Assembly (NCBI RefSeq): GCF_030534335.1
Contig: NZ_CP130565.1
Span: 1,695,501-1,759,500 of the forward strand
Origin: Marivirga harenae
GTDB taxonomy: Bacteria > Bacteroidota > Bacteroidia > Cytophagales > Cyclobacteriaceae
DNA: 64,000 nucleotides
Reading direction: 5' to 3'
Positions 1 to 64,000 of this stretch are shown here, piece by piece (the stretch's first letter is position 1; each line of letters starts with the position of its first letter). The position numbers and the translations under genes are program-made. The notes under the pieces are model-generated. The model was not told the DNA's origin, searched no databases, and saw only the letters and a list, made by a program, of their open reading frames with translations.

Positions 1-1
1 A

Positions 2-1108
2 TCAAATGGACAGCAGAAAGCCGCAGATTTTATTGTGGAAGAGTTAAAATCATGTAATGTAAAGGCTGGAGTAGAGGATGCTTTTAGACAAGAATTATCG
101 TATCCGGTAAATACTTTCCCAGGGACTGTGCAGTATTCAGTGGTAAGTAGTACCACAGTTAAAATTTATGCAATAGGTAAAGATTTCCTTTTCCACTCTG
201 CATCGGCACCGATGGAGCTGGAGGGTGAAATCAAAGCTATTTCTACGGAAGCTGAAATAGATAGAAAGGTTAAAAATCAAATTTTCTATATTGAAAAGAA
301 TGTAGATAATGCTAAGGAGGTGACTGAGTTAACACAGCGATTTCTATTTAAAAATAGCGCAAAAGGTAATTTACTCATTATTCAAGACAGTTCTAAATGG
401 AGTTGGTTTCCATCTTCAGAATCATCTGAAAATGCTGTGCTCTACGTAAAGGATAAACTACCAAAGCATTCAAAAGTAAGCGTGATAAATGAGTCCAAGT
501 TTATTTCAAATTTCAGATCATCCAATGTGGTTGGGAAAATAAAAGGACAAAGAAGTGACTCTGTCATGATGCTTTCTGCTCATTATGATCATTTAGGAGA
601 GCAGGGAAATGCAGTATTCAAAGGAGCAAATGATAATGCCTCAGGCGTGGTGATGTTGCTTGCTTTGGCAAAATATTTTGCAGAAAATCAACCCAAGTTT
701 GACACCTATTTTCTATTTACGACAGCTGAGGAAATTGGACTTTTGGGAAGTTATTATTTCATTGAAAATTCTCCTTTTGATTTAAGGAAAATCAATATGC
801 TTATTAATTTGGATATGGTTGGGACGGGTGATGAAGGTATTATGGTAGTAAATGCCAAAAAACAAAACCAGTATTTCAACTTACTTAAACAGCTAAATAA
901 AGATAGAATATTTGAAATCAAAGCCAGGGGAGAAGCATGCAATAGCGACCATTGCCTGTTTGATAGAGTGGGTGTTCCAGCCGTGTTTATTTATACGTTA
1001 GGGGGCAAGCAAGCATATCATGATATTTACGACAATGGGGAAGAATTAAGTTTGGAGGCCTTTGATGATTTGCATGATTTATTGATTGAGAGCTTAGAAA
1101 AATATTGA
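2..1108 (+). CDS. M28 family metallopeptidase, 5'-truncated
   Basis: This is a zinc-dependent aminopeptidase-like protein of the M28 family whose start lies before the window. The frame stays open to the left edge (SNGQQKAADFIVEELK), so the GTG at 35 is not the real start. Metal-ligand motifs are visible in order: HYDHLG, then GANDNASGV, then TTAEEIGLLGS with the catalytic Glu pair, NLDMVG, and a final His in AYHDIYDN. M28 enzymes of this kind in Bacteroidota are usually secreted or lipoprotein peptidases; the signal peptide cannot be seen here. The next gene is convergent. Confidence 0.88.
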   Translation, partial: SNGQQKAADFIVEELKSCNVKAGVEDAFRQELSYPVNTFPGTVQYSVVSSTTVKIYAIGKDFLFHSASAPMELEGEIKAISTEAEIDRKVKNQIFYIEKNVDNAKEVTELTQRFLFKNSAKGNLLIIQDSSKWSWFPSSESSENAVLYVKDKLPKHSKVSVINESKFISNFRSSNVVGKIKGQRSDSVMMLSAHYDHLGEQGNAVFKGANDNASGVVMLLALAKYFAENQPKFDTYFLFTTAEEIGLLGSYYFIENSPFDLRKINMLINLDMVGTGDEGIMVVNAKKQNQYFNLLKQLNKDRIFEIKARGEACNSDHCLFDRVGVPAVFIYTLGGKQAYHDIYDNGEELSLEAFDDLHDLLIESLEKY

Positions 1109-1125
1109 GTGGCTCGGAAGATGGA

Positions 1126-2349
1126 TTAAGCACTCAAACTAAAAATAGAACGGATTTCAGCTTCATGCTGGTAGTTTTTGCCTTCAATAGCTTGAACAAA
1201 ATGATTACTTAATTCTATGCGACTAAAAAATTGTTCAGCAGTGTCTCTTGAAGCTTGTTGGTATTTGCTTAAAAGCTCTGGTGAATCAATAAAGGGCTTT
1301 ATTTTCTCGCCAAATTCCGCTGGAAAATCCGAATCAGCAAAAAATCCAATATGGCGTTTTTCTACTAAACCCCTGATCCATCCTTGAATATTGGTAATGA
1401 TTAATTTGCCTGAGGCGATGGCGTCAAAAAATTTATTAGGTGAGTTAGTTCTTAAAACAGGTTTGTGTAAAAAAGATACATAGCAAGCATCCGTGACGTT
1501 CATGACATCTCGTACATCTTCTTTAGTACCATAAGGAATAAAGAAAACATTCTTTAGTTGATTTCTGGCAACGTAGTCTTTTACATCCAAAAGACTTGAT
1601 CCCTCACCCATTATTAAAAAACGTATTGGTAAATGAGCTGAAAGTTCAGCGCATTTTATCAAACTCATGAGGTCGTTTACGGGGCCAACGGCTCCAAAGT
1701 AACTTACCACGAACTTATTTTTCACTCCAAATTGCAAAACCAAATCCTCATCTTTCTCCTCTACCCGTTGAAAGAAATCACAATCTGCAACATTTGGGAT
1801 TAGTTCTACTTTTACTTCTGGCGCCCTTCTTTCAATATGATTTCGCATGCCAGGAGACAAAGCTATTACTCTTTCTGCATTTTGATAAAAGTTTAGCTCT
1901 TGCTTTTCAAGCCACAATTTTAGCAGTGGGTTTTTAATTACGCCCATCTGAATTGGGGCCTCGGGCCACAAATCTCGAACTTCAAAAATGTAAGGGATAT
2001 GAAATTTCTTCTTTGCCCATCGTGCAATAAAGCCAACGGTCAGAGGTGTACTTGTTGCTATGATCTTATCGTAATCATGATTTTCAAGAATAAATCTCTT
2101 GCAGAAATGTATAAAGTAAAGGAAAGCTCTAATTCTTTTGAGAAAGCCAAACTGATTTTCATAACGGACCGCTAAATAACGAACCATTAATCCATCAACT
2201 TTTTTTGAAATGGTTTTGATTTCATTGTGCGCAGTCAATATCTCTACATTGTGCCCCTTGGCTTTTAAAGCTTGTGCCATGAAGTAAGAGCGGTTCGCAC
2301 CGCCCTCATCTGGTGTTTTAAAATATTGATGGATGTATAAGATTTTCAT
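1126..2349 (-). CDS. Glycosyltransferase family 4 protein
   Basis: This 407-residue protein is a GT-B fold glycosyltransferase of the GT4/WbuB-like type, probably transferring a nucleotide-sugar residue onto a surface polysaccharide. The N-terminus MKILYIHQYFKTPDEGGANR is the typical acceptor-domain start with a Gly-rich loop. The nucleotide-binding half carries VELIPNVADCDFF and RTNSPNKFFDAIASGK, the family's usual donor-site region. It stands alone between an M28 peptidase and ypdA, so no polysaccharide locus supports a substrate assignment. The donor and acceptor sugars are unknown. Confidence 0.85.
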   Translation of the reverse strand: MKILYIHQYFKTPDEGGANRSYFMAQALKAKGHNVEILTAHNEIKTISKKVDGLMVRYLAVRYENQFGFLKRIRAFLYFIHFCKRFILENHDYDKIIATSTPLTVGFIARWAKKKFHIPYIFEVRDLWPEAPIQMGVIKNPLLKLWLEKQELNFYQNAERVIALSPGMRNHIERRAPEVKVELIPNVADCDFFQRVEEKDEDLVLQFGVKNKFVVSYFGAVGPVNDLMSLIKCAELSAHLPIRFLIMGEGSSLLDVKDYVARNQLKNVFFIPYGTKEDVRDVMNVTDACYVSFLHKPVLRTNSPNKFFDAIASGKLIITNIQGWIRGLVEKRHIGFFADSDFPAEFGEKIKPFIDSPELLSKYQQASRDTAEQFFSRIELSNHFVQAIEGKNYQHEAEIRSIFSLSA

Positions 2350-2415
2350 TTAACCGCTAAAGTAATGGCTTAAGCTTTATAACAAATAACTATTCAAATT
2401 AATTTTTAGTAATTC

Positions 2416-3395
2416 CTATTTGAAGGCCATTTTCTTGTTTTTAATATCATCTATTATCATATCAGCATGTACACGGCTGTTTTCGATAAACCATTTATTC
2501 GTCTCCATCCCTCCACAAATAACCCCAGCTAAATAAATTCCTTCTACATTGGTCTCCATGCTTTTCGGATCATAAATTGGTGCGTAAGGAGATTCTTGAT
2601 TTTTCTTTACACCCATATCACTTAAGAATTCATAATTAGGCTCATAACCTGTCATCGCCAATACAAAATCATTTTCTATAGTCACTTTACCTTCTGGAGT
2701 TTCGATATCGATTTCATTTCCTCTTATGGAACTAATTTCACTTTCAAAATATGCTTTAATGCTACCTTCTTTGATTCTATTTTCTATGTCAGGCTTCACC
2801 CAATATTTTACGGTCTTGCGGATTTCTTCCTCTCTGATGATCATGGTGACTTCCTTGGCCCTTTTCGATAGCATTCCAGAGCGGCATCTACCGCTGAATT
2901 TGCTGCTCCAACAATGGCTAATTTCATATCGAAATATGGATGAGCTTCTTTATAATAGTGAGATACTTTTGGTAAATCCTCTCCAGCTATTCCTAAATTG
3001 TGGGGTAAATCATAAAAGCCAGTCGCTACTATAATGTTCTCAGCTTGAAGGTCGAATTTTTCTGTATTAACCTTAAATCCAGCATCATTTTTCTCTACTT
3101 TTTTCACAGCATTGTAAAGTGAGGTCTTCAGTTGATGAGAACTGGTCACTCTTCTGTAATATTCCAATGCTTCCATTCTAGTAGGCTTTGGATTATGCGA
3201 GATGAAGGGTACTCCTCCAATTTCCAGCTTATCAGAAGTACTGAAAAAAGTCATACCATAAGGATAATGATAAATGGAGTTAACTAAAGTGCCCTTATCC
3301 ACAATCAGATAAGTTAAACCTGCTGACTCTGCTTTTATTCCACATGCTAATCCAATAGGGCCTGCACCAATTATTAAGAGATCTATATTTTGCAT
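2416..3395 (-). pseudogene. ypdA: YpdA family bacillithiol disulfide reductase, frameshifted
   Basis: Two adjacent frames together encode one flavin reductase of about 326 residues, the normal YpdA length. The first (from ATG at 3395) has the FAD motif [14 protein letters not shown] and the NADPH motif [13 protein letters not shown]. The second continues with [13 protein letters not shown] and ends with GIYLAGVICGGMETNKWFIE. The break is at 2859-2861, where the coding strand reads CGA AAA GGG CCA AGG; one extra G would restore R-K-G-A-K-E-V. YpdA reduces bacillithiol disulfide with NADPH, and a YtxJ protein near 39.9 kb belongs to the same redox system. The lesion may be a real mutation or a sequencing error. 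Confidence 0.85.
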
Positions 3396-3619
3396 TTAAT
3401 TGAAATCTTGAGTTCTATTTACTATCTAAACTAATACGAGAAGGGGAGTGAAAGTTTTAAGAAACCAAGCTTTTGTGCAAATGTTGAACTTTTAAGAGGC
3501 AGAAAAGTATAAAAACCTGTCAGTTTTATCAAAATCGAAGGTAATTATCCAAATAGAAGTTAGATAATCAGCTACCTCCAAAATCTGACAGGTTTACAGC
3601 TCCCTCGTACGGATCGAAA
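3396..3619. other. Intergenic region with inverted-repeat element
   Basis: There is no gene here. The stretch between serS and ypdA holds a long imperfect hairpin at 3513-3595, listed separately, and upstream DNA of ypdA. I see no convincing promoter box. Confidence 0.5.
3513..3595. repeat. 83-bp inverted-repeat element (REP/MITE-like)
   Basis: An 11-bp perfect inverted repeat, AAACCTGTCAG at 3513-3523 and CTGACAGGTTT at 3585-3595, encloses a second imperfect palindrome (AGGTAATTATC against GATAATCAGCTACCT). The whole unit could fold into a cruciform or long hairpin. It lies downstream of serS, whose gene ends at 3620 on the minus strand, so it might also act in transcription termination. 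No second copy was seen in this window. Confidence 0.55.
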
Positions 3620-4894
3620 TTAATCAATCCACTCAAAGCCCGTATAGGATTGCAATACTTTGGGAACTTTTATTCCTTTTTCAGTTTGATTATTTTCCAA
3701 AATGGCTGCCAATATTCTAGGGAATGCTAATGCACTGCCATTCAAAGTGTGCAATAAAAGTTTTTTCTTATCTGCGTCTTTATATCGCAGCTTTAATCTA
3801 TTGGCCTGATAAGTTTCAAAATTAGAAACTGAGCTAACTTCTAACCATTTTTCTTGTGCTGCAGACCAAACCTCCATATCATAAGTTAAGGCAGAAGTGA
3901 ACCCTAAATCGCCTCCGCATAATCTCAATACACGATAGGGGAGTTCCAATTTATTTAATAGGCTTTGGATATATGTACTCATTTCTTCCAATGCTTGATA
4001 TGATTTGTCAGGATGCTGAACCTGAACAATTTCTACTTTATCGAATTGGTGCAATCGATTCAACCCTCTCACATGCGCTCCCCAAGATCCAGCTTCTTTT
4101 CGAAAACAAGGCGTATAGGCTGTTAACTTGATAGGTAAATCCTCCTCATTAATGATTTCATCTCTAAACAGATTGGTGATCGGTACTTCTGCTGTTGGAA
4201 TCATGTATAAATCCGTATCTTCTATATGATACATCTGTCCTTCTTTATCAGGAAGTTGACCTGTACCGATTCCAGATGCCTCATTAACTACAATAGGTGG
4301 CTGAATTTCTTTAAATCCTTGTTTACCAGCTTCATCCAAAAAGAAATTTAATAAAGCACGTTGCATCCTTGCCCCTTTACCCTTGTAGACAGGGAATCCT
4401 GCACCTGTAATTTTAATTCCTAAATCAAAATCTATGATGTCATAATCTTTGATTAAATCCCAATGTGGTTTATTGCCTGGATGCAATTCTGGCTTTTTAC
4501 CATGTTCGGAAATAATTTCATTATCATCTTCGCCTTTGCCTTTTTTTACGTCTGCATGAGGAATATTTGGAATTTGATATAAGCTATCCGTTAATTCTTT
4601 CTCTATTGCTTGAGATTCCTCCTGCAGCATCTTACTTTTTTGCTTCAATTCGGCAGTTTTAACCTTTACTTGTTCCGCTTCTTCCTTTTTTCCCTCCTTC
4701 ATTAAAATGCCGATGCTTTTGGAGATTTTATTGGATTCGGCAAGCACTGCATCCAATTCTGTTTGAAGTGCTTTTCTTTTATCATCCAATGCAATTACAC
4801 CATCTATGAGTGCTTCAGCATTTTCTATGTTCCTTTTCACTAAGCCTTTAACTGCTTCGGCTTTACCTTCACGTAAATTTGCAACTTGTAACAT
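3620..4894 (-). CDS. serS: Serine--tRNA ligase
   Basis: This class II aminoacyl-tRNA synthetase charges tRNA-Ser with serine. The 424-residue length is normal for bacterial SerRS. Residues about 27-105 form the antiparallel coiled-coil arm that grips the tRNA long arm. The catalytic core shows motif 2 in CFRKEAGSWGAHVRG and motif 3 in NGSALAFPRILAAILENNQ. The start MLQVANLREG fits the family. It is transcribed divergently from rho. Confidence 0.97.
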   Translation of the reverse strand: MLQVANLREGKAEAVKGLVKRNIENAEALIDGVIALDDKRKALQTELDAVLAESNKISKSIGILMKEGKKEEAEQVKVKTAELKQKSKMLQEESQAIEKELTDSLYQIPNIPHADVKKGKGEDDNEIISEHGKKPELHPGNKPHWDLIKDYDIIDFDLGIKITGAGFPVYKGKGARMQRALLNFFLDEAGKQGFKEIQPPIVVNEASGIGTGQLPDKEGQMYHIEDTDLYMIPTAEVPITNLFRDEIINEEDLPIKLTAYTPCFRKEAGSWGAHVRGLNRLHQFDKVEIVQVQHPDKSYQALEEMSTYIQSLLNKLELPYRVLRLCGGDLGFTSALTYDMEVWSAAQEKWLEVSSVSNFETYQANRLKLRYKDADKKKLLLHTLNGSALAFPRILAAILENNQTEKGIKVPKVLQSYTGFEWID

Positions 4895-5145
4895 TCTCCA
4901 ATATTTTTGGCAAAATAAGCTATTTTTGGTGGTATTATAAACAGAAAACTGCCTTTAATGCTAATTTCTCTTTTATATTTCTTAAAATCCTTGACAATTA
5001 AAAAACCTTGGCATATCATTGTAGTATCTAAAAATAATTCGGGGCAAAGTTCAAGTGCCTCGTTCAAAATTATCCAAAACATTATATCTAATTTATCATA
5101 CCGAAAAATCGGGGTCTCAAATCCCGAAAAAGTAAAAATCCCTTT

Positions 5146-6783
5146 ATGTATAACATTGAAGAATTAAACTTAAAGCTACTTTCTGAACTTAAAGAGATAG
5201 CAGAAAAACTGGGAGTAGCCCAGTACAAGAAATTGCCGAAGAAAGAATTGATTTACAAGATTTTGGATCAACAAGCACTTTTACCTGAAAGTGATTTACC
5301 AAAAAAAGAAGAAGAGAAAACTACTCCTAAATCAGCTCCGGCTCCAAAAAAGGAAACAGCTCCAAAAGCTAAAGCGCCAAAGCGAGAAGAAAAGTCAGAA
5401 AATAAGGCAGAAAAAAAATCTGAGGATGTACCTGCAAAACAAGAAGCAAGTGCTGACGATAAAACAGATCGTAAACCGCGCCCAGCCCCGAAAGATAAAC
5501 GACCAAGACCTGAAAGAACTGAGCGTTCCAATGACAAAGAGGACCGAGCTAATAGACCCGAAAGAGCTGAGCGTTCCAATGATAAAGAGGAACGAGCCAA
5601 TAAACCTGAGAGAGGTGAGAGAAAAGAAAGAACTGATAACCGATCTAAGAAAGCCGATATTAAGGATTTTGATGGAATCATCGAAAATGAAGGTGTTTTG
5701 GAAATGATGCAAGATGGATACGGTTTTTTACGTTCCTCTGATTATAATTATTTAGCAAGTCCTGATGATATTTATGTTTCGCCATCTCAAATTAAATTGT
5801 TTGGCTTAAAAACTGGTGATACAGTGAAAGGTCAAATCAGACCCCCAAAGGAAGGGGAAAAATACTTTGCGCTTCTAAGGGTTTCTTCTGTTAATGGAAA
5901 AACAACTGAGGAAATAAGAGATAGAGTTCCATTCGAATACTTAACTCCACTTTTCCCTGAAGAGAAATTCAACTTAAGTACAAAGCCTAACAAATATTCA
6001 ACTCGTATTTTAGATCTATTTGCACCAATAGGTAAAGGCCAACGGGGGATGATAGTAGCTCAACCAAAAACAGGTAAAACTGAGCTATTGAAGGAAGTAG
6101 CAAATGCTATGGCTGAAAACCATCCGGAAGCTTATTTATTAATTTTGCTAATTGACGAACGTCCTGAAGAGGTTACAGATATGGCTCGTTCAGTAAAAGC
6201 GGAAGTGGTAAGTTCTACTTTTGATGAGCAAGCAGATAGACATGTGAAAGTGGCTAGTATGGTGCTTGAAAAAGCAAAAAGGATGGTAGAATGTGGGCAT
6301 GATGTTGTAATCCTTTTAGATTCCATCACTAGACTAGCAAGGGCATACAATACTGTAATCCCATCTTCTGGTAAGATTTTGTCAGGTGGTGTCGATGCAA
6401 ATGCTTTACACAAACCGAAGAGATTCTTTGGAGCAGCACGTAACTTAGAAAATGGAGGTTCATTAACCATTTTAGCAACTGCTTTAATTGAAACCGGTTC
6501 AAAAATGGACGAGGTGATCTTTGAGGAGTTCAAAGGAACAGGTAATATGGAATTGGTGCTAGACAGAAAATTAGCAAACAAGCGTATTTTCCCTGCTATT
6601 GATGTTCCAGCATCTGGTACCAGAAGAGAAGACTTATTGATGAGCAAGGAAGAATTGCAAAGAGTTTGGATATTACGTAAATTCATGGCAGATATGAACT
6701 CGGGAGAAGCAATGGAACTTTTATTAACTAAAATGAAAGGAACTGTTGATAACAATGAGTTTTTGATTTCCATGAATGGATAG
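5146..6783 (+). CDS. rho: Transcription termination factor Rho
   Basis: Rho is the hexameric RNA helicase that terminates transcription. The 545-residue protein has the Rho_N domain at about 1-45, a long Lys/Glu/Arg/Pro-rich insertion at about 47-170, the RNA-binding cold-shock-like domain at about 175-250, then the ATPase. Walker A is QPKTGKTE and Walker B is [16 protein letters not shown]. The insertion contains an imperfect repeat ([16 protein letters not shown] and a near copy). E. coli Rho has 419 residues, so nearly all the excess is this insertion, which is common in Bacteroidota. A strong hairpin follows the stop. Confidence 0.97.
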
Positions 6784-6811
6784 ATTTGCAAAGAAAATAA
6801 TCAACTTACCA

Positions 6812-6838
6812 AAGCGGCTCCTTGTTGAGGAGCCGCTT
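6812..6838 (+). terminator. Strong hairpin after rho stop
   Basis: A perfect 10-bp stem, AAGCGGCTCC at 6812-6821 and GGAGCCGCTT at 6829-6838, has a 7-base loop and lies 28 bases after the rho stop, followed by AATTTATATT. It would sit inside the coding region if corA started at 6776. It looks like the rho terminator or an attenuator, and so favours a later corA start. Confidence 0.55.
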
Positions 6839-6862
6839 AATTTATATTCAGGCATTCGCGGT

Positions 6863-7918
6863 ATGTTTCGCGAAAGCTCCAAAATTGCAGGCCTTCCTCC
6901 TGGAAGCGCGGTCTACACCGGGGTTAGGAAAGATACCCCTTTTAATATTGATCTCTTTACCTATCGGGAAAATCACCTAGAAGAGAGAATAAACATATCT
7001 ATTGAAGAGGCTACCAATATGCCCAATGATGGAAACTTTCATTGGCTGAATATTGAAGGTTTAAATCATGTTGATAATATTAAAACGATTTGTGAATCAT
7101 TAGGAATCCACCCCCTTAATATGGAGGATATTCTTTCAGTTGGGCAAAGACCACAAATAGAAGACACAGGAAGTTATCTTTTCATTTCTACAAAAATGCT
7201 TCAGTTTGATGAAAAGAAAAATAAAACGATTAACGAGCAAGTCAGCTTTATTCTATTTGAGAATTTATTGATTACATTCCAGGAGCGAAAAGGAGATACT
7301 TTTGAAGCAGTAAGAAATAGATTAAGAGCAGGAAAAGGGAGAATTAGAAAAGAAGGGCTGGATTATTTGCTGTATGCTTTAGTTGACACCGTGGTCGATC
7401 ATTATTTCATTGTCCTGGAAAAGTTTGGTGATATTCTCGAAGAGATAGAGGAACGAATCATGTTTTTGGGTCAAAAACGAGATTTTGATTTGCTTTATAC
7501 CTTAAAACGCGAGTTAATTCATATTAGAAGATCGGTATGGCCATTGCGAGAGGTTATTAGCAAACTAGAAAGAGACGAAATTAAACTTATAAGGAAGCAA
7601 ACCAGAATATTCATCAGAGACGTTTATGAGCATACAATACAAGCCATTGATTCTGTTGAAACATATAGAGACTTTATTTCCAGTTTAGGTGATCTATACC
7701 AATCAGTAATTAGTAACAAATTAAATCAGGTGATGAAAACACTGACCATTTTTTCGGTAGTTTTTATTCCACTAACTTTTATTGCAGGTGTTTACGGAAT
7801 TAATTTTGAGAACGTACCTGAATTTAAATGGGAATACGGCTATGCTTATTTTTGGTCTTTAATAATTGGATTTGCTTTGGTTACTTTAGCTGTTTTCAAA
7901 TATAAAAGGTGGATGTAA
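6863..7918 (+). CDS. corA: CorA family magnesium/cobalt transporter
   Basis: This is a CorA-type divalent cation channel. The long cytoplasmic N-domain ends in two membrane helices at the C-terminus, with the pore signature reading YGINF instead of the usual YGMNF. The frame opens at 6776, overlapping the rho stop by 8 bases (380 residues). I prefer ATG 6863 (351 residues) because it removes the hairpin from the gene and places the conserved GLPPGSAVYTG segment near the N-terminus, as is usual. The Met-to-Ile change in the GMN motif is notable because this motif forms the selectivity filter. Start choice is moderately uncertain. Confidence 0.9.
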   Translation: MFRESSKIAGLPPGSAVYTGVRKDTPFNIDLFTYRENHLEERINISIEEATNMPNDGNFHWLNIEGLNHVDNIKTICESLGIHPLNMEDILSVGQRPQIEDTGSYLFISTKMLQFDEKKNKTINEQVSFILFENLLITFQERKGDTFEAVRNRLRAGKGRIRKEGLDYLLYALVDTVVDHYFIVLEKFGDILEEIEERIMFLGQKRDFDLLYTLKRELIHIRRSVWPLREVISKLERDEIKLIRKQTRIFIRDVYEHTIQAIDSVETYRDFISSLGDLYQSVISNKLNQVMKTLTIFSVVFIPLTFIAGVYGINFENVPEFKWEYGYAYFWSLIIGFALVTLAVFKYKRWM

Positions 7919-7956
7919 GCTAATTACTTTTAAGTGCTTTAATGATTTAAGCAAAT

Positions 7957-8667
7957 ATGGAAAAAGGAGTCTTATATTTAATTCCAACAGTGATTGCTCC
8001 AAACACAGAGTCGAAATCCCTTCCGACTGATCTAGTACAATTGTGCAGTAGCCTAGATTATTACTTAGTAGAAAACATCCGTACAGCAAGAAGATGTCTG
8101 AGTGCAATGAATATTTCCAAACCTATTCCTGAAATTACCTTTCATGAATTGAGTAAAAAAACAGAAGAATCGGAAATAGCAGGTTTAATGCAACCGCTTT
8201 TTGAAGGTAAATCTATTGGCATCATGTCTGAAGCAGGCTGTCCTGGTATTGCAGATCCTGGATCTAAGGCAGTTTCTTACGCACACGCACAAGGTATAAG
8301 AGTTGAACCATGGGTTGGCCCCTCTTCCATTTTTCTTGCATTGATGGCATCTGGGTTCAGTGGGCAATCTTTTGCCTTCTCCGGCTACTTACCAATAGAT
8401 AAAAAAGAAAAGACTCAAGCCATCAGGGCACTGGAACAAACTGCATTTAAGACTGGTCAGACCCAAATTTTCATGGAAACTCCTTACCGAAACAATCAGT
8501 TAGTGGAAGATATTGTAAAAATTTGTTCTCCTCAACTGAAATTGTGTATTGCAAAAGATATTAATGGGGTAGGCGAAATGATTAAAACGGATACGATCCA
8601 AAACTGGAAAAAGAGTAAACCTGATTTACATAAGTCGCCATGTATTTTTTTATTCGGAAACAATTAA
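7957..8667 (+). CDS. RsmI-like SAM-dependent methyltransferase (TP-methylase fold)
   Basis: This 236-residue protein belongs to the tetrapyrrole-methylase fold group that includes RsmI, the 16S rRNA ribose methyltransferase. It has LYLIPTVIAPN at the N-terminus, then GKSIGIMSEAGCPGIADPG, which matches the RsmI SAM-site segment, and WVGPSSIFLALMASG. It lacks the C-terminal extension of full RsmI and is somewhat shorter, so it is probably the Bacteroidota paralogue and its RNA target is unknown. It lies just upstream of metK, which makes its cosubstrate. Confidence 0.82.
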   Translation: MEKGVLYLIPTVIAPNTESKSLPTDLVQLCSSLDYYLVENIRTARRCLSAMNISKPIPEITFHELSKKTEESEIAGLMQPLFEGKSIGIMSEAGCPGIADPGSKAVSYAHAQGIRVEPWVGPSSIFLALMASGFSGQSFAFSGYLPIDKKEKTQAIRALEQTAFKTGQTQIFMETPYRNNQLVEDIVKICSPQLKLCIAKDINGVGEMIKTDTIQNWKKSKPDLHKSPCIFLFGNN

Positions 8668-8719
8668 CATTTATCAGACATAAAACAGCAATTAACTAAA
8701 ATAATTATAAATAGTCTAT

Positions 8720-8727
8720 TAAATTTG
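8720..8727 (+). promoter_or_regulatory. Candidate -7 promoter box for metK
   Basis: TAAATTTG matches the Bacteroidota -7 consensus TAnnTTTG and lies 22 bases before the metK start. No clear upstream TTTG box is visible at the usual spacing, so this is a weak call. Confidence 0.4.
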
Positions 8728-8749
8728 CCCCTTGAAAAATTAAAATCTT

Positions 8750-10006
8750 ATGCCTTATTTATTTACCTCAGAATCGGTTTCGGAAGGACACCCTGATAAA
8801 GTAGCCGATCAGATTTCAGATGCATTACTAGATAATTTCTTGGCTTTTGATCCACAATCGAAAGTGGCTTGTGAAACGCTAGTTACAACAGGTTTAACAG
8901 TTTTAAGTGGTGAAGTTCGCAGTAATTCCTACGTGGATGTGCAACAAGTGGCTAGGGACGTGATCAATAGAATAGGCTATACCAAAGGAGAGTATATGTT
9001 TGATGGAAATTCTTGTGGTGTGATTTCTACTATACATGAACAATCTCAAGACATTAACCAAGGTGTAGATAGAGGAAATCCAGAAGAGCAAGGTGCAGGA
9101 GATCAAGGAATGATGTTTGGATATGCCACCAAAGAAACTGAAAATTATATGCCGCTGGCATTAGATCTTTCTCATAAGATATTAATGGAGTTGGCTAAAT
9201 TAAGAAGAGAGAATGATGATATTCAATATTTAAGGCCCGATTCAAAATCACAAGTTACCATTGAATATTCTGATGATAATGTTCCTCAACGAATTGTAGC
9301 AATAGTAGTCTCAACTCAACATGATGGTTTTGACAATGATGACGATAAAATGTTGGCTAAAATCAAAAGTGATATTATAAATATTTTGATTCCAAGAGTA
9401 AAAGCTCAATTAAAGCCTGAATTGCAGAAATTGTTCAGCGACAGTATTAAATATCATATTAATCCAACAGGAAAATTCGTAATTGGCGGGCCACATGGTG
9501 ATGCTGGATTAACTGGGAGAAAAATCATTGTAGATACTTACGGTGGAAAAGGTGCACATGGTGGAGGAGCGTTTTCTGGTAAAGATCCTTCCAAAGTAGA
9601 CAGGTCTGCCGCTTATGCAACTCGTCACATTGCCAAAAATCTGGTAGCTGCTGGAGTTGCTGACGAAATATTAGTTCAAGTTTCTTATGCAATTGGTGTT
9701 GTTGAACCCATGGGAATTTATGTGAACACTTATGGAAGTAAGAAGGTCGACTTGACTGATGGGGAAATAGCCAAGAAGGTTTCTGAGATTTTTGATATGC
9801 GTCCTTATGCAATTGAAACACGACTGAAATTAAGAAATCCAATGTATAGCGAATCTGCTGCTTACGGGCATATGGGTAGAGAACCACAAAAAGTAAATAA
9901 GCACTTTAATGCCAGCAATGGAGAAGTTTTCTCTCAGGAGGTTGAATTATTTACTTGGGAAAAATTGGATTACGTAGATAAGGTGAAAAATGCTTTTGGC
10001 TTGTAA
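8750..10006 (+). CDS. metK: S-adenosylmethionine synthase
   Basis: MetK makes S-adenosylmethionine from methionine and ATP. The 418-residue protein has the N-terminal [20 protein letters not shown] signature, the central [20 protein letters not shown] segment and the phosphate loop [19 protein letters not shown]. It is somewhat longer than E. coli MetK (384 residues) but normal for Bacteroidota. A clear Rho-independent terminator follows. Confidence 0.98.
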
Positions 10007-10034
10007 AATTCTACGCTTTTAAATTCTTTTGAAG

Positions 10035-10068
10035 AAAGCATATGCAAGACGTGTATGCTTTTTTTTTT
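10035..10068 (+). terminator. Rho-independent terminator of metK
   Basis: The stem AAGCATA (10036-10042) pairs with TATGCTT (10054-10060) and is followed by an unbroken T-run to 10068. It lies about 30 bases after the metK stop. Confidence 0.8.
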
Positions 10069-10153
10069 GATTAATGCTTTCAAATTCAATGAAGAACATT
10101 AATCTTAAATAATAATTACTTTAGAGTAGATGTTGAATTAATATAATAAAATA

Positions 10154-10678
10154 ATGAAAAAGGCACTTTATATCATAATTCCGCTTATCGTTATCTCTGT
10201 AATAATCTATGCATTTTTAGGAGGATTTAAAACGGTTGAAAAATCGATTGAAGAGGATGTTCTGGTACATATTGCTGGGACAGAATATATCGGGAAAGTA
10301 GGAAGCGATAGTTTACAAACGCTGTTTATGCAGGCTAGAAATTTAGTGGAATCTGAAGCGACCGCATCCTCAATTGCAATTGTTTATTATGGTGAAGCTG
10401 ATTCTAAGACAGCCGCGGTTCACAATTTCATAGGCGTTGAGGTAGGAGATGAGCCAATATACAAAATGCCAAATGATTGGGAGATAAGAACTTTTAAGAG
10501 ACCTACTTCTGTAAAAGGATGTATTGAAGCGAATGTTTTAGCAATGCCGACCCCTGATGATATGCTCCAAGATTTAAAGTTATATGCAAAGGAAAAAAAG
10601 ATGGCTGCAGACTCACTTTTTATTGAGTTCTACCCAGGCCCTAATCAGTTGTGTGTACAATTGTTAGGAGCAGAATAG
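10154..10678 (+). CDS. Membrane-anchored GyrI-like/effector-binding domain protein (putative)
   Basis: The 174-residue protein has one N-terminal hydrophobic helix (about residues 4-24) followed by a soluble domain. The domain resembles the GyrI-like small-molecule binding fold, with a conserved-looking segment IGVEVGDEP and a C-terminal FIEFYPGPNQ. This assignment is from overall pattern only. The N-terminal helix suggests an anchored or exported domain facing the periplasm. The gene stands alone between the metK terminator and a hairpin shared with convergent amt. Confidence 0.6.
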   Translation: MKKALYIIIPLIVISVIIYAFLGGFKTVEKSIEEDVLVHIAGTEYIGKVGSDSLQTLFMQARNLVESEATASSIAIVYYGEADSKTAAVHNFIGVEVGDEPIYKMPNDWEIRTFKRPTSVKGCIEANVLAMPTPDDMLQDLKLYAKEKKMAADSLFIEFYPGPNQLCVQLLGAE

Positions 10679-10680
10679 AA

Positions 10681-10712
10681 ACTTATCCAAAGTGCTAAAA
10701 CCTTGGATAAGT
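10681..10712. terminator. Bidirectional hairpin between convergent genes
   Basis: A perfect 10-bp stem, ACTTATCCAA at 10681-10690 and TTGGATAAGT at 10703-10712, lies between two converging genes. It lacks a T-run on either side, so termination here is plausible but not certain. Confidence 0.55.
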
Positions 10713-10721
10713 GATGAAATG

Positions 10722-12023
10722 CTATTCATAAGTTATAGTGTATCCTCTTATGCCATGCTCATGGCTATCTAGTCCTTGTTCTTCATGTTCCTTTGAAACA
10801 CGTAGTCCGATTGTTTTCTTTAATAGGTAGAACAAAATAATTGCGCTACCAAAAGCAGCAGCACCACAAACTCCCACTCCAATTAGTTGATTTAAGAATT
10901 GATCCCAACCTGCCTTTGCTCCGAACATTCCAACCGCCAATGTTCCAAATATACCACAAGATAAATGGACGGAAACTGCCCCAACCGCATCATCTAATTT
11001 TAGTTTATCCAATCCTATCGCAGAAAGCACCACTAAATTTCCAGCAATAAAGCCTATTAAAAGTGATAAGCCTGGTGTCATTAAATCTGCACCAGCAGTA
11101 ATTCCAACCAACCCAGCTAAAGTTCCATTCAGAACCATGCCTAGGTCTAGCCTTTTGAATGTGATATATCCCATTAAAAAGCCTCCCAAGGCACCAGCGG
11201 CAGCAGCTAAGGATGTATTCATAATGACTAGTGAAGTGGCCTGTGGCTCAGCTGAAAGAACCGAACCGCCATTAAAACCGAACCAGCCAAACCATAATAG
11301 AAATACACCAATTGTTGCCAACGGAACACTTGATCCCTCTTTGTCAATTACTTTGCCGTTTAAATATTTTCCTATTCTAGGACCTAGCACTATAATTCCC
11401 GCAAGTGCGCCCCATCCGCCAACAGAATGAACTAAGGTGGACCCTGCAAAATCATAAAAACCCATAGCGTCAAGAGCACCGCCACCCCATTTCCAACTCC
11501 CAATGGCAGGGTAAATGAAACCGACAAATATGATCGTGAAAATAAAATAAGCGGAAATCTTAATTCTTTCTGCAACTGCTCCAGAAACTATGGTGGCAGC
11601 TGTAGCCGCAAACATGGCCTGGAAAAGGAAATCAGTCCAATAGGTATAGTTTTGATTATAATCTAATCCAGCAAAATCATCTAAGAAGAAGCCATTGAAG
11701 TCAAACCAACCCGGGCCATTTGCAAATTCAGGATACATTAGATTAAACCCAATGATGGTGTAGGATACTAAACCTATTGCTGGAGTTAAAGTATTTTTAA
11801 AAAGAATGTTTACTGTATTTTTGGATTGAGTGAAACCTGCTTCAACACAAGCAAATCCTAAATGCATGATGAAAACCAATGCAATGCAAAGCATCATCCA
11901 TAAATTGTTTACAGTTAGTATCTCTAGGTTTATTTCAGAAGGCACAACGGTTGAATTTGCAATATTTGTGCTTAATAGGGGTGAAATCAATCCCTTTATC
12001 GATGAAAAGTACAGTATATTCAT
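10722..12023 (-). CDS. amt: Ammonium transporter
   Basis: This is an Amt/MEP/Rh channel that takes up ammonium. The 433-residue protein has about eleven membrane helices. The two pore histidines are seen in TLVHSVGGWGALAG and VSVHLSCGIFGTLAVG. The N-terminal segment before the first core helix is about 40 residues and could hold a cleavable signal or an extra helix. Most amt genes have a glnK/PII partner, but none is next to this one, so nitrogen control must act from elsewhere or differently. Confidence 0.96.
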   Translation of the reverse strand: MNILYFSSIKGLISPLLSTNIANSTVVPSEINLEILTVNNLWMMLCIALVFIMHLGFACVEAGFTQSKNTVNILFKNTLTPAIGLVSYTIIGFNLMYPEFANGPGWFDFNGFFLDDFAGLDYNQNYTYWTDFLFQAMFAATAATIVSGAVAERIKISAYFIFTIIFVGFIYPAIGSWKWGGGALDAMGFYDFAGSTLVHSVGGWGALAGIIVLGPRIGKYLNGKVIDKEGSSVPLATIGVFLLWFGWFGFNGGSVLSAEPQATSLVIMNTSLAAAAGALGGFLMGYITFKRLDLGMVLNGTLAGLVGITAGADLMTPGLSLLIGFIAGNLVVLSAIGLDKLKLDDAVGAVSVHLSCGIFGTLAVGMFGAKAGWDQFLNQLIGVGVCGAAAFGSAIILFYLLKKTIGLRVSKEHEEQGLDSHEHGIRGYTITYE

Positions 12024-12196
12024 AAAATTCGGTTTGCTTTAAATCCAAATTTATGAAAATATACACAAATGAAAATATATTCGGTTTAAATTTTAACCGA
12101 TATAGTTATGACTGTCTGGAATTTGGAGATTTATGGGACGGAAAAAGACTTGAAAAGTTATAATTTACAGTAAAGTAGGTCTTTTTACGTTTTACT

Positions 12197-13279
12197 TTAA
12201 TGCTTATTCGCTAATTGTCCACAAGCCGCATCAATGTCTTTTCCCCGGCTTCTTCTAACATTTACAATTACCCCTCTTTCTTCAAGAAAGGCAGCAAATC
12301 GATCTAGCTTATCTTCTTCTGTATTGGTAAAGTCTGCTTGATCTATTGGATTGTATTCGATCAGATTGACTTTGGCCGGCACATATTTGGTAAATTGCCA
12401 CAATTCTTTGGCATCCTCCAAACTATCATTAAAATTATTGAATACACAATACTCAAATGTGACTCTGTTTTTGGTTTTATTGTAATAGTATTCCAAAGCT
12501 TCTCTCAACACAGGTAGATTATTACTGTCATTAATGGACATAATCGTACTCCGTTTTTCATCATTTGCAGCATGTAAAGAGAGTGCTAGATTAAATTTAG
12601 CATCATCGTCTGCTAATTTCTTAATCATTTTGGAAATGCCTGCAGTGGAGACAGTTATCCGTTTAGGAGACATGAACAGGCCTTTTTCAGAGGTGATATG
12701 CTCAATCGACTCCATCATATTTTTATAATTCAAGAGCGGTTCGCCCATGCCCATATAAACTATGTTTGAAAGTGGCATGTCGTAATGAGTTTCAGCTAGC
12801 TCTTTTATCATAACTACTTGGTCGTAAATTTCGGCTGCTTCCAGATTACGCATCCTTTTTAGGTAACCTGTAGCACAAAATTTACAGCTTAATGAGCAGC
12901 CCACTTGCGAAGAGACGCAAGCGGTCATTCTGTTTTCAGTAGGAATCAGAACACCCTCCACTTCATTTCCATCGTGAAGACGGAAAGCCACTTTGATTGT
13001 TCTGTCTGAGCTTAGTTGTTTAGAGGCAATAGTAATTCTGTTGATGCAGTAGTTTTCTTCAAGCCATTCTCTTAAGTTTTTAGATAAATTGGTCATTTCC
13101 TCAAAGGTGGAGGCTGATTTTACCCAAAGCCATTCATAGATTTGTTTGGCTCTAAAGGCCTTTTCCCCTGATTTGGTTAAATCATCTGCAATAGCATCAA
13201 TGGACATTTTTCTAATATCCTTTTTGCTAAGGTTGACCTCAATAACTTCCTTCTCTATATGAACGGCTTTCTCTTGCAT
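12197..13279 (-). CDS. rlmN: Dual-specificity RNA methyltransferase RlmN
   Basis: RlmN is a radical SAM enzyme that methylates C2 of A2503 in 23S rRNA and of A37 in some tRNAs. The 360-residue length is normal. The cluster-binding motif is CSLSCKFCATG, and the second catalytic cysteine is C353 in the C-terminal ACGQLA. The segment VYMGMGEPLLNY is the typical SAM-binding region. The frame offers no better start than ATG at 13279. Confidence 0.97.
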   Translation of the reverse strand: MQEKAVHIEKEVIEVNLSKKDIRKMSIDAIADDLTKSGEKAFRAKQIYEWLWVKSASTFEEMTNLSKNLREWLEENYCINRITIASKQLSSDRTIKVAFRLHDGNEVEGVLIPTENRMTACVSSQVGCSLSCKFCATGYLKRMRNLEAAEIYDQVVMIKELAETHYDMPLSNIVYMGMGEPLLNYKNMMESIEHITSEKGLFMSPKRITVSTAGISKMIKKLADDDAKFNLALSLHAANDEKRSTIMSINDSNNLPVLREALEYYYNKTKNRVTFEYCVFNNFNDSLEDAKELWQFTKYVPAKVNLIEYNPIDQADFTNTEEDKLDRFAAFLEERGVIVNVRRSRGKDIDAACGQLANKH

Positions 13280-13357
13280 AGCACAAAATTACAAATATCA
13301 GCAGACATAAGCCTAATGATGTGATATTAGTTCAGGAATTGTCGGGAAATTGTGGGA

Positions 13358-14071
13358 TTAAGCAAATAAGTCTATTTCTTTGGCAATTCCTTTCTCATCC
13401 AAAATGCTGATTTTTTTTCCGTTCAAATCAATGAATCCATCTTTTTTGAAATCAGATAAGAGACGGATGAGGGTTTCTGTTGCTGTCCCAACGATTTTTG
13501 CTAAATCTTCTCTAGTTAAAGCAATATCAATTTCGGATTTTTCATCACCATCAATTCCGTAAGAACTTTTTAGCATCAATAAGGTAGTGGCTAATCTTTG
13601 ACGTACGGTTTTGTTTGCCATATCTGCCATTTTTTGTTCCATAACTCCCAAATCATGACAAACAGCCTGCATTAATTTATTTTGGAATTCTTTATCTTTA
13701 GAAATTAGATCTGTAAAACTACTTTTCGGTATAAAACATACTTTAGCATTTTCTAAAATGGTGGCAGAAGAATTATAATTTTCGCCTGAAAGCAAAGCTC
13801 TGTAGCCCAAAAAATCGCCTGCCTGAGCTAAGCGAACAATTTGTTCCCGACCAGAATCATCTGTTTTGAAGATTTTTACTTTTCCTTCACTAATGCAAAA
13901 CAACCCCATAGGTTGAGTACCTTCCAGAAATAATACCTGACCCTTATTATGTGCCAAGGTACTTTTGTGCTCACTTAACACACATAATGCGTCATTTGGC
14001 ACTCCATTAAACATGGATTTACGCCTGCTTAGGCACAAGTCGCAAGGCACATTTTTCACTTTCTTTGACAT
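13358..14071 (-). CDS. Crp/Fnr family regulator with FNR-type cysteines
   Basis: The 237-residue regulator has a cyclic-nucleotide-binding-type sensor domain (about 30-150) and a C-terminal winged helix with TREDLAKIVGTATETLIRLL. Cysteines at 10, 13 and 30 and C112 in AKVCFIPKSS match the arrangement of the FNR oxygen-sensing iron-sulfur ligands, including C122 of E. coli FNR in its VCEIP context. The recognition helix keeps E and R but reads ETLIR where FNR has ETISR. An anaerobiosis regulator is likely. It is divergent from a small membrane protein, a possible target. Confidence 0.85.
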   Translation of the reverse strand: MSKKVKNVPCDLCLSRRKSMFNGVPNDALCVLSEHKSTLAHNKGQVLFLEGTQPMGLFCISEGKVKIFKTDDSGREQIVRLAQAGDFLGYRALLSGENYNSSATILENAKVCFIPKSSFTDLISKDKEFQNKLMQAVCHDLGVMEQKMADMANKTVRQRLATTLLMLKSSYGIDGDEKSEIDIALTREDLAKIVGTATETLIRLLSDFKKDGFIDLNGKKISILDEKGIAKEIDLFA

Positions 14072-14224
14072 ATCTTCAGGTCTTATCGTTCGGGCAAAAA
14101 ATTAGTTTCAATCTAATATCATAAATATACTATAAATTTAAATTATTTAAAATGCAGCAACTAATATGACCTTATTTTTTCTGTAAAAATTCATTACATT
14201 GCAAAAACCAATATTTTTTTAACT

Positions 14225-14443
14225 ATGAAAAAAGGACTTTTAAAAGGGATAGTTTTAGTTGCTATCGGAGCGTTTGTGATTTATTGGGCAATAGACCACA
14301 GCCCAAATGCCCCAATTGGAGAGAAAGTAAATGATCTGTTAGATGAAAATTCATATAGAATGAGTGAGGCTTGGTACTATACCTCATTGATTGCGGGTAG
14401 TATCATTGCTTTGTTAGGTCTTCGAAATTTATTGTCTAAATAA
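14225..14443 (+). CDS. Small two-helix membrane protein
   Basis: This 72-residue protein begins MKKGLLKGIVLVAIGAFVIY and has two hydrophobic segments, at about residues 6-23 and 50-66, separated by an acidic loop. I do not recognise the family. A TACATTG box close to the Bacteroidota -7 motif precedes it, and it lies divergent to the FNR-type regulator. It is followed by a shared terminator. Confidence 0.7.
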   Translation: MKKGLLKGIVLVAIGAFVIYWAIDHSPNAPIGEKVNDLLDENSYRMSEAWYYTSLIAGSIIALLGLRNLLSK

Positions 14444-14479
14444 AATATAGAAGTAATTTCTTTTTACAGTTACAATAAA

Positions 14480-14511
14480 AAAGTGGCTATAAAATTAATT
14501 ACAGCCACTTT
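14480..14511. terminator. Bidirectional terminator
   Basis: AAAGTGGCT (14480-14488) pairs with AGCCACTTT (14503-14511), with A-rich and T-rich flanks. It serves both the small membrane protein and the convergent CHRD gene. Confidence 0.7.
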
Positions 14512-14531
14512 CTTTACAGAAATATATGTAT

Positions 14532-16511
14532 TTACTCAGTAAAATTAGCTCCGATGTTTCCTTGAGCGACAATTGTTGCTAAGTCCTCGGCACTTAAGTG
14601 AACATTCACATAGCCGTCCACATCTAGAACCTGATCATAAGTAAAGCTGTTTTCTGCTCCGTCATCTCTTGTATCGGTCATACTCAAGCCGGTTGTTCCA
14701 TTTACAGAGTTAAATGTATAAATTATAGACCCACCTTCTGCAGCGGAGTTCTCATGAATATGAGCAGGGTGCATTCCACCATCAGGTGTTCCATCTAGTG
14801 AAATAGTAGCTAAAGCAAATCCGTTGATTCTCTCTTCGAAGGTAATTGTTCCTGAGATGCCATCAACTGCTCTTTCTTCCAACGGATATGTAATAGATTC
14901 TCCGGTTAATTCGTTAGAGCCTACATCACCTTGAGCAACAATAGTTGCCAAATCATTAGCACTTAAATGAACATTAACATATCCATCAACTTCTAAAATT
15001 TCAGAAAATGTAAAACTGTTTTCTGCCCCATCATCTCTTGTATCGGTCATACTCATACCGGTTGAACCATTTACCGCGTTAAAGGTAAAAATTATTCCAC
15101 CCCCAATAGCTGCAGAATTAGCATGAATATGAGCTGGGTGCATTCCTCCGTCAGGAGTTCCATCTAGTGAAATTGTAGCTATAGCAAATCCATTGATTCT
15201 CTCTTCGAACGTGATTGTACCTGAAATACCATCAACTGCTCTTTCTGCTAAATTATAAGTTTTGGACTCACCTGTCAGTTCGTTGGAACCAATGTCACCC
15301 TGAGCCACAATTGTTCCTAATTCATCAGCACTTAAATGCACATTCACATAACCGTCTACTTCTAAGACCTCATTATAGGTAAAAGTATTTCCATCACCGT
15401 CATCTCTAGTGTCTGTCATACTCATTCCAGTATTTCCGTTTACGGGATTGAAAGTATAAATAATTCCACCACCAATAGCTGCAGAATTAGCATGAATATG
15501 AGCTGGGTGCATTCCTCCGTCAGGAGTTCCATCTAGTGAAATTGTAGCTAAAGCAAATCCATTGATTCTCTCTTCGAACGTGATTGTACCTGAAATACCA
15601 TCAACTGCTCTTTCTGCTAAATTATAAGTTTTGGACTCACCTGTCAGTTCGTTGGAACCAATGTCACCCTGAGCCACAATTGTTCCTAATTCATCAGCAC
15701 TTAAATGCACATTTACATAACCGTCTACTTCTAATACTTCACCATAGGTAAAAGTATTTCCGTCACCATCATCTCTAGTGTCTGTCATACTCATTCCAGT
15801 ATTTCCGTTTACGGGATTGAAAGTATAAATAATTCCACCACCAATAGCTGCAGAATTAGCATGAATATGAGCTGGGTGCATTCCTCCGTCAGGAGTTCCA
15901 TCTAGTGAAATTGTAGCTAAAGCAAATCCATTGATTCTCTCTTCGAACGTGATTGTACCTGAAATACCATCAACTGCTCTTTCTGCTAAATTATAAGTTT
16001 TGGACTCACCTGTCAGTACGTTGGAACCAATGTCACCCTGAGCCACAATAGTACCTAATTCATCTGCACTTAAATGAACATTAATGTATCCATCAAAATC
16101 TAATAACTCAGTGAATGATATTGGTGCACCATTATCATCTGCTTCTATTAAGGTTTCACTAAGTCCAGTCTCACCGTTGATGGGTTCTAAAGAAACTGCA
16201 ATGCCTCCACCAATAGCAGCAGAATTAAAATGAATATGAGCTGGATGCTCACCATCTGCCGGTGTTCCTGTTAGTTCTATAGTTAAAAGAGTAGACCCAC
16301 CGTCTGTTTCCTCTAATGTTGCACTTCCGCTAACTCCAGAATCATTGATCTCACTTAAAGGGTATACTTTAGTTTCACCTGATAATTCTATGGTTTCATC
16401 CATTTCATCAGGTTGCATATCATCGTCTTCATTATCACAAGCAATAAATGTAGCTGATAACAACAGCAAGCTTAGTGACAAAAAATTCGGTATTTTTAAT
16501 AGATTTCTCAT
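14532..16511 (-). CDS. Lipoprotein with five CHRD domains
   Basis: The 659-residue protein has a lipoprotein signal (lipobox around SATFIAC at residues 19-25), an acidic linker and five tandem CHRD domains of about 123 residues. CHRD domains are named after chordin and have no known biochemical role in bacteria. Each unit contains HPAHIHxNSAA and DGYVNVHLSA, with recurrent histidines that could bind metal. Units 2 and 3 differ at one residue only (FTYGEV versus FTYNEV). It is probably anchored to the outer membrane and exposed. Expansion has gone by duplication of 369-bp units. Confidence 0.88.
   Translation of the reverse strand: MRNLLKIPNFLSLSLLLLSATFIACDNEDDDMQPDEMDETIELSGETKVYPLSEINDSGVSGSATLEETDGGSTLLTIELTGTPADGEHPAHIHFNSAAIGGGIAVSLEPINGETGLSETLIEADDNGAPISFTELLDFDGYINVHLSADELGTIVAQGDIGSNVLTGESKTYNLAERAVDGISGTITFEERINGFALATISLDGTPDGGMHPAHIHANSAAIGGGIIYTFNPVNGNTGMSMTDTRDDGDGNTFTYGEVLEVDGYVNVHLSADELGTIVAQGDIGSNELTGESKTYNLAERAVDGISGTITFEERINGFALATISLDGTPDGGMHPAHIHANSAAIGGGIIYTFNPVNGNTGMSMTDTRDDGDGNTFTYNEVLEVDGYVNVHLSADELGTIVAQGDIGSNELTGESKTYNLAERAVDGISGTITFEERINGFAIATISLDGTPDGGMHPAHIHANSAAIGGGIIFTFNAVNGSTGMSMTDTRDDGAENSFTFSEILEVDGYVNVHLSANDLATIVAQGDVGSNELTGESITYPLEERAVDGISGTITFEERINGFALATISLDGTPDGGMHPAHIHENSAAEGGSIIYTFNSVNGTTGLSMTDTRDDGAENSFTYDQVLDVDGYVNVHLSAEDLATIVAQGNIGANFTE
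14910..16016 (-). repeat. Three tandem 369-bp CHRD repeat units
   Basis: Units at 16016-15648, 15647-15279 and 15278-14910 have an exact 369-bp period. The first two are almost identical at the DNA level; the third has diverged. More diverged units lie on each side within the same gene. Near identity points to recent duplication or gene conversion and makes the region prone to assembly collapse. Confidence 0.85.
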
Positions 16512-16915
16512 AAAACACTTTCTTTTTGTTTAACTTTTATATTCGTTTTGTTTAACATACTGTAGTTCGAATTGTTTTGACTAGTCACATGTGAACCTAC
16601 ACAGGAAATCTACGAACAAAAGGAATTTTCGGATTGATAGGGTTTGTGCTAAGACTAATATTCTTGCTTAAATCAATTTGGGCTAAGATTAACGCTAAAC
16701 TTTAAACAACAAACCTTAGACATGATGGGGTTCAATTTTGAACTTAAGATTTTGAGAAAATTATCTGGTATTAGGAGGCAAGACATAAGCTAGGCTTGCT
16801 TAGAATATTTGAATTTGCATGAAAACTGGATTCAAACAATTGATGGAAACTCTAATATCGAATTTTTTAACAAGTAATTGTTTCTAAGCAAGCCTGAAGT
16901 GATTGTGAAAGGATA
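16512..16915. other. 404-bp intergenic region
   Basis: This gap holds the upstream region of the CHRD gene and, near the SDR end, a 14-bp inverted repeat pair spanning 16792-16895. I see no convincing coding frame. Confidence 0.5.
16792..16895. repeat. 104-bp element bounded by 14-bp inverted repeats
   Basis: AGGCTTGCTTAGAA at 16792-16805 is the exact reverse complement of TTCTAAGCAAGCCT at 16882-16895. The interior is AT-rich without a gene. The layout is like a miniature inverted-repeat element, though it could be a large stem-loop beyond the end of the SDR gene. No clear target-site duplication is visible. Confidence 0.5.
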
Positions 16916-17587
16916 TTAAACGATATTGCCAAAAGCCTTGATAATTCCAGCTTTCAGCTCAGGATGTTTTAAGTAGTATGCAATTGTCTCTGCTATTTGC
17001 TCTGGTTTAACCCAATCATCGAAGTTCATATCAGCCATTGCTTCTCTGTTGGGAGGTGTATCAATGATGCTAGGCACAATGACATGTGCACTTATATGAT
17101 GTTCAGAGTAATCAGCATTAATAATATCTGCCAAGCTAAAAATTAGCTGCTTGGCTAAACCATAAGAAACTACATTTTTTAAATCAGCAGAAGCTAAGAC
17201 TGGTTTAGCACCAATTAGGAATATTTGACCTCCTTTAGGCATCCTATCTAATAGTGGTTTCACTAAATTGAAAGCAGTATCAAAATTTAACCTGATCTGC
17301 TTATGAATATCTTCAATCGAAACATCTTTTATACTTCCGCCAGCATAACCACCGACAGTCAAAACGGCACCGTTGATTTCTCCAAAAAAGTTGTTTCCTT
17401 GATCAACTGCTGCTGCTGAGGCTTTTGGATCCATCAAATCAATAGCAACTTTCTGAAAGTTATCATCTGAATTTTTGGCATTTTCTTTCTCTCCGAAAAG
17501 ACCGAAAATCTGATTTCCTTCAGATTTTAATTTATCAATCACCGCACTTCCCAAATTCCCGTCTGCTCCACTTACTAATATATTCAT
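16916..17587 (-). CDS. SDR family NAD(P)-dependent oxidoreductase
   Basis: This is a short-chain dehydrogenase/reductase of about 223 residues. The nucleotide-binding start MNILVSGADGNLGSAVI and the catalytic YGLAK (YxxxK) are visible. The open frame runs back to 17635, but the ATG at 17587 puts the Rossmann strand at the N-terminus as expected. The substrate is unknown. It lies downstream of the kynurenine genes on the same strand but is separated from them by an unusual 196-bp gap, so a role there is not supported. Confidence 0.85.
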   Translation of the reverse strand: MNILVSGADGNLGSAVIDKLKSEGNQIFGLFGEKENAKNSDDNFQKVAIDLMDPKASAAAVDQGNNFFGEINGAVLTVGGYAGGSIKDVSIEDIHKQIRLNFDTAFNLVKPLLDRMPKGGQIFLIGAKPVLASADLKNVVSYGLAKQLIFSLADIINADYSEHHISAHVIVPSIIDTPPNREAMADMNFDDWVKPEQIAETIAYYLKHPELKAGIIKAFGNIV

Positions 17588-17656
17588 AATATTGTCTGTT
17601 AATTTTTCTATTGATACTTCGAAAATTTTAATCAAATAAACTTGTCAAGTGTTGGA

Positions 17657-17700
17657 CCTCACATGCTTGGTGTTTCACCAACCACAGTTCCTCATGTGGC
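17657..17700 (-). ncRNA. Nested hairpin in leader of SDR gene (candidate structured RNA)
   Basis: CACATG (17660-17665) and CATGTG (17693-17698) enclose a second perfect hairpin, TTGGTG-TTT-CACCAA (17667-17681). The stretch is more GC-rich than the surrounding gap. It lies 5' of the SDR gene on the minus strand. It may be a leader structure or a scattered repeat; I cannot name a family. Confidence 0.3.
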
Positions 17701-17783
17701 CGATGGCACACAGACAGTAATCATAAATTCCACAGCACTAAAAATCAAGTTGGCTTGGTGAAATCTCTAAAATTAGGATTAGT

Positions 17784-18449
17784 TTATTTTTCAAATGTGA
17801 TTCCATCAGGATTTGCTCCCAGCATTTCTAAATGTTTGCTCACATCTTTTACCATCGCATCAGGACCGCACACATAAAAGTGTTGCGTAAAGTTTTCCAA
17901 ATGATTTTTTAAGAAATCCATATCTACCATTTTGTTTTCATGACCTTCAATATTTTGATGTGTCAAAGTAGAAATAAAGTTTTCGCCTAAAATATCATTA
18001 AAATAGGATTCTAAAATCACATCATCTCCTGTTTTATTAGAGAAGATTAATTTACATTCCCCTATCTCATTCTTCCTTTCCAGGTCTTTAAATATTGCAA
18101 TGAATGGCGTAATTCCAGCTCCGCCAGCGATGAAAGTTCCAGTCCCTTTATATTCTATTGCACCCCACGCATCATCAACGATTAATTCATCTCCTTCAAC
18201 AAGGCTGTCTATTTCGTGCGTAACACCTTGGTGGTCATGATATGTCTTTATTACAAATTCTAAATGATTATCTTTTGGGAGGGAAGTAAAAGTGAAGGGT
18301 CGTTTTTTGTCCTTCCAGTCTGCCTTATTGATGGCTACTTCTGTGGCTTGCCCTGGTGTGAACTTATAATTTTTTGGCTTCTCGGTTGTAATCTGTTTCA
18401 CATTGTGTGTCAATGATAACACATCGGTGATTTTTACGGTATATCCCAT
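17784..18449 (-). CDS. FAD/NAD-binding oxidoreductase (ferredoxin reductase-like)
   Basis: The 221-residue protein is a ferredoxin-NADP reductase-type flavoprotein without a fused ferredoxin. It has the FAD-binding segment KRPFTFTSLP, the nucleotide-binding GTFIAGGAGITPFIAIF and the C-terminal FYVCGPDAMVKDV. It could supply electrons to a partner oxygenase. It lies 65 bases downstream of kmo on the same strand, but KMO is itself a flavoprotein hydroxylase that uses NADPH directly, so no functional link is implied. Confidence 0.88.
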   Translation of the reverse strand: MGYTVKITDVLSLTHNVKQITTEKPKNYKFTPGQATEVAINKADWKDKKRPFTFTSLPKDNHLEFVIKTYHDHQGVTHEIDSLVEGDELIVDDAWGAIEYKGTGTFIAGGAGITPFIAIFKDLERKNEIGECKLIFSNKTGDDVILESYFNDILGENFISTLTHQNIEGHENKMVDMDFLKNHLENFTQHFYVCGPDAMVKDVSKHLEMLGANPDGITFEK

Positions 18450-18514
18450 TTCTATAAACTTTTAGTTCTCTTATAGAAACGAAATCAATGTAAATTGTTT
18501 TGATAGCATTGGTG

Positions 18515-19852
18515 CTAACCTTCCAGTTTTTGGACAATACTCTCTAAATCAATGCTTTCCCAATCTTCTAAAATGTCAGGACGCTGCATCACCTCATCCA
18601 TAATTGTTTGTTGCTTTTTCCCAATCTCATAAGCCTCGGAATACCTTAAATCACTAAATGTCACCATTGAATAGAGTGGAATCCACTTTTTTGGATATTG
18701 TTCATGCAGCTTAGCTTCAATTTTCTTTTGAATCAGAAATTTTTCATCCGCTACTAAATCCCTCATTTCAACAAAGTTGTGCAAGGCTAAATCTGCTATA
18801 GCATCTCCATCCTTTTTTCTCAATATCTGATAATCAATTAACGTCTTTTCCCAATCATCCTGATGATTATTCAACAATTGATTAAGTTCATAGCAATCTT
18901 CAAATCCGGCATTCATTCCTTGGCCATAAAATGGGACAATAGCATGAGCAGCATCACCGATTAAAACACAATTATCTTTAACCCAAGGCTCACATTTAAC
19001 AGTCACTAAAGATGAAGTAGGATTTTGAAAATACTCCTCTTGGATATTTTTTAAATGCGGCAAACTATCAGGAAATGTATTTCTGAAAAAATTTAACACT
19101 TGCTGAGGTGTTTGCAAACTTTCAAAAGAAGGTTGGCCCTCAAACGGAAAGAATAAAGTGCAAGTAAAGCTTTTGTCCAAATTAGGTAATGCAATCAACA
19201 TATATTGTCCCCTTGGCCAAATATGCAGTGCATTTGGCGCAATGGCGAAGTCACCATTTTCGGTTGCTGGGATCGTTAATTCTTTATAGCCGTGCGGAAT
19301 GTAATACTGCTCATAATTATACCGATCAGTTTTTACCATTGCCTGCCGCATCTTTGAGAAAGCCCCATCGGAACCGAATAACAAGTCAAATTGCATAGTT
19401 TTTTCGGTACCTGAAGTTTCAAAAGTAACGCTAGTCCCTTCTAAATCAACTGATTTACAGGCATGCTCAAATTTTATCTCTACGCCCTCAGCCTCTGCTT
19501 TACTCAGTAATATTTTATTCAAATTTCCCCTGGAAACCGAATTAATATATTGACCTTCTTTTCCATAAGGTTGAAAAGTGAGTTCCCCGTCTTGGCTATG
19601 CATCATTCTGCCCTCCATGGGCAGCATGATCTCTTCGACTTCTTTGATAACGCCAATATCCTCTAATGCTTTTATCCCTCTTCGACTTAGGGCCAAATTG
19701 ATAGATCGTCCTGAATCTGAAGAAGCTTTTCGCATATCGTCTCTTTTCTCATAAAGGCTCACTTTATAGCCTCTTTTTCTCAAGTAAATGCTTAAAAGTG
19801 CACCTACCAAACCTGCGCCAAGAATTCCGATATGTTTAATTTCTCTCTTCAA
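18515..19852 (-). CDS. kmo: Kynurenine 3-monooxygenase
   Basis: KMO is an FAD-dependent hydroxylase converting L-kynurenine to 3-hydroxykynurenine with NADPH and oxygen. The 445-residue protein has the Rossmann GILGAGLVGALLSIYLRKRG at the N-terminus and the second FAD motif VLIGDAAHAIVPFYGQGMN at about 290-310, both typical. It starts 7 bases after the kynU stop, so the two are probably co-transcribed. The C-terminus lacks the long membrane anchor of eukaryotic KMO. Confidence 0.95.
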   Translation of the reverse strand: MKREIKHIGILGAGLVGALLSIYLRKRGYKVSLYEKRDDMRKASSDSGRSINLALSRRGIKALEDIGVIKEVEEIMLPMEGRMMHSQDGELTFQPYGKEGQYINSVSRGNLNKILLSKAEAEGVEIKFEHACKSVDLEGTSVTFETSGTEKTMQFDLLFGSDGAFSKMRQAMVKTDRYNYEQYYIPHGYKELTIPATENGDFAIAPNALHIWPRGQYMLIALPNLDKSFTCTLFFPFEGQPSFESLQTPQQVLNFFRNTFPDSLPHLKNIQEEYFQNPTSSLVTVKCEPWVKDNCVLIGDAAHAIVPFYGQGMNAGFEDCYELNQLLNNHQDDWEKTLIDYQILRKKDGDAIADLALHNFVEMRDLVADEKFLIQKKIEAKLHEQYPKKWIPLYSMVTFSDLRYSEAYEIGKKQQTIMDEVMQRPDILEDWESIDLESIVQKLEG

Positions 19853-19859
19853 AATCAGT

Positions 19860-21170
19860 TTATTTTAGGACATTAACTGCTTCTCTCAACTTTTCGATAA
19901 ATTGATACTGCTCTTCAAAAGTATTATACAAAGGGACTGGAGCTAAACGTATTACGTCTGGTTCTCGCCAATCTCCTAAAACACCCCTTTTCATCAATTC
20001 ATCAAATAGTGGTTTTCCATACTTTAATAAATATAAGGATAATTGACATCCTCTGTTATCAGGATCTTTCGGTGTAAGGATTTCAAAAATCTTTTCTTCC
20101 TTATTGAATTCATTGATTAAAAATTCTAGATAGCCAGTAAGTAAAATACTTTTCTTTCGCAGGGCTTTCATGCCGACTTCCTTAAATATTTCTAATGATG
20201 CATAGTGAGCAGCATGGCCGAGTACATTGGTATTGCTTAATTGCCAACCGTCAGCTCCTTCCATAGGGATAAATCCTTTTTTCATCTTAAAACGCTCCTT
20301 TTCATCATGTCCCCACCAACCTGCGAAACGCGGTAATTCCTTATCATTTGCAAATCGCTCATGAACATAGATTCCAGAGACATTTCCCGGACCTGAGTTT
20401 AAGTATTTATATGTACACCAAGTTGCAAAATCCACATCCCAATCATGCAGCTTCAATTCTATATTTCCAGCGGCATGCGCTAAGTCAAAACCTGCATAGG
20501 CTCCTACCTTATGAGCTGCATTAGTTATTTTTTTTAGGTCAAAAAATTGACCAGTATAGTACTGTAAACCACCCATCATTACTAGAGATAGTTCGTTTTG
20601 GTGCTCCTCAATTGTTGAAATTATATCTTCAGTCCTTAAAGTATCCTCTCCCTCTCTAGGGGCAATTTCAACTAAGGCTTCCTTCGGATCAAACAATTTT
20701 GTTCCTCCATGATAGGCATGAAAGTTTAGTTGAGATTCAAATACGTATTGATCGGAAGGAAATGCACCTTTTTCTACAATAATCTTATACTTTTGGGCAT
20801 TTGGGCGATAAAATGAAACCAATAGTAGATGAAGGTTCACCGTTAAATTATTCATCGGAACCACTTCAATTGGTTTGGCTCCAACAATTTCGGCTATAGC
20901 TTCTTTTCCGTATTCATGATATTTATACCAAATATTTTCTTTTTTCTTATTGAAATGACCTTCAACTCCAAAAAGCTCCCAATCTTTCATTTCTTTTTCT
21001 AGAAATGATCGGGTCCTTTTGGGTTGTAACCCCAATGAATTACCAGTATAGTAAATCACTTGCTGACCATCAATGATTGGTATATGGAATTCATTTCTAT
21101 ATTTTTTCAACGGATCCGCTTGATCCATTTTTTTTGCATATTCAAGAGTATTCTGGTAATTTTCAGTCAT
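19860..21170 (-). CDS. kynU: Kynureninase
   Basis: Kynureninase is a PLP enzyme that cleaves 3-hydroxykynurenine to 3-hydroxyanthranilate plus alanine. The 436-residue protein has the PLP lysine at K255 in TWCTYKYLNSGPG and the cofactor-binding Asp and His in FDLAHAAGN. Length is typical. It precedes kmo with a 7-base gap and follows ogt after 76 bases on the same strand. Confidence 0.96.
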   Translation of the reverse strand: MTENYQNTLEYAKKMDQADPLKKYRNEFHIPIIDGQQVIYYTGNSLGLQPKRTRSFLEKEMKDWELFGVEGHFNKKKENIWYKYHEYGKEAIAEIVGAKPIEVVPMNNLTVNLHLLLVSFYRPNAQKYKIIVEKGAFPSDQYVFESQLNFHAYHGGTKLFDPKEALVEIAPREGEDTLRTEDIISTIEEHQNELSLVMMGGLQYYTGQFFDLKKITNAAHKVGAYAGFDLAHAAGNIELKLHDWDVDFATWCTYKYLNSGPGNVSGIYVHERFANDKELPRFAGWWGHDEKERFKMKKGFIPMEGADGWQLSNTNVLGHAAHYASLEIFKEVGMKALRKKSILLTGYLEFLINEFNKEEKIFEILTPKDPDNRGCQLSLYLLKYGKPLFDELMKRGVLGDWREPDVIRLAPVPLYNTFEEQYQFIEKLREAVNVLK

Positions 21171-21246
21171 TCCGTATATTAATGTGTTATCGTTATTTAA
21201 TTATATGTTTAAAAAGTAAGGCGTTATGCCTCAATAAAACCTCATC

Positions 21247-21729
21247 TTAAAATAAGCCCAGCTGCCTGTTCGATTCAAGTTCGATTAAATACTTTTTGTT
21301 CGCTAATCCGCCAATATAACCTGTTAAATTGCCATGCACTCCCACCACCCTATGGCAAGGAATTACAATTGGAACAGGGTTTTTACCGACCGCATTAGCC
21401 ACAGCCCTAATTTTCTTAACATCTCCCATTTGGGCTGCTAATTTACCATAGCTAATCGTTTTTCCGTAAGGGATGTCAAGCAATTTTTGCCAGACTTCTT
21501 TTTGAAATTCTGTTCCTATTAAATTATAATCTATTTGAAATGTTTTCCGATGTCCCATGAAGTACTCCAAAAGTTGATTTTCTAAATTATTCACTACTTT
21601 CGGTTTTATTCCTTTCAAACTAAAATCAGGCTGATTAAATGAAATTTTGCCAATCTTATTTTTAGAGATACCTACGAGAAGCTTCCCGATTTTAGTGTCA
21701 ATGAAGAATTCTTGATCAATGCCCTGCAT
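21247..21729 (-). CDS. ogt: Methylated-DNA--protein-cysteine methyltransferase
   Basis: This suicide DNA repair protein removes O6-alkyl groups from guanine. The 160-residue protein has the active-site IPCHRVVG and the helix-turn-helix segment with KIRAVANAVGKNPVP. Its start overlaps the 3' end of the ACMSD gene by 14 bases, so the two are translationally coupled even though their functions look unrelated. No Ada regulatory domain is present. Confidence 0.95.
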   Translation of the reverse strand: MQGIDQEFFIDTKIGKLLVGISKNKIGKISFNQPDFSLKGIKPKVVNNLENQLLEYFMGHRKTFQIDYNLIGTEFQKEVWQKLLDIPYGKTISYGKLAAQMGDVKKIRAVANAVGKNPVPIVIPCHRVVGVHGNLTGYIGGLANKKYLIELESNRQLGLF

Positions 21730-22765
21730 ATGCTTCTTGATGTAACCCCAACCATTTCAACGCATTTTGCCCTAATAGCTTTGATTTTAATTCAGCATCA
21801 AAACCACTTTCTTCAATAATTTTTCCAGGCTCCAACTCGCCTAAGGGGAACGGGTAATCTGTTCCTAATGCAATAAAATCTTCTCCCATGGTTTTAATCA
21901 AATATTCTAAAGTGGAGGGGTCATGAACTAAAGAGTCGACATAGAACTTTTTTAGGTATTTAGTTGGATGATGCGGATTATCAATAGCGCATAAATCAGG
22001 ACGGACATCAAATCCGTGTCCTATTCTGCCAATTGTGGCAGGAAACGAACCACCTCCATGAGCAAAAGCTACTTTTAAATCGGGAAGTTTTTCAAAAACT
22101 CCCCCAAAAATCATCGAACATATCGCTCGAGATGTTTCAGCAGGCATACCCACTAACCATGGCAACCAATATTTGGGCATTTGGTCTTTTCCCATCATAT
22201 CCCATGGATGCACAAAAATTGATGCTCCTAAGTCCTGAGCAGCTTCAAATACTGCAAAAACTTCAGGTGCTTCTAAATTCCAATCGTTGATATGAGTTCC
22301 AATCTGCACTCCCGCTAAACCCAGTTCTTTTATGCATCTTTCTAATTCTTTAATCGCTAAATCAGGCGCTTGCATCGGCAGTGTGCCTAATCCTATAAAT
22401 CTGTCAGGATATCTGTCTACAATTTCGGCAATATGGTCATTCAGCATCATAGACAAATCAAGTGCATCGTCAGGCTTTGCCCAATAACTGAACATAACTG
22501 GAACCGTAGATAAAACTTGTACATCCACATGATGATGATCACATTCATGCATTCGGGTTTTAGGATCCCAGCAGTTGTCTTCTACCTCTCGAAAGAATTT
22601 ATCATCCATCATCATACGGGCACAACAAGGCTTATGATGCTCTAAACGAATAAAGCCACCATAGCCGTATCGTTCACGCAAATCAGGCCAATTTTTGGGC
22701 AAAATATGCGTATGAATATCTACCTTTAAAGGTCTTTTTGATACTATGTCAGCTACTTTTTCCAT
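21716..22765 (-). CDS. acmsD: 2-amino-3-carboxymuconate-6-semialdehyde decarboxylase (ACMSD)
   Basis: ACMSD is a zinc amidohydrolase-fold decarboxylase that turns the ring-opened product of 3-hydroxyanthranilate into 2-aminomuconate semialdehyde, steering the pathway away from quinolinate and NAD. The 349-residue protein has the metal-binding VDIHTH near the N-terminus, HPWDMMG and AHGGGSFPATIGR in the centre and LGTDYPFPLGE near the C-terminus. It sits between the dioxygenase gene and ogt, which it overlaps. Confidence 0.94.
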   Translation of the reverse strand: MEKVADIVSKRPLKVDIHTHILPKNWPDLRERYGYGGFIRLEHHKPCCARMMMDDKFFREVEDNCWDPKTRMHECDHHHVDVQVLSTVPVMFSYWAKPDDALDLSMMLNDHIAEIVDRYPDRFIGLGTLPMQAPDLAIKELERCIKELGLAGVQIGTHINDWNLEAPEVFAVFEAAQDLGASIFVHPWDMMGKDQMPKYWLPWLVGMPAETSRAICSMIFGGVFEKLPDLKVAFAHGGGSFPATIGRIGHGFDVRPDLCAIDNPHHPTKYLKKFYVDSLVHDPSTLEYLIKTMGEDFIALGTDYPFPLGELEPGKIIEESGFDAELKSKLLGQNALKWLGLHQEAYAGH

Positions 22766-22864
22766 CCTTGCAGAATCTGATATTAAAAAATATAAATATT
22801 AGTAATTTGGTACTCAATAAATATTAGATAAAATTAACTCAACTAATTGCCAAATAGGCTCTAT

Positions 22865-23395
22865 CTATACAAATCTTGGATCTGCTTCCATTACATGTCC
22901 GCAATTATCGCAAGTACGTTTTTCTTCTGATGTATAAAATTCTTTAAATCTGGGTTGAAAATCTTTTTCTATATCTATTAATGGAAAATAGGTTTCGTGA
23001 AGTTTATGGTTGCAATTATCGCAAAACCACAATAGACCATCTTTCATGTCAGTTCCTTTTCTGATTCTCTCCACTACTAGCCCAATGGATCCATCTCTCC
23101 GGATTGGGCTGTGTGGAGTTCTTGCTGGACATAGAAACATATCTCCTGGACCCAAATCCATGGTAACTGCCTGGCCATCTTCCTGGATTTTCACAGATAT
23201 CTCCCCTTCTAATTGGTAAAAAAGTTCTTCTGTTTCATTGTAATGGTAATCTTTACGTGCATTTGGACCGGCTACGATCATTACTATATAGTCTCCAGCC
23301 TCGGTATATAAATTTTTATTACCGACTGGTGGTTTAAGTAAATCTCTGTTTTCTTCCACCCATTTTGTCAAGTTAAAAGGTCTTTTTATCGCCAT
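22865..23395 (-). CDS. nbaC: 3-hydroxyanthranilate 3,4-dioxygenase
   Basis: This cupin dioxygenase opens the ring of 3-hydroxyanthranilate using Fe(II). The 176-residue length matches bacterial enzymes. The metal site is in ETEELFYQLEGE and RTPHSPIRR. The C-terminal part keeps the bacterial rubredoxin-like pairs CDNCNH and CDNCGH, which bind a second iron. It is the first gene of the minus-strand kynurenine run, divergent from the SDR-dehydrogenase pair. Confidence 0.95.
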   Translation of the reverse strand: MAIKRPFNLTKWVEENRDLLKPPVGNKNLYTEAGDYIVMIVAGPNARKDYHYNETEELFYQLEGEISVKIQEDGQAVTMDLGPGDMFLCPARTPHSPIRRDGSIGLVVERIRKGTDMKDGLLWFCDNCNHKLHETYFPLIDIEKDFQPRFKEFYTSEEKRTCDNCGHVMEADPRFV

Positions 23396-23421
23396 AATTA
23401 ATCAGTTTTGTATAGCTAAAA

Positions 23422-23435
23422 ACAGTTATATCTGT
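23422..23435. promoter_or_regulatory. Pseudo-palindrome in divergent kynurenine promoter region
   Basis: ACAGTTATATCTGT is symmetric except for one base pair (ACAG.TATA.CTGT) and lies in the 146-bp gap between the dioxygenase and SDR genes. Its position suits an operator controlling both directions. No regulator gene lies nearby, so this is only a candidate. Confidence 0.3.
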
Positions 23436-23541
23436 GAATTGATTTTGTTAATCTTCTAAATTTAGTGAAATTAAGACGGAGTTTAAAATGAGTCAGATAA
23501 TATTAACAGATGATGATATACATCTATAAAATTAATTAAAA

Positions 23542-24324
23542 ATGGATCTAAATTTATCAGGGAAGAGAGTCATAGTGGGTGGTAGTACGGCAGGAATTGG
23601 AAAAGCCATAGCACTTGAATTTGCAAAAGAGGGGGCTCATGTCACCCTAATTGCTAGAGATAAAGGGAAATTAGAAGCTACTCTCAATGAACTCTCCAAT
23701 ACGAATCAAACACATCATTTCTTAGTTGCAGATTACAGTCACCCAGAATCATTACGCGAAGTGGTTTTAGAATACTGCGCTAAAAACCAGGTTGATATAT
23801 TAATCAATAATACGGGTGGTCCAAGTCCAGGACAGGCCCATGAATCATTGGGAAAAGATTATATGAATGCTTTTCAGCAGCATTTGATTTGCAACCAGTA
23901 TTTATCACAAGCTGTTATTCCAAATATGAAAAATGCAGAATATGGAAGAATTATAAATATAATTTCCACATCTGTTCGTCAACCCATACCTAATTTAGGA
24001 GTATCTAATACGGTTAGAGGAGCTGTAGCAAGCTGGTCTAAAACCATTTCAAATGAATTAGGCCCTTTTGGAATTACAGTAAACAACGTACTTCCTGGGG
24101 CTACAATGACAGGAAGGTTGGAAGGAATCATCCAGAACAAAAGTAAATCAACTGGGAAGAGTTTGGATGAAGTAAGTAAAGATATGCAATTGAATATCCC
24201 AACCAGAAGATTTGCAGAGCCAGTGGAAGTTGCTAACGCAGTTTTATTTTTATCTTCAGAAAAGGCATCATATATAAATGGAGTGAATTTAGCTGTTGAT
24301 GGTGGACGATTAGACTGCATTTAA
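23542..24324 (+). CDS. SDR family oxidoreductase in kynurenine cluster
   Basis: The 260-residue protein is FabG-like with the NAD-binding VGGSTAGIGKAIALEFAKEG and the NNTGGPSPG segment. The usual catalytic YxxxK is not evident; its place is taken by SNTVRGAVASWSK, a variant seen in some SDRs of uncertain substrate. It ends 1 base before the dehydrogenase gene, so the two are co-transcribed. It may act on an aminomuconate-derived intermediate, but this is inference. Confidence 0.85.
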   Translation: MDLNLSGKRVIVGGSTAGIGKAIALEFAKEGAHVTLIARDKGKLEATLNELSNTNQTHHFLVADYSHPESLREVVLEYCAKNQVDILINNTGGPSPGQAHESLGKDYMNAFQQHLICNQYLSQAVIPNMKNAEYGRIINIISTSVRQPIPNLGVSNTVRGAVASWSKTISNELGPFGITVNNVLPGATMTGRLEGIIQNKSKSTGKSLDEVSKDMQLNIPTRRFAEPVEVANAVLFLSSEKASYINGVNLAVDGGRLDCI

Positions 24325-24325
24325 A

Positions 24326-25765
24326 ATGATAAAAATAGCTAATTATATTGATGGTGATTTAGTTCCTCCAAAATCATCCCTATATATGGATGATGTGAAC
24401 CCAGCTACTGCTGAAGTATTTGCTCAGATTCCGTTATCTAATCAGGATGATTTGAAAGCAGCCATCAATTCTGCAAATAAGGCTTTCCCGATGTGGAGCA
24501 AAATGTCTGTAGAAAAAAGAGCTAATTATTTGATGAAAATTTCATCTCTGATCAAAGAAAACCTAGATCAACTAGCCCAAGCGGAATCTCAGGATACAGG
24601 CAAGCCTTTACAATTAGCAAGAGTTGTAGATATTCCTAGAGCCAGTGCAAATATGGAGTTTTTTGCACATGCAATCACACAATTTAGCAGTGAATCACAT
24701 TCAGGTAAAAATTCTATAAATTATACGTTAAGAAGACCAGTGGGGCTAGTAGCATGTATTTCGCCATGGAATTTACCGCTTTACCTATTCACTTGGAAAA
24801 TTGCACCAGCACTTGCTGCCGGAAACTGTGTAATAGCTAAACCATCGGAAATCACACCATACACAGCATATCTTTTTAGTAGGCTTTGCATAGAAGCGGG
24901 ATTACCCAAAGGAGTTTTAAATATTCTACACGGGCAAGGTCCGGAAATTGGTAATACTATTGTAGAAAGTGAAAATATCAAGGCAGTTTCTTTTACTGGG
25001 GGTACTACAACTGGAAGGAGAATAGCAGAAATTTCAGCCCCATTGTTCAGGAAAGTATCACTAGAATTAGGCGGTAAAAATCCAGCCTTGGTGTTTGCTG
25101 ACTGTGATTTGGACAAAGCAGTAGAGGGTTTAGTTCGCGCTTCATTTACAAATCAAGGAGAAATCTGTTTGTGTGCTTCTAGGATTTATATAGAGAAGTC
25201 TATTTATGAGCAATTCAAAGGGAAGTTTATCGATAAGGTGAAGGCTTTGAAAGTAGGGGCTCCAGATGAGCAGTCTAGCAAAATGGGGGCGTTGGTTTCG
25301 GCTCAACATTTAGATAAAGTAAGGAGATATATTGCTATAGCAAAAGAAGAAGGTGGTAGACTATTATGTGGCGAAGAACCGATAGAGTTGGAAGAGAAGT
25401 ATAAACACGGATATTTTCTACGGCCTCATGTTTTTGAAAATTTGCCTAATACCTGCAGAACAAATCAAGAGGAAATATTTGGTCCTCTAGTTAGTCTAAA
25501 TGTGTTTCAAGGTGAAGAAGAAGCTCTTTTGTTAGCAAATGACAGTGAATATGGTTTGGCTTCAAGTATATGGACTAATGATTTATCAAAAGCTAATCGA
25601 ATAGCAGATCAAATTGAAACAGGGATTGTGTGGATTAATTGCTGGATGAACCGAGACTTAAGAACGCCATTTGGCGGTATGAAGAATAGCGGATTAGGAC
25701 GAGAAGGAGGATTGGAAGCTTTGAGATTTTTTACTGAGCCTAAAAATGTCTGTATTGAATTCTAA
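24326..25765 (+). CDS. 2-aminomuconate-6-semialdehyde dehydrogenase
   Basis: The 479-residue aldehyde dehydrogenase oxidises 2-aminomuconate semialdehyde to 2-aminomuconate with NAD. It has the cofactor segment VSFTGGTTTGR, the general base Glu in SLELGGKNPAL and the catalytic Cys in NQGEICLCASR, a form typical of AMSDH and hydroxymuconic semialdehyde dehydrogenases. Substrate choice rests on the flanking ACMSD and dioxygenase genes. It follows the SDR after 1 base and ends at a strong terminator. Confidence 0.92.
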   Translation: MIKIANYIDGDLVPPKSSLYMDDVNPATAEVFAQIPLSNQDDLKAAINSANKAFPMWSKMSVEKRANYLMKISSLIKENLDQLAQAESQDTGKPLQLARVVDIPRASANMEFFAHAITQFSSESHSGKNSINYTLRRPVGLVACISPWNLPLYLFTWKIAPALAAGNCVIAKPSEITPYTAYLFSRLCIEAGLPKGVLNILHGQGPEIGNTIVESENIKAVSFTGGTTTGRRIAEISAPLFRKVSLELGGKNPALVFADCDLDKAVEGLVRASFTNQGEICLCASRIYIEKSIYEQFKGKFIDKVKALKVGAPDEQSSKMGALVSAQHLDKVRRYIAIAKEEGGRLLCGEEPIELEEKYKHGYFLRPHVFENLPNTCRTNQEEIFGPLVSLNVFQGEEEALLLANDSEYGLASSIWTNDLSKANRIADQIETGIVWINCWMNRDLRTPFGGMKNSGLGREGGLEALRFFTEPKNVCIEF

Positions 25766-25778
25766 AGTGTAGAAATGC

Positions 25779-25813
25779 AAAAAGCCAATCAAAATTACTT
25801 GATTGGCTTTTTT
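25779..25813. terminator. Bidirectional terminator
   Basis: AAAAAGCCAATCAA (25779-25792) pairs with TTGATTGGCTTTTT (25799-25812). It has A- and T-runs on both sides and serves both converging genes. Confidence 0.85.
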
Positions 25814-25828
25814 ATAAAAATTTTTTTT

Positions 25829-26596
25829 TTACGCTGAAGCTGATGAACTGTCAGTAGGCGCTGCCTCTGGACTTGGTTCTTTTAGTTTAGCAATGTGGAA
25901 AGTCTTTCTAGCTTTATGTCCACAATATGAGCATTTGAAATATTTCATTAACTCTCCATCTTCAGTTACCGTTGGAGATTTAATAATTTCCTCTTTAACA
26001 ACTTTTAAAGTCTGGTAATTACACTCAGAGCATTGCAATGCATGCAAGTGACCAGAATACTTTTCAATTTTGGTATATCCCGTTTCTTCATCTACCCAAA
26101 CGTCATAATCTACAGAGAAAATATCTTCTTCTGCCTGCATACCTTCATCTAAGTAAACATCCTCTTCTTCTTCACTAAGAAGTTTCATAGGCTTGCCTGT
26201 TTTAGGTGAAACTCTAGGAGTATAACGTAATTTTTTTAATCTCTTCTCAATGTAAAAAGGATAGTAAAACCTTAGTACATTTTGAATGATTACTCCAATG
26301 ATAAGAGCCAACATAGCAGATACAAAAACTTTTACGGATAACCATAAAAATTCTGTCTCACCAAATAGGGAATTTACCCAAATAACAGCACCAATTAATA
26401 TAATTACAGCTGATCGCCATAGTACATCAATTTCGTTTTTGTTAATGTAATCATACTTTTGTTTAAATTCACTTAAAGTACCTAACCTCAAGTAATAAAG
26501 TAAAACAAGTAAGACGGCTACCCCAATGATGACCATACCAACATACGGTCCGTATTGGTTTATCATGTCAAAGATGCTTTGGTTATTCTCTGCCAT
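25829..26596 (-). CDS. Membrane protein with C-terminal zinc ribbon
   Basis: This 255-residue protein has three membrane helices at about 19-36, 61-79 and 87-109, an acidic linker, and a cytoplasmic-looking C-terminal domain with CSECNYQ and CSYCGHKARKTF that forms a four-cysteine zinc ribbon. The tail is Ser/Ala/Pro rich. I do not recognise a named function. It stands alone between the kynurenine terminator and an AT-rich 416-bp gap. Confidence 0.75.
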   Translation of the reverse strand: MAENNQSIFDMINQYGPYVGMVIIGVAVLLVLLYYLRLGTLSEFKQKYDYINKNEIDVLWRSAVIILIGAVIWVNSLFGETEFLWLSVKVFVSAMLALIIGVIIQNVLRFYYPFYIEKRLKKLRYTPRVSPKTGKPMKLLSEEEEDVYLDEGMQAEEDIFSVDYDVWVDEETGYTKIEKYSGHLHALQCSECNYQTLKVVKEEIIKSPTVTEDGELMKYFKCSYCGHKARKTFHIAKLKEPSPEAAPTDSSSASA

Positions 26597-27012
26597 AATT
26601 CAGTTTTTTAGTGATGGTAAATTTAGTTTTCAAATGCGAAATTTCAATATATCTTAAGTAAAAATACTATGAAACTTTAAGCAAGTTAAAATTAATTCCT
26701 TAAAATTCTATCAATAAAGTTATATAAATTAATTGAAATACCTAAAAAATATTTTTTTTATTCTGTGTAGTTAAGCTAATACTCAAACTGCATATATCTA
26801 ATATACTAATATATAACAAATTACGTTAAAAATACGTGCACATTAAAATTAATGGAAAATTAATTTTCGCTGGAGTAAATTAGCAAATTGATAAAAAATA
26901 TTTTGATTTATAACAACCTTATGGTCTTTAATTGGGTCTTTAAATTATTCGGCTAAATCTAACCGGATATAATTTTGTATTTATATTTTATAATTATTAA
27001 AAGAGTTAAACT
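26597..27012. other. AT-rich divergent intergenic region
   Basis: The 416-bp gap separates two divergent genes and is very rich in A and T. A candidate promoter box for the lipoprotein lies near its right end; no gene or repeat was recognised in the rest. Confidence 0.5.
26970..26977 (+). promoter_or_regulatory. Candidate -7 promoter box for lipoprotein gene
   Basis: TAATTTTG matches the Bacteroidota -7 consensus TAnnTTTG, 36 bases before the start codon at 27013. No clear -33 TTTG box is visible, so support is weak. Confidence 0.4.
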
Positions 27013-27996
27013 ATGATGAAATTTTTGAGAAATGGACTGTTATTTGCTTTAACAGGAGCTTTTGTTTTCACTGCTTGTGATCCGGCAGAAGATGAAACTC
27101 CGGTTGGCAGCGCGCCAAACGTAACGGTGTCAGTTGAAAATGAGCAGGATGTATATCTTCCTGGAGATGTAATTGACTTGGTGGTAGATTTTACAGCTGA
27201 TGATCCTGTAGTAGGTGCAACTATTAATACAGAAACAGAAGAGTTTACTATAACATTATCAGCGAATGGTATTTCTGACAATGTTATAGACTTGAATGCT
27301 TTTAACGTTGCAAGCGAAACAGAAGGTAGCTTTACAATCCCAGGATTTGAAATTCCCGAAGAGGCAGCTAATTTAACACTTAGTTTCACAGTAGAAATGG
27401 AAGATAGTGAAGAAAGATTAGGGGAAGGTACTTTAGACGTAGAAGTTGGAGAAAATGAAGAGCCATTGGTTAATTTTAGTGCCATTCTATTAGCAGCTCC
27501 ATTGCAGAATGCTGAAGGAACAACAGCTAGTAAAACGTCTCAAACTTTCTTCAGTACAAATACTGGTGAAACCTACTCAATGGCTCAAGTTAATGGTAGT
27601 TCGCAACCGCTTTCTGCCGATATAGACTTTGGCTATTTTTATGGTTCCGGTAACAATCAAACTGCAGCCACTATAGCCTCACCGGCAAATTATCCTTTTG
27701 AATATGGACAAAATGCTTGGGGAACTAGAAATAACACTTTGATTAGAGCAACATCTGTTACAGAATCTCAATTTAACGAAGCTAATTTGACTTTAATTAA
27801 TGAATCATTTGAGGATGGAACAGCTGGAAATACGGATGGTCGTATCATAAATCTTTCAGAAGGCGATGTACTGGCTTTTGAAACTGATGGGTCTAAATCC
27901 ACAGGTGCAAAACGTGGCTTATTGTTAATAGAATCAATAACTCCGGGTGATGGTGAAAACGGTCAAATCGAGTTTTCAATAGTAATGGAAGAGTAG
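27013..27996 (+). CDS. Putative secreted lipoprotein, unknown function
   Basis: The 327-residue protein begins MMKFLRNGLLFALTG and has a lipobox ending FVFTAC followed by DPAEDE, so it is exported and lipid-anchored, probably to the outer membrane. Residues about 35-150 look like an immunoglobulin-type beta domain (an acidic, Thr/Val-rich pattern). I do not recognise the C-terminal half. Its signal region resembles that of the lipoprotein at 47204. Confidence 0.75.
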   Translation: MMKFLRNGLLFALTGAFVFTACDPAEDETPVGSAPNVTVSVENEQDVYLPGDVIDLVVDFTADDPVVGATINTETEEFTITLSANGISDNVIDLNAFNVASETEGSFTIPGFEIPEEAANLTLSFTVEMEDSEERLGEGTLDVEVGENEEPLVNFSAILLAAPLQNAEGTTASKTSQTFFSTNTGETYSMAQVNGSSQPLSADIDFGYFYGSGNNQTAATIASPANYPFEYGQNAWGTRNNTLIRATSVTESQFNEANLTLINESFEDGTAGNTDGRIINLSEGDVLAFETDGSKSTGAKRGLLLIESITPGDGENGQIEFSIVMEE

Positions 27997-28011
27997 TTAA
28001 TATTCTTTCTT

Positions 28012-28053
28012 AAAAAAAATAGGCCTAGAAACAATTCTAGGCCTATTTTTTTT
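28012..28053. terminator. Bidirectional terminator
   Basis: AATAGGCCTAGAA pairs with TTCTAGGCCTATT around an ACAA loop (28018-28047), flanked by an A-run and a T-run. It serves the lipoprotein and convergent tpx. Confidence 0.85.
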
Positions 28054-28066
28054 ATTTCTTTTATCA

Positions 28067-28567
28067 TTAGCTAATTGCCTTCAGTGCCTGTTCATAATCA
28101 GGTTCATTACCAATCTCTGGAACTAACTCAGTGTAAATTACTTCTCCTTGCGGATTTACAACCACAACCGCTCTTGCATTTAAGCCCTTAAATCCGCCAT
28201 CGAGCAATTCAACTCCATAATCCTTGCCGAAGCTCTCATTTCTAAAATTTGAAACTGGAATTGCATTTTCAATTCCTTCTGCACCACAGAATCTTGCCTG
28301 AGCAAATGGTAGATCTTTTGAAATACACAGAACTACAGTATTGTTTAAAGAAGCAGCTCTTTCATTAAATTCTCGAACAGAAGTAGCGCAAACACCTGTG
28401 TCAACACTAGGAAAAATATTTAGGATCAAATTTTTGCCTTTGTAATCTGCAAGTGAAACTTCAGACATATCGGTTTTAACCAATTTGAAATCAGGTGCCT
28501 TTTGACCTTTGGAGGGTAAATCTGCTACTGTATTTGAAGGGTTTCCACCCAATGTTACCTTTGCCAT
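28067..28567 (-). CDS. tpx: Thiol peroxidase
   Basis: Tpx is an atypical 2-Cys peroxiredoxin that reduces hydroperoxides with thioredoxin. The peroxidatic cysteine is in FPSVDTGVCATS and the resolving cysteine in ARFCGAEG. The frame extends to 28582, but the ATG at 28567 gives MAKVTLGGNP, the standard Tpx N-terminus, and 166 residues, the usual length. Confidence 0.95.
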   Translation of the reverse strand: MAKVTLGGNPSNTVADLPSKGQKAPDFKLVKTDMSEVSLADYKGKNLILNIFPSVDTGVCATSVREFNERAASLNNTVVLCISKDLPFAQARFCGAEGIENAIPVSNFRNESFGKDYGVELLDGGFKGLNARAVVVVNPQGEVIYTELVPEIGNEPDYEQALKAIS

Positions 28568-28648
28568 ATTATTTTTTTTCATTTAGTTTACCTTTGCTAA
28601 ACTTGAATTAGTTAGAATAGTTACTGGTTTTTGATAAAGATTATAAAA

Positions 28649-29191
28649 ATGAAGGATTTAAAATTGTATGCTGTCGTTTTAGGTGGAAGGGCAGAAAGAT
28701 CTAATACTGAATTACATGATGTTGTTTTTGCAATTGGTAGCAAAATAGAAGATTGCTATTTCCAATTATTAGAAAAGTGGTTTGGCCTTCCTGAGAAAAT
28801 GCATATTGATTCTTATATGGAGTTGGAGGTTGTGGATGGATATGAAATCAGTTTAGACAAGAAGAAAAGTTTAGAACCAGAGAAAAAACTGTTCTTCGTT
28901 AATTTGGGAGCGTATAAAGAAGGAGATTTTATGGAGCATCATGCCAATACCTTTTTGGTGGGTAAATTAGCAACAGAAATCAAAAAAAGAGCGAAGGAGA
29001 AATTATTAAACGGCTATGATGAAGTGCATAAAGATGATTTATACGAGGTGGATGATATGATTGCTATTGAAGAACTGAATGGATACCATATTCATTTAAC
29101 TCCAACCGAAAAGAGAGAAAATCTCAAGCCTAATAACGGTTATCACGTATTACCCAAAAAAGTGGTACAGGAATTTTTAGCTCAGAAATAA
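28649..29191 (+). CDS. DUF1543 domain-containing protein
   Basis: The protein of about 180 residues has the DUF1543 core LKLYAVVLGGRAERSN with ELHDVVFAIG, repeated in weaker form in the C-terminal half, where FFVNLGAYKEGDF and HHANTFLVG are seen. Function is unknown in this family. The frame opens at 28631, but ATG 28649 places the domain at the N-terminus. It is divergent from tpx. Confidence 0.82.
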   Translation: MKDLKLYAVVLGGRAERSNTELHDVVFAIGSKIEDCYFQLLEKWFGLPEKMHIDSYMELEVVDGYEISLDKKKSLEPEKKLFFVNLGAYKEGDFMEHHANTFLVGKLATEIKKRAKEKLLNGYDEVHKDDLYEVDDMIAIEELNGYHIHLTPTEKRENLKPNNGYHVLPKKVVQEFLAQK

Positions 29192-29192
29192 G

Positions 29193-29218
29193 AAAAGGGA
29201 TTTACTAATCCCTTTTTC
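29193..29218. terminator. Bidirectional hairpin terminator
   Basis: AAAAGGGATT pairs with AATCCCTTTT around a short loop. It lies between the DUF1543 gene and the end of the convergent MetS-like gene. Confidence 0.75.
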
Positions 29219-29232
29219 TAATTCTCGTTTAT

Positions 29233-29343
29233 TTACTTTTCCTTTTCTTTATCCATGCTTAAGGCTTTAAACAAAAATATTAAAAATCCTCCGACTGTTA
29301 TGGTAAGGCATACTACCATTCCTATTATTGCTTCCGTGCTCAT
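29233..29343 (-). CDS. metS: MetS family NSS transporter small subunit
   Basis: This 36-residue ORF, MSTEAIIGMVVCLTITVGGF and onward, is one membrane helix followed by a charged tail (SMDKEKEK). Its ATG overlaps the TGA of the NSS transporter in an ATGA junction, so translation is coupled. MetS in Corynebacterium is a small membrane protein required with the NSS-type methionine/alanine transporter MetP. Size, topology and position all agree. The identification rests on these features rather than on long sequence similarity. Confidence 0.8.
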   Translation of the reverse strand: MSTEAIIGMVVCLTITVGGFLIFLFKALSMDKEKEK

Positions 29344-30848
29344 TTTTTAACAAATTTTTTGTAAAACCATCCATTAAATACTATTGCTATTAATAATGCA
29401 ATTCCCCACTGCGTAACAATCGTTGCATTACTATATATATCCATCACATTCCAATTTCCATTTTCGTCAAACCACGGATACTCACTGTAGCCTTGGCTCA
29501 TCCACCAATAAACAAGGAACAAGCCTGCCACAAAGTTGAAATAAATCATTCCTGTGAAATAGATTGGAGAAACTTTGAAATCTGAATTTTGATCAATGAA
29601 ATCTCGCTTGAATTTTGCTGGTCCGTATCTAATGATTAGGAAAGAAATAAAAATACCACTCACTAATAAACCGACTCCCCATACCCAATCTTGATTTTCG
29701 AAAACGGACAAAAACCAGGCGGATGGAAAACCAATAACAAAACAAGCTGCACCTGCGATAATGGCTGCTTGCTTTTTGGATAAACTATAATCAGTCAAAT
29801 TCTTTATGATTAATTGCATCATCGGCAGTATCGAACTAAATGCAGCCATAGCAAAGGCTCCAAAGAAAATCCAGGAAAGAAATGGACCACCTGGCATCTG
29901 AGCAAACAATTGTGGCAAAATAGTAAAGACTAATGCGGTATTTCCATCATGTAAAAAGGCTACTGCTTCATCTGGAGTTGCAGCCATGGCAAATACTGCA
30001 GGTAAAATTGCCATTGCAGCTAATAAAGCAGCTGTATTATTTCCAAATGCCCCTAGAAATGTATTTAAAGTAACGTCTTCTTTCTGTCTAGAAAATGAAC
30101 CAATTGTGATCATTAAACCCCAGCCAGCACCTGTACTCCAAGCGGAATCGGTGATTGCCTCTATCCAAATAATGGGGTCTTTAAATTTCTCTACGTCAAT
30201 CGTAAATAAATATTCCAAACCTTGCGTTCCACCTGGCATTTGTATTGCGAAAGCGGCCACTACCATTAGTAGAATGAAAAGAGTAGGAATTAAAATCTTG
30301 TTTGTTTTCTCTAGTCCCTGCTTAATTCCTTTGCTAAGCACCCAGATTGCGATACTAATGGTAAACATATAGCACAGCACAGCTTGCCAGCTAGAATTAG
30401 ATAATCCTGCCCAAAATGTTTCCATGAAATTCACATTAGGATCTGCGAATTGCTCATTCATGGCTCCTGAACCAAAAATATAATCGATCAGGTTTTGGGT
30501 GTTTAAAATGAAATATCTTAAGGACCATCCTGTTACAACTGAATAGTAGAAAGCGATCCCCATCGTAACTATTGTCACGAAAACACCCATCCAATTGAAC
30601 TTCTTGCCACCAAGACTACCCAGTGCTCCTAGGGTACCCTTTTTGTAATGCTTACCAATAGCTAATTCTGCCATCAGTAATGGTATGGACCATACTACTA
30701 AAAATAACATCCAGAGAATGATAAAAGTACCTCCATGCTCTCCAGCTATTCTAGGAAACCGCCATAAGTTTCCTGCACCAATAGCCATTCCTAATGCAGC
30801 AAGAATTATTCCCCACCTATTACTAAACTCTTCTGTTTTTTGCGCCAT
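29340..30848 (-). CDS. Sodium-dependent neurotransmitter-symporter family (NSS) transporter
   Basis: The 502-residue protein is a LeuT-fold Na+-coupled amino-acid transporter with about twelve membrane helices. The N-terminus NRWGIILAALGMAIGAGNLW carries the conserved unwound TM1 segment with the sodium-site AIGAGNLWRFP. Substrates in this subfamily are typically amino acids. The stop codon overlaps the ATG of the 36-residue MetS-like gene, which supports a methionine/alanine-type pair. Confidence 0.92.
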   Translation of the reverse strand: MAQKTEEFSNRWGIILAALGMAIGAGNLWRFPRIAGEHGGTFIILWMLFLVVWSIPLLMAELAIGKHYKKGTLGALGSLGGKKFNWMGVFVTIVTMGIAFYYSVVTGWSLRYFILNTQNLIDYIFGSGAMNEQFADPNVNFMETFWAGLSNSSWQAVLCYMFTISIAIWVLSKGIKQGLEKTNKILIPTLFILLMVVAAFAIQMPGGTQGLEYLFTIDVEKFKDPIIWIEAITDSAWSTGAGWGLMITIGSFSRQKEDVTLNTFLGAFGNNTAALLAAMAILPAVFAMAATPDEAVAFLHDGNTALVFTILPQLFAQMPGGPFLSWIFFGAFAMAAFSSILPMMQLIIKNLTDYSLSKKQAAIIAGAACFVIGFPSAWFLSVFENQDWVWGVGLLVSGIFISFLIIRYGPAKFKRDFIDQNSDFKVSPIYFTGMIYFNFVAGLFLVYWWMSQGYSEYPWFDENGNWNVMDIYSNATIVTQWGIALLIAIVFNGWFYKKFVKK

Positions 30849-31015
30849 AAAAGTCTTATTTGCGATTTAAAATAAGCCGAATTTAGCTAAACATCTGACT
30901 TTGTCAAAGATATGAAGGGATTCATTTAGGGCTTATGAACGAAATAGCCCCTATTTTTAAAATCTTTTGGGATTTAATTATGTGATTCTAATACGGATAG
31001 AATGTATGATGGGCT

Positions 31016-31459
31016 TTAGTCTGCTTTCTGCTTTTTGGCTTTTTGAGTGAGGTATTTTACTAATTTCTCGTATTCGGTATTCTCTTTATTAGAAAGTTTA
31101 ATGACTTTTTTCTTACCATAGAGGATTTTCGTTTCTCTGAATTCACCCTGCTTGGTTTTGACTATGTCTTCTCTCCAACCTCTGATTTCATCCAGTGGTA
31201 GTTCCACTCTACTACGGCTTATGGGAAAAAAAATATTTAATTTATTATTACCTGCTTTTACAATTTTTATTGCTGCTAATAATTTCCCCAAAACCAATAA
31301 TGCTATAACCAAAGTAATGGGTGTTAATATCAATTTTACGATGAAAAAAGACTCACTTTTTAGCAGACTATCCAATAAAAGAAAAAAGGAGCCAAAAACT
31401 AGCACCAAAAATATACTTAGAGCGAAAATGGTATTAAATCGTGGTTTTGATACTATCAT
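31016..31459 (-). CDS. Hypothetical protein with two membrane helices
   Basis: The 147-residue protein has helices at about 12-30 and 42-60 and a soluble C-terminal domain with the pattern SRSRVELPLDEIRGWRED, reminiscent of PH-like domains in bacterial membrane proteins. I do not recognise the family with certainty. Its start overlaps the stop of the upstream lipoprotein gene by 4 bases, indicating an operon. Confidence 0.7.
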   Translation of the reverse strand: MIVSKPRFNTIFALSIFLVLVFGSFFLLLDSLLKSESFFIVKLILTPITLVIALLVLGKLLAAIKIVKAGNNKLNIFFPISRSRVELPLDEIRGWREDIVKTKQGEFRETKILYGKKKVIKLSNKENTEYEKLVKYLTQKAKKQKAD

Positions 31460-32190
31460 AAATCTTCAACATCAAATTCTAAATCAATTACAGAAAGCAA
31501 TTCTAGTTTTCCTTGCTCGAACATTTGAGGTAATTCAATTAAATCAGTTCCCTTTTCAGCTTTATAATTATTGTAATCTTGAAAAATAACACCTTTTACT
31601 TTTTCTTTATTAATCGATTCTCTGAATCTTACGCCTCCACCCTCTGTTTCATAAGAATATGCAAAATAATCCATCTCATAAGTGCTCGTATTGAACCAAA
31701 ACATAAAGATATCGTCATAATCTTTACCCCCGCCTTCTTTTTTGAATGTTACTTCGATGGTTTTATAAGGTCGCCCATTTATTAGAACATCCTCTCTATT
31801 GTGTGCTGTTACAGCCTCGTCCTTCAAATTGTAAGGCAATAGGGCAAAATAATGAACCGAATTTACCGAATTAGAATAGGCGGCAGAATCTTTGCTTGAT
31901 AACTCAACTTCTTTTCCGTCCCGTAATCTTCTAAATCCATCATTATCTAAAATATCATTAATTTCTCTATTGAGCGAATCTTTAAATATTCTTTCATACT
32001 TAAAATTTCCTCCGAAGTGTTGAAGTTTATAGAATTTATCTCGGAATTGAAATTGAGTACTTATATTTTCATAGGCATCTCCGCCATGGTTTTCAATGGC
32101 TGTTTGAATTTGTATTTCAACTGACTGCTCACTTGGGTTACAAGCAGCTAGCAAAACTGTAATAATTATTATTCCAATAACATTTCTCAT
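31456..32190 (-). CDS. DUF6503 family lipoprotein
   Basis: The protein of about 244 residues starts MRNVIGIIIITVLLAAC, a signal with lipobox LLAAC. The frame reaches back to 32259, but that would overlap the arginase-like gene and bury the signal, so ATG 32190 is preferred. The body has AIENHGGDAYENIST and a beta-rich pattern with FMFWFNTSTYEMDYFAYSY, which matches the uncharacterised family annotated in Bacteroidota as DUF6503. Function is unknown. Confidence 0.7.
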   Translation of the reverse strand: MRNVIGIIIITVLLAACNPSEQSVEIQIQTAIENHGGDAYENISTQFQFRDKFYKLQHFGGNFKYERIFKDSLNREINDILDNDGFRRLRDGKEVELSSKDSAAYSNSVNSVHYFALLPYNLKDEAVTAHNREDVLINGRPYKTIEVTFKKEGGGKDYDDIFMFWFNTSTYEMDYFAYSYETEGGGVRFRESINKEKVKGVIFQDYNNYKAEKGTDLIELPQMFEQGKLELLSVIDLEFDVEDL

Positions 32191-32212
32191 AGAACTGAAA
32201 TACGCCTTAACA

Positions 32213-33370
32213 TTAAAATAGTTTGGAATGCATGACAATCCACCTTTCTGGCAATTCACCTTTTAAAGCCTGTTGATAATCGGAGTAGCTACAAGGAACT
32301 ATTGAATTTCTATTAAATCGGTTGTTTCCTGATGGATTTGGAACTTCCATCCACCATTTATCTATAAAATTACTTTTATAGAAAGTTAAGGTTTCTGGTT
32401 CCATAGGCATAGAAACCACATATTTCATATAGTCATTTGAACGGAAATCCCTAGATTCTTTTCGATGATAAAACCCTTCAATGAAATACCAAATCATCGT
32501 GGATAAAACTGCTGCAGACTTATTGGATTCATCATCTTTGGTAATATCAAATTCATAAAATCCTATGGCGCTTAATTTTTCATTGATCCCTGCATACCAG
32601 CATAATTGACAAGCTTCTTCACCAGTCAGGCCAAATGGTTGAGCATTTGCTGTAGCTGGAAAATCAGAGGATTTTAAAGCCGTTAAATCAAAACTGAACA
32701 TATCGGCCTGCCGAATTACGGGTTCCATTTCTTTTAAATCATGACGTAATGCACCTATTCTATGCGCTTCAAAATAGAGTTTTTCGAGCGTGTTGATTGC
32801 CTGAGGGTTTACTAAATAAGTTTGATAAGCTAAATGGCTGTAATTGAACAAATAATTTGGCTGATGCATCAGCAATTTCTGAATATGCTGCTGATTGGCA
32901 GGAGCTTCTTTATCCTCCATGTCTAAAAATGCATCTACATTTAAAACACTGATGAGCTTGTCCATTTCTTCGTAAGCCAAATATTGTGCAAATCCCATAT
33001 CATGTGAACCTCCAATCAGAATGGGTAGCACATTATTTTCGATGCAAGCATGGCAAACTTCTTGAACTCTTCCGAATGTTTGTTCTGTGTCTATGGCTTC
33101 AGATATATTACCTAAATCCACAATATTATAGGCCCCAGAGCCTTTTGTCAATCTGTAAAGCTTTTTTCTTAAGGCATCGGCACTTCCCGCTGTACCAGCG
33201 TTCTCTTCATTATTGCCTTTGTCGGATATGCCAATTAAAGCAATATCGGCACTTTTATAATCAGGAAATTTCTCCTGGTAAATTTTTATGTTTTTGTAAA
33301 AGCTCCCCTGCTTTTTGATGTCGGAAAAAATCTCCTCGGGAACGGGGCTAAAGAAAAGTCTTAAATCCAT
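32213..33370 (-). CDS. Arginase/formimidoylglutamase-fold protein with degenerate metal site
   Basis: The 385-residue protein has the ureohydrolase core, with PILIGGSHDMGFAQYLAY, LNVDAFLDME and MFSFDLTALKSSDFP in order. True enzymes have GGDHS, DAHxD and SxDxDxxDP. Here the DAHxD His is Phe and one Asp of the third motif is missing, so manganese binding may be impaired. Similar degenerate homologues occur across Bacteroidota, where they are often called formimidoylglutamases without proof. No other histidine-utilisation gene is nearby. Confidence 0.8.
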   Translation of the reverse strand: MDLRLFFSPVPEEIFSDIKKQGSFYKNIKIYQEKFPDYKSADIALIGISDKGNNEENAGTAGSADALRKKLYRLTKGSGAYNIVDLGNISEAIDTEQTFGRVQEVCHACIENNVLPILIGGSHDMGFAQYLAYEEMDKLISVLNVDAFLDMEDKEAPANQQHIQKLLMHQPNYLFNYSHLAYQTYLVNPQAINTLEKLYFEAHRIGALRHDLKEMEPVIRQADMFSFDLTALKSSDFPATANAQPFGLTGEEACQLCWYAGINEKLSAIGFYEFDITKDDESNKSAAVLSTMIWYFIEGFYHRKESRDFRSNDYMKYVVSMPMEPETLTFYKSNFIDKWWMEVPNPSGNNRFNRNSIVPCSYSDYQQALKGELPERWIVMHSKLF

Positions 33371-33596
33371 GGCATGAATTTAATAACAATAATTTGATGG
33401 ACATGAATTTTGGAGTAAATGATTTGATAATCTGTAAAAGCTTAACTCCAAAGTATTCTTTTCTGGATATCTTGGCAAATTTTCAAATTCAAATTACCTT
33501 AATGTATAGCTGACCAAGCCTTAATTAATCACTTAGTGATTTATTTTAACCACAAAAGAGACTAAAGATAACAAAAGGAAATAATCTTGATTATTT
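33371..33596. other. Intergenic region with short palindrome
   Basis: The gap holds a 15-base palindrome, AATCACTTAGTGATT at 33527-33541, and an A-rich stretch with AACCACAAAAGAGACTAAAG that resembles sequence often seen beside GxxExxY genes. No gene was recognised. Confidence 0.45.
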
Positions 33597-33790
33597 CTAC
33601 ACCAACTCAGTGAAGTACTCATTTACAAAGGTTTTTTGTCCTTCATTGTAGAGGTTATAAACATTAAAATTAAAAAGGATTCCCTTAGGGATTTTTAAGT
33701 TTCATATATGAAAGCAGCTGAGCTTCATGCACTGGCAATATTTCTTTTGCAGCTTTTTATACTTACAAATTGCAATCGGTAATTCTACTT
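33597..33790 (-). pseudogene. GxxExxY family protein remnant
   Basis: On the minus strand a decayed reading frame gives KAAKEILPVHEAQLLSYMKL, then after a shift LKIPKGILFNFNVYNL and NEGQKTFVNEYFTELV before a stop. This matches the C-terminal half of GxxExxY proteins (HEAQLLSYMKL and the GILxNFN segment). An in-frame stop upstream and a 2-base deletion near MKL destroy the gene, and the N-terminal half is not recognisable. GxxExxY proteins have a nuclease-like fold of unclear role. It is not intact. Confidence 0.7.
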
Positions 33791-33851
33791 TTGTTGACTT
33801 TTGAATCTTTTGTGATATAGAAATAATGTCGAAGACATTAACTAAAAGAGT

Positions 33852-34532
33852 TCAATTCACTTTGGCTCTCACCATTTCCTTCTTTCCGGGAGGTCCAGGT
33901 AAAGTTTCCACTTCAAAACCTACAGATTTCAAATCTCTTTTTAATTGCCCTTTGGCGCTGTAGGTTGTAAATACACCGCCATCTTTCAGTAAATTAAAAC
34001 ATTTCTGCATTAAATCAGCTGTCCACAGTTCCGCCTGCTTACTTGGGGCGAACGCATCAAAAAACAAAACGTCAAACTTTTGATCTATTTGTAAATCTTC
34101 GAGCTTTTTTTTGATTTTGTGAATTGAAAAATATGGATTGATTTCTACCTTCTCACCCCAAATGCTTGTATGTATTTGCTCAAAAGTTGCTTTCAAATCA
34201 TCACCATCAATCGAAGTAGCGTAATTCAATTGACTTATAATCTCCATATCCAAAGGAAAAGGCTCAATAGTAGTGAAATTTATTTTCACCTCATTTTCCA
34301 TAGCAAAATGTGCAGCCAATAAAGCATTTAAACCCGTACCAAACCCTACTTCAAAAATATCTACCTGCTTAGGTAAACCTGATTTTGTTCTCCAAAATCG
34401 CAGACCTTTTTCAATAAATACATGAACAGATTCCTGTAGTGCACCATGAAAAGAATGATAGGTTTCTTTTAATTCTTCATGGTAAAGTGAATGGGACCCG
34501 TCTTCAGTAGTTATAATTTTGATATTGTCCAT
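33852..34532 (-). CDS. mnmD: tRNA 5-methylaminomethyl-2-thiouridine methyltransferase MnmD
   Basis: MnmD catalyses the last SAM-dependent methylation of the wobble uridine hypermodification in tRNA. The 226-residue protein has the SAM-binding EVGFGTGLNALLA and the DVLFFDAFAPSKQAELWT signature, plus FTTYSAKGQLKRDLKS. It is the monodomain form without the MnmC oxidase half. It starts 3 bases after ispF ends. Confidence 0.92.
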   Translation of the reverse strand: MDNIKIITTEDGSHSLYHEELKETYHSFHGALQESVHVFIEKGLRFWRTKSGLPKQVDIFEVGFGTGLNALLAAHFAMENEVKINFTTIEPFPLDMEIISQLNYATSIDGDDLKATFEQIHTSIWGEKVEINPYFSIHKIKKKLEDLQIDQKFDVLFFDAFAPSKQAELWTADLMQKCFNLLKDGGVFTTYSAKGQLKRDLKSVGFEVETLPGPPGKKEMVRAKVN

Positions 34533-34534
34533 GA

Positions 34535-35038
34535 CTAATTATCTAAATCACTTTGGTGATTAACTTTATAAATCAAAGCGACCGCATGCGCATCAATCCC
34601 TTCTTCTCTTCCCACAAAACCTAACTTCTCAGTGGTCGTGGCTTTCAATGATAAATCGTCTTCACTGATTTTCATGACTTTAGCCAAAACAGTTCTCATT
34701 TCAGGAATATGAGGATTGATTTTGGGCTTTTGCAAGCCTACCGTTACATCTAAATTACCAACTTCGTATCCTTTTTCTCGGATCAGGGCAATGGTCCTTT
34801 CCAATAAAATCTTACTATCAATGCCTTTGTATTGAGCATCCTGATCTGAAAAGTGATAACCAATATCGCGTAAATTAGCTGCCCCTAATAAGGCATCACA
34901 AATTACATGAATTAAAACATCTGCATCTGAATGACCAACTCCGCCTTTGTGATAATCTAGTTTAATGCCGCCTAGCCAAAATTCTTCTCCTTCAGCCAAA
35001 CGGTGCACATCATATCCGTAACCAATTCTGAAATTCAT
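34535..35038 (-). CDS. ispF: 2-C-methyl-D-erythritol 2,4-cyclodiphosphate synthase
   Basis: IspF performs the ring-closing step of the MEP isoprenoid pathway. The 167-residue protein has the zinc-site GYGYDVHRL at the N-terminus, GGVGHSDADVLIHVICDAL and the C-terminal ATTTEKLGFVGREEGI. Length matches the family. It overlaps the M16 protease gene by 4 bases and is followed closely by mnmD. Confidence 0.97.
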   Translation of the reverse strand: MNFRIGYGYDVHRLAEGEEFWLGGIKLDYHKGGVGHSDADVLIHVICDALLGAANLRDIGYHFSDQDAQYKGIDSKILLERTIALIREKGYEVGNLDVTVGLQKPKINPHIPEMRTVLAKVMKISEDDLSLKATTTEKLGFVGREEGIDAHAVALIYKVNHQSDLDN

Positions 35039-36273
35039 TTTTTTGCTTTATAGTAAATAGTAGAACAATTTTCGTCTTGCAATATTTCATTTGAGACAGT
35101 ATGGATATCTTTGGTGCTAACCGCTTTGATCAAATCTGTTTCTTCATTTACCAAATTCGGATTTCCCATAGCAGCACCAAATGCAATAGACATGGCACGG
35201 TTTAGAATATCAACCTCCCCGTATACGATGGTGGAAATTGCTTGGTTTTTAACCTTTTCCAATTCTTTATTAGCCACTTCCTCAGCTTGTAATTCCTTTA
35301 TAATTTGTTGAACGGCAAGGTCGGCATTCTTTAAACTAATTCCTGATGAAACTTGACCACTAATTACGAGTAGGCCAGGATCAACCGAGCCTGTTACGTA
35401 TGCAGCCAAGCTAGAGAAAATTCCGTCTTCCTTGACTAGTTTTTTGTAAAGTCTGCTTGATTTTCCTCTTCCTAAAATATCGCTCATCAAATCAGAAGCA
35501 TAATATTTTTCATCCGTTTTGGCAGGCATGTGATAAGCTTTATACAAAGCATCAACTGGCACATCCGATTCTATTTCCAGAAATCTTGCTTCTTGCTGTT
35601 TGGGCTCTTTTGGTAAATTACGGTTTCTCTTCTCACCGGCAGGGATTTCCCCAAACCATTTTTCAGTTAAGGCCTTAACATGCTCCGTTTCTACATTTCC
35701 AGCAATCACCAAATAAGCATTGTTGGGTCTGTAATGAGTAAAGAAAAATTCCTTAACGTCATCCATGGTAGCATTCTCAATATGAGAAATTTCTTTTCCA
35801 ATTGTAGCCCATTGATAAGGGTGTTTTTCGTAGGCCAAGGGACGCATTTTCAGCCATAAATCACCATATGGCTGGTTTAAGTACCGTTGTTTGAATTCCT
35901 CAATCACAACACTTCTTTGTACCTCCAAAACTTTTGGATCGAAGGAGAGTGACATCATCCGATCAGATTCTAGCCAAAAAGCGGTTTCTATGTTTTGGGC
36001 AGGGAGTGTTATGTAATAATTGGTTACATCCGGACTTGTGAATGCATTATTTTCACCTCCAACCCTTTGAAGTGGCTCGTCATAGTTAGGGATGTTTTTT
36101 GATCCCCCAAACATCAAATGCTCAAATAGATGGGCGAAACCAGTCTTGTCGGCTTTTTCATCTCTAGAACCCACATCATAAAGTAGGTTAATAACGGCCA
36201 AAGGTGTATTTTTGTCCTCGTGGACATATACATTTAAACCATTATCAAGCGTAAAAGAATTATATTTTATCAT
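35035..36273 (-). CDS. M16 family zinc metallopeptidase
   Basis: The 412-residue protein is an insulinase-type peptidase. The inverted zinc motif HLFEH (HxxEH) is visible near residue 45, with the third ligand likely in VVIEEFKQRY. A second, catalytically inactive-looking domain follows. No signal peptide is evident, so it is probably cytoplasmic. It starts an operon with ispF and mnmD, overlapping ispF by 4 bases. Confidence 0.93.
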   Translation of the reverse strand: MIKYNSFTLDNGLNVYVHEDKNTPLAVINLLYDVGSRDEKADKTGFAHLFEHLMFGGSKNIPNYDEPLQRVGGENNAFTSPDVTNYYITLPAQNIETAFWLESDRMMSLSFDPKVLEVQRSVVIEEFKQRYLNQPYGDLWLKMRPLAYEKHPYQWATIGKEISHIENATMDDVKEFFFTHYRPNNAYLVIAGNVETEHVKALTEKWFGEIPAGEKRNRNLPKEPKQQEARFLEIESDVPVDALYKAYHMPAKTDEKYYASDLMSDILGRGKSSRLYKKLVKEDGIFSSLAAYVTGSVDPGLLVISGQVSSGISLKNADLAVQQIIKELQAEEVANKELEKVKNQAISTIVYGEVDILNRAMSIAFGAAMGNPNLVNEETDLIKAVSTKDIHTVSNEILQDENCSTIYYKAKK

Positions 36274-36443
36274 AAGCTAATGAGTGAATCAAAAATAAAA
36301 AATATAATGGCTTTTGCAGATAAGACCATTACTTTAAATTTGTCGGACAATAGTTTCCGATTTTTTAAGGAAACCCAAAGATAGAAACACTAATTTAAAA
36401 ACTAAACTTAAACCTTTAAAGCCTTTCTTTAAGGTATTTTTTC

Positions 36444-38423
36444 ATGCAATTCGATAGAAAAAAATTAACCGACAGTCAGCTCATCAACTTATACAAACAA
36501 ATTTTGTTACCGCGACTCATTGAAGAAAAAATGTTGATTTTGCTGCGGCAAAATAAAATCAGCAAATGGTTTTCTGGAATTGGACAAGAAGCTATTTCAG
36601 TTGGTTCAACTGCCGCTTTTCAAGAAGATGAATACATATTACCAATGCATAGGAATCTAGGGGTATTTACTAGTCGGAATATCCCATTGAGCAGATTATT
36701 TTCTCAATTTCAAGGTAAAATGCAAGGCTTTACAAAAGGAAGAGACCGTTCTTTTCATTTTGGAACTAATGAATTTCATATTGTTGGGATGATTTCTCAC
36801 CTAGGCCCTCAATTAGGTGTGGCTGATGGAATTGCACTTGCCAGCAAATTAAGTGGAGAAAAGAAAGCAACTCTTGTTTTTAGTGGTGATGGAGGTAGTT
36901 CAGAAGGAGACTTTCATGAAGCATTAAACGTAGCAGCTGTATGGGACTTACCTGTGATTTTCATGATTGAAAATAATGGTTATGGGCTATCCACACCAAG
37001 CAATGAACAATTCAAATTCAAAAACTTTATAGACAAAGGTCCTGGATATGGAATGGAGGCCATTAAAGTGGATGGTAATAATATTTTGGATGTTTATCAT
37101 GCAGTAGATAAAGCAGCTAAAAAAATCCGTAAAAATCCAAAACCTATTTTAATAGAAGCTATGACTTTCAGAATGAGAGGACATGAAGAAGCTTCAGGCA
37201 CCAAGTATGTCCCACAGGAATTATTTGATAAATGGGCTAAAAAAGATCCTGTTAATAATTATGAGCAGTTTTTACTTAAGGAAAAAATTATCTCTCAAAG
37301 TGAAATAGATGATTTAAGGGCTGAGATAAAAGCAAATATAAATAACGGATTAAAACTAGCAGGAGAAGATATTTATCCTGAAGTGAATACTGAACAACAA
37401 GTTTGTGATTTGTTTTTGCAAGTTGAATCAACAGTAATAGAGCCGAAAACGGATAATAAGAGTCCAAAAAGATATGTAGATGCTATTTCGGATGGTCTAA
37501 AGCAATCATTTGAAAAATATCCACAGCTAGTGATAATGGGGCAAGATGTGGCCGATTACGGAGGAGTTTTTAAGATCACGGAAGGCTTTATCGATAAATT
37601 CGGGAAAGATAGAATCCGAAATACGCCCCTCTGCGAATCAGCTATTATTGGGATTGGCTTGGGAATGAGCATTAAAAAACAAAAATCAGTGATAGAAATG
37701 CAGTTTGCTGATTTTGTGACATGTGGGTTTAACCAAATCGTGAACAATCTGGCTAAATCTCATTACCGATGGGGTCAAAACGCTGATGTGGTGGTAAGAA
37801 TGCCAACAGGAGCGGGAGTGGCCGCCGGTCCATTTCATTCTCAGTCCAATGAAGCATGGTTTTTTCATACTCCTGGGTTGAAAATTGTATTTCCGTCCAA
37901 TCCTTATGAGGCCAAAGGTTTACTTACTGCGGCAATAGAGGATCCTAATCCTATAATGTACTTTGAACATAAGGCGCTTTACCGGTCGTTGACTGATGAT
38001 ATTCCTGATGATTATTATACCGTGGAAATCGGCAAAGCCAATGTTATTGAGAAAGGGACAGACATTTCTATAATAACTTATGGAATGGGAGTTCATTGGG
38101 CAAAAGAGGCAATGAATGATTTAAGCGATATGTCTGTTGAGTTGATTGATTTAAGAACATTGTTACCTTGGGATAAAGAAACGGTGAAAGCCAGTGTACT
38201 GAAAACTGGAAAAGTATTGATTTGTAATGAAGATTGTCTTACAGGAAGTATAAGTGGTGAAATAGCTGCATGGATTAGTGAAAACTGCTTTGAAGCCTTA
38301 GATGCACCTGTGATGCGAGAAGGAAGTTTGGACACCCCAGTTCCTTTTAATGCAGATTTAGAACAAAACTTTTTGCCAAAAGAAAGAATCAAAAACAAAT
38401 TGAGAAAATTGGTAGATTATTAG
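36444..38423 (+). CDS. 2-oxoisovalerate dehydrogenase E1, alpha-beta fusion
   Basis: This 659-residue protein fuses the alpha and beta subunits of a branched-chain 2-oxoacid dehydrogenase E1. The N-terminal half has the thiamine-diphosphate signature SGDGGSSEGDFHEALNVA and IENNGYGLSTP. The C-terminal half (from about 340) has MGQDVADYGGVFKITEG and a transketolase C-terminal region ending LDTPVPFNADLEQNFLP. It decarboxylates branched-chain 2-oxoacids onto the lipoyl E2. E2 and E3 are not in the window, but lipA is about 3 kb away. Confidence 0.95.
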   Translation: MQFDRKKLTDSQLINLYKQILLPRLIEEKMLILLRQNKISKWFSGIGQEAISVGSTAAFQEDEYILPMHRNLGVFTSRNIPLSRLFSQFQGKMQGFTKGRDRSFHFGTNEFHIVGMISHLGPQLGVADGIALASKLSGEKKATLVFSGDGGSSEGDFHEALNVAAVWDLPVIFMIENNGYGLSTPSNEQFKFKNFIDKGPGYGMEAIKVDGNNILDVYHAVDKAAKKIRKNPKPILIEAMTFRMRGHEEASGTKYVPQELFDKWAKKDPVNNYEQFLLKEKIISQSEIDDLRAEIKANINNGLKLAGEDIYPEVNTEQQVCDLFLQVESTVIEPKTDNKSPKRYVDAISDGLKQSFEKYPQLVIMGQDVADYGGVFKITEGFIDKFGKDRIRNTPLCESAIIGIGLGMSIKKQKSVIEMQFADFVTCGFNQIVNNLAKSHYRWGQNADVVVRMPTGAGVAAGPFHSQSNEAWFFHTPGLKIVFPSNPYEAKGLLTAAIEDPNPIMYFEHKALYRSLTDDIPDDYYTVEIGKANVIEKGTDISIITYGMGVHWAKEAMNDLSDMSVELIDLRTLLPWDKETVKASVLKTGKVLICNEDCLTGSISGEIAAWISENCFEALDAPVMREGSLDTPVPFNADLEQNFLPKERIKNKLRKLVDY

Positions 38424-38498
38424 ATTTAAGTACATGTCCCGATGAAAAATTTATTATTCTAAAAAATGGGGTTAAATTGAAGGTTTCGTAAATACATT

Positions 38499-39866
38499 TT
38501 GTTAGAGAAAATACTATATCGACCAGTTGGAGTATCATTAGTCATAGTTTTGCTATGTTTTTTTTCTATTCCTCATAAAATTTTCGCACAAGAAACTGGC
38601 GGAAAAAAATTGGAGGTATCAGAGAAGAAAAGTCCAGAAAAAATGGACAATAAAAAAGTAAAGACATCCAAAAGAAGGAAAGCAAAAGGTAATCCAAACA
38701 GAGGTAGTAATAAGGTAATCGTTATTAATCCTTTTAAGTGGGATTGGGATAAAGTGATGTGGTTTAAGGCGAGAAAAAGTGATTATGAGACTAAAGATTA
38801 TAATCCAAACAAAAGACCCAAGCGTAAAACGTACGATAATAAACCAAACTATCAATCAGCTGACAGAGAAGCTATTACAAATCCATCTAAATTAAAGACA
38901 CCTTTAATCCCCTATGATAGTAGAATTGCAGAAGAAGGTCCTGTTCTCCAAAGAAAACAAAAGCATAAAAACGTCAATTTGCAAAATGGCGGGCCTCAAG
39001 ATACCCCAAAAGCAATCAATTTAAATGATCCTTCTCAGACGTTATCGAAAACTGCAAAAAAAGATAAACAGAGCAAAGTAGATGGGAAAAAGCTGTATAG
39101 CAGAAGAAAAGATAGAGACAAAAAACCGTTTGATAATGATAAACTTGAAACTGCATCAGTTCCGGATCTAGATCCAAAAATGGATGATGATAAAATCATG
39201 TTTAGGAAACAAAAGAATGATTATTCAAAAATGGATAATGATAAGCTAATGCTTGTATCGAAACCTGATTACAAATCAAATAAGCCTGACGGGGATAAAT
39301 TATTTACCGTAGATGCCTCCAATAAAAAACCGAAGCCCTTCGATAATGATAAGTTGATGACTGAAACAGTTCAGGATAGAAAAAGAAATAAGTTTGACGA
39401 TTCAAAGTTGATGGTCTCAGAACCGGCAAATAGAGACCGAAAACCATTTGATGATGATAAGTTAATGACGACTAGCGTAAACAAACCCAAAAAACAAGAT
39501 TTGCATGACGATAGGCTTCTGACGGTTCTAGAAAAGAGAAAACCTACCGGTGAGATGAAGCAAACCAGTAAGGACATATCTAACTTAGATGGAAATTACT
39601 CAAGACATTTCTATGTTAGTAGCGAATCCCACCCTGGTACAAAAATACTAGCCGCGGAAAATTCTAAATTGCCTTTCTTTGCTAAAACTTTTCAATCTGT
39701 TTCTTCGTTTTTCAGCAGTATTTGGAAGGATGATACGCAGCCTAATTACGTAAATCGTAAGAAACCTAAAGAAAAAAGAGATAAGAAAGAAGGGCAGATT
39801 TGGGATAACTCCGTCCATCCCGATACTTGGAAGAAGCAAGAAGCCGAATCAGGAGAAGAACAATAA
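38499..39866 (+). CDS. Secreted basic DNDKLM-repeat protein, unknown family
   Basis: The 455-residue protein starts at TTG and has a signal peptide ending HKIFAQ. The mature part is highly basic and low in complexity. Between about residues 190 and 350 a motif [FM]D[ND]DKLM recurs eight or nine times at irregular spacing of about 17-20 residues (for example KKPFDNDKLETASV, SKMDNDKLMLVSK, RKPFDDDKLMTTSV). I know no family for it. It stands 76 bases after the E1 gene and 10 bases before ytxJ, so its operon partner is a thiol-redox gene. Confidence 0.7.
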   Translation: MLEKILYRPVGVSLVIVLLCFFSIPHKIFAQETGGKKLEVSEKKSPEKMDNKKVKTSKRRKAKGNPNRGSNKVIVINPFKWDWDKVMWFKARKSDYETKDYNPNKRPKRKTYDNKPNYQSADREAITNPSKLKTPLIPYDSRIAEEGPVLQRKQKHKNVNLQNGGPQDTPKAINLNDPSQTLSKTAKKDKQSKVDGKKLYSRRKDRDKKPFDNDKLETASVPDLDPKMDDDKIMFRKQKNDYSKMDNDKLMLVSKPDYKSNKPDGDKLFTVDASNKKPKPFDNDKLMTETVQDRKRNKFDDSKLMVSEPANRDRKPFDDDKLMTTSVNKPKKQDLHDDRLLTVLEKRKPTGEMKQTSKDISNLDGNYSRHFYVSSESHPGTKILAAENSKLPFFAKTFQSVSSFFSSIWKDDTQPNYVNRKKPKEKRDKKEGQIWDNSVHPDTWKKQEAESGEEQ

Positions 39867-39876
39867 AATTTGAACT

Positions 39877-40218
39877 ATGAATTGGGAAAGAATAGAAAGT
39901 CTAGATACTTTAGATAAAATTGTTGAAGAATCTAAACAGAGTCCTGTTATTATTTTTAAGCATAGCACTAGCTGTTCTATTAGTGCTATGGCTCTAAACA
40001 GATTAGAGAGAAGCTGGAATCAAGATGAAATGAGAGAAGTAAGGCCTTATTATTTGGACTTAATTTCTCACAGGGATGTCTCCGATGCTGTAGCAGCTAA
40101 ATTTGGAATCATGCATCAGTCACCTCAGATTCTGTTAATTAAAAATGGGGATTGTGTTTATGATGAATCACATATGGGTATAAGTTACCAAAATTTGAAA
40201 TCGGGAGTAGCTGCTTAA
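39877..40218 (+). CDS. ytxJ: YtxJ-like bacillithiol system redox protein
   Basis: The 113-residue protein has a thioredoxin-like fold with a single active cysteine in FKHSTSCSISAMALN and a downstream MHQSPQILLI cis-Pro segment. It fits the monothiol YtxJ (bacilliredoxin BrxC) family that reduces bacillithiol-mixed disulfides. The start ATG lies 10 bases after the repeat protein. YpdA of the same system is in the window but frameshifted. Confidence 0.85.
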   Translation: MNWERIESLDTLDKIVEESKQSPVIIFKHSTSCSISAMALNRLERSWNQDEMREVRPYYLDLISHRDVSDAVAAKFGIMHQSPQILLIKNGDCVYDESHMGISYQNLKSGVAA

Positions 40219-40219
40219 T

Positions 40220-40624
40220 CTATAGTAGCGTGAAGTTTATATTTTGTTCAATATCAGGATGTAAGCTTTTTGCTACAGGGCAATTTAGAGCAATTCTCTT
40301 TAATCTTTCAATTTCCTTATTAGATAGATTAGTTTTCCAGTCAATATTGACGGTTATGGCTTTGATTCTTCTGGGATTTGAAGCCATTTCTTTTTGTAAA
40401 TCGCAACTAATATCGCCCAAATCTAGATCGTTTTGGTCAGCATAAATTCCCATGACAGTCATCATGCAACTGGCAAGGGAGGTAGCTGCCAAATCCGTAG
40501 GAGAAAAATATGCCCCCTCTCCATTATTATCTACAGGAGCATCGGTCAAAATTGAATTTCCCGAACGATTATGCGTAGCATTTGTTTTTAATGGGTGGAT
40601 GTATTTAATTGATGAGGTGGCCAT
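40220..40624 (-). CDS. OsmC family protein
   Basis: The 134-residue protein has the OsmC/Ohr fold with the typical helix-cysteine segment ATSLASCMMTVMGIYADQ and a later CPVAKSLHPDIEQ containing the second cysteine. Members reduce organic hydroperoxides. It ends just after the ytxJ stop on the opposite strand, next to another thiol-redox gene. Confidence 0.87.
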   Translation of the reverse strand: MATSSIKYIHPLKTNATHNRSGNSILTDAPVDNNGEGAYFSPTDLAATSLASCMMTVMGIYADQNDLDLGDISCDLQKEMASNPRRIKAITVNIDWKTNLSNKEIERLKRIALNCPVAKSLHPDIEQNINFTLL

Positions 40625-40759
40625 AAACTATATTGGGTTTTTATCGTTATTTTCAAACGCAAGTTAGTATAATTCAGGGATTTTAACTTCTTTCGAATAT
40701 TCTAAAAGTGGTTTTTGGTGAAAGGATTGAAAAATATTTAGATTCTGAAACTAAAGCAT

Positions 40760-40767
40760 TAAATTTG
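40760..40767 (+). promoter_or_regulatory. Candidate -7 promoter box
   Basis: TAAATTTG matches TAnnTTTG and lies 18 bases before the ATG at 40786, supporting that start. No clear upstream TTTG box was seen. Confidence 0.4.
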
Positions 40768-40785
40768 CGATATTACAACATTGAA

Positions 40786-41499
40786 ATGAAAAAAATATTT
40801 ATACTTTTTTTACTAATATTTTCTTTCACCTTTGAGGTCAAAAGCCAAAAAGATAATCCATTCGAATATGGGCAAGAATTTTTATTTGGGGTAAGTAAAG
40901 CCACAAATGGAGGCCTTTTCTCAGGTGGCTTCTTTCGCTATAGTGCTAAAAAATCAAATAGAGTCTTTCAAACTTATGGAATTGAAATAGCCAATGTAAG
41001 ACATCCTCAAGAAAGAAGAGTTCCAAGTCCCACATTTTTCAGCTCATCTAGTTTTTATGAAGGCAAAGAAAAATATTTGATTAGCTCCCGTTTAATGTAC
41101 GGATATGATCTATTGCTTTTCAAGAAAGCAGAACAAAAAGGTGTGCAAATTAATGGGGTCTTTATGGGTGGACCAACCTTGGGCTTCGTTTCGCCCTATC
41201 TTTTAAGAAGTGAGGGTGGAGGTTTGGTTACATACTCGCAGTATTTAAATGGATCCTCAATTATAGGTCCGGCAGGGTATTTTTCAGGAATTGATCAAAT
41301 GGAAGTTGTTTTGGGAGCTCATATTCGTGCATCGCTACTATTTGAATTTGGTACTTTCAAAAGTAAAGTAACTGGATTTGAGGTTGGATTTTTAGGTGAG
41401 ATTTTTTCCAAAGAAATTAAATTGGTTCCCTTGGGCACTAAGAATTATAACTTTTACCCGGCTGCTTTTGTAAGTATTTTGTTTGGGTCTAGAAAATAG
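40786..41499 (+). CDS. Secreted hypothetical protein
   Basis: The protein of about 237 residues begins MKKIFILFLLIFSFTF, a signal peptide ending near KSQ. The frame opens at 40708, but ATG 40786 places the signal at the N-terminus. The mature part is rich in Gly and aromatic residues with alternating hydrophobic stretches, as in an outer-membrane beta-barrel. I cannot name the family. It lies 25 bases upstream of lipA. Confidence 0.65.
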   Translation: MKKIFILFLLIFSFTFEVKSQKDNPFEYGQEFLFGVSKATNGGLFSGGFFRYSAKKSNRVFQTYGIEIANVRHPQERRVPSPTFFSSSSFYEGKEKYLISSRLMYGYDLLLFKKAEQKGVQINGVFMGGPTLGFVSPYLLRSEGGGLVTYSQYLNGSSIIGPAGYFSGIDQMEVVLGAHIRASLLFEFGTFKSKVTGFEVGFLGEIFSKEIKLVPLGTKNYNFYPAAFVSILFGSRK

Positions 41500-41524
41500 A
41501 TTTAGAATAGATTAAAGAATTAAT

Positions 41525-42412
41525 ATGATAGATTTACCGGTAGTAAGCCAAGAAGAGAAAAAGAAAAATAAAAAGCCGGATTGGTTAAGGGTGAAATTAC
41601 CTGTTGGTAAGGAATATGCTAATGTTCGTAAAATTGTGGATGAGAATAAGCTTCACACCATTTGCGAAAGCGGTAATTGCCCAAATATGGGAGAGTGCTG
41701 GGGAGCAGGGACTGCTACTTTTATGATTTTGGGAAATGTATGTACGAGAAGTTGTTCGTTTTGTGCGGTAGCAACGGGACGTCCGCCAGAGTATGATGAG
41801 CAAGAGCCTCAAAGGGTAGCTGAAGCTATCAAAAAAATGGGGGTTAAGCATGCAGTTTTAACTTCTGTTAATAGAGACGAGTTGAAAGACCGAGGTGCCG
41901 AGATTTGGTATCAAACCGTAGTTAAAACAAAGGAACTTTCCCCTGAAACTACCATCGAGACATTAATTCCTGATGTTAAAGGAAAGTGGGATGCTTTATA
42001 TAGAATGATTGAAGCAGGTCAAGAAGTTGTTTCGCACAATATTGAAACCGTTCCTAGTCTTTACAGAAGAGTGAGACCTCAAGCCAAATACCAAAGAAGT
42101 TTGGATCAAATTAAATTGACCAAAGAGTATGGCAAAAGAACAAAAACAGGAATAATGGTTGGCTTGGGTGAAACTCAAGAGGAGATGTTTGCTACAATGG
42201 ATGATTTGGTTGCACATGGATGTGATATTTTAACAGTGGGGCAATACTTACAGCCTACAAAACGGCACCATGATGTGATGGAATATGTCCATCCTGAAGT
42301 ATTTGATATGTATAGGGAAGAAGGTTTAAAAAGAGGATTGAAGTACGTTGAGTCTGGTCCTTTGGTTCGTTCTTCTTACCATGCTGAAAGACACGTAAAC
42401 GTTCCTATTTAA
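41525..42412 (+). CDS. lipA: Lipoyl synthase
   Basis: LipA is a radical SAM enzyme that inserts two sulfurs into protein-bound octanoyl groups. The auxiliary-cluster motif is [12 protein letters not shown] and the radical SAM motif CTRSCSFC. The 295-residue length is normal. Its product modifies the E2 subunits that partner with the upstream branched-chain E1. Confidence 0.97.
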
Positions 42413-42431
42413 GGAAGCTAATATTATTTAG

Positions 42432-42486
42432 AAACCACAGCTTAAGTGAAATCCGCTTATATTGCTGTGGTTTTTTCTTTTAAACG
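42432..42486 (+). terminator. Rho-independent terminator of lipA
   Basis: AACCACAGC pairs with GCTGTGGTT and is followed by six T's. The loop between has its own small pairing (AAGTG with CGCTT). It lies just after the lipA stop. Confidence 0.8.
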
Positions 42487-42527
42487 TACTTTTATAGGCT
42501 TCATTTGAGAAGCCATTTAATAATAAT

Positions 42528-44045
42528 ATGCAAGATAATTTTATTGTAACCCTAGAAAATCTAAAACTGAAGGACTATCGCAGCTTGATCAAGTCCATGA
42601 AAAAGGCTTATGCTGGCTGGGATGATTTATGGGAGGTCGAACATATAAAAACCTTAATTGATAAATTTCCCGAAGGGCAGTTATGTGTTTTGGTGAACGG
42701 GCAGGTAGCGGGTTGCGCTTTATCGATTATTGTGGAATACTCTGATTTCGGGGATAATCATATCTACCCCGAAATCACAGGAAATGAGACCTTCAACACC
42801 CACAATCCAGAAGGGGATGTTTTATATGGGATAGATGTTTTTGTGCATCCTGACTTCAGGGGCATGAGAGTAGGGCGGAGGATGTATGATGCTAGAAAAG
42901 ATTTAGTAGAACAACTGAATCTAAGGTCAATAGTGGCTGGTGGGAGATTACCTGGGTATTTGAAGTACGCTGAAAAATTTACACCAAAGCAGTATATTCA
43001 GAAAGTAATTGCTAAAGAGGTTTACGATAAGACCTTGTCTTTTCAATTATCAAATGATTTCCATGTAAAGAAAGTTTTGAAAGGCTATTTGCCTGGAGAC
43101 AAACAATCTGCGGAGTTTGCAGCGCTCATCGAATGGAATAATATTTATTATGAACCTTCTGAGGAGTACGTTCATATCCCTAAAACTGTAATTCGTTTAG
43201 GATTGGTGCAGTGGCAAATGAGGCCAACCCCATCATTAAAAGCAATGCAGGAGCAAATTGAGTTTTTTATTGATGTGGTGAGTGGCTATCAGTGTGATTT
43301 TATTTTATTCCCCGAACTCTTTAATGCACCACTAATGGCAGAATTCAACCATTTGGATGAAGCCACAGCTATTAGAGAACTAGCTAAATACACAGAACCT
43401 TTAAAGGAAATTTTTCAGGAATACGCCATCAACTATAATGTGAACATTATTACCGGAAGTATGCCTGTAATGAACAGAGGGAAACTCTATAACAAAGGGT
43501 TTTTATGTAGGCGGGATGGAACCAGCGAAACCTATGAAAAGATTCATATGACTCCTGCTGAAGTCAGTGCTTGGGGTATGACTGGGGGCAAGAAAATTCA
43601 AGCTTTTGACACCGATTGTGGTAAGATTGGGATTAACATTTGCTATGATGTAGAATTCCCGGAAATGGGAAGATTATTGGCTGACGAAGGCGTTAAAATC
43701 TTATTTGTTCCATTTTTGACGGATACTCAAAATGGTTATATGCGTGTGCGTTTATGCTCTCAAGCTAGAGCGATAGAGAACGAATGTTATGTTGCTATAG
43801 CTGGAAGTGTGGGTAACTTGCCTAAAGTAAATAATATGGATATCCAGTTTGCACAGTCAGGAGTTTTCACACCTTCCGATTTTTCTTTCCCGACCAATGG
43901 TGTTAAAACGGAAGCTACGCCCAACACGGAGATGACCGTTATTGCAGATGTAGATGTAAATTTGCTAAAAGAATTGCATACTTACGGCAGTGTGCGTAAT
44001 TTGAAGGACAGAAGAAAAGATTTATATACTATCAAAAAGAAATAA
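42528..44045 (+). CDS. GNAT acetyltransferase-nitrilase fusion
   Basis: This 505-residue protein joins an N-terminal GNAT-type acyltransferase domain (about 1-200, with VHPDFRGMRVGRRMYDAR as the acetyl-CoA loop) to a C-terminal nitrilase/carbon-nitrogen hydrolase (about 225-500). The catalytic triad is visible as Glu in ILFPELF, Lys in YEKIHMTPAE and Cys in GINICYDVEFPE. The fusion is known in Bacteroidota but its substrate is not established. It starts a tight run with a small protein, threonine aldolase and apt. Confidence 0.9.
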   Translation: MQDNFIVTLENLKLKDYRSLIKSMKKAYAGWDDLWEVEHIKTLIDKFPEGQLCVLVNGQVAGCALSIIVEYSDFGDNHIYPEITGNETFNTHNPEGDVLYGIDVFVHPDFRGMRVGRRMYDARKDLVEQLNLRSIVAGGRLPGYLKYAEKFTPKQYIQKVIAKEVYDKTLSFQLSNDFHVKKVLKGYLPGDKQSAEFAALIEWNNIYYEPSEEYVHIPKTVIRLGLVQWQMRPTPSLKAMQEQIEFFIDVVSGYQCDFILFPELFNAPLMAEFNHLDEATAIRELAKYTEPLKEIFQEYAINYNVNIITGSMPVMNRGKLYNKGFLCRRDGTSETYEKIHMTPAEVSAWGMTGGKKIQAFDTDCGKIGINICYDVEFPEMGRLLADEGVKILFVPFLTDTQNGYMRVRLCSQARAIENECYVAIAGSVGNLPKVNNMDIQFAQSGVFTPSDFSFPTNGVKTEATPNTEMTVIADVDVNLLKELHTYGSVRNLKDRRKDLYTIKKK

Positions 44046-44049
44046 GTCA

Positions 44050-44310
44050 GTGAAAGTTGAAGAGTTTGTAAGTTTAAGTTTGTTCAAAAAAATAAAGACT
44101 TTATATGTTGACGGAGAGTTTGTGACCTCCATCCGCTATTACCGCTATAAAGTCAATTTATTTTTGTTGAATGATTTTTATGTGGAAGCCTTCTATCATC
44201 CAAAAACAGACCGTATTGAAAAAATAGTTCCTTTTGATAGTAGTCATAGCCGGAAAAAGTTTTATACGGATCAAGTAAAACTACCTCATTGGTTCGAAAA
44301 AGTATCTTAA
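44050..44310 (+). CDS. Small conserved-looking hypothetical protein
   Basis: This 86-residue protein starts at GTG, 4 bases after the preceding stop, and ends 1 base before the threonine aldolase gene, so it is translationally linked to both. It is rich in Tyr, Phe and Lys, for example SIRYYRYKVNLFLLNDFYVE, with no signal or membrane helix. The family is unknown. The tight packing supports it as a real gene. Confidence 0.75.
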   Translation: MKVEEFVSLSLFKKIKTLYVDGEFVTSIRYYRYKVNLFLLNDFYVEAFYHPKTDRIEKIVPFDSSHSRKKFYTDQVKLPHWFEKVS

Positions 44311-44311
44311 A

Positions 44312-45328
44312 ATGATTGATTTAAGAAGTGACACGATAACCCGACCAACATCAGGAATGAGGGAGGCCATGATCGAGGCTCAAGTTGGGGATGATGTTTT
44401 TGGAGAAGATCCAACCATAAATGCTTTAGAAAAAAAAGCTGCTGCGTATTTTGGAATGGAATCCGCCATTTTTTGCCCCAGTGGCACCATGACTAATCAA
44501 ATTGCTATTAGAGTTCATACAGCGCCACATACCGAAGTAATCTGTGATGAAAAATCTCACATCTATTTATATGAGGGCGGAGGTATTGCTTACAATTCTT
44601 TTGCATCTGTTCGATTATTGCAAGGGGATAGTGGAAGAATTACTGCGGAAATGGTGCAGGATAATATCAACAATCCGGACGATGTTCATGCTCCCATTTC
44701 TACATTAGTTTCCTTAGAGAACACGATGAACAAAGGTGGGGGCTGTGTTTATGATTTTAAAGAGATTGAAAAAATTAGCGCAGTTTGTAAGGATAAAGAT
44801 TTAAAGCTGCATTTAGATGGAGCACGCTTATTTAATGCTTTAGTTGCTACTGAAGATAATCCGAAAAGTTATGGTCAACATTTTGATACTATATCAATTT
44901 GCCTTTCTAAAGGATTGGGTTGTCCTGTTGGTTCGTTATTATTGGGAAATAAAGAGGATATTAAAAGAGCTAGGAGAGTGCGTAAGGTATTAGGAGGTGG
45001 GATGCGTCAAGCTGGATTTTTAGCTGCAGCGGGAATATATGCTCTGGATCACCATATTGACAGATTGGTGGAAGATCATAATAGAGCAAAATCTGTAGCG
45101 GAGGAATTGGAAGGCTTAAGTTTTGTTGAATCCGTATTACCCGTAGAAACCAATATTGTCATATTTAAATTAGCAGATAATGCATTATCAGTGAATTTTG
45201 TGGAGAAATTAAAGCAAAATGGCATATTAGCCGTTCCGTTTGGGAAACATGATGTTCGTTTTGTTACCCACCTTGATTTTAACGATGATATGCTCCAAGA
45301 CCTAATAGTAAAATTAAAAGCGATATAA
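44312..45328 (+). CDS. ltaE: Threonine aldolase (GntG family)
   Basis: This PLP enzyme cleaves threonine or allo-threonine to glycine and acetaldehyde. The 338-residue protein begins MIDLRSDTITRPTSGMREAM, the classical aldolase start, and has the PLP-binding Lys in SICLSKGLGCPVGS. The start ATG lies 1 base after the small protein. The substrate stereochemistry cannot be told from the sequence. Confidence 0.93.
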   Translation: MIDLRSDTITRPTSGMREAMIEAQVGDDVFGEDPTINALEKKAAAYFGMESAIFCPSGTMTNQIAIRVHTAPHTEVICDEKSHIYLYEGGGIAYNSFASVRLLQGDSGRITAEMVQDNINNPDDVHAPISTLVSLENTMNKGGGCVYDFKEIEKISAVCKDKDLKLHLDGARLFNALVATEDNPKSYGQHFDTISICLSKGLGCPVGSLLLGNKEDIKRARRVRKVLGGGMRQAGFLAAAGIYALDHHIDRLVEDHNRAKSVAEELEGLSFVESVLPVETNIVIFKLADNALSVNFVEKLKQNGILAVPFGKHDVRFVTHLDFNDDMLQDLIVKLKAI

Positions 45329-45353
45329 ACCTCCAAGAAATAAACTAGCACTC

Positions 45354-45884
45354 ATGACATTATCAGAGAAAATTACTGCTCAAATAAGGGGCATAGCTGA
45401 CTTTCCGAAGCCTGGCATTATATTTAAAGATATTACTCCAGTTCTATCGCATCCAAAATTGGTAACGGAAATTGTGAGTTGGTTTGTGGAAAAAGCCAAA
45501 GATGACGGTATAGATGTGATCGTAGGGGTGGAATCAAGAGGTTTTTTATTTGGAATGATGATTGCTGAAAAATTAGGGGTTCCTTTTGTACCTGTCAGAA
45601 AGCAAGGAAAACTGCCCTATGAAACCATTAAATATTCGTATGATTTAGAATATGGCAGTGCGACAATGGAGATTCATAAAGATGCCATTAAGCCAAATCA
45701 GAAGGTAATGATTCACGATGATTTACTGGCCACTGGAGGAACGGCTGTAGCCGCAGCGGAATTAGTAAAAGAATTAGGTGGAAATGTGGGTAACTTTAGC
45801 TTTTTGATTGAGTTAGGGTTTTTGGAAGGTAAAAAAAGACTAGCTAAAGAAAATGAAGCGGTTTACAGTATCGTTACTTATTAA
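45354..45884 (+). CDS. apt: Adenine phosphoribosyltransferase
   Basis: Apt salvages adenine to AMP with PRPP. The 176-residue length is normal. It has KPGIIFKDITP, VGVESRGFLFG and the PRPP motif VMIHDDLLATGGTAVAAA. It ends the four-gene run that starts with the GNAT-nitrilase. Confidence 0.97.
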   Translation: MTLSEKITAQIRGIADFPKPGIIFKDITPVLSHPKLVTEIVSWFVEKAKDDGIDVIVGVESRGFLFGMMIAEKLGVPFVPVRKQGKLPYETIKYSYDLEYGSATMEIHKDAIKPNQKVMIHDDLLATGGTAVAAAELVKELGGNVGNFSFLIELGFLEGKKRLAKENEAVYSIVTY

Positions 45885-46036
45885 TATATTTGATTTTTGA
45901 ATGAGCCAAAGAGAAAGCTGGGGACGCAGGCATTTGCCTCGAAATCTAACTGGCTTTATATTTGACTCAAATAAATATTTTTGTATAAAAAATTATCAGT
46001 TTAATATTATAGGGAAAAGAGATTTATAAAGCAATC

Positions 46037-47020
46037 ATGGAAGAAGCACAGGTAGCAAATAAAAGCGAATTGCAGCAAAAGGTAAAAGACGTAATGTCTG
46101 AAGTTGCTAAAGTAGTAGTGGGTCAAGAATATATGGTCAATCGTTTGTTGATTGGACTCTTCACTAATGGGCACGTATTGTTGGAAGGAGTTCCCGGTTT
46201 GGCAAAGACCTTAACAGTTAATACTTTAGCGAATGTTTTGCATTTAGATTTCCAGCGTATTCAGTTTACTCCGGATTTAATGCCGTCCGACTTGATTGGA
46301 ACCATGATTTATAATCAGAAGCAAGGGAATTTTGAAGTCAAGAAAGGCCCTATTTTCTCAAATCTTGTTTTAGCAGATGAGGTAAACCGATCCCCTGCCA
46401 AAGTACAATCTGCATTATTGGAAGCAATGCAGGAAAAACAAGTGACGATTGGCGAAACAACATTCCGATTAGATAGACCATTTTTGGTTTTGGCGACTCA
46501 AAATCCGGTTGATCAGGAAGGAACTTATCCTCTACCGGAGGCACAAGTCGACCGTTTCATGTTGAAAGTAACGGTGAGTTACCCAACCAAATCTCAGGAA
46601 TTAGAGGTGATGCGAAGAATGTCTAATATGTCTTTTAATAAAGAAGTTAATACAATTCTAACGAAGGAAGAAATTTTCAGCATCAGAGATCAAGTCAATC
46701 AGGTTGAGATTTCTGAATCATTGGAACGCTACATTATCGAATTGGTATATGCCACAAGGTCTCCATTAGATTATGGATTGAAACAAGAAGCAGAATACAT
46801 TCAATATGGTGTTTCGCCTCGGGCTAGTATTAACTTAAATTTGAGTGCTAAAGCTGTAGCTTATATGGAAGGTAGGGATTATGTGTTGCCTGAAGATATT
46901 AAAGAAGTGGCTTATGATGTTATGAATCACAGGATTTTGCTCAATTACGAAGCCGAAGCAGATGGTGTTACTACTAAAGATATTATTGAGAAGATCCTTA
47001 GACAGATCCCTATTGGATAG
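46037..47020 (+). CDS. MoxR family AAA ATPase
   Basis: The 327-residue AAA+ ATPase has Walker A in LEGVPGLAKTL, Walker B in LVLADEVNRSPAKVQSA and the sensor segment LATQNPVDQEGTYPLPEAQ. MoxR proteins remodel or activate partner complexes, often with VWA-domain or DUF58 proteins. No such partner lies next to this gene; a terminator follows at once, so it appears to be a lone member. Confidence 0.95.
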   Translation: MEEAQVANKSELQQKVKDVMSEVAKVVVGQEYMVNRLLIGLFTNGHVLLEGVPGLAKTLTVNTLANVLHLDFQRIQFTPDLMPSDLIGTMIYNQKQGNFEVKKGPIFSNLVLADEVNRSPAKVQSALLEAMQEKQVTIGETTFRLDRPFLVLATQNPVDQEGTYPLPEAQVDRFMLKVTVSYPTKSQELEVMRRMSNMSFNKEVNTILTKEEIFSIRDQVNQVEISESLERYIIELVYATRSPLDYGLKQEAEYIQYGVSPRASINLNLSAKAVAYMEGRDYVLPEDIKEVAYDVMNHRILLNYEAEADGVTTKDIIEKILRQIPIG

Positions 47021-47048
47021 TTCGATATAAGTATTGAGTACAGTTCTG

Positions 47049-47077
47049 AAAGCGTTCCATATGGATCGCTTTTTTTA
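47049..47077 (+). terminator. Rho-independent terminator
   Basis: AAAGCG pairs with CGCTTT, with an inner CCATATGG palindrome and a T-run. It follows the MoxR gene. Confidence 0.75.
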
Positions 47078-47203
47078 TTTTAACACAAAATTAATAGTAG
47101 ATAAAATTGGTAACAATTTGCTAAAAAGTTTGACAACTTCAGTTAACAATTAAAACCCACCTTTGTCGCAAAGAAATTTAAACACTATTAAAAATTACTC
47201 ACG

Positions 47204-48748
47204 ATGAAGAAAATTAATTTATTAGCGATGCTAGCATTGGTGTCAGGATTTATATTCACAGCATGTGATGATGATCCGGAGCCAAACAATCTAGTGACAA
47301 TTGAAGGGATCCCAGCTACAGCTGAGATAGAAAATTTAGGAACTTTAGGTCCAGTAAATGCAACTATTACTGCAGAAGACGGACTAGCAAGTGTAACGGT
47401 TACTAAAGATGGAGAATCATATTTAGAACCAGAATTTGAAGCTAATGCTACTTCTTTGTCATTAGAATTTTCTTACACCGCAGAAGAAGCTGACGCAGAT
47501 CAGAACATTGTATTTGAATTTACAGCTACCGATGTGGACGGAGATGAAGAAACAGTTACTCACGTTTTATCTGTTGGAGAAGCACCTGAAGTAGAAACCG
47601 AAGTTACAGTTACAGAAAATATTTCAGAGGATGTGACTTGGAATAATGAAACTGTTTATCGTTTAGGCGGTAGAATATTCGTTTTAGATGGTGCTACTTT
47701 AACTATTGAAGCAGGGACTATCATTAAAGGTGAAGCAGGTACAGGAACAAACGCGACTGCCTTGGTTATTGCAAGAGGTGGTAAATTAATGGCAGAAGGA
47801 ACGGCTCAAGCCCCAATTATCTTCACATCAGTTGCAGATGAAATTGAGCCAGGTATGATTGCTTCTCCTAATTTAGATCCGGACATTGATGGCTTATGGG
47901 GTGGATTAATCGTATTAGGTAGAGCTCCTATTTCAACTCCTGATGGAGTAGCTCAAATTGAAGGAATTCCACCTTCTGACACCAACGGCTTATATGGTGG
48001 TGGTGACAATGCCAACGTTGCTGATAATTCTGGTGTTTTAAAATACATCTCTATTCGTCACGGTGGTGCTAATATAGGTGAAGGTAATGAAATCAATGGT
48101 TTGACTCTTGGTGGTGTTGGTACAGGAACTATGATTGAAAATATCGAAATTATTGCAAACCAAGATGATGGTATCGAGCCATTTGGAGGATCTGTAAATG
48201 TAACAAATCTTTTAGTTTGGAATTCTTATGATGATAGCTTTGACTGTGATCAAGATTATACAGGAACAATTGATAATTTTATTGGTATCCTAGGTTTTGA
48301 TTCTGATCATGCTCTTGAATTAGATGGTCCTGAAGGTGCACTTGACGAGGGTGGATATACTCTAAAAAATGGTTCTATTAAAGGTGATTTAGATGCAACT
48401 GGTGGAGAATACGCAGATTTGAGAGATGCTGTTTCCGTAAGATTAGAAAACATCTACTTCTTCAACTTTAAAGCTAATTCTGACTTTGAATTGGATGATG
48501 ATGGTTCTGTTGCTAATTTCAATTCAGGAGCTACCGTTTTAAGCAATTTACAATTCAATATAAGTCATTTAGATGAAGGGAATAGAACGATTGCTGATAT
48601 TTTTAATGACACGACTGATAGTGGAGCATTTGATAACTTAAGTGCTGATGAAGCTTCAGTTGTTACTACTCCAACAGTAGGTGCTGATAAGTCTGCTTTT
48701 GCAGGATGGACTTGGGCCGATGCTGATGGACAGTTAACAGACTTTTAA
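47204..48748 (+). CDS. Putative surface lipoprotein with parallel beta-helix-like region
   Basis: The 514-residue protein has a signal with lipobox FIFTAC, an immunoglobulin-like N-terminal region (about 30-130), then a glycine-rich repetitive region with GGRIFVLDGATLTIEAGTII that looks like a right-handed beta-helix. Such proteins in Bacteroidota often lie beside a TonB receptor, as here, and may help capture a ligand. The ligand is unknown. A strong terminator separates it from the receptor. Confidence 0.8.
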   Translation: MKKINLLAMLALVSGFIFTACDDDPEPNNLVTIEGIPATAEIENLGTLGPVNATITAEDGLASVTVTKDGESYLEPEFEANATSLSLEFSYTAEEADADQNIVFEFTATDVDGDEETVTHVLSVGEAPEVETEVTVTENISEDVTWNNETVYRLGGRIFVLDGATLTIEAGTIIKGEAGTGTNATALVIARGGKLMAEGTAQAPIIFTSVADEIEPGMIASPNLDPDIDGLWGGLIVLGRAPISTPDGVAQIEGIPPSDTNGLYGGGDNANVADNSGVLKYISIRHGGANIGEGNEINGLTLGGVGTGTMIENIEIIANQDDGIEPFGGSVNVTNLLVWNSYDDSFDCDQDYTGTIDNFIGILGFDSDHALELDGPEGALDEGGYTLKNGSIKGDLDATGGEYADLRDAVSVRLENIYFFNFKANSDFELDDDGSVANFNSGATVLSNLQFNISHLDEGNRTIADIFNDTTDSGAFDNLSADEASVVTTPTVGADKSAFAGWTWADADGQLTDF

Positions 48749-48775
48749 CTAATAGTTTTTCATAAGTTATACACA

Positions 48776-48804
48776 AAATCCCGATCATCTGATCGGGATT
48801 TTTT
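48776..48804 (+). terminator. Rho-independent terminator
   Basis: AATCCCGATCA pairs with TGATCGGGATT and is followed by a T-run. It lies after the lipoprotein gene. Confidence 0.8.
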
Positions 48805-48921
48805 ATTTTCAATACATTGCAATATTACGATAATAACAATCATTTAACATTTCAATAATTTAGTAATAAACCTTTTCTCCTTTTTTAATCGGACTTTTGT
48901 AACATCAAATAAAACAAAGAG

Positions 48922-51819
48922 ATGAATAACAAATTTCTGATTTCAATTTTACTCGTTTTGCTTATTCCTGCAATAAGCTTAGCACAAAAAGGTATAATTA
49001 GAGGTACCGTAACAGATGCAGCAAATGGTGAGGCACTATTTGGTGTAAATGTTGTAATAGAAGGTACGAGTACTGGTGCAGTTACTGATTTTGATGGTAA
49101 ATTTCAAATTAATGCCGAGCCTGGCACTTATAATGTTCAAGCCTCATTTGTAACTTACAGAACTGTTACTATTGAGGGTGTAAAAGTGAATGCAGGTGAG
49201 GTTAATATTATAGATAATATTTCACTTGCTGAAGATGTAGCTCAATTAGGTGAGGTTGTGGTTACTGCAAAAGCAATTCGATCTACTGAAGCAGCGTTAT
49301 TGGCTGTTAAAAGAAAATCGCCAAATGTCCTAGATGGAATTTCTTCTGCTAATTTTAGAAAAATTGGGGATAGTGATGCTGCTTCTGCAGTCAAAAGAGT
49401 TCCTGGTATCTCTGTAGAAGGCGGAAAATATGTTTATATAAGAGGATTAGGAGATAGATATACTAAATCTATTTTAAATGGAGTTGATATCCCTGGCCTA
49501 GATCCTGACAGAAATACCTTGCAAATGGATATTTTTCCTACAGGTATAATTGACAATATCATGGTCACTAAATCTTTTACAGCAGATTTACCGGCAGACT
49601 TTACAGGAGGAATTGTAAATATAGACACCAAAGAATTTCCTGAGGAGCCAACATTTGATGTCTCCATTGGTGGAAGTTTTAACCCGACTATGCACTTCAA
49701 TAATAATTACCTTACATACGAAGGTAGTAATACAGACTTCTTAGGTTTTGACAATGGAACCAGAGCTAATCCAGCAGATAATTTTGCTTCTGAGGATATT
49801 CCACTTTATGGAAACGTAATTGGAAGACCAGACAGTAAAGACGGCCAGAAATTTAGTTCAATTCTTCGTGATTTCAACCCAACTTTAGATGCCATGAGAC
49901 AGAACAGTTTTATGGATTACAGTGCTGGTTTGAGTTTTGGAAATCAAAAAGCATTAAGTGGCATGACTTTAGGCCATAGCTTTTCATTGAATTACAAGAA
50001 TAATACTCGCTTCTATCAAGATGCAGAATTTGGTAGATATGGATTAGCAAATGATAGATCTACTAATGAATTAGAGGTTAGAGAAACTCAGATAGGAGAT
50101 TATGGTACTAATGAAGTATTGATCAGTGCAATGGGTGGATTGGCTTTGAAAACTGCTAATTCTAAATACAAATTAAATCTATTGCACCTTCAAAACGGAG
50201 AATCAAAAGCTGGTGAATTTGAATATAGAAATCGGGACCAAGGAGCAAATTTTGATGCACGTCAGGAAAACTTAGAGTACACACAAAAGGGATTAACCAA
50301 TATTCTATTAGCTGGTGAGCACTACATAGACGGCAGAGATTGGCAAGTAGAATGGAAGGTGTCTCCAACAAGATCTAGTATCACCGATCCAGACATTAGG
50401 TTTACTAGAATAAGAGATGAAGGCTTTGATGGGGAGAACTTAACCATTGGATCTGAATCAGGATACCCAGAAAGAATCTGGAGATATTTAAATGAAGATA
50501 ACCTAGCGTCCAAGGCGGATATCACTAGAGCCTATAAATTCAATGGAGAAGATGCCAAATTTAAATTTGGTGGAGGAAATACTTACAAGAGAAGAGATTA
50601 TAAAATTGAGAACTATCAAATTATTCCTAATGGTGTAGAGATCACTTTGAATCCAAATGTGATGTTTGAGGAAGAAAACCTATGGCCAGCTGATGAAAAC
50701 GGATTTAGTGGAACACGTTACGAACCTCAGTTCGTTCCTAATAATACTAATCAATATGATGCAACAATTAATTCATCAGCAGCTTATGCATCAAATGAAT
50801 TTGCACCTATTGAAAACCTTAAAGCAATTATTGGATTAAGAACAGAATACTATACTCAATCTTATACTGGCTTAAACCAACAAGGTTTGCTGCTAGAAAA
50901 TGAGCAGGTGTTGGAAACATTTGATTTATTCCCAACCGCTAATTTGGTTTACTCTTTAGCTGAAAAACAGAATTTTAGAGTTGGGTATTCAAGAACTACT
51001 GCTAGACCTTCTTTTAAAGAAGCTTCATTTGCCGAAATTTTGGATCCTGTTTCAGGTCGGTCATTCATTGGTGGATTCTTCCCTGACGAAAATGCAACCG
51101 GTGATGTGGTTTGGGATGGAAACTTAAGACCCACTTACATTGACAATTTTGATTTAAGATGGGAACTATTCCAAGAAAGAGGACAAACATTCTCATTAAG
51201 TGGATTTTACAAGAAATTTACAGATCCAATTGAGATGGTTCAATATGTACAAATTGCAGGGTTTTTCCAGCCTAGAAACGTAGGAACTGGGGAAGTTGTG
51301 GGTGCAGAAGCCGAATTCAGGAAAAACCTAAGTTTTATAACTCCTGCTTTGGAAAACTTCTCCGTGAATGGAAATATAACTGTTACACAATCCAAAATTG
51401 AGATGGCTCCGAACGAGTTTGCTTCAAGAACCAACAATGCAAGGGAGGGTCAAGTTATTGAGAATACTAGAGAAATGGCTGGTCAGTCACCTTATATTCT
51501 GAATTTCGGAATGTCATATGCCGATTATGAAAATGGGCTAGACGGAGGTTTATTCTACAATGTTCAAGGTCCTACTTTAATTTTCGTTGGAATTGGAAAT
51601 AGGTCAGATATTTATTCTGAACCATTCCATAATTTAAATTTCAATATGAATAAAACATTTGGTGCAGACGAAAAAATGAAATTAAGCGTAGGTATCAGCA
51701 ATATTCTTGGTGATCTTAGGGAAGAGTTCTTTCAGGGATATCAAGCGCAAGAGCAAGTATTTACAAGATACAATCCAGGTCGCTCAGTTAGTGTAGGGTT
51801 CTCTTATAAATTCAGATGA
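48922..51819 (+). CDS. TonB-dependent receptor with N-terminal carboxypeptidase-like domain
   Basis: The 965-residue protein has a signal peptide (cleavage near SLAQ), a CarboxypepD_reg-like domain (about 23-105, GIIRGTVTDAANGEALFGVN), the plug (with YVYIRGLGDRYTKSILNGVD) and a large beta-barrel ending in SVGFSYKFR, an aromatic terminal typical of outer-membrane insertion. It imports an unknown ligand using energy from TonB. Together with the upstream beta-helix lipoprotein it resembles a receptor-surface lipoprotein pair. Confidence 0.92.
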   Translation: MNNKFLISILLVLLIPAISLAQKGIIRGTVTDAANGEALFGVNVVIEGTSTGAVTDFDGKFQINAEPGTYNVQASFVTYRTVTIEGVKVNAGEVNIIDNISLAEDVAQLGEVVVTAKAIRSTEAALLAVKRKSPNVLDGISSANFRKIGDSDAASAVKRVPGISVEGGKYVYIRGLGDRYTKSILNGVDIPGLDPDRNTLQMDIFPTGIIDNIMVTKSFTADLPADFTGGIVNIDTKEFPEEPTFDVSIGGSFNPTMHFNNNYLTYEGSNTDFLGFDNGTRANPADNFASEDIPLYGNVIGRPDSKDGQKFSSILRDFNPTLDAMRQNSFMDYSAGLSFGNQKALSGMTLGHSFSLNYKNNTRFYQDAEFGRYGLANDRSTNELEVRETQIGDYGTNEVLISAMGGLALKTANSKYKLNLLHLQNGESKAGEFEYRNRDQGANFDARQENLEYTQKGLTNILLAGEHYIDGRDWQVEWKVSPTRSSITDPDIRFTRIRDEGFDGENLTIGSESGYPERIWRYLNEDNLASKADITRAYKFNGEDAKFKFGGGNTYKRRDYKIENYQIIPNGVEITLNPNVMFEEENLWPADENGFSGTRYEPQFVPNNTNQYDATINSSAAYASNEFAPIENLKAIIGLRTEYYTQSYTGLNQQGLLLENEQVLETFDLFPTANLVYSLAEKQNFRVGYSRTTARPSFKEASFAEILDPVSGRSFIGGFFPDENATGDVVWDGNLRPTYIDNFDLRWELFQERGQTFSLSGFYKKFTDPIEMVQYVQIAGFFQPRNVGTGEVVGAEAEFRKNLSFITPALENFSVNGNITVTQSKIEMAPNEFASRTNNAREGQVIENTREMAGQSPYILNFGMSYADYENGLDGGLFYNVQGPTLIFVGIGNRSDIYSEPFHNLNFNMNKTFGADEKMKLSVGISNILGDLREEFFQGYQAQEQVFTRYNPGRSVSVGFSYKFR

Positions 51820-51847
51820 TAAAGTTCAGGTTGACTTTTATATAATC

Positions 51848-51879
51848 AAAGCTTCCGAGAATTCTCGGAAGCTTTTTTT
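51848..51879 (+). terminator. Terminator of the TonB receptor
   Basis: AAAGCTTCCGAGA pairs with TCTCGGAAGCTTT around a 2-base centre and is followed by T's. It is the plus-strand terminator of the receptor gene. Confidence 0.85.
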
Positions 51880-51886
51880 ATGTTAT

Positions 51887-51922
51887 AAAAAAACCCGCAA
51901 GAACAGTTCTGTTCATGCGGGT
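51887..51922 (-). terminator. Terminator of the convergent propeller gene
   Basis: On the minus strand ACCCGC pairs with GCGGGT, with a further GAACAGTTCTGTTC inner palindrome, and is followed by a T-run. It is the partner of the plus-strand terminator just before it. Confidence 0.8.
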
Positions 51923-51943
51923 ACGATACGTATTTTTTTGGAT

Positions 51944-52825
51944 TTACTTCTCTAATTGGTAGGCCACTACCTTATTTTTAAAGAAAGTAGGCACATAAAC
52001 AATCATTTTATCAGCATCTAAACCGATATCAGCAGTTTGTGATTCTTGAGCTTTGGTGTCCAGCAATAATGTAGCTTTATTTCCTGCTACATGATAAATT
52101 TCACCTTGCCATCTGCTGGCAATATAAGTTTCGTCATTTAGCATGGTTAGACCATCTCCCCCAGTTACGGAGTCGTTGACCATTGAAAATTTATTTTCAA
52201 CAAGATCATATGCCCGCAAGCCCTTTTTATCCAAAGTCATCAATTGATTCCCCTTACTTAATAAGCCATTTAGTCCCTCTACACCTTGGGCAATAGTAGA
52301 TAATTGTCCACCCTCAATCTTATGAATCAAGCCTAATCCCATATCTGAAATATAAACTGCGCTTGCTGAGGTCGTAATATCATTTAAAAACTCTGCTTTT
52401 TCAGGAGTAAATTCCTTAGCGATTTCACCCGTTTCCAAATCAATGGCCACTATTCTATCAATATCTGTCACGTAAAGGTGGCCATCAAAAATACCCATTC
52501 CTTTTGGAGCATTGAGACCCGTTGCCCAATTCAATTCCTGAACACTTCCGTCTAGATTTAAGATAGAAATAAAGCCTTCTCCATTTTTGTCTAATGGTTG
52601 TCCGTTAATATTAGAAACAAATAGTCGACTTCCCTCTCCATCGAATAGAACAGACTCACAGGTTGTCATCACTGTATCAGTTTCCCATAATTTAACCAAA
52701 TTAGGATCGGCTGCTGTTTCTACTACTTCCTTGACCTGTGTTTCTTCTTCTTGATTTTCCTTTTTAGTTGGGGTGCATGCAAAAATTAGCAATGCAAAAC
52801 CCAATACGAATACTGTACTTTTCAT
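51944..52825 (-). CDS. Beta-propeller lipoprotein (SMP-30/gluconolactonase-like)
   Basis: The protein of about 293 residues has the lipobox around LLIFAC (start ATG 52825, which puts the signal at the N-terminus; the frame reaches 52876). The body shows a beta-propeller pattern with SVLFDGEGSRLFVSNI and a strand ILNLDGSVQELNWATGLNAP, typical of SMP-30-like proteins. It is probably anchored in a cell envelope membrane. No enzymatic residues can be assigned with confidence. Confidence 0.78.
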   Translation of the reverse strand: MKSTVFVLGFALLIFACTPTKKENQEEETQVKEVVETAADPNLVKLWETDTVMTTCESVLFDGEGSRLFVSNINGQPLDKNGEGFISILNLDGSVQELNWATGLNAPKGMGIFDGHLYVTDIDRIVAIDLETGEIAKEFTPEKAEFLNDITTSASAVYISDMGLGLIHKIEGGQLSTIAQGVEGLNGLLSKGNQLMTLDKKGLRAYDLVENKFSMVNDSVTGGDGLTMLNDETYIASRWQGEIYHVAGNKATLLLDTKAQESQTADIGLDADKMIVYVPTFFKNKVVAYQLEK

Positions 52826-53052
52826 AGTCTTTTTTTGTGTTGGTTTACATAAAGATACAAAACTGAAAGCAATCACAAGTGTTTCAGTTTCTTGATAAGA
52901 TTTGTAAGTCTGAATATTGGATAAGGTGGTCTCTGAGATAATAACCTTTTGTTACTATCGTGGCGGTATTTTTGCAGTGGTTAGTAGAAAAAGCGAAATG
53001 TTTTTTGATTAAGTGAGAATTTTGGAAAAGTACTACCTTGTTGTAGTTGACC

Positions 53053-53943
53053 TTATTTTGAACTGGCATCTCCTATATACTTTAATACTTGCCTTAAAGC
53101 TGCTTTTCGAATATCCTTCTCGCGAACTTCGGAGTGTCGGTGTAGCACAAATTGAAATTTTAAAGAAGTAAAATTTTCATTGATCTTAATAATTCGCAGC
53201 ACGTAACTGTCATGTTTGATATATTTATGATATTCCTTCAGCACCTTAATTATATGTGCTTCAACAGCTTCTACATCAGTAGTCAACTCATTTTTCAGAT
53301 CGAAATCAAAACTGACTTTACGGATAGCTCTTTTAGTGTAATTAAAGATTTGAGAGGTGAGAACCATTGAATTTGGGATGTAAATCAAATCTTCGTCATC
53401 ATTTACAATATGCATATTGACCAAAGTGATATCAGAAACCTTTCCTTTTACCTCCCCAATTTTGATCTCATCTCCTATCATTACTTCCTCTGAGAACATA
53501 ATGATCATACCATTGATCATATTCGCAATATAATCTTTGGAAAGAATAGCGATAGCTGCTGCAACAATACTTAATGAAGTTATTAGATTGATAGGGTCTA
53601 TTTTAAATAGGAATAGAATAGAGCCAATTAGAACAAAAGTGTGCAAAATATTTGCGATATGATCGATCCCTAAAACAAAATTGTTTTTTACACCTTTAGA
53701 TAATTTGTGCTTTCGCTGATAATAAAAAACAACGCCTAATCTTATTAATGAGATCCAAAGGTCAGCATAAAGATAAAATCGCAAAGCTCTTAAATAGTGT
53801 TCTGCTATTCCAAATTCGATTAATTGATTTTTAAAATTATCAATAGCAAAAAGACCACCAATAAAAAGTACTGCTTTAGCTAAAAACCAAATTCTCTTTT
53901 TTCGCTCCAGATTTATAGTTGGGGTTATGGATTTTTTGTTCAT
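53053..53943 (-). CDS. MscS family mechanosensitive ion channel
   Basis: The 296-residue protein has four predicted membrane helices (about 20-38, 47-65, 85-106, 110-130) and the MscS pore-lining segment with SLSIVAAAIAILSKDYIANM, followed by the beta domain with IGDEIKIGEVKGKVSDITL. It releases solutes under osmotic downshift. It is divergent from ppa. Confidence 0.88.
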   Translation of the reverse strand: MNKKSITPTINLERKKRIWFLAKAVLFIGGLFAIDNFKNQLIEFGIAEHYLRALRFYLYADLWISLIRLGVVFYYQRKHKLSKGVKNNFVLGIDHIANILHTFVLIGSILFLFKIDPINLITSLSIVAAAIAILSKDYIANMINGMIIMFSEEVMIGDEIKIGEVKGKVSDITLVNMHIVNDDEDLIYIPNSMVLTSQIFNYTKRAIRKVSFDFDLKNELTTDVEAVEAHIIKVLKEYHKYIKHDSYVLRIIKINENFTSLKFQFVLHRHSEVREKDIRKAALRQVLKYIGDASSK

Positions 53944-54001
53944 AATGTAAAGTTATAACAATCTAATAACACTATATGTAGGTGCTCTCAGCTACATCTC
54001 T

Positions 54002-54009
54002 TATTTTTG
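54002..54009 (+). promoter_or_regulatory. Candidate -7 promoter box for ppa
   Basis: TATTTTTG matches TAnnTTTG and lies 23 bases before the preferred ppa ATG at 54033. No -33 box is clear. Confidence 0.4.
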
Positions 54010-54032
54010 TAAAAATATTTTACAAATTTAAG

Positions 54033-54575
54033 ATGATAGATAAGAAAAGAAACCCTTGGCATGATATCCATTACGGAGATGAGGTGCCTGAGTATGTAAA
54101 TGCAGTAATAGAAATTTCTAAAGGCAGCAAGGGTAAATTTGAATTGGACAAAGAGACTGGTTATTTAATGCTGGATAGAGTACTTTTTAGTTCTGTGCAT
54201 TATCCGGCTAATTATGGATTTATCCCTCAAACGTACTGTGACGATAAAGATCCATTGGATATAATGGTGATTACTTCTATTGAGTTGCCACCATTATGTA
54301 TGGTTAAAGCTAAAGTACTGGGTGTAATGAAAATGATGGATCAAGGCGAAGCAGATGATAAAATCATTGCTGTTGCAGCTAATGATATGTCAGTGAATCA
54401 TATGAATGATATTGGTGACTTACCTCCTCATACTTCGAAAGAGATGCAAAGATTTTTTGAGGATTATAAGCAATTAGAGAATAAGAAAGTGGTAGTAGAG
54501 GATTTCTTTGATAAAAAAGAAGCAATGAATGTAATTAATGAAAGCATTGAGCTTTATGATAAAACATTTAGATAA
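54033..54575 (+). CDS. ppa: Inorganic pyrophosphatase
   Basis: This family I soluble pyrophosphatase hydrolyses PPi. The frame opens at 53982, but ATG 54033 gives 180 residues, nearer the usual length. The active site is visible in [13 protein letters not shown] and [11 protein letters not shown]. It stands alone with its own terminator. Confidence 0.95.
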
Positions 54576-54597
54576 GCGCGGTCGAATTTTTAAAAGC

Positions 54598-54635
54598 AAA
54601 AAGGCTGTCTAATCTTAATTTAGACAGCCTTTTTT
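54598..54635. terminator. Bidirectional terminator
   Basis: AAAAAGGCTGTCTAA pairs with TTTAGACAGCCTTTTT around a short loop, serving ppa and the convergent DUF2807 gene. Confidence 0.85.
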
Positions 54636-54649
54636 GATGAATACCTTTT

Positions 54650-55384
54650 TTACATTTTAGATACTTTTCCGCCTGATCCAGAATCTGCATCAACTAAAGC
54701 CGGCTTTCCGCCATAGGTAATTTTACCCGATGATGAAGCCTTTGCAATTAATTTTTCTTCTACATTTAGCTCAATCCTCCCTGAGGAGCTTGCAGCTAAA
54801 TCAGCATTTTGACAAGTGAATTCAGATGCATCAATTCTTCCAGAGCTACTAACTTGTGCTTCAAAATTTTCTGCATTTCCAGATAAAGTGAACCTACAAG
54901 AACTGCTGACTTGAGATTCTATATTATTAGCTTCAGCCTCTACTGAAATTCTAGCTGAACTGGATCCTGAGACTTCAATATTTGTAGCTTTAACATTAAG
55001 GTCCATCCTGGCTGAACTGGAGCCTCTAATGTCAATATTTGAAGTTTCAATCAAATCTTCGGATGTCATTCTAGATGAGCTGCTTGCTTTTAAGCTTTCT
55101 AGTTCTTGGAAATAGACAGTAACTTCTACTTCAATATTTCGGAACATTTTGTTAGATTCCATTTCAATTTTTAGATTACCACCTTTAACTTCGGTAATAA
55201 CATCTTCTAAGTCACCGGTAGTGCTAACATCCACCTTTGCTTCATCTCCTTTTTTCAAAATAACTCGAATGCTTTGAGACGAAGAGACTGATGTGAAATC
55301 AGACAAAGAGCGGGTTTCTGATTCCTGTGATTGTGCTTGACATGCAAACAAAATCATTACAAGGCCTAATACTAAATTCTTCAT
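54650..55384 (-). CDS. DUF2807 (GIN domain) secreted protein
   Basis: The 244-residue protein has a signal peptide and the head-domain beta-helix of the DUF2807/GIN family, with the recurrent motifs SSSARM, SSSGRI and SGSSSARI. The start ATG at 55384 follows the signal MKNLVLGLVMILFACQAQS; its Cys may form a lipobox. The family is common in Bacteroidota, function unknown; it is thought to act at the surface. A terminator shared with ppa follows. Confidence 0.82.
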   Translation of the reverse strand: MKNLVLGLVMILFACQAQSQESETRSLSDFTSVSSSQSIRVILKKGDEAKVDVSTTGDLEDVITEVKGGNLKIEMESNKMFRNIEVEVTVYFQELESLKASSSSRMTSEDLIETSNIDIRGSSSARMDLNVKATNIEVSGSSSARISVEAEANNIESQVSSSCRFTLSGNAENFEAQVSSSGRIDASEFTCQNADLAASSSGRIELNVEEKLIAKASSSGKITYGGKPALVDADSGSGGKVSKM

Positions 55385-55491
55385 GTGTTTATGGGTTAGT
55401 TTCTTTTTAAAGATGCAAGAAAAAAATGATTGGTTGCATGAATCCTAAAATATTTTGTTTCTTATCCTATATTTCGAATTTTTTCTAACAT

Positions 55492-55525
55492 AAAAAAAGC
55501 ACAATGAAAAAATTCACTGTGCTTT
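55492..55525 (-). terminator. Terminator of the small Cys protein gene
   Basis: On the minus strand AAAGCACAGTGAA pairs with TTCATTGTGCTTT and is followed by a T-run. It lies downstream of the 55550-55771 gene. Confidence 0.75.
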
Positions 55526-55549
55526 CTTTAAAATAATCTATATTATTAA

Positions 55550-55771
55550 TTAGAATTTATTCAGAACCTTATTGACTTCGGAGTCAGGATTTGCACATTG
55601 CTCGCCAGGTTGCTTACCGCAAAAGCTACAAGCTTCACCATCCTTATTTAAAAATGGACTTTGTGATGCACAAGTTCCTTTAAATTCTCCGTTTTTTATA
55701 AATAATAATCTTACCGACATTAAAATAAAAAACGCTCCTATCAATCCAATTGCTAATAAAAAAGTAGTCAT
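55550..55771 (-). CDS. Small membrane protein with cysteine cluster
   Basis: The 73-residue protein has one membrane helix (about 3-24) and a C-terminal tail with four cysteines, in GTCASQ, ACSFCGKQP and EQCANP, that could bind a metal. I recall similar short proteins in Bacteroidota without known function. The start ATG at 55771 is the only one. Confidence 0.7.
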   Translation of the reverse strand: MTTFLLAIGLIGAFFILMSVRLLFIKNGEFKGTCASQSPFLNKDGEACSFCGKQPGEQCANPDSEVNKVLNKF

Positions 55772-55904
55772 AATATTAAGATTTCAGACAATTACTTTGC
55801 CTGTTATTTTCGATTTACAAATTTAACATTCTAATTTGATAACGCCTACTAAGAAAGCAAAGTTTCTTAACTTGTGCTTTTCTCAAAATCATCAGATAAG
55901 TCAC

Positions 55905-56705
55905 ATGAAAGAAGTACAAATTTACCCAGATAACAGAAGAAATGAGAAATTAGAAGCCTTTGATCGATTACTTACGATAATGGATCAGCTTCGGAATCTA
56001 TGCCCATGGGATAAGAAGCAAACTATTGAAAGTATTCGTCATTTGACCATTGAAGAAACCTTCGAATTATCTGATGCAATTTTAGATAATGATTTGGAAG
56101 AGATAAGGAAAGAGCTGGGTGATCTCATGCTTCATATTGTTTTTTACGCCCGAATGGCAGACGAGCAGAAAGCCTTTGACATGGCAGATGTGCTAAATGG
56201 AATATCAGATAAACTGATCAATCGTCATCCACACATTTATTCCGATGTGGAAGCAAATGATGAAAAAGCAGTCAAAGAAAATTGGGAAAAAATCAAGCTT
56301 AAGGAAAAAGGAAATAAATCTGTATTAGGTGGTGTACCCAAGTCATTACCCGCTCTAATAAAAACCATCCGCATACAGGAAAAAGCAAGAGGAGTAGGTT
56401 TTGATTGGGACAAAAAAGAACAGGTTTGGAGCAAGGTAGAAGAGGAAATGCAAGAATTCAAAGTAGAAGAAGAATCGGGCACTCTGGAAAAAGCTACTGA
56501 GGAATTCGGTGACTTAATGTTTAGTCTAATTAATTATGCTCGTTTTGCAGGGATAAACCCGGAAGAGGCCCTTGAAAAAACTAACAGGAAATTCATTAAA
56601 CGATTCAATTATTTAGAGTCAGAAAGTAAAAAAGAAGGTAAACAAATCTCGGAAATGAGCTTGGAGGAAATGGATGTTTATTGGGAGAAAGCCAAAAAGA
56701 TTTAA
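55905..56705 (+). CDS. mazG: Nucleoside triphosphate pyrophosphohydrolase MazG
   Basis: MazG hydrolyses nucleoside triphosphates to the monophosphate and PPi, limiting misincorporation. The protein of about 266 residues has two MazG domains, each with a divalent-metal motif: EETFELSDAI with EIRKELGDLM, and EEMQEFKVEE with ATEEFGDLMF. The frame opens at TTG 55836, but ATG 55905 gives the typical N-terminus. Confidence 0.94.
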   Translation: MKEVQIYPDNRRNEKLEAFDRLLTIMDQLRNLCPWDKKQTIESIRHLTIEETFELSDAILDNDLEEIRKELGDLMLHIVFYARMADEQKAFDMADVLNGISDKLINRHPHIYSDVEANDEKAVKENWEKIKLKEKGNKSVLGGVPKSLPALIKTIRIQEKARGVGFDWDKKEQVWSKVEEEMQEFKVEEESGTLEKATEEFGDLMFSLINYARFAGINPEEALEKTNRKFIKRFNYLESESKKEGKQISEMSLEEMDVYWEKAKKI

Positions 56706-56800
56706 ACTTAATTCTAATTTCCTTATACTTAATGCAAGTGTCTTGCGTTAGAACCATAGGTGTATGGATAATCATGTTTAACCTTAAATGATTATTCACT

Positions 56801-57487
56801 ATGGAACATTTCAAAAATGCAACTCGAAAATTGTACGCTAAACGTCCCTTATTCTTTAATATAGGATTAGTTGTAGCAATTACCCTTTGTTTTATTGCCT
56901 TTGAATTCAAGGTGTTTATAACTGAAGAAGAGAAAGTGGATTTTCCTGTAGAAGAGCCGCTAGTCTTCTTAAATGATGATGTAATTCGTACTTCCCAACC
57001 CCCTAAACCCAAGCCACCAAAATTGCCTGAACCTAAAGGGGATGTAAATATAGTGGAGGTAAAGGAGTTGCCTAAGCAAGACCAGCAAAAAGAAAAGATT
57101 GAGATCAAAGATTTATTCGATCCTGGTGATGACTTCGAAATTCCAGAAGAAAAAGTAGAAGATAACAGTGTTCATGGTAATTTTGGACTAGAGGTAAAGC
57201 CTAAATATTATGGTGGCATGGATGCATTTTATGAATATGTTGGTAATGCAATTGAATATCCTTCATTTGAACAAAGAAGAAATATTGAGGGCAGGGTCGT
57301 GTTGTCATTTGTGATCGAGAAAGATGGCTCTTTATCTCAGGTGGAAGTCTTGAAAGGGGTTTCTGAAGGTATTGATAAAGAAGCCATTCGTGTTCTTGAA
57401 AATGCCCCGAAATGGGAAGCCGGAAGGCAAAGAGGGCAGGCAGTAAGAGTGAAAATGACTATTCCTATTTACTTTAAATTGAGGTGA
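56801..57487 (+). CDS. tonB: Energy transducer TonB
   Basis: The 228-residue protein has one N-terminal membrane helix (about 18-36), a Pro/Lys-rich periplasmic spacer with QPPKPKPPKLPEPK, and the C-terminal TonB domain (about 140-228, VVLSFVIEKDGSLSQVEV and AVRVKMTIPIYFKL). It could energise the two TonB receptors in this window, but no exbBD is adjacent. Confidence 0.93.
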   Translation: MEHFKNATRKLYAKRPLFFNIGLVVAITLCFIAFEFKVFITEEEKVDFPVEEPLVFLNDDVIRTSQPPKPKPPKLPEPKGDVNIVEVKELPKQDQQKEKIEIKDLFDPGDDFEIPEEKVEDNSVHGNFGLEVKPKYYGGMDAFYEYVGNAIEYPSFEQRRNIEGRVVLSFVIEKDGSLSQVEVLKGVSEGIDKEAIRVLENAPKWEAGRQRGQAVRVKMTIPIYFKLR

Positions 57488-57495
57488 TTTAAATT

Positions 57496-57528
57496 AGAAA
57501 GAAGGCCTATCAATTAGGCTTTCTTTCT
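57496..57528. terminator. Bidirectional terminator overlapping CDGSH stop
   Basis: AGAAAGAAGGCCTA pairs with TAGGCTTTCTTTCT with one mismatch. It overlaps the stop of the convergent CDGSH gene and ends the tonB gene. Confidence 0.65.
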
Positions 57529-57982
57529 ATCCTTCAAACCCAATCTTACTATGGCTGCCATCACAAAAGGGTTTATTACTTGAAGCTCCACATCTGCAAA
57601 AGGCTGTTACTTTTTCCTTTGCTTCGCTTTTTCCATCTGCGTGCTTAATTTCAATTTTACCTCTTACCATTAATGGGCCATTTTTTCTGACTTCAACTTG
57701 GGCGGAGTTAGGGCTGGCTTGGGATTCATCTTTTTTGTTTTTCCAATAACCAGAAAGGGCTCCCGAAGGACAGGTATCGACCTGTTCTTTGATATTAACA
57801 TCTGTAGCTCCCTCCAAATAAACCCATGGTTTGTCATTAGGTCGGAATACTTTTGGAAGTCCACGCCAGCATTTTTCGCTATGAATACATAGTGAAGGTT
57901 GCCATTCTACTACTAAATCATCTGTTTCATATGCTTTGATGGTCGGTTTTACTTTCATCTCAGTTTTCGTTTTATTCTTCAC
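57527..57982 (-). CDS. YjdI-CDGSH iron-sulfur protein
   Basis: The 151-residue protein has an N-terminal YjdI-type 4Fe-4S domain with CIHSEKCWRGLPKVF and TCPSGAL, and a C-terminal CDGSH domain, AFCRCGASSNKPFCDGSH, which binds a 2Fe-2S cluster with three Cys and one His. It may carry electrons or sense redox. Two start codons are possible; ATG 57982 is the outermost, ATG 57958 would also work. Confidence 0.88.
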   Translation of the reverse strand: MKNKTKTEMKVKPTIKAYETDDLVVEWQPSLCIHSEKCWRGLPKVFRPNDKPWVYLEGATDVNIKEQVDTCPSGALSGYWKNKKDESQASPNSAQVEVRKNGPLMVRGKIEIKHADGKSEAKEKVTAFCRCGASSNKPFCDGSHSKIGFEG

Positions 57983-58140
57983 ATAAGTTAATGATTTTTC
58001 AAAGAGAAAATAAAATAGCAGTATAAAAGTTTCAATCAGTTACTTTTTTGATTTGATCAATGTGATTTACCTTTTATGGAAGATATTGTGTGTCATTAAA
58101 CTAGTCCACTAAAAAGCTGTAAGTTTACACTGTAGAAAAA

Positions 58141-58683
58141 TTGGCATTGAAAAAGCAACTTATCCTCATATCGTTACTTTTTTGCCTCATAGCACCTGCT
58201 ATGGTGACCTATCTTTATCTAAACCACCAAAAGTATCAGATTAAGCGGGAAGTAAAATGGAAAATTATTGACGGGCTAGACAGATCTGAATTGGTATTAA
58301 TTCAACTCAGTAAATCCGAAGCTAAGGAAAAATTAGAATGGGAGCACTCCAAAGAATTTGAATATTTGGGAGAGATGTATGATGTAGTGGAGTTTGCTGA
58401 AACGGCAGATAGCGTAAAATATTGGTGCTGGTGGGATCATGAAGAAACAAGCTTAAATCAAAATTTAGCCGAAGTTGTCAATACTCTCTTAGGAAATCAC
58501 TCTGATAAGAAAGAGAAAGAAGGAAAACTGATTACATTTTATCAATCACTCTTTTCAGAGAAAGTATTTCAATGGAGTGCATTGCATTTCAATAGAATGT
58601 CAAATTCATCTATAGCCTACGAGTTCATTTTTGAAGATTATATCAACTCTATTCCATCCCCACCTCCTCAAATGATAGTTTAA
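58141..58683 (+). CDS. Membrane-anchored hypothetical protein
   Basis: The 180-residue protein starts at TTG (another TTG lies 6 bases later) and has a membrane helix at about 5-27, LILISLLFCLIAPAMVTYLY. The soluble part is acidic with WWDHEETS and ends SPPPQMIV. I do not recognise the family. It lies 99 bases before a heme-type TonB receptor on the same strand and might be its companion. Confidence 0.65.
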   Translation: MALKKQLILISLLFCLIAPAMVTYLYLNHQKYQIKREVKWKIIDGLDRSELVLIQLSKSEAKEKLEWEHSKEFEYLGEMYDVVEFAETADSVKYWCWWDHEETSLNQNLAEVVNTLLGNHSDKKEKEGKLITFYQSLFSEKVFQWSALHFNRMSNSSIAYEFIFEDYINSIPSPPPQMIV

Positions 58684-58782
58684 ATATTTCTTTTTGTTTT
58701 ACTGACTAACTTGGGTAGTTGTACCCTCTTATAAGCAGTACATCTTCTATTTTTTAAATTATTTATAAACTAAAAATTTTTA

Positions 58783-61188
58783 ATGAGGAATATAGTATTA
58801 CTCAGTTTATTGATAGGCAATATTGCTATGGCCTATTCTCAAACTATTACTGTTAAGGATGCACAAACTGCAGAGCCTATTGAAATGGTGAGTATCATCA
58901 GTGAGGAAATGAACGAGTTTATCAACACTAATAATAAAGGCCAAGCTGATATTTCTGCTTTAGCAGGAGCGCACAAAATTCAATTTCAAAGGCTGGGCTA
59001 TCAAATTGTAGTTTTAAGTTTTGAAGAGATTAAATCTTCAGGCTTTAATATCAAGTTAGACCCAAATAATTTCAATTTGAACGAAGTGGTGGTTTCAGCT
59101 ACCCGTTGGAGACAAAACTCAGGTGATATACCCTCTAAAGTGATTTCTATTTCTCCTAAAGAAGTGGCATTGCAAAATCCGCAAACTGCTGCTGATTTAC
59201 TGGGAGTTTCAGGAAAAGTCTATATTCAGAAAAGCCAACAAGGAGGAGGAAGTCCTATGATCAGGGGCTTTGCAACTAACCGTTTGCTCTATACTGTTGA
59301 TGGCGTCAGAATGAACAATGCGATTTTTCGTGGAGGGAACATCCAAAATGTTATTAGTCTTGATCCTTTTGCCACAGAAATTACAGAAGTTCTATTTGGC
59401 CCTGGTTCTGTTATTTATGGAAGTGATGCCATTGGCGGTGTCATGAGTTTTCAAACCTTAACTCCTGAGTTATCAGATTCAAATAGTATTCTAATTTCAG
59501 GAAAAGTAAATACTAGATATTCTTCTGCTAATAATGAGAAAACCATTCACGCTGATATTAAATATGGCTGGAATAAATGGGCTTTTGTCACCAGTGCCAG
59601 TAGATGGGATTATGACCATTTAAAACAGGGGATAACTGGCTCTGATGATTATCTGAAAACTTATTATGTAGATCGGATTGAAGGTGAGGATAGATTGGTA
59701 GAACAAGAAGATCCTTTAATCCAAAACCCTACGGCTTATACCCAAAAGAATTTCATGCAAAAAGTCAGGTTCCAGCCCAACGAAAACTGGGATTTTCAAT
59801 ATGGGTTTCATTATTCTGAAACTTCTGATTATGGGCGTTATGATCGTCATAATCGGGTTTTAGACGGGAATCCTCAATATGCAGAATGGAGATATGGCCC
59901 ACAAAAGTGGATGATGAATAATTTGAATATTACCCATTCCAAACCGTCTAAATTTTTTGATCAGATATCTATTCGCTTGGCACAACAACAATTTGAGGAA
60001 AGCAGGATAGATAGAAATTTTCAGGATGAAATCCGAAGAAACAGAGCCGAGGAAGTGGGCGCTTATTCTGCAAATCTAGATTTCATTAAGAAGATCGGAA
60101 GTAAAAGTACTGTTTTTTATGGGGCGGAATATATTTTAAACGATGTGCATTCTATTGGTATAGAAGAAAATATTAATACGGGGGAAATTAATAATTCAGG
60201 GGCAAGATATCCTGAATCCACATGGAGTTCCATAGCAGTTTATACCAATTACGAATATAAACCATCCGATAGAATCAGCTTACAAGGAGGTATTCGCTAC
60301 AATCGATTTGTATTGGATGCAACCTTTGATACTACTTTTTATGCCCTTCCATTTACGGACGCCAATATCAATAGCGGGGCCTTAACCGGTAGTTTGGGTT
60401 TGGTTTATCGCCCAGAAGAATCTTGGGCAATCAATACCAATTTCGGAACGGCTTTCCGATCACCCAATGTGGATGATATAGGGAAGGTTTTCGATTCAGA
60501 ACCTGGTGCAGTTACGATACCCAATCCCAATTTGAAGGCTGAATATGCTTATAACTGGGATATAGGAGTGGCTAAAATCTTTAATGATTTTTTGAAATTG
60601 GACCTTACGGCTTATTACACTTTGCTCAATGATGCCATGGTTCGAAGAGATTTTCAGTTAAATGGGCGGGATAGTATCGTTTTTGATGGCGTCAAGAGTA
60701 GGGTGCAGGCCATTCAAAATGCAGCGGTTGCCAATGTTTATGGACTTCAAGTGGGAATTGAACTGAAATTACCAGCAGGCTTTCAATTTTCTTCTGATTT
60801 AAATTATCAAAAGGGTGAAGAAGAACTGGATGACGGCTCTATAAGTCCATCCAGGCATGCAGCTCCTACATTTGGAACCACACGACTGAATTTCAAGTCA
60901 AATGATTTCGTATTACAGCTATATGCAAATTATCAAGCTGAACGATCTCATTCGGATTTAGCTGTAGAAGAAAGGACAAAAACTGAAATTTATGCCTTAG
61001 ATGATAATGGAAATACGTATTCTCCCGCTTGGTACACGCTTAATTTTAAAATGAGCTACCAACTTTGGGATGATTTTAATATAAACGCGGGGCTAGAAAA
61101 TATTACTGATCAAAGATATAGACCATATAGTTCTGGAATGTCGGCACCAGGAAGAAATTATATAATTTCATTGAATTTTGGATTCTAA
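58783..61188 (+). CDS. TonB-dependent heme/hemoglobin-type receptor
   Basis: The 801-residue protein has a signal peptide, a carboxypeptidase-like N-terminal domain (about 20-105), and a plug with QQGGGSPMIRGFATNRLLYT and a barrel ending SLNFGF. The segment after the plug (VISLDPFATEITEVLFGPGS) matches receptors for hemoglobin, transferrin or heme. Substrate is inferred from this pattern only. Confidence 0.88.
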   Translation: MRNIVLLSLLIGNIAMAYSQTITVKDAQTAEPIEMVSIISEEMNEFINTNNKGQADISALAGAHKIQFQRLGYQIVVLSFEEIKSSGFNIKLDPNNFNLNEVVVSATRWRQNSGDIPSKVISISPKEVALQNPQTAADLLGVSGKVYIQKSQQGGGSPMIRGFATNRLLYTVDGVRMNNAIFRGGNIQNVISLDPFATEITEVLFGPGSVIYGSDAIGGVMSFQTLTPELSDSNSILISGKVNTRYSSANNEKTIHADIKYGWNKWAFVTSASRWDYDHLKQGITGSDDYLKTYYVDRIEGEDRLVEQEDPLIQNPTAYTQKNFMQKVRFQPNENWDFQYGFHYSETSDYGRYDRHNRVLDGNPQYAEWRYGPQKWMMNNLNITHSKPSKFFDQISIRLAQQQFEESRIDRNFQDEIRRNRAEEVGAYSANLDFIKKIGSKSTVFYGAEYILNDVHSIGIEENINTGEINNSGARYPESTWSSIAVYTNYEYKPSDRISLQGGIRYNRFVLDATFDTTFYALPFTDANINSGALTGSLGLVYRPEESWAINTNFGTAFRSPNVDDIGKVFDSEPGAVTIPNPNLKAEYAYNWDIGVAKIFNDFLKLDLTAYYTLLNDAMVRRDFQLNGRDSIVFDGVKSRVQAIQNAAVANVYGLQVGIELKLPAGFQFSSDLNYQKGEEELDDGSISPSRHAAPTFGTTRLNFKSNDFVLQLYANYQAERSHSDLAVEERTKTEIYALDDNGNTYSPAWYTLNFKMSYQLWDDFNINAGLENITDQRYRPYSSGMSAPGRNYIISLNFGF

Positions 61189-61312
61189 TAATTTAGAAAA
61201 TTTCAAGGGATGAGCAATTGCTTTATCTCTTGATTCTTTTCTTTTGATTTGCCTTTTCGATTCTTATTACCAATCATTCTTTGTAATTTTGCATCTTCAT
61301 TGAGAAATCTAT

Positions 61313-62895
61313 ATGAATAAGTTAGAACAAGAGATAAGTAAGCGAAGAACCTTCGGTATTATTGCCCACCCAGATGCTGGGAAAACAACTTTAACTGAAA
61401 AACTTTTACTTTTTGGTGGTGCCATAAATAAAGCTGGGCCGTAAAGTCTAATAAAATAGATACGGCTACCAAATCCGATTGGATGGAAATTGAGAAACAG
61501 AGAGGTATTTCTGTAGCCACTTCGGTAATGGGGTTTGAATATAAAGACATAAAAATCAACTTACTAGATACGCCTGGCCACCAAGATTTTGCTGAAGATA
61601 CGTACAGAACTTTAACTGCCGTGGATAGCGTGGTGATGGTGATAGATTGTGTAAAAGGGGTTGAGCAGCAAACAGAGAAGCTCATGGAAGTTTGCCGGAT
61701 GCGAAATACTCCCGTGATTTGTTTTATCAATAAACTAGATAGGGAAGGAAGAGATCCTTATGACTTGCTCGATGAAATTGAGGAAAAATTAGACATTCAA
61801 GTTAGACCTCTGACATGGCCGATAGGAATGGGGAAATCCTTCAAAGGCGTTTATAATTTGTTCAGTAAAAATTTATTGATTTTCAAACCTAGCAAGCAGC
61901 AATTGACTGCAGAAGGTATTGAAATAAAAGATCTAAGCGATGAGAACCTGAATAAAAATGTTGGGGATTCTTTGGCAGATCAGCTGAGAGAAGATGTAGA
62001 ATTAATTGAAGGCGTTTATCCTGAATTGAATAAAGAAGAATATCTATCGGGAAAAGTAGCTCCAGTATTTTTCGGCTCTGCCATTAATAGTTTTGGGGTA
62101 AAGGAAATGTTGGATACTTTTATTAATATTTCTCCAGCTCCTAAAGAAAGGGCCACAGAGGACAGAATTATTAAACCTAATGAAGATAAGTTCTCTGGCT
62201 TTGTATTTAAGATTCACGCCAATATGGATCCTAAACACAGAAATAGAATTGCTTTCGTTCGTATTTGTTCCGGGAAATTCCAAAGGGGTAGTAGCTATTT
62301 AAATGTTAGACACGATAAGAAATTCCGATTCTCCAATGCCACTGCTTTTATGGCACAAGATAAAGAAACCGTAGATGAGGCTTTTCCTGGGGATATTGTA
62401 GGTTTGTTTGATACTGGAAACCTGAAAATTGGTGATACCTTATCAGAAGGCGAGAAAGGGGTTTACAAAGGAATTCCATCCTTCTCTCCTGAAATCTTCA
62501 AAGAAGTAATCAATAAGGATGCAATGAAAACTAAACAATTGGATAAAGGCCTAACTCAGTTGATGGATGAAGGAGTGGCACAATTGTTTACTTTTGAAAT
62601 GGGAGCGAGAAAAGTAGTAGGTGTTGTAGGTAATCTTCAGTTTGAGGTAATTCAACACCGATTAAAAAATGAATATGGCGCTTCCTGTGAATTTGCTCCT
62701 ATGAATTTATACAAAGCTTGTTGGTTCAGTAGTACTGATAAGAAGAAATTAGATGAATTTGTAAAGTCTAAATATCGACATATTGCCAAAGACAAAGATG
62801 GGAAAATGGTGTTTATGGCGGAAACTAAAGCTTGGCTTCAAATGGTTCAAGATAATTTCCCTGAAATAGAATTTCATTTTCAGTCTGAATTTTAA
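61313..62895 (+). pseudogene. prfC: Peptide chain release factor 3, frameshifted
   Basis: The gene has a frameshift at 61436-61438. The first frame gives the GTPase G1 motif [15 protein letters not shown] and then stops at TAA 61442-61444; the second carries DTPGHQDF, INKLDREGRD and the rest. One added G (GCT GGG GCC GTA) would restore a 527-residue RF3, the normal length. RF3 recycles RF1/RF2 after termination. The break has the same GGGGCC context as the one in ypdA. Confidence 0.88.
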
Positions 62896-62920
62896 ATTTA
62901 AAAAATTAGCGTTTTCACCT

Positions 62921-63616
62921 ATGACTTATCAAGATTTTTTACAGATTGTAATGTATGAAGATAATCACCTATTGGTGGTAAATAAACCTTCAGGGATGTT
63001 GGTGCAAGGTGACCAAACTGGTGATACTCCAATTTCAGAACATGCTAAAGAATACATTGCAAAAAAGTATGATAAGCAAGGAAAAGTATTTTGTGGAACT
63101 CCTCACCGAATTGATAGGCCAGTAAGCGGAACATTGGTTTTAGCCAGGACTTCCAAAGCATTAGAAAGAGTTTCGAAATTGTTTCATGATGGGAAGGTAG
63201 ACAAAACTTACTGGGCTATAACAGAAAAAAGACCGCCAAAAACAGAGGATACAATTACACATTGGCTAAAGAAAGATTCCAATAAAAACCTAACTCATGC
63301 ACACCTGAGCGATAAAAAAGGAGGTCTAAAATCTACCTTATCCTATAGATTAGTTCGTGCTTTAGGGGACAGAAATTTAATTGAAGTAAAACCTCACACA
63401 GGTCGTCCACATCAAATCAGAGTGCAATTGGCCAGAATTGGATGTCCAATTATTGGAGATGTAAAGTATGGGTTCCCTAAACCAACCAAAGACGGTTCTA
63501 TTGCATTGCATGCAAGAGCAATTAGCTTCGAACACCCTGTTAAGAAAGAACCTTTTAATGTGGTAAGTCCTATTCCAAAAGCCTTTGTGTGGTCTTTTTT
63601 CGAAGATGTGATCTAG
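62921..63616 (+). CDS. RluA family pseudouridine synthase
   Basis: The 231-residue protein makes pseudouridine in RNA. The catalytic Asp is in HRIDRPVSGTLVLARTSKA. Further motifs are KTYWAITE and KPHTGRPHQIRVQLARIGCP. It has no S4 domain and is shorter than RluA, so its RNA target cannot be assigned. It follows prfC after 25 bases and may be co-transcribed with it. Confidence 0.9.
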   Translation: MTYQDFLQIVMYEDNHLLVVNKPSGMLVQGDQTGDTPISEHAKEYIAKKYDKQGKVFCGTPHRIDRPVSGTLVLARTSKALERVSKLFHDGKVDKTYWAITEKRPPKTEDTITHWLKKDSNKNLTHAHLSDKKGGLKSTLSYRLVRALGDRNLIEVKPHTGRPHQIRVQLARIGCPIIGDVKYGFPKPTKDGSIALHARAISFEHPVKKEPFNVVSPIPKAFVWSFFEDVI

Positions 63617-63705
63617 TTCTTAAGAGGGGTGATTTTACCATTGATGTAATTACCATTGTATTCATGTTTGTTTTTTCTGAATTTCAATTAATATAAATTG
63701 TAATT

Positions 63706-64000
63706 ATGAAAAACATACTTCTAGTCTGTTTTGCACTGTTCATCTCGTGTAATGCTTTAGCCCAAAATCATCAGAAAGATTCTATCGCCATAGCTGAGAT
63801 TATTCATAATATTTTTGATGGAATGCGAGAATCAGACACTTCCAAAATGGCTCCATATATGCACCAAAATGTGAAAATGCAGAGCCTAAGCGTAGATGGT
63901 AAGGGAAATAAAGTCAGTCCATTAAATGGCGCTTCCGGATGGTTAGATGCAGTAGCAAACAACAAAGGCGAAATGTGGGATGAGCAAATTGAGAATTTAA
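63706..64000 (+). CDS. Secreted protein, NTF2/SnoaL-like (3'-truncated)
   Basis: The gene starts at 63706 with a signal peptide (ISCNALAQ) and runs off the window. The visible part, IHNIFDGMRESDTSKMAPYM, fits the start of an NTF2-like (SnoaL or DUF4440) domain. The lipobox-like ISCN is possible but the AQ cleavage is more likely. Confidence 0.7.
   Translation, partial: MKNILLVCFALFISCNALAQNHQKDSIAIAEIIHNIFDGMRESDTSKMAPYMHQNVKMQSLSVDGKGNKVSPLNGASGWLDAVANNKGEMWDEQIENL

Follow-up and report, generated by a model that had tools for sequence, protein, structure and literature searches.

The window analysed here, a stretch of 64,000 nucleotides from Marivirga harenae, carries on its minus strand a gene for a large transporter, followed directly by a small open reading frame that is read from 29343 to 29233 and has the sequence MSTEAIIGMVVCLTITVGGFLIFLFKALSMDKEKEK (Table 1). 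The two frames overlap, as the transporter gene ends at 29340 and its TGA stop codon shares bases with the ATG of the small frame. The small frame and the ATGA are common to all 10 congeners (G000–G009), and the overlap recurs in 29 of 36 linked pairs from Cytophagales and in 43 of the 73 drawn from several phyla, which bears out the coupled layout described in an earlier note on this DNA. Since a terminator-like stem lies 17 nt past the small gene, both genes probably belong to one transcription unit. The stem is the probable end of the two-gene transcript and, sitting between two converging genes, possibly acts in both directions. Two genes past the pair lies a thiol peroxidase-like gene (28067–28582, minus strand), whose function is read from sequence only.

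Table 1. Positions of the features in the window
Feature	Position	Strand	Basis
MetS-like NSS small subunit gene, 36 codons and stop	29233..29343	-	ORF and translation; NF033493 26.4 bits against a cut-off of 25; purifying selection
ATGA in which stop and start codons overlap	29340..29343	-	sequence; same in 10/10 congeners
NSS (SLC6-type) sodium symporter, 502 aa, 12 predicted TM helices	29340..30848	-	PF00209; predicted structure; LeuT fold
NSS codons 261–272, cytoplasmic half of TM7, candidate docking face	30033..30068	-	column correlation; docking putative
Terminator-like palindromic stem, 10 pairs, T-rich tail	29193..29216	-	17 nt 3' of small gene

The small frame is a real gene, as the earlier note had supposed. 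In an alignment of 18 Marivirga/Roseivirga sequences, 15, 9 and 29 columns vary at codon positions 1, 2 and 3, and the median dN/dS is 0.13 in frame as against 1.3 and 2.4 in the two shifted frames; this low in-frame ratio, together with the third-position variation, identifies the frame as coding. Its translation gives a single helix with a basic tail, a feature also seen in the charge pattern of the family and in agreement with the single helix and charged tail noted before. One might argue that a frame of just 36 codons, whose start lies inside the stop codon of the transporter gene, is a by-product of an overlap that merely couples or terminates translation of the transporter and yields a functionless peptide; start/stop overlaps are, after all, common in bacteria. 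We consider this extremely improbable, as the peptide is under strong purifying selection, is conserved in many phyla and in six genomes is retained by a gene standing on its own, and these unlinked copies, described below, already contradict it.

When compared with profiles of small proteins, the gene product scores 26.4 bits (25.2 bits in the genome scan) on the NCBIfam model NF033493, 'MetS family NSS transporter small subunit', the curated cut-off of which is 25. The properties by which this family is described are also found, namely a gene adjoining that of an NSS transporter, here by ATGA overlap with a PF00209 protein, and a single-TM protein of about 30 residues with a short charged tail. 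The equivalog MetS model NF033494 (12.5 bits, cut-off 70) and Pfam PF16951 (15.8 bits, cut-off 26.2) are not reached. Because only the first of the three models is exceeded, the profile scores place the gene as a MetS-like small subunit of a named family, not as a canonical MetS of the Corynebacterium glutamicum type; the MetS-like label of the earlier note holds in this sense, but does not extend to MetS proper. As the match exceeds the cut-off, NCBI's own pipeline could name the gene, and the view that it is too short for standard ORF calling is not supported in that form, given that NCBI curates a model for such proteins. NF033493 is, however, at its limit in this group, where true relatives score between 19.5 and 34.5 bits and several (19.5–23.2 bits) fall below the cut-off. 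With our alignment model, applied per genome, true members were found at E <= 1e-12 and all else at E >= 0.003, a gap which shows that the family matches are not due to chance. This NSS small-subunit family of 30–40 residues is already named and little studied: in the open literature we found only citations of Trotschel et al. 2008, and a PDB search returned no relative of the small protein and no MetS-like chain.

Sequence and structure prediction alike identify the large partner as an NSS/SLC6 symporter with a LeuT fold. It scores 168 bits on PF00209 (cut-off 27), and its predicted structure (pLDDT 88, pTM 0.88) has 12 TM helices and superimposes on LeuT (2q6h) with a TM-score of 0.83 and on MhsT with one of 0.78, both by query length; its best sequence match among known structures is 4us3 (MhsT). 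The Na1-site asparagines on TM1 and TM7, N27 and N270, are invariant in 32 orthologues. No small gene was found with the 11-helix NSS paralogue of the same genome (G000:C1:3152930), nor next to 11-helix NSS paralogues generally, and a second NSS of 37% identity (L217, L218) has no adjacent small gene either.

Across phyla, the profile recovered the small frame at 73 of 74 linked NSS loci, with a GG/GS motif in the helix in 72 of these 73. Lysine and arginine are nearly absent from the first six residues of the linked small proteins, while the stretch after the helix holds about 3.6 of them. Because of this concentration behind the helix, the positive-inside rule predicts a topology with the N-terminus outside and the C-terminus inside. 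The taxa with a MetS-like partner include Bacteroidota, Calditrichota, KSB1, Synergistota, Acidobacteriota and others.

The two genes are also inherited together. Among 390 genomes of the order, scanned with thresholds of E <= 1e-70 for the NSS clade and E <= 1e-12 for the MetS-like gene, 34 have the 12-helix NSS clade and 23 the MetS-like gene, and all 23 are among the 34; the hypergeometric probability of this overlap is ~4e-29, a value that ignores the relatedness of the genomes. In 19 of the 23 the genes are linked, which supports the expectation of conservation beside NSS genes in Cytophagales and a MetP-MetS-like arrangement. In the remaining four (G085, G103, G183, G192) no small frame lies behind the NSS and the small gene is found elsewhere. 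Furthermore, in two genomes chosen for their stand-alone NSS (G028, G415), an unlinked MetS-like gene was predicted beforehand and then found in both. The six unlinked genes thus obtained lie in six different contexts, and whereas the assemblies of G183, G192 and G415 are fragmented, so that contamination is possible, those of G085 (2 contigs), G103 and G028 are near-complete. Hence, the MetS-like gene is kept even after separation from the transporter gene. In a phylum sample of 395 genomes, all 24 motif-bearing MetS-like genes adjoin an NSS of the 12-helix type. New here are this coinheritance with the 12-helix NSS clade only and the retention of the small gene when unlinked, together with the MetS-less lineage and the TM7 columns described below.

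Loci L036, L041, L042, L046, L138 and L205 carry such free-standing MetS-like genes, each in a neighbourhood of its own and distant from every NSS gene, in genomes in which the NSS has no small gene linked to it. Weak matches to MetS at L364 and L365 come from genomes that lack the NSS clade; both are single-helix proteins of MetS size, but have no GG motif, and we set them aside as unrelated. The gene at L364 (3105 bases, match at 1501–1605, reversed) precedes that of an MscS-like channel.

The transporter does not always come with its partner. In the order sample, the profile scan detected no MetS in 11 Cytophagales genomes that keep the NSS (G070, G099, G112, G125, G139, G153, G166, G178, G198, G233, G245), and many relatives in other phyla have a 12-helix NSS without detectable MetS. 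As the eight of the 11 included in the tree form one clade (support 85), a single loss in this lineage is possible. Since these genomes retain the NSS, the partner is not indispensable everywhere, and the earlier suggestion that the transporter needs a tiny partner does not apply in general. In Acidobacteria (L168, L175, L176, L178, L180, L198), a conserved gene starting near MYPEFFIAPMREELTRLGV lies 3' of a MetS-less 12-helix NSS.

Altogether, we consider it highly probable, judging from sequence and gene order, that the small protein is a subunit of the 12-helix NSS amino-acid transporter whose gene lies immediately upstream, and that it spans the membrane once. Its synthesis would proceed by termination-reinitiation where the two frames overlap in ATGA; the protein would insert with its N-terminus outside and its basic C-terminus inside and, in most lineages, join the NSS as a partner that is either obligate or activating, as MetS does with MetP; in C. 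glutamicum MetS is reportedly required for transport by MetPS, a finding attributed to Trotschel et al. 2008. Alternatively, the small protein could be a chaperone-like factor for stability, assembly or membrane targeting of the transporter instead of a standing subunit that tunes transport. The same genomic evidence would fit, as a partner needed for biogenesis only would also co-occur with the transporter and tolerate unlinking of its gene. The conserved intramembrane GG(F) motif, the basic tail and the TM7 residues that track MetS nevertheless agree better with a lasting helix-helix contact, and we regard a purely chaperone-like role as improbable.

These TM7 residues emerged from a comparison of NSS proteins with and without MetS, comprising 192 sequences (79 MetS-positive, 113 MetS-negative) and 198 well-populated columns. 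In a first set, MetS-positive transporters conserved L261, F268 and D423, whereas two MetS-less clades, separate from each other, had lost them. As a test, a second set was fetched afterwards, comprising 104 loci (22 MetS-positive, 82 MetS-negative); here L261 was retained in 21 of 22 against 2 of 82 and F268 in 22 of 22 against 12 of 82. Over all 192 sequences, L261 occurs in 78/79 MetS-positive and 6/113 MetS-negative transporters and F268 in 76/79 and 15/113, ranking first and second of the 198 columns whether these are sorted by discrimination or by independent pairs. In the predicted structure, TM7 comprises residues 259–288, and L261 and F268 share one face of its cytoplasmic half, with two helical turns between them. 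Other markers were discarded: D423, at the start of TM11, was weakened in the second set, with 50/113 MetS-negative sequences keeping D or E, and column 264 (48/79 MetS-positive against 64/113 MetS-negative) tracks MetS in Cytophagales only. Nor were single-column scores accepted as sole proof, as small pseudo-clade controls give equal values.

An association of this kind may also arise from the shared ancestry of transporter subclades, with the docking site elsewhere, e.g. on TM12, and we regard this as somewhat more probable than not. MetS status changed independently only a few times (at least 7), leaving 6 usable pairs, of which ~4 are informative; for columns 261 and 268 the 6 pairs comprise 3.8 of the same direction, 0 opposite and 2.2 ties. 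The resulting sign test is not significant (p = 0.125) and, with so few pairs, is unable to pass 0.05. In addition, some MetS-less transporters are exceptions, the single lineage of L277 and L305 keeping L261, F268 and S272 and L219 keeping most of these residues. On the other hand, both columns top the 198 under the ancestry-correcting pairing, without a single opposite pair, and are located two turns apart on the same helix. In view of the sign test, we treat the TM7 association as a lead, not as a result. L277 and L305 retain D423 as well, and represent either a recent loss or an unrecognised partner.

If the TM7 columns do mark a contact, the MetS helix may dock against the cytoplasmic half of TM7, the GG(F) notch, situated at about the depth of the L261/F268 face, being turned towards F268; we put this placement forward tentatively and as speculation. 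The position would coincide with the groove in which animal SLC6 transporters bind cholesterol (site 2), and a helix placed there could bias the conformation of the bundle (TM1/2/6/7). Bacterial membranes generally lack cholesterol, and by analogy the MetS-like helix might be its bacterial protein counterpart at the TM2/TM7/TM11 groove, binding TM7 near L261/F268, setting the conformational balance and being required even when its gene is unlinked; taken as a whole, this speculative scheme is rather unlikely. Aligning N270 with LeuT N286 and SERT N368, which are equivalent to each other (PMC2928745), makes F268 the counterpart of hSERT V366 and column 264 that of L362. In SERT, both L362 and V366 are among the residues reported for CHOL2, a cholesterol site in the groove of TM2, TM7 and TM11 (PMC13024735; also PMC6742698), and the bacterial homologue TuriSERT has a Phe at the V366 position, suggested to be a stand-in for cholesterol (PMC13024735).

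In summary, the earlier interpretation was largely right, but of a kind already known, and the finding is mostly an ordinary one: an additional member of a known small-subunit family, to which this work adds copies that are unlinked and a proposed docking face that can be put to the test. Transporters of the NSS/SLC6 type serve as models of neurotransmitter uptake, and no PDB relative was found for the tiny subunits that accompany their relatives in bacteria. Our surveys reveal a widespread partner that is inherited along with one transporter type, though its gene can part from that of the transporter in the genome, and L261 and F268 are offered as two residues for mutation. If the groove idea were true, it would connect a bacterial peptide subunit with a site at which lipids are known to control human transporters.

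Among known systems, the NF033493 family resembles the small protein in length, single helix, GG motif and place after an NSS gene, whereas the score of the latter is barely above the cut-off. To our knowledge, unlinked copies do not feature in the usual description of this family. MetPS of C. glutamicum, described as a two-subunit system in PMC3219685, which like PMC2807442 cites Trotschel et al. 2008 on MetPS, is likewise a two-gene NSS importer with a large and a tiny membrane subunit. It differs in that the small protein described here matches both models of canonical MetS only below their cut-offs and has 36 residues, as against the 53 and 60 positions of the MetS models. LeuT and MhsT share the fold of the transporter, although LeuT has no Phe at the position aligned with F268. 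Finally, CHOL2 of animal SLC6 transporters occupies the TM2/TM7/TM11 groove on the inner-leaflet side, with hSERT L362 and V366 in place of NSS residues 264 and 268, but holds a sterol where a peptide helix is proposed for the NSS described here.
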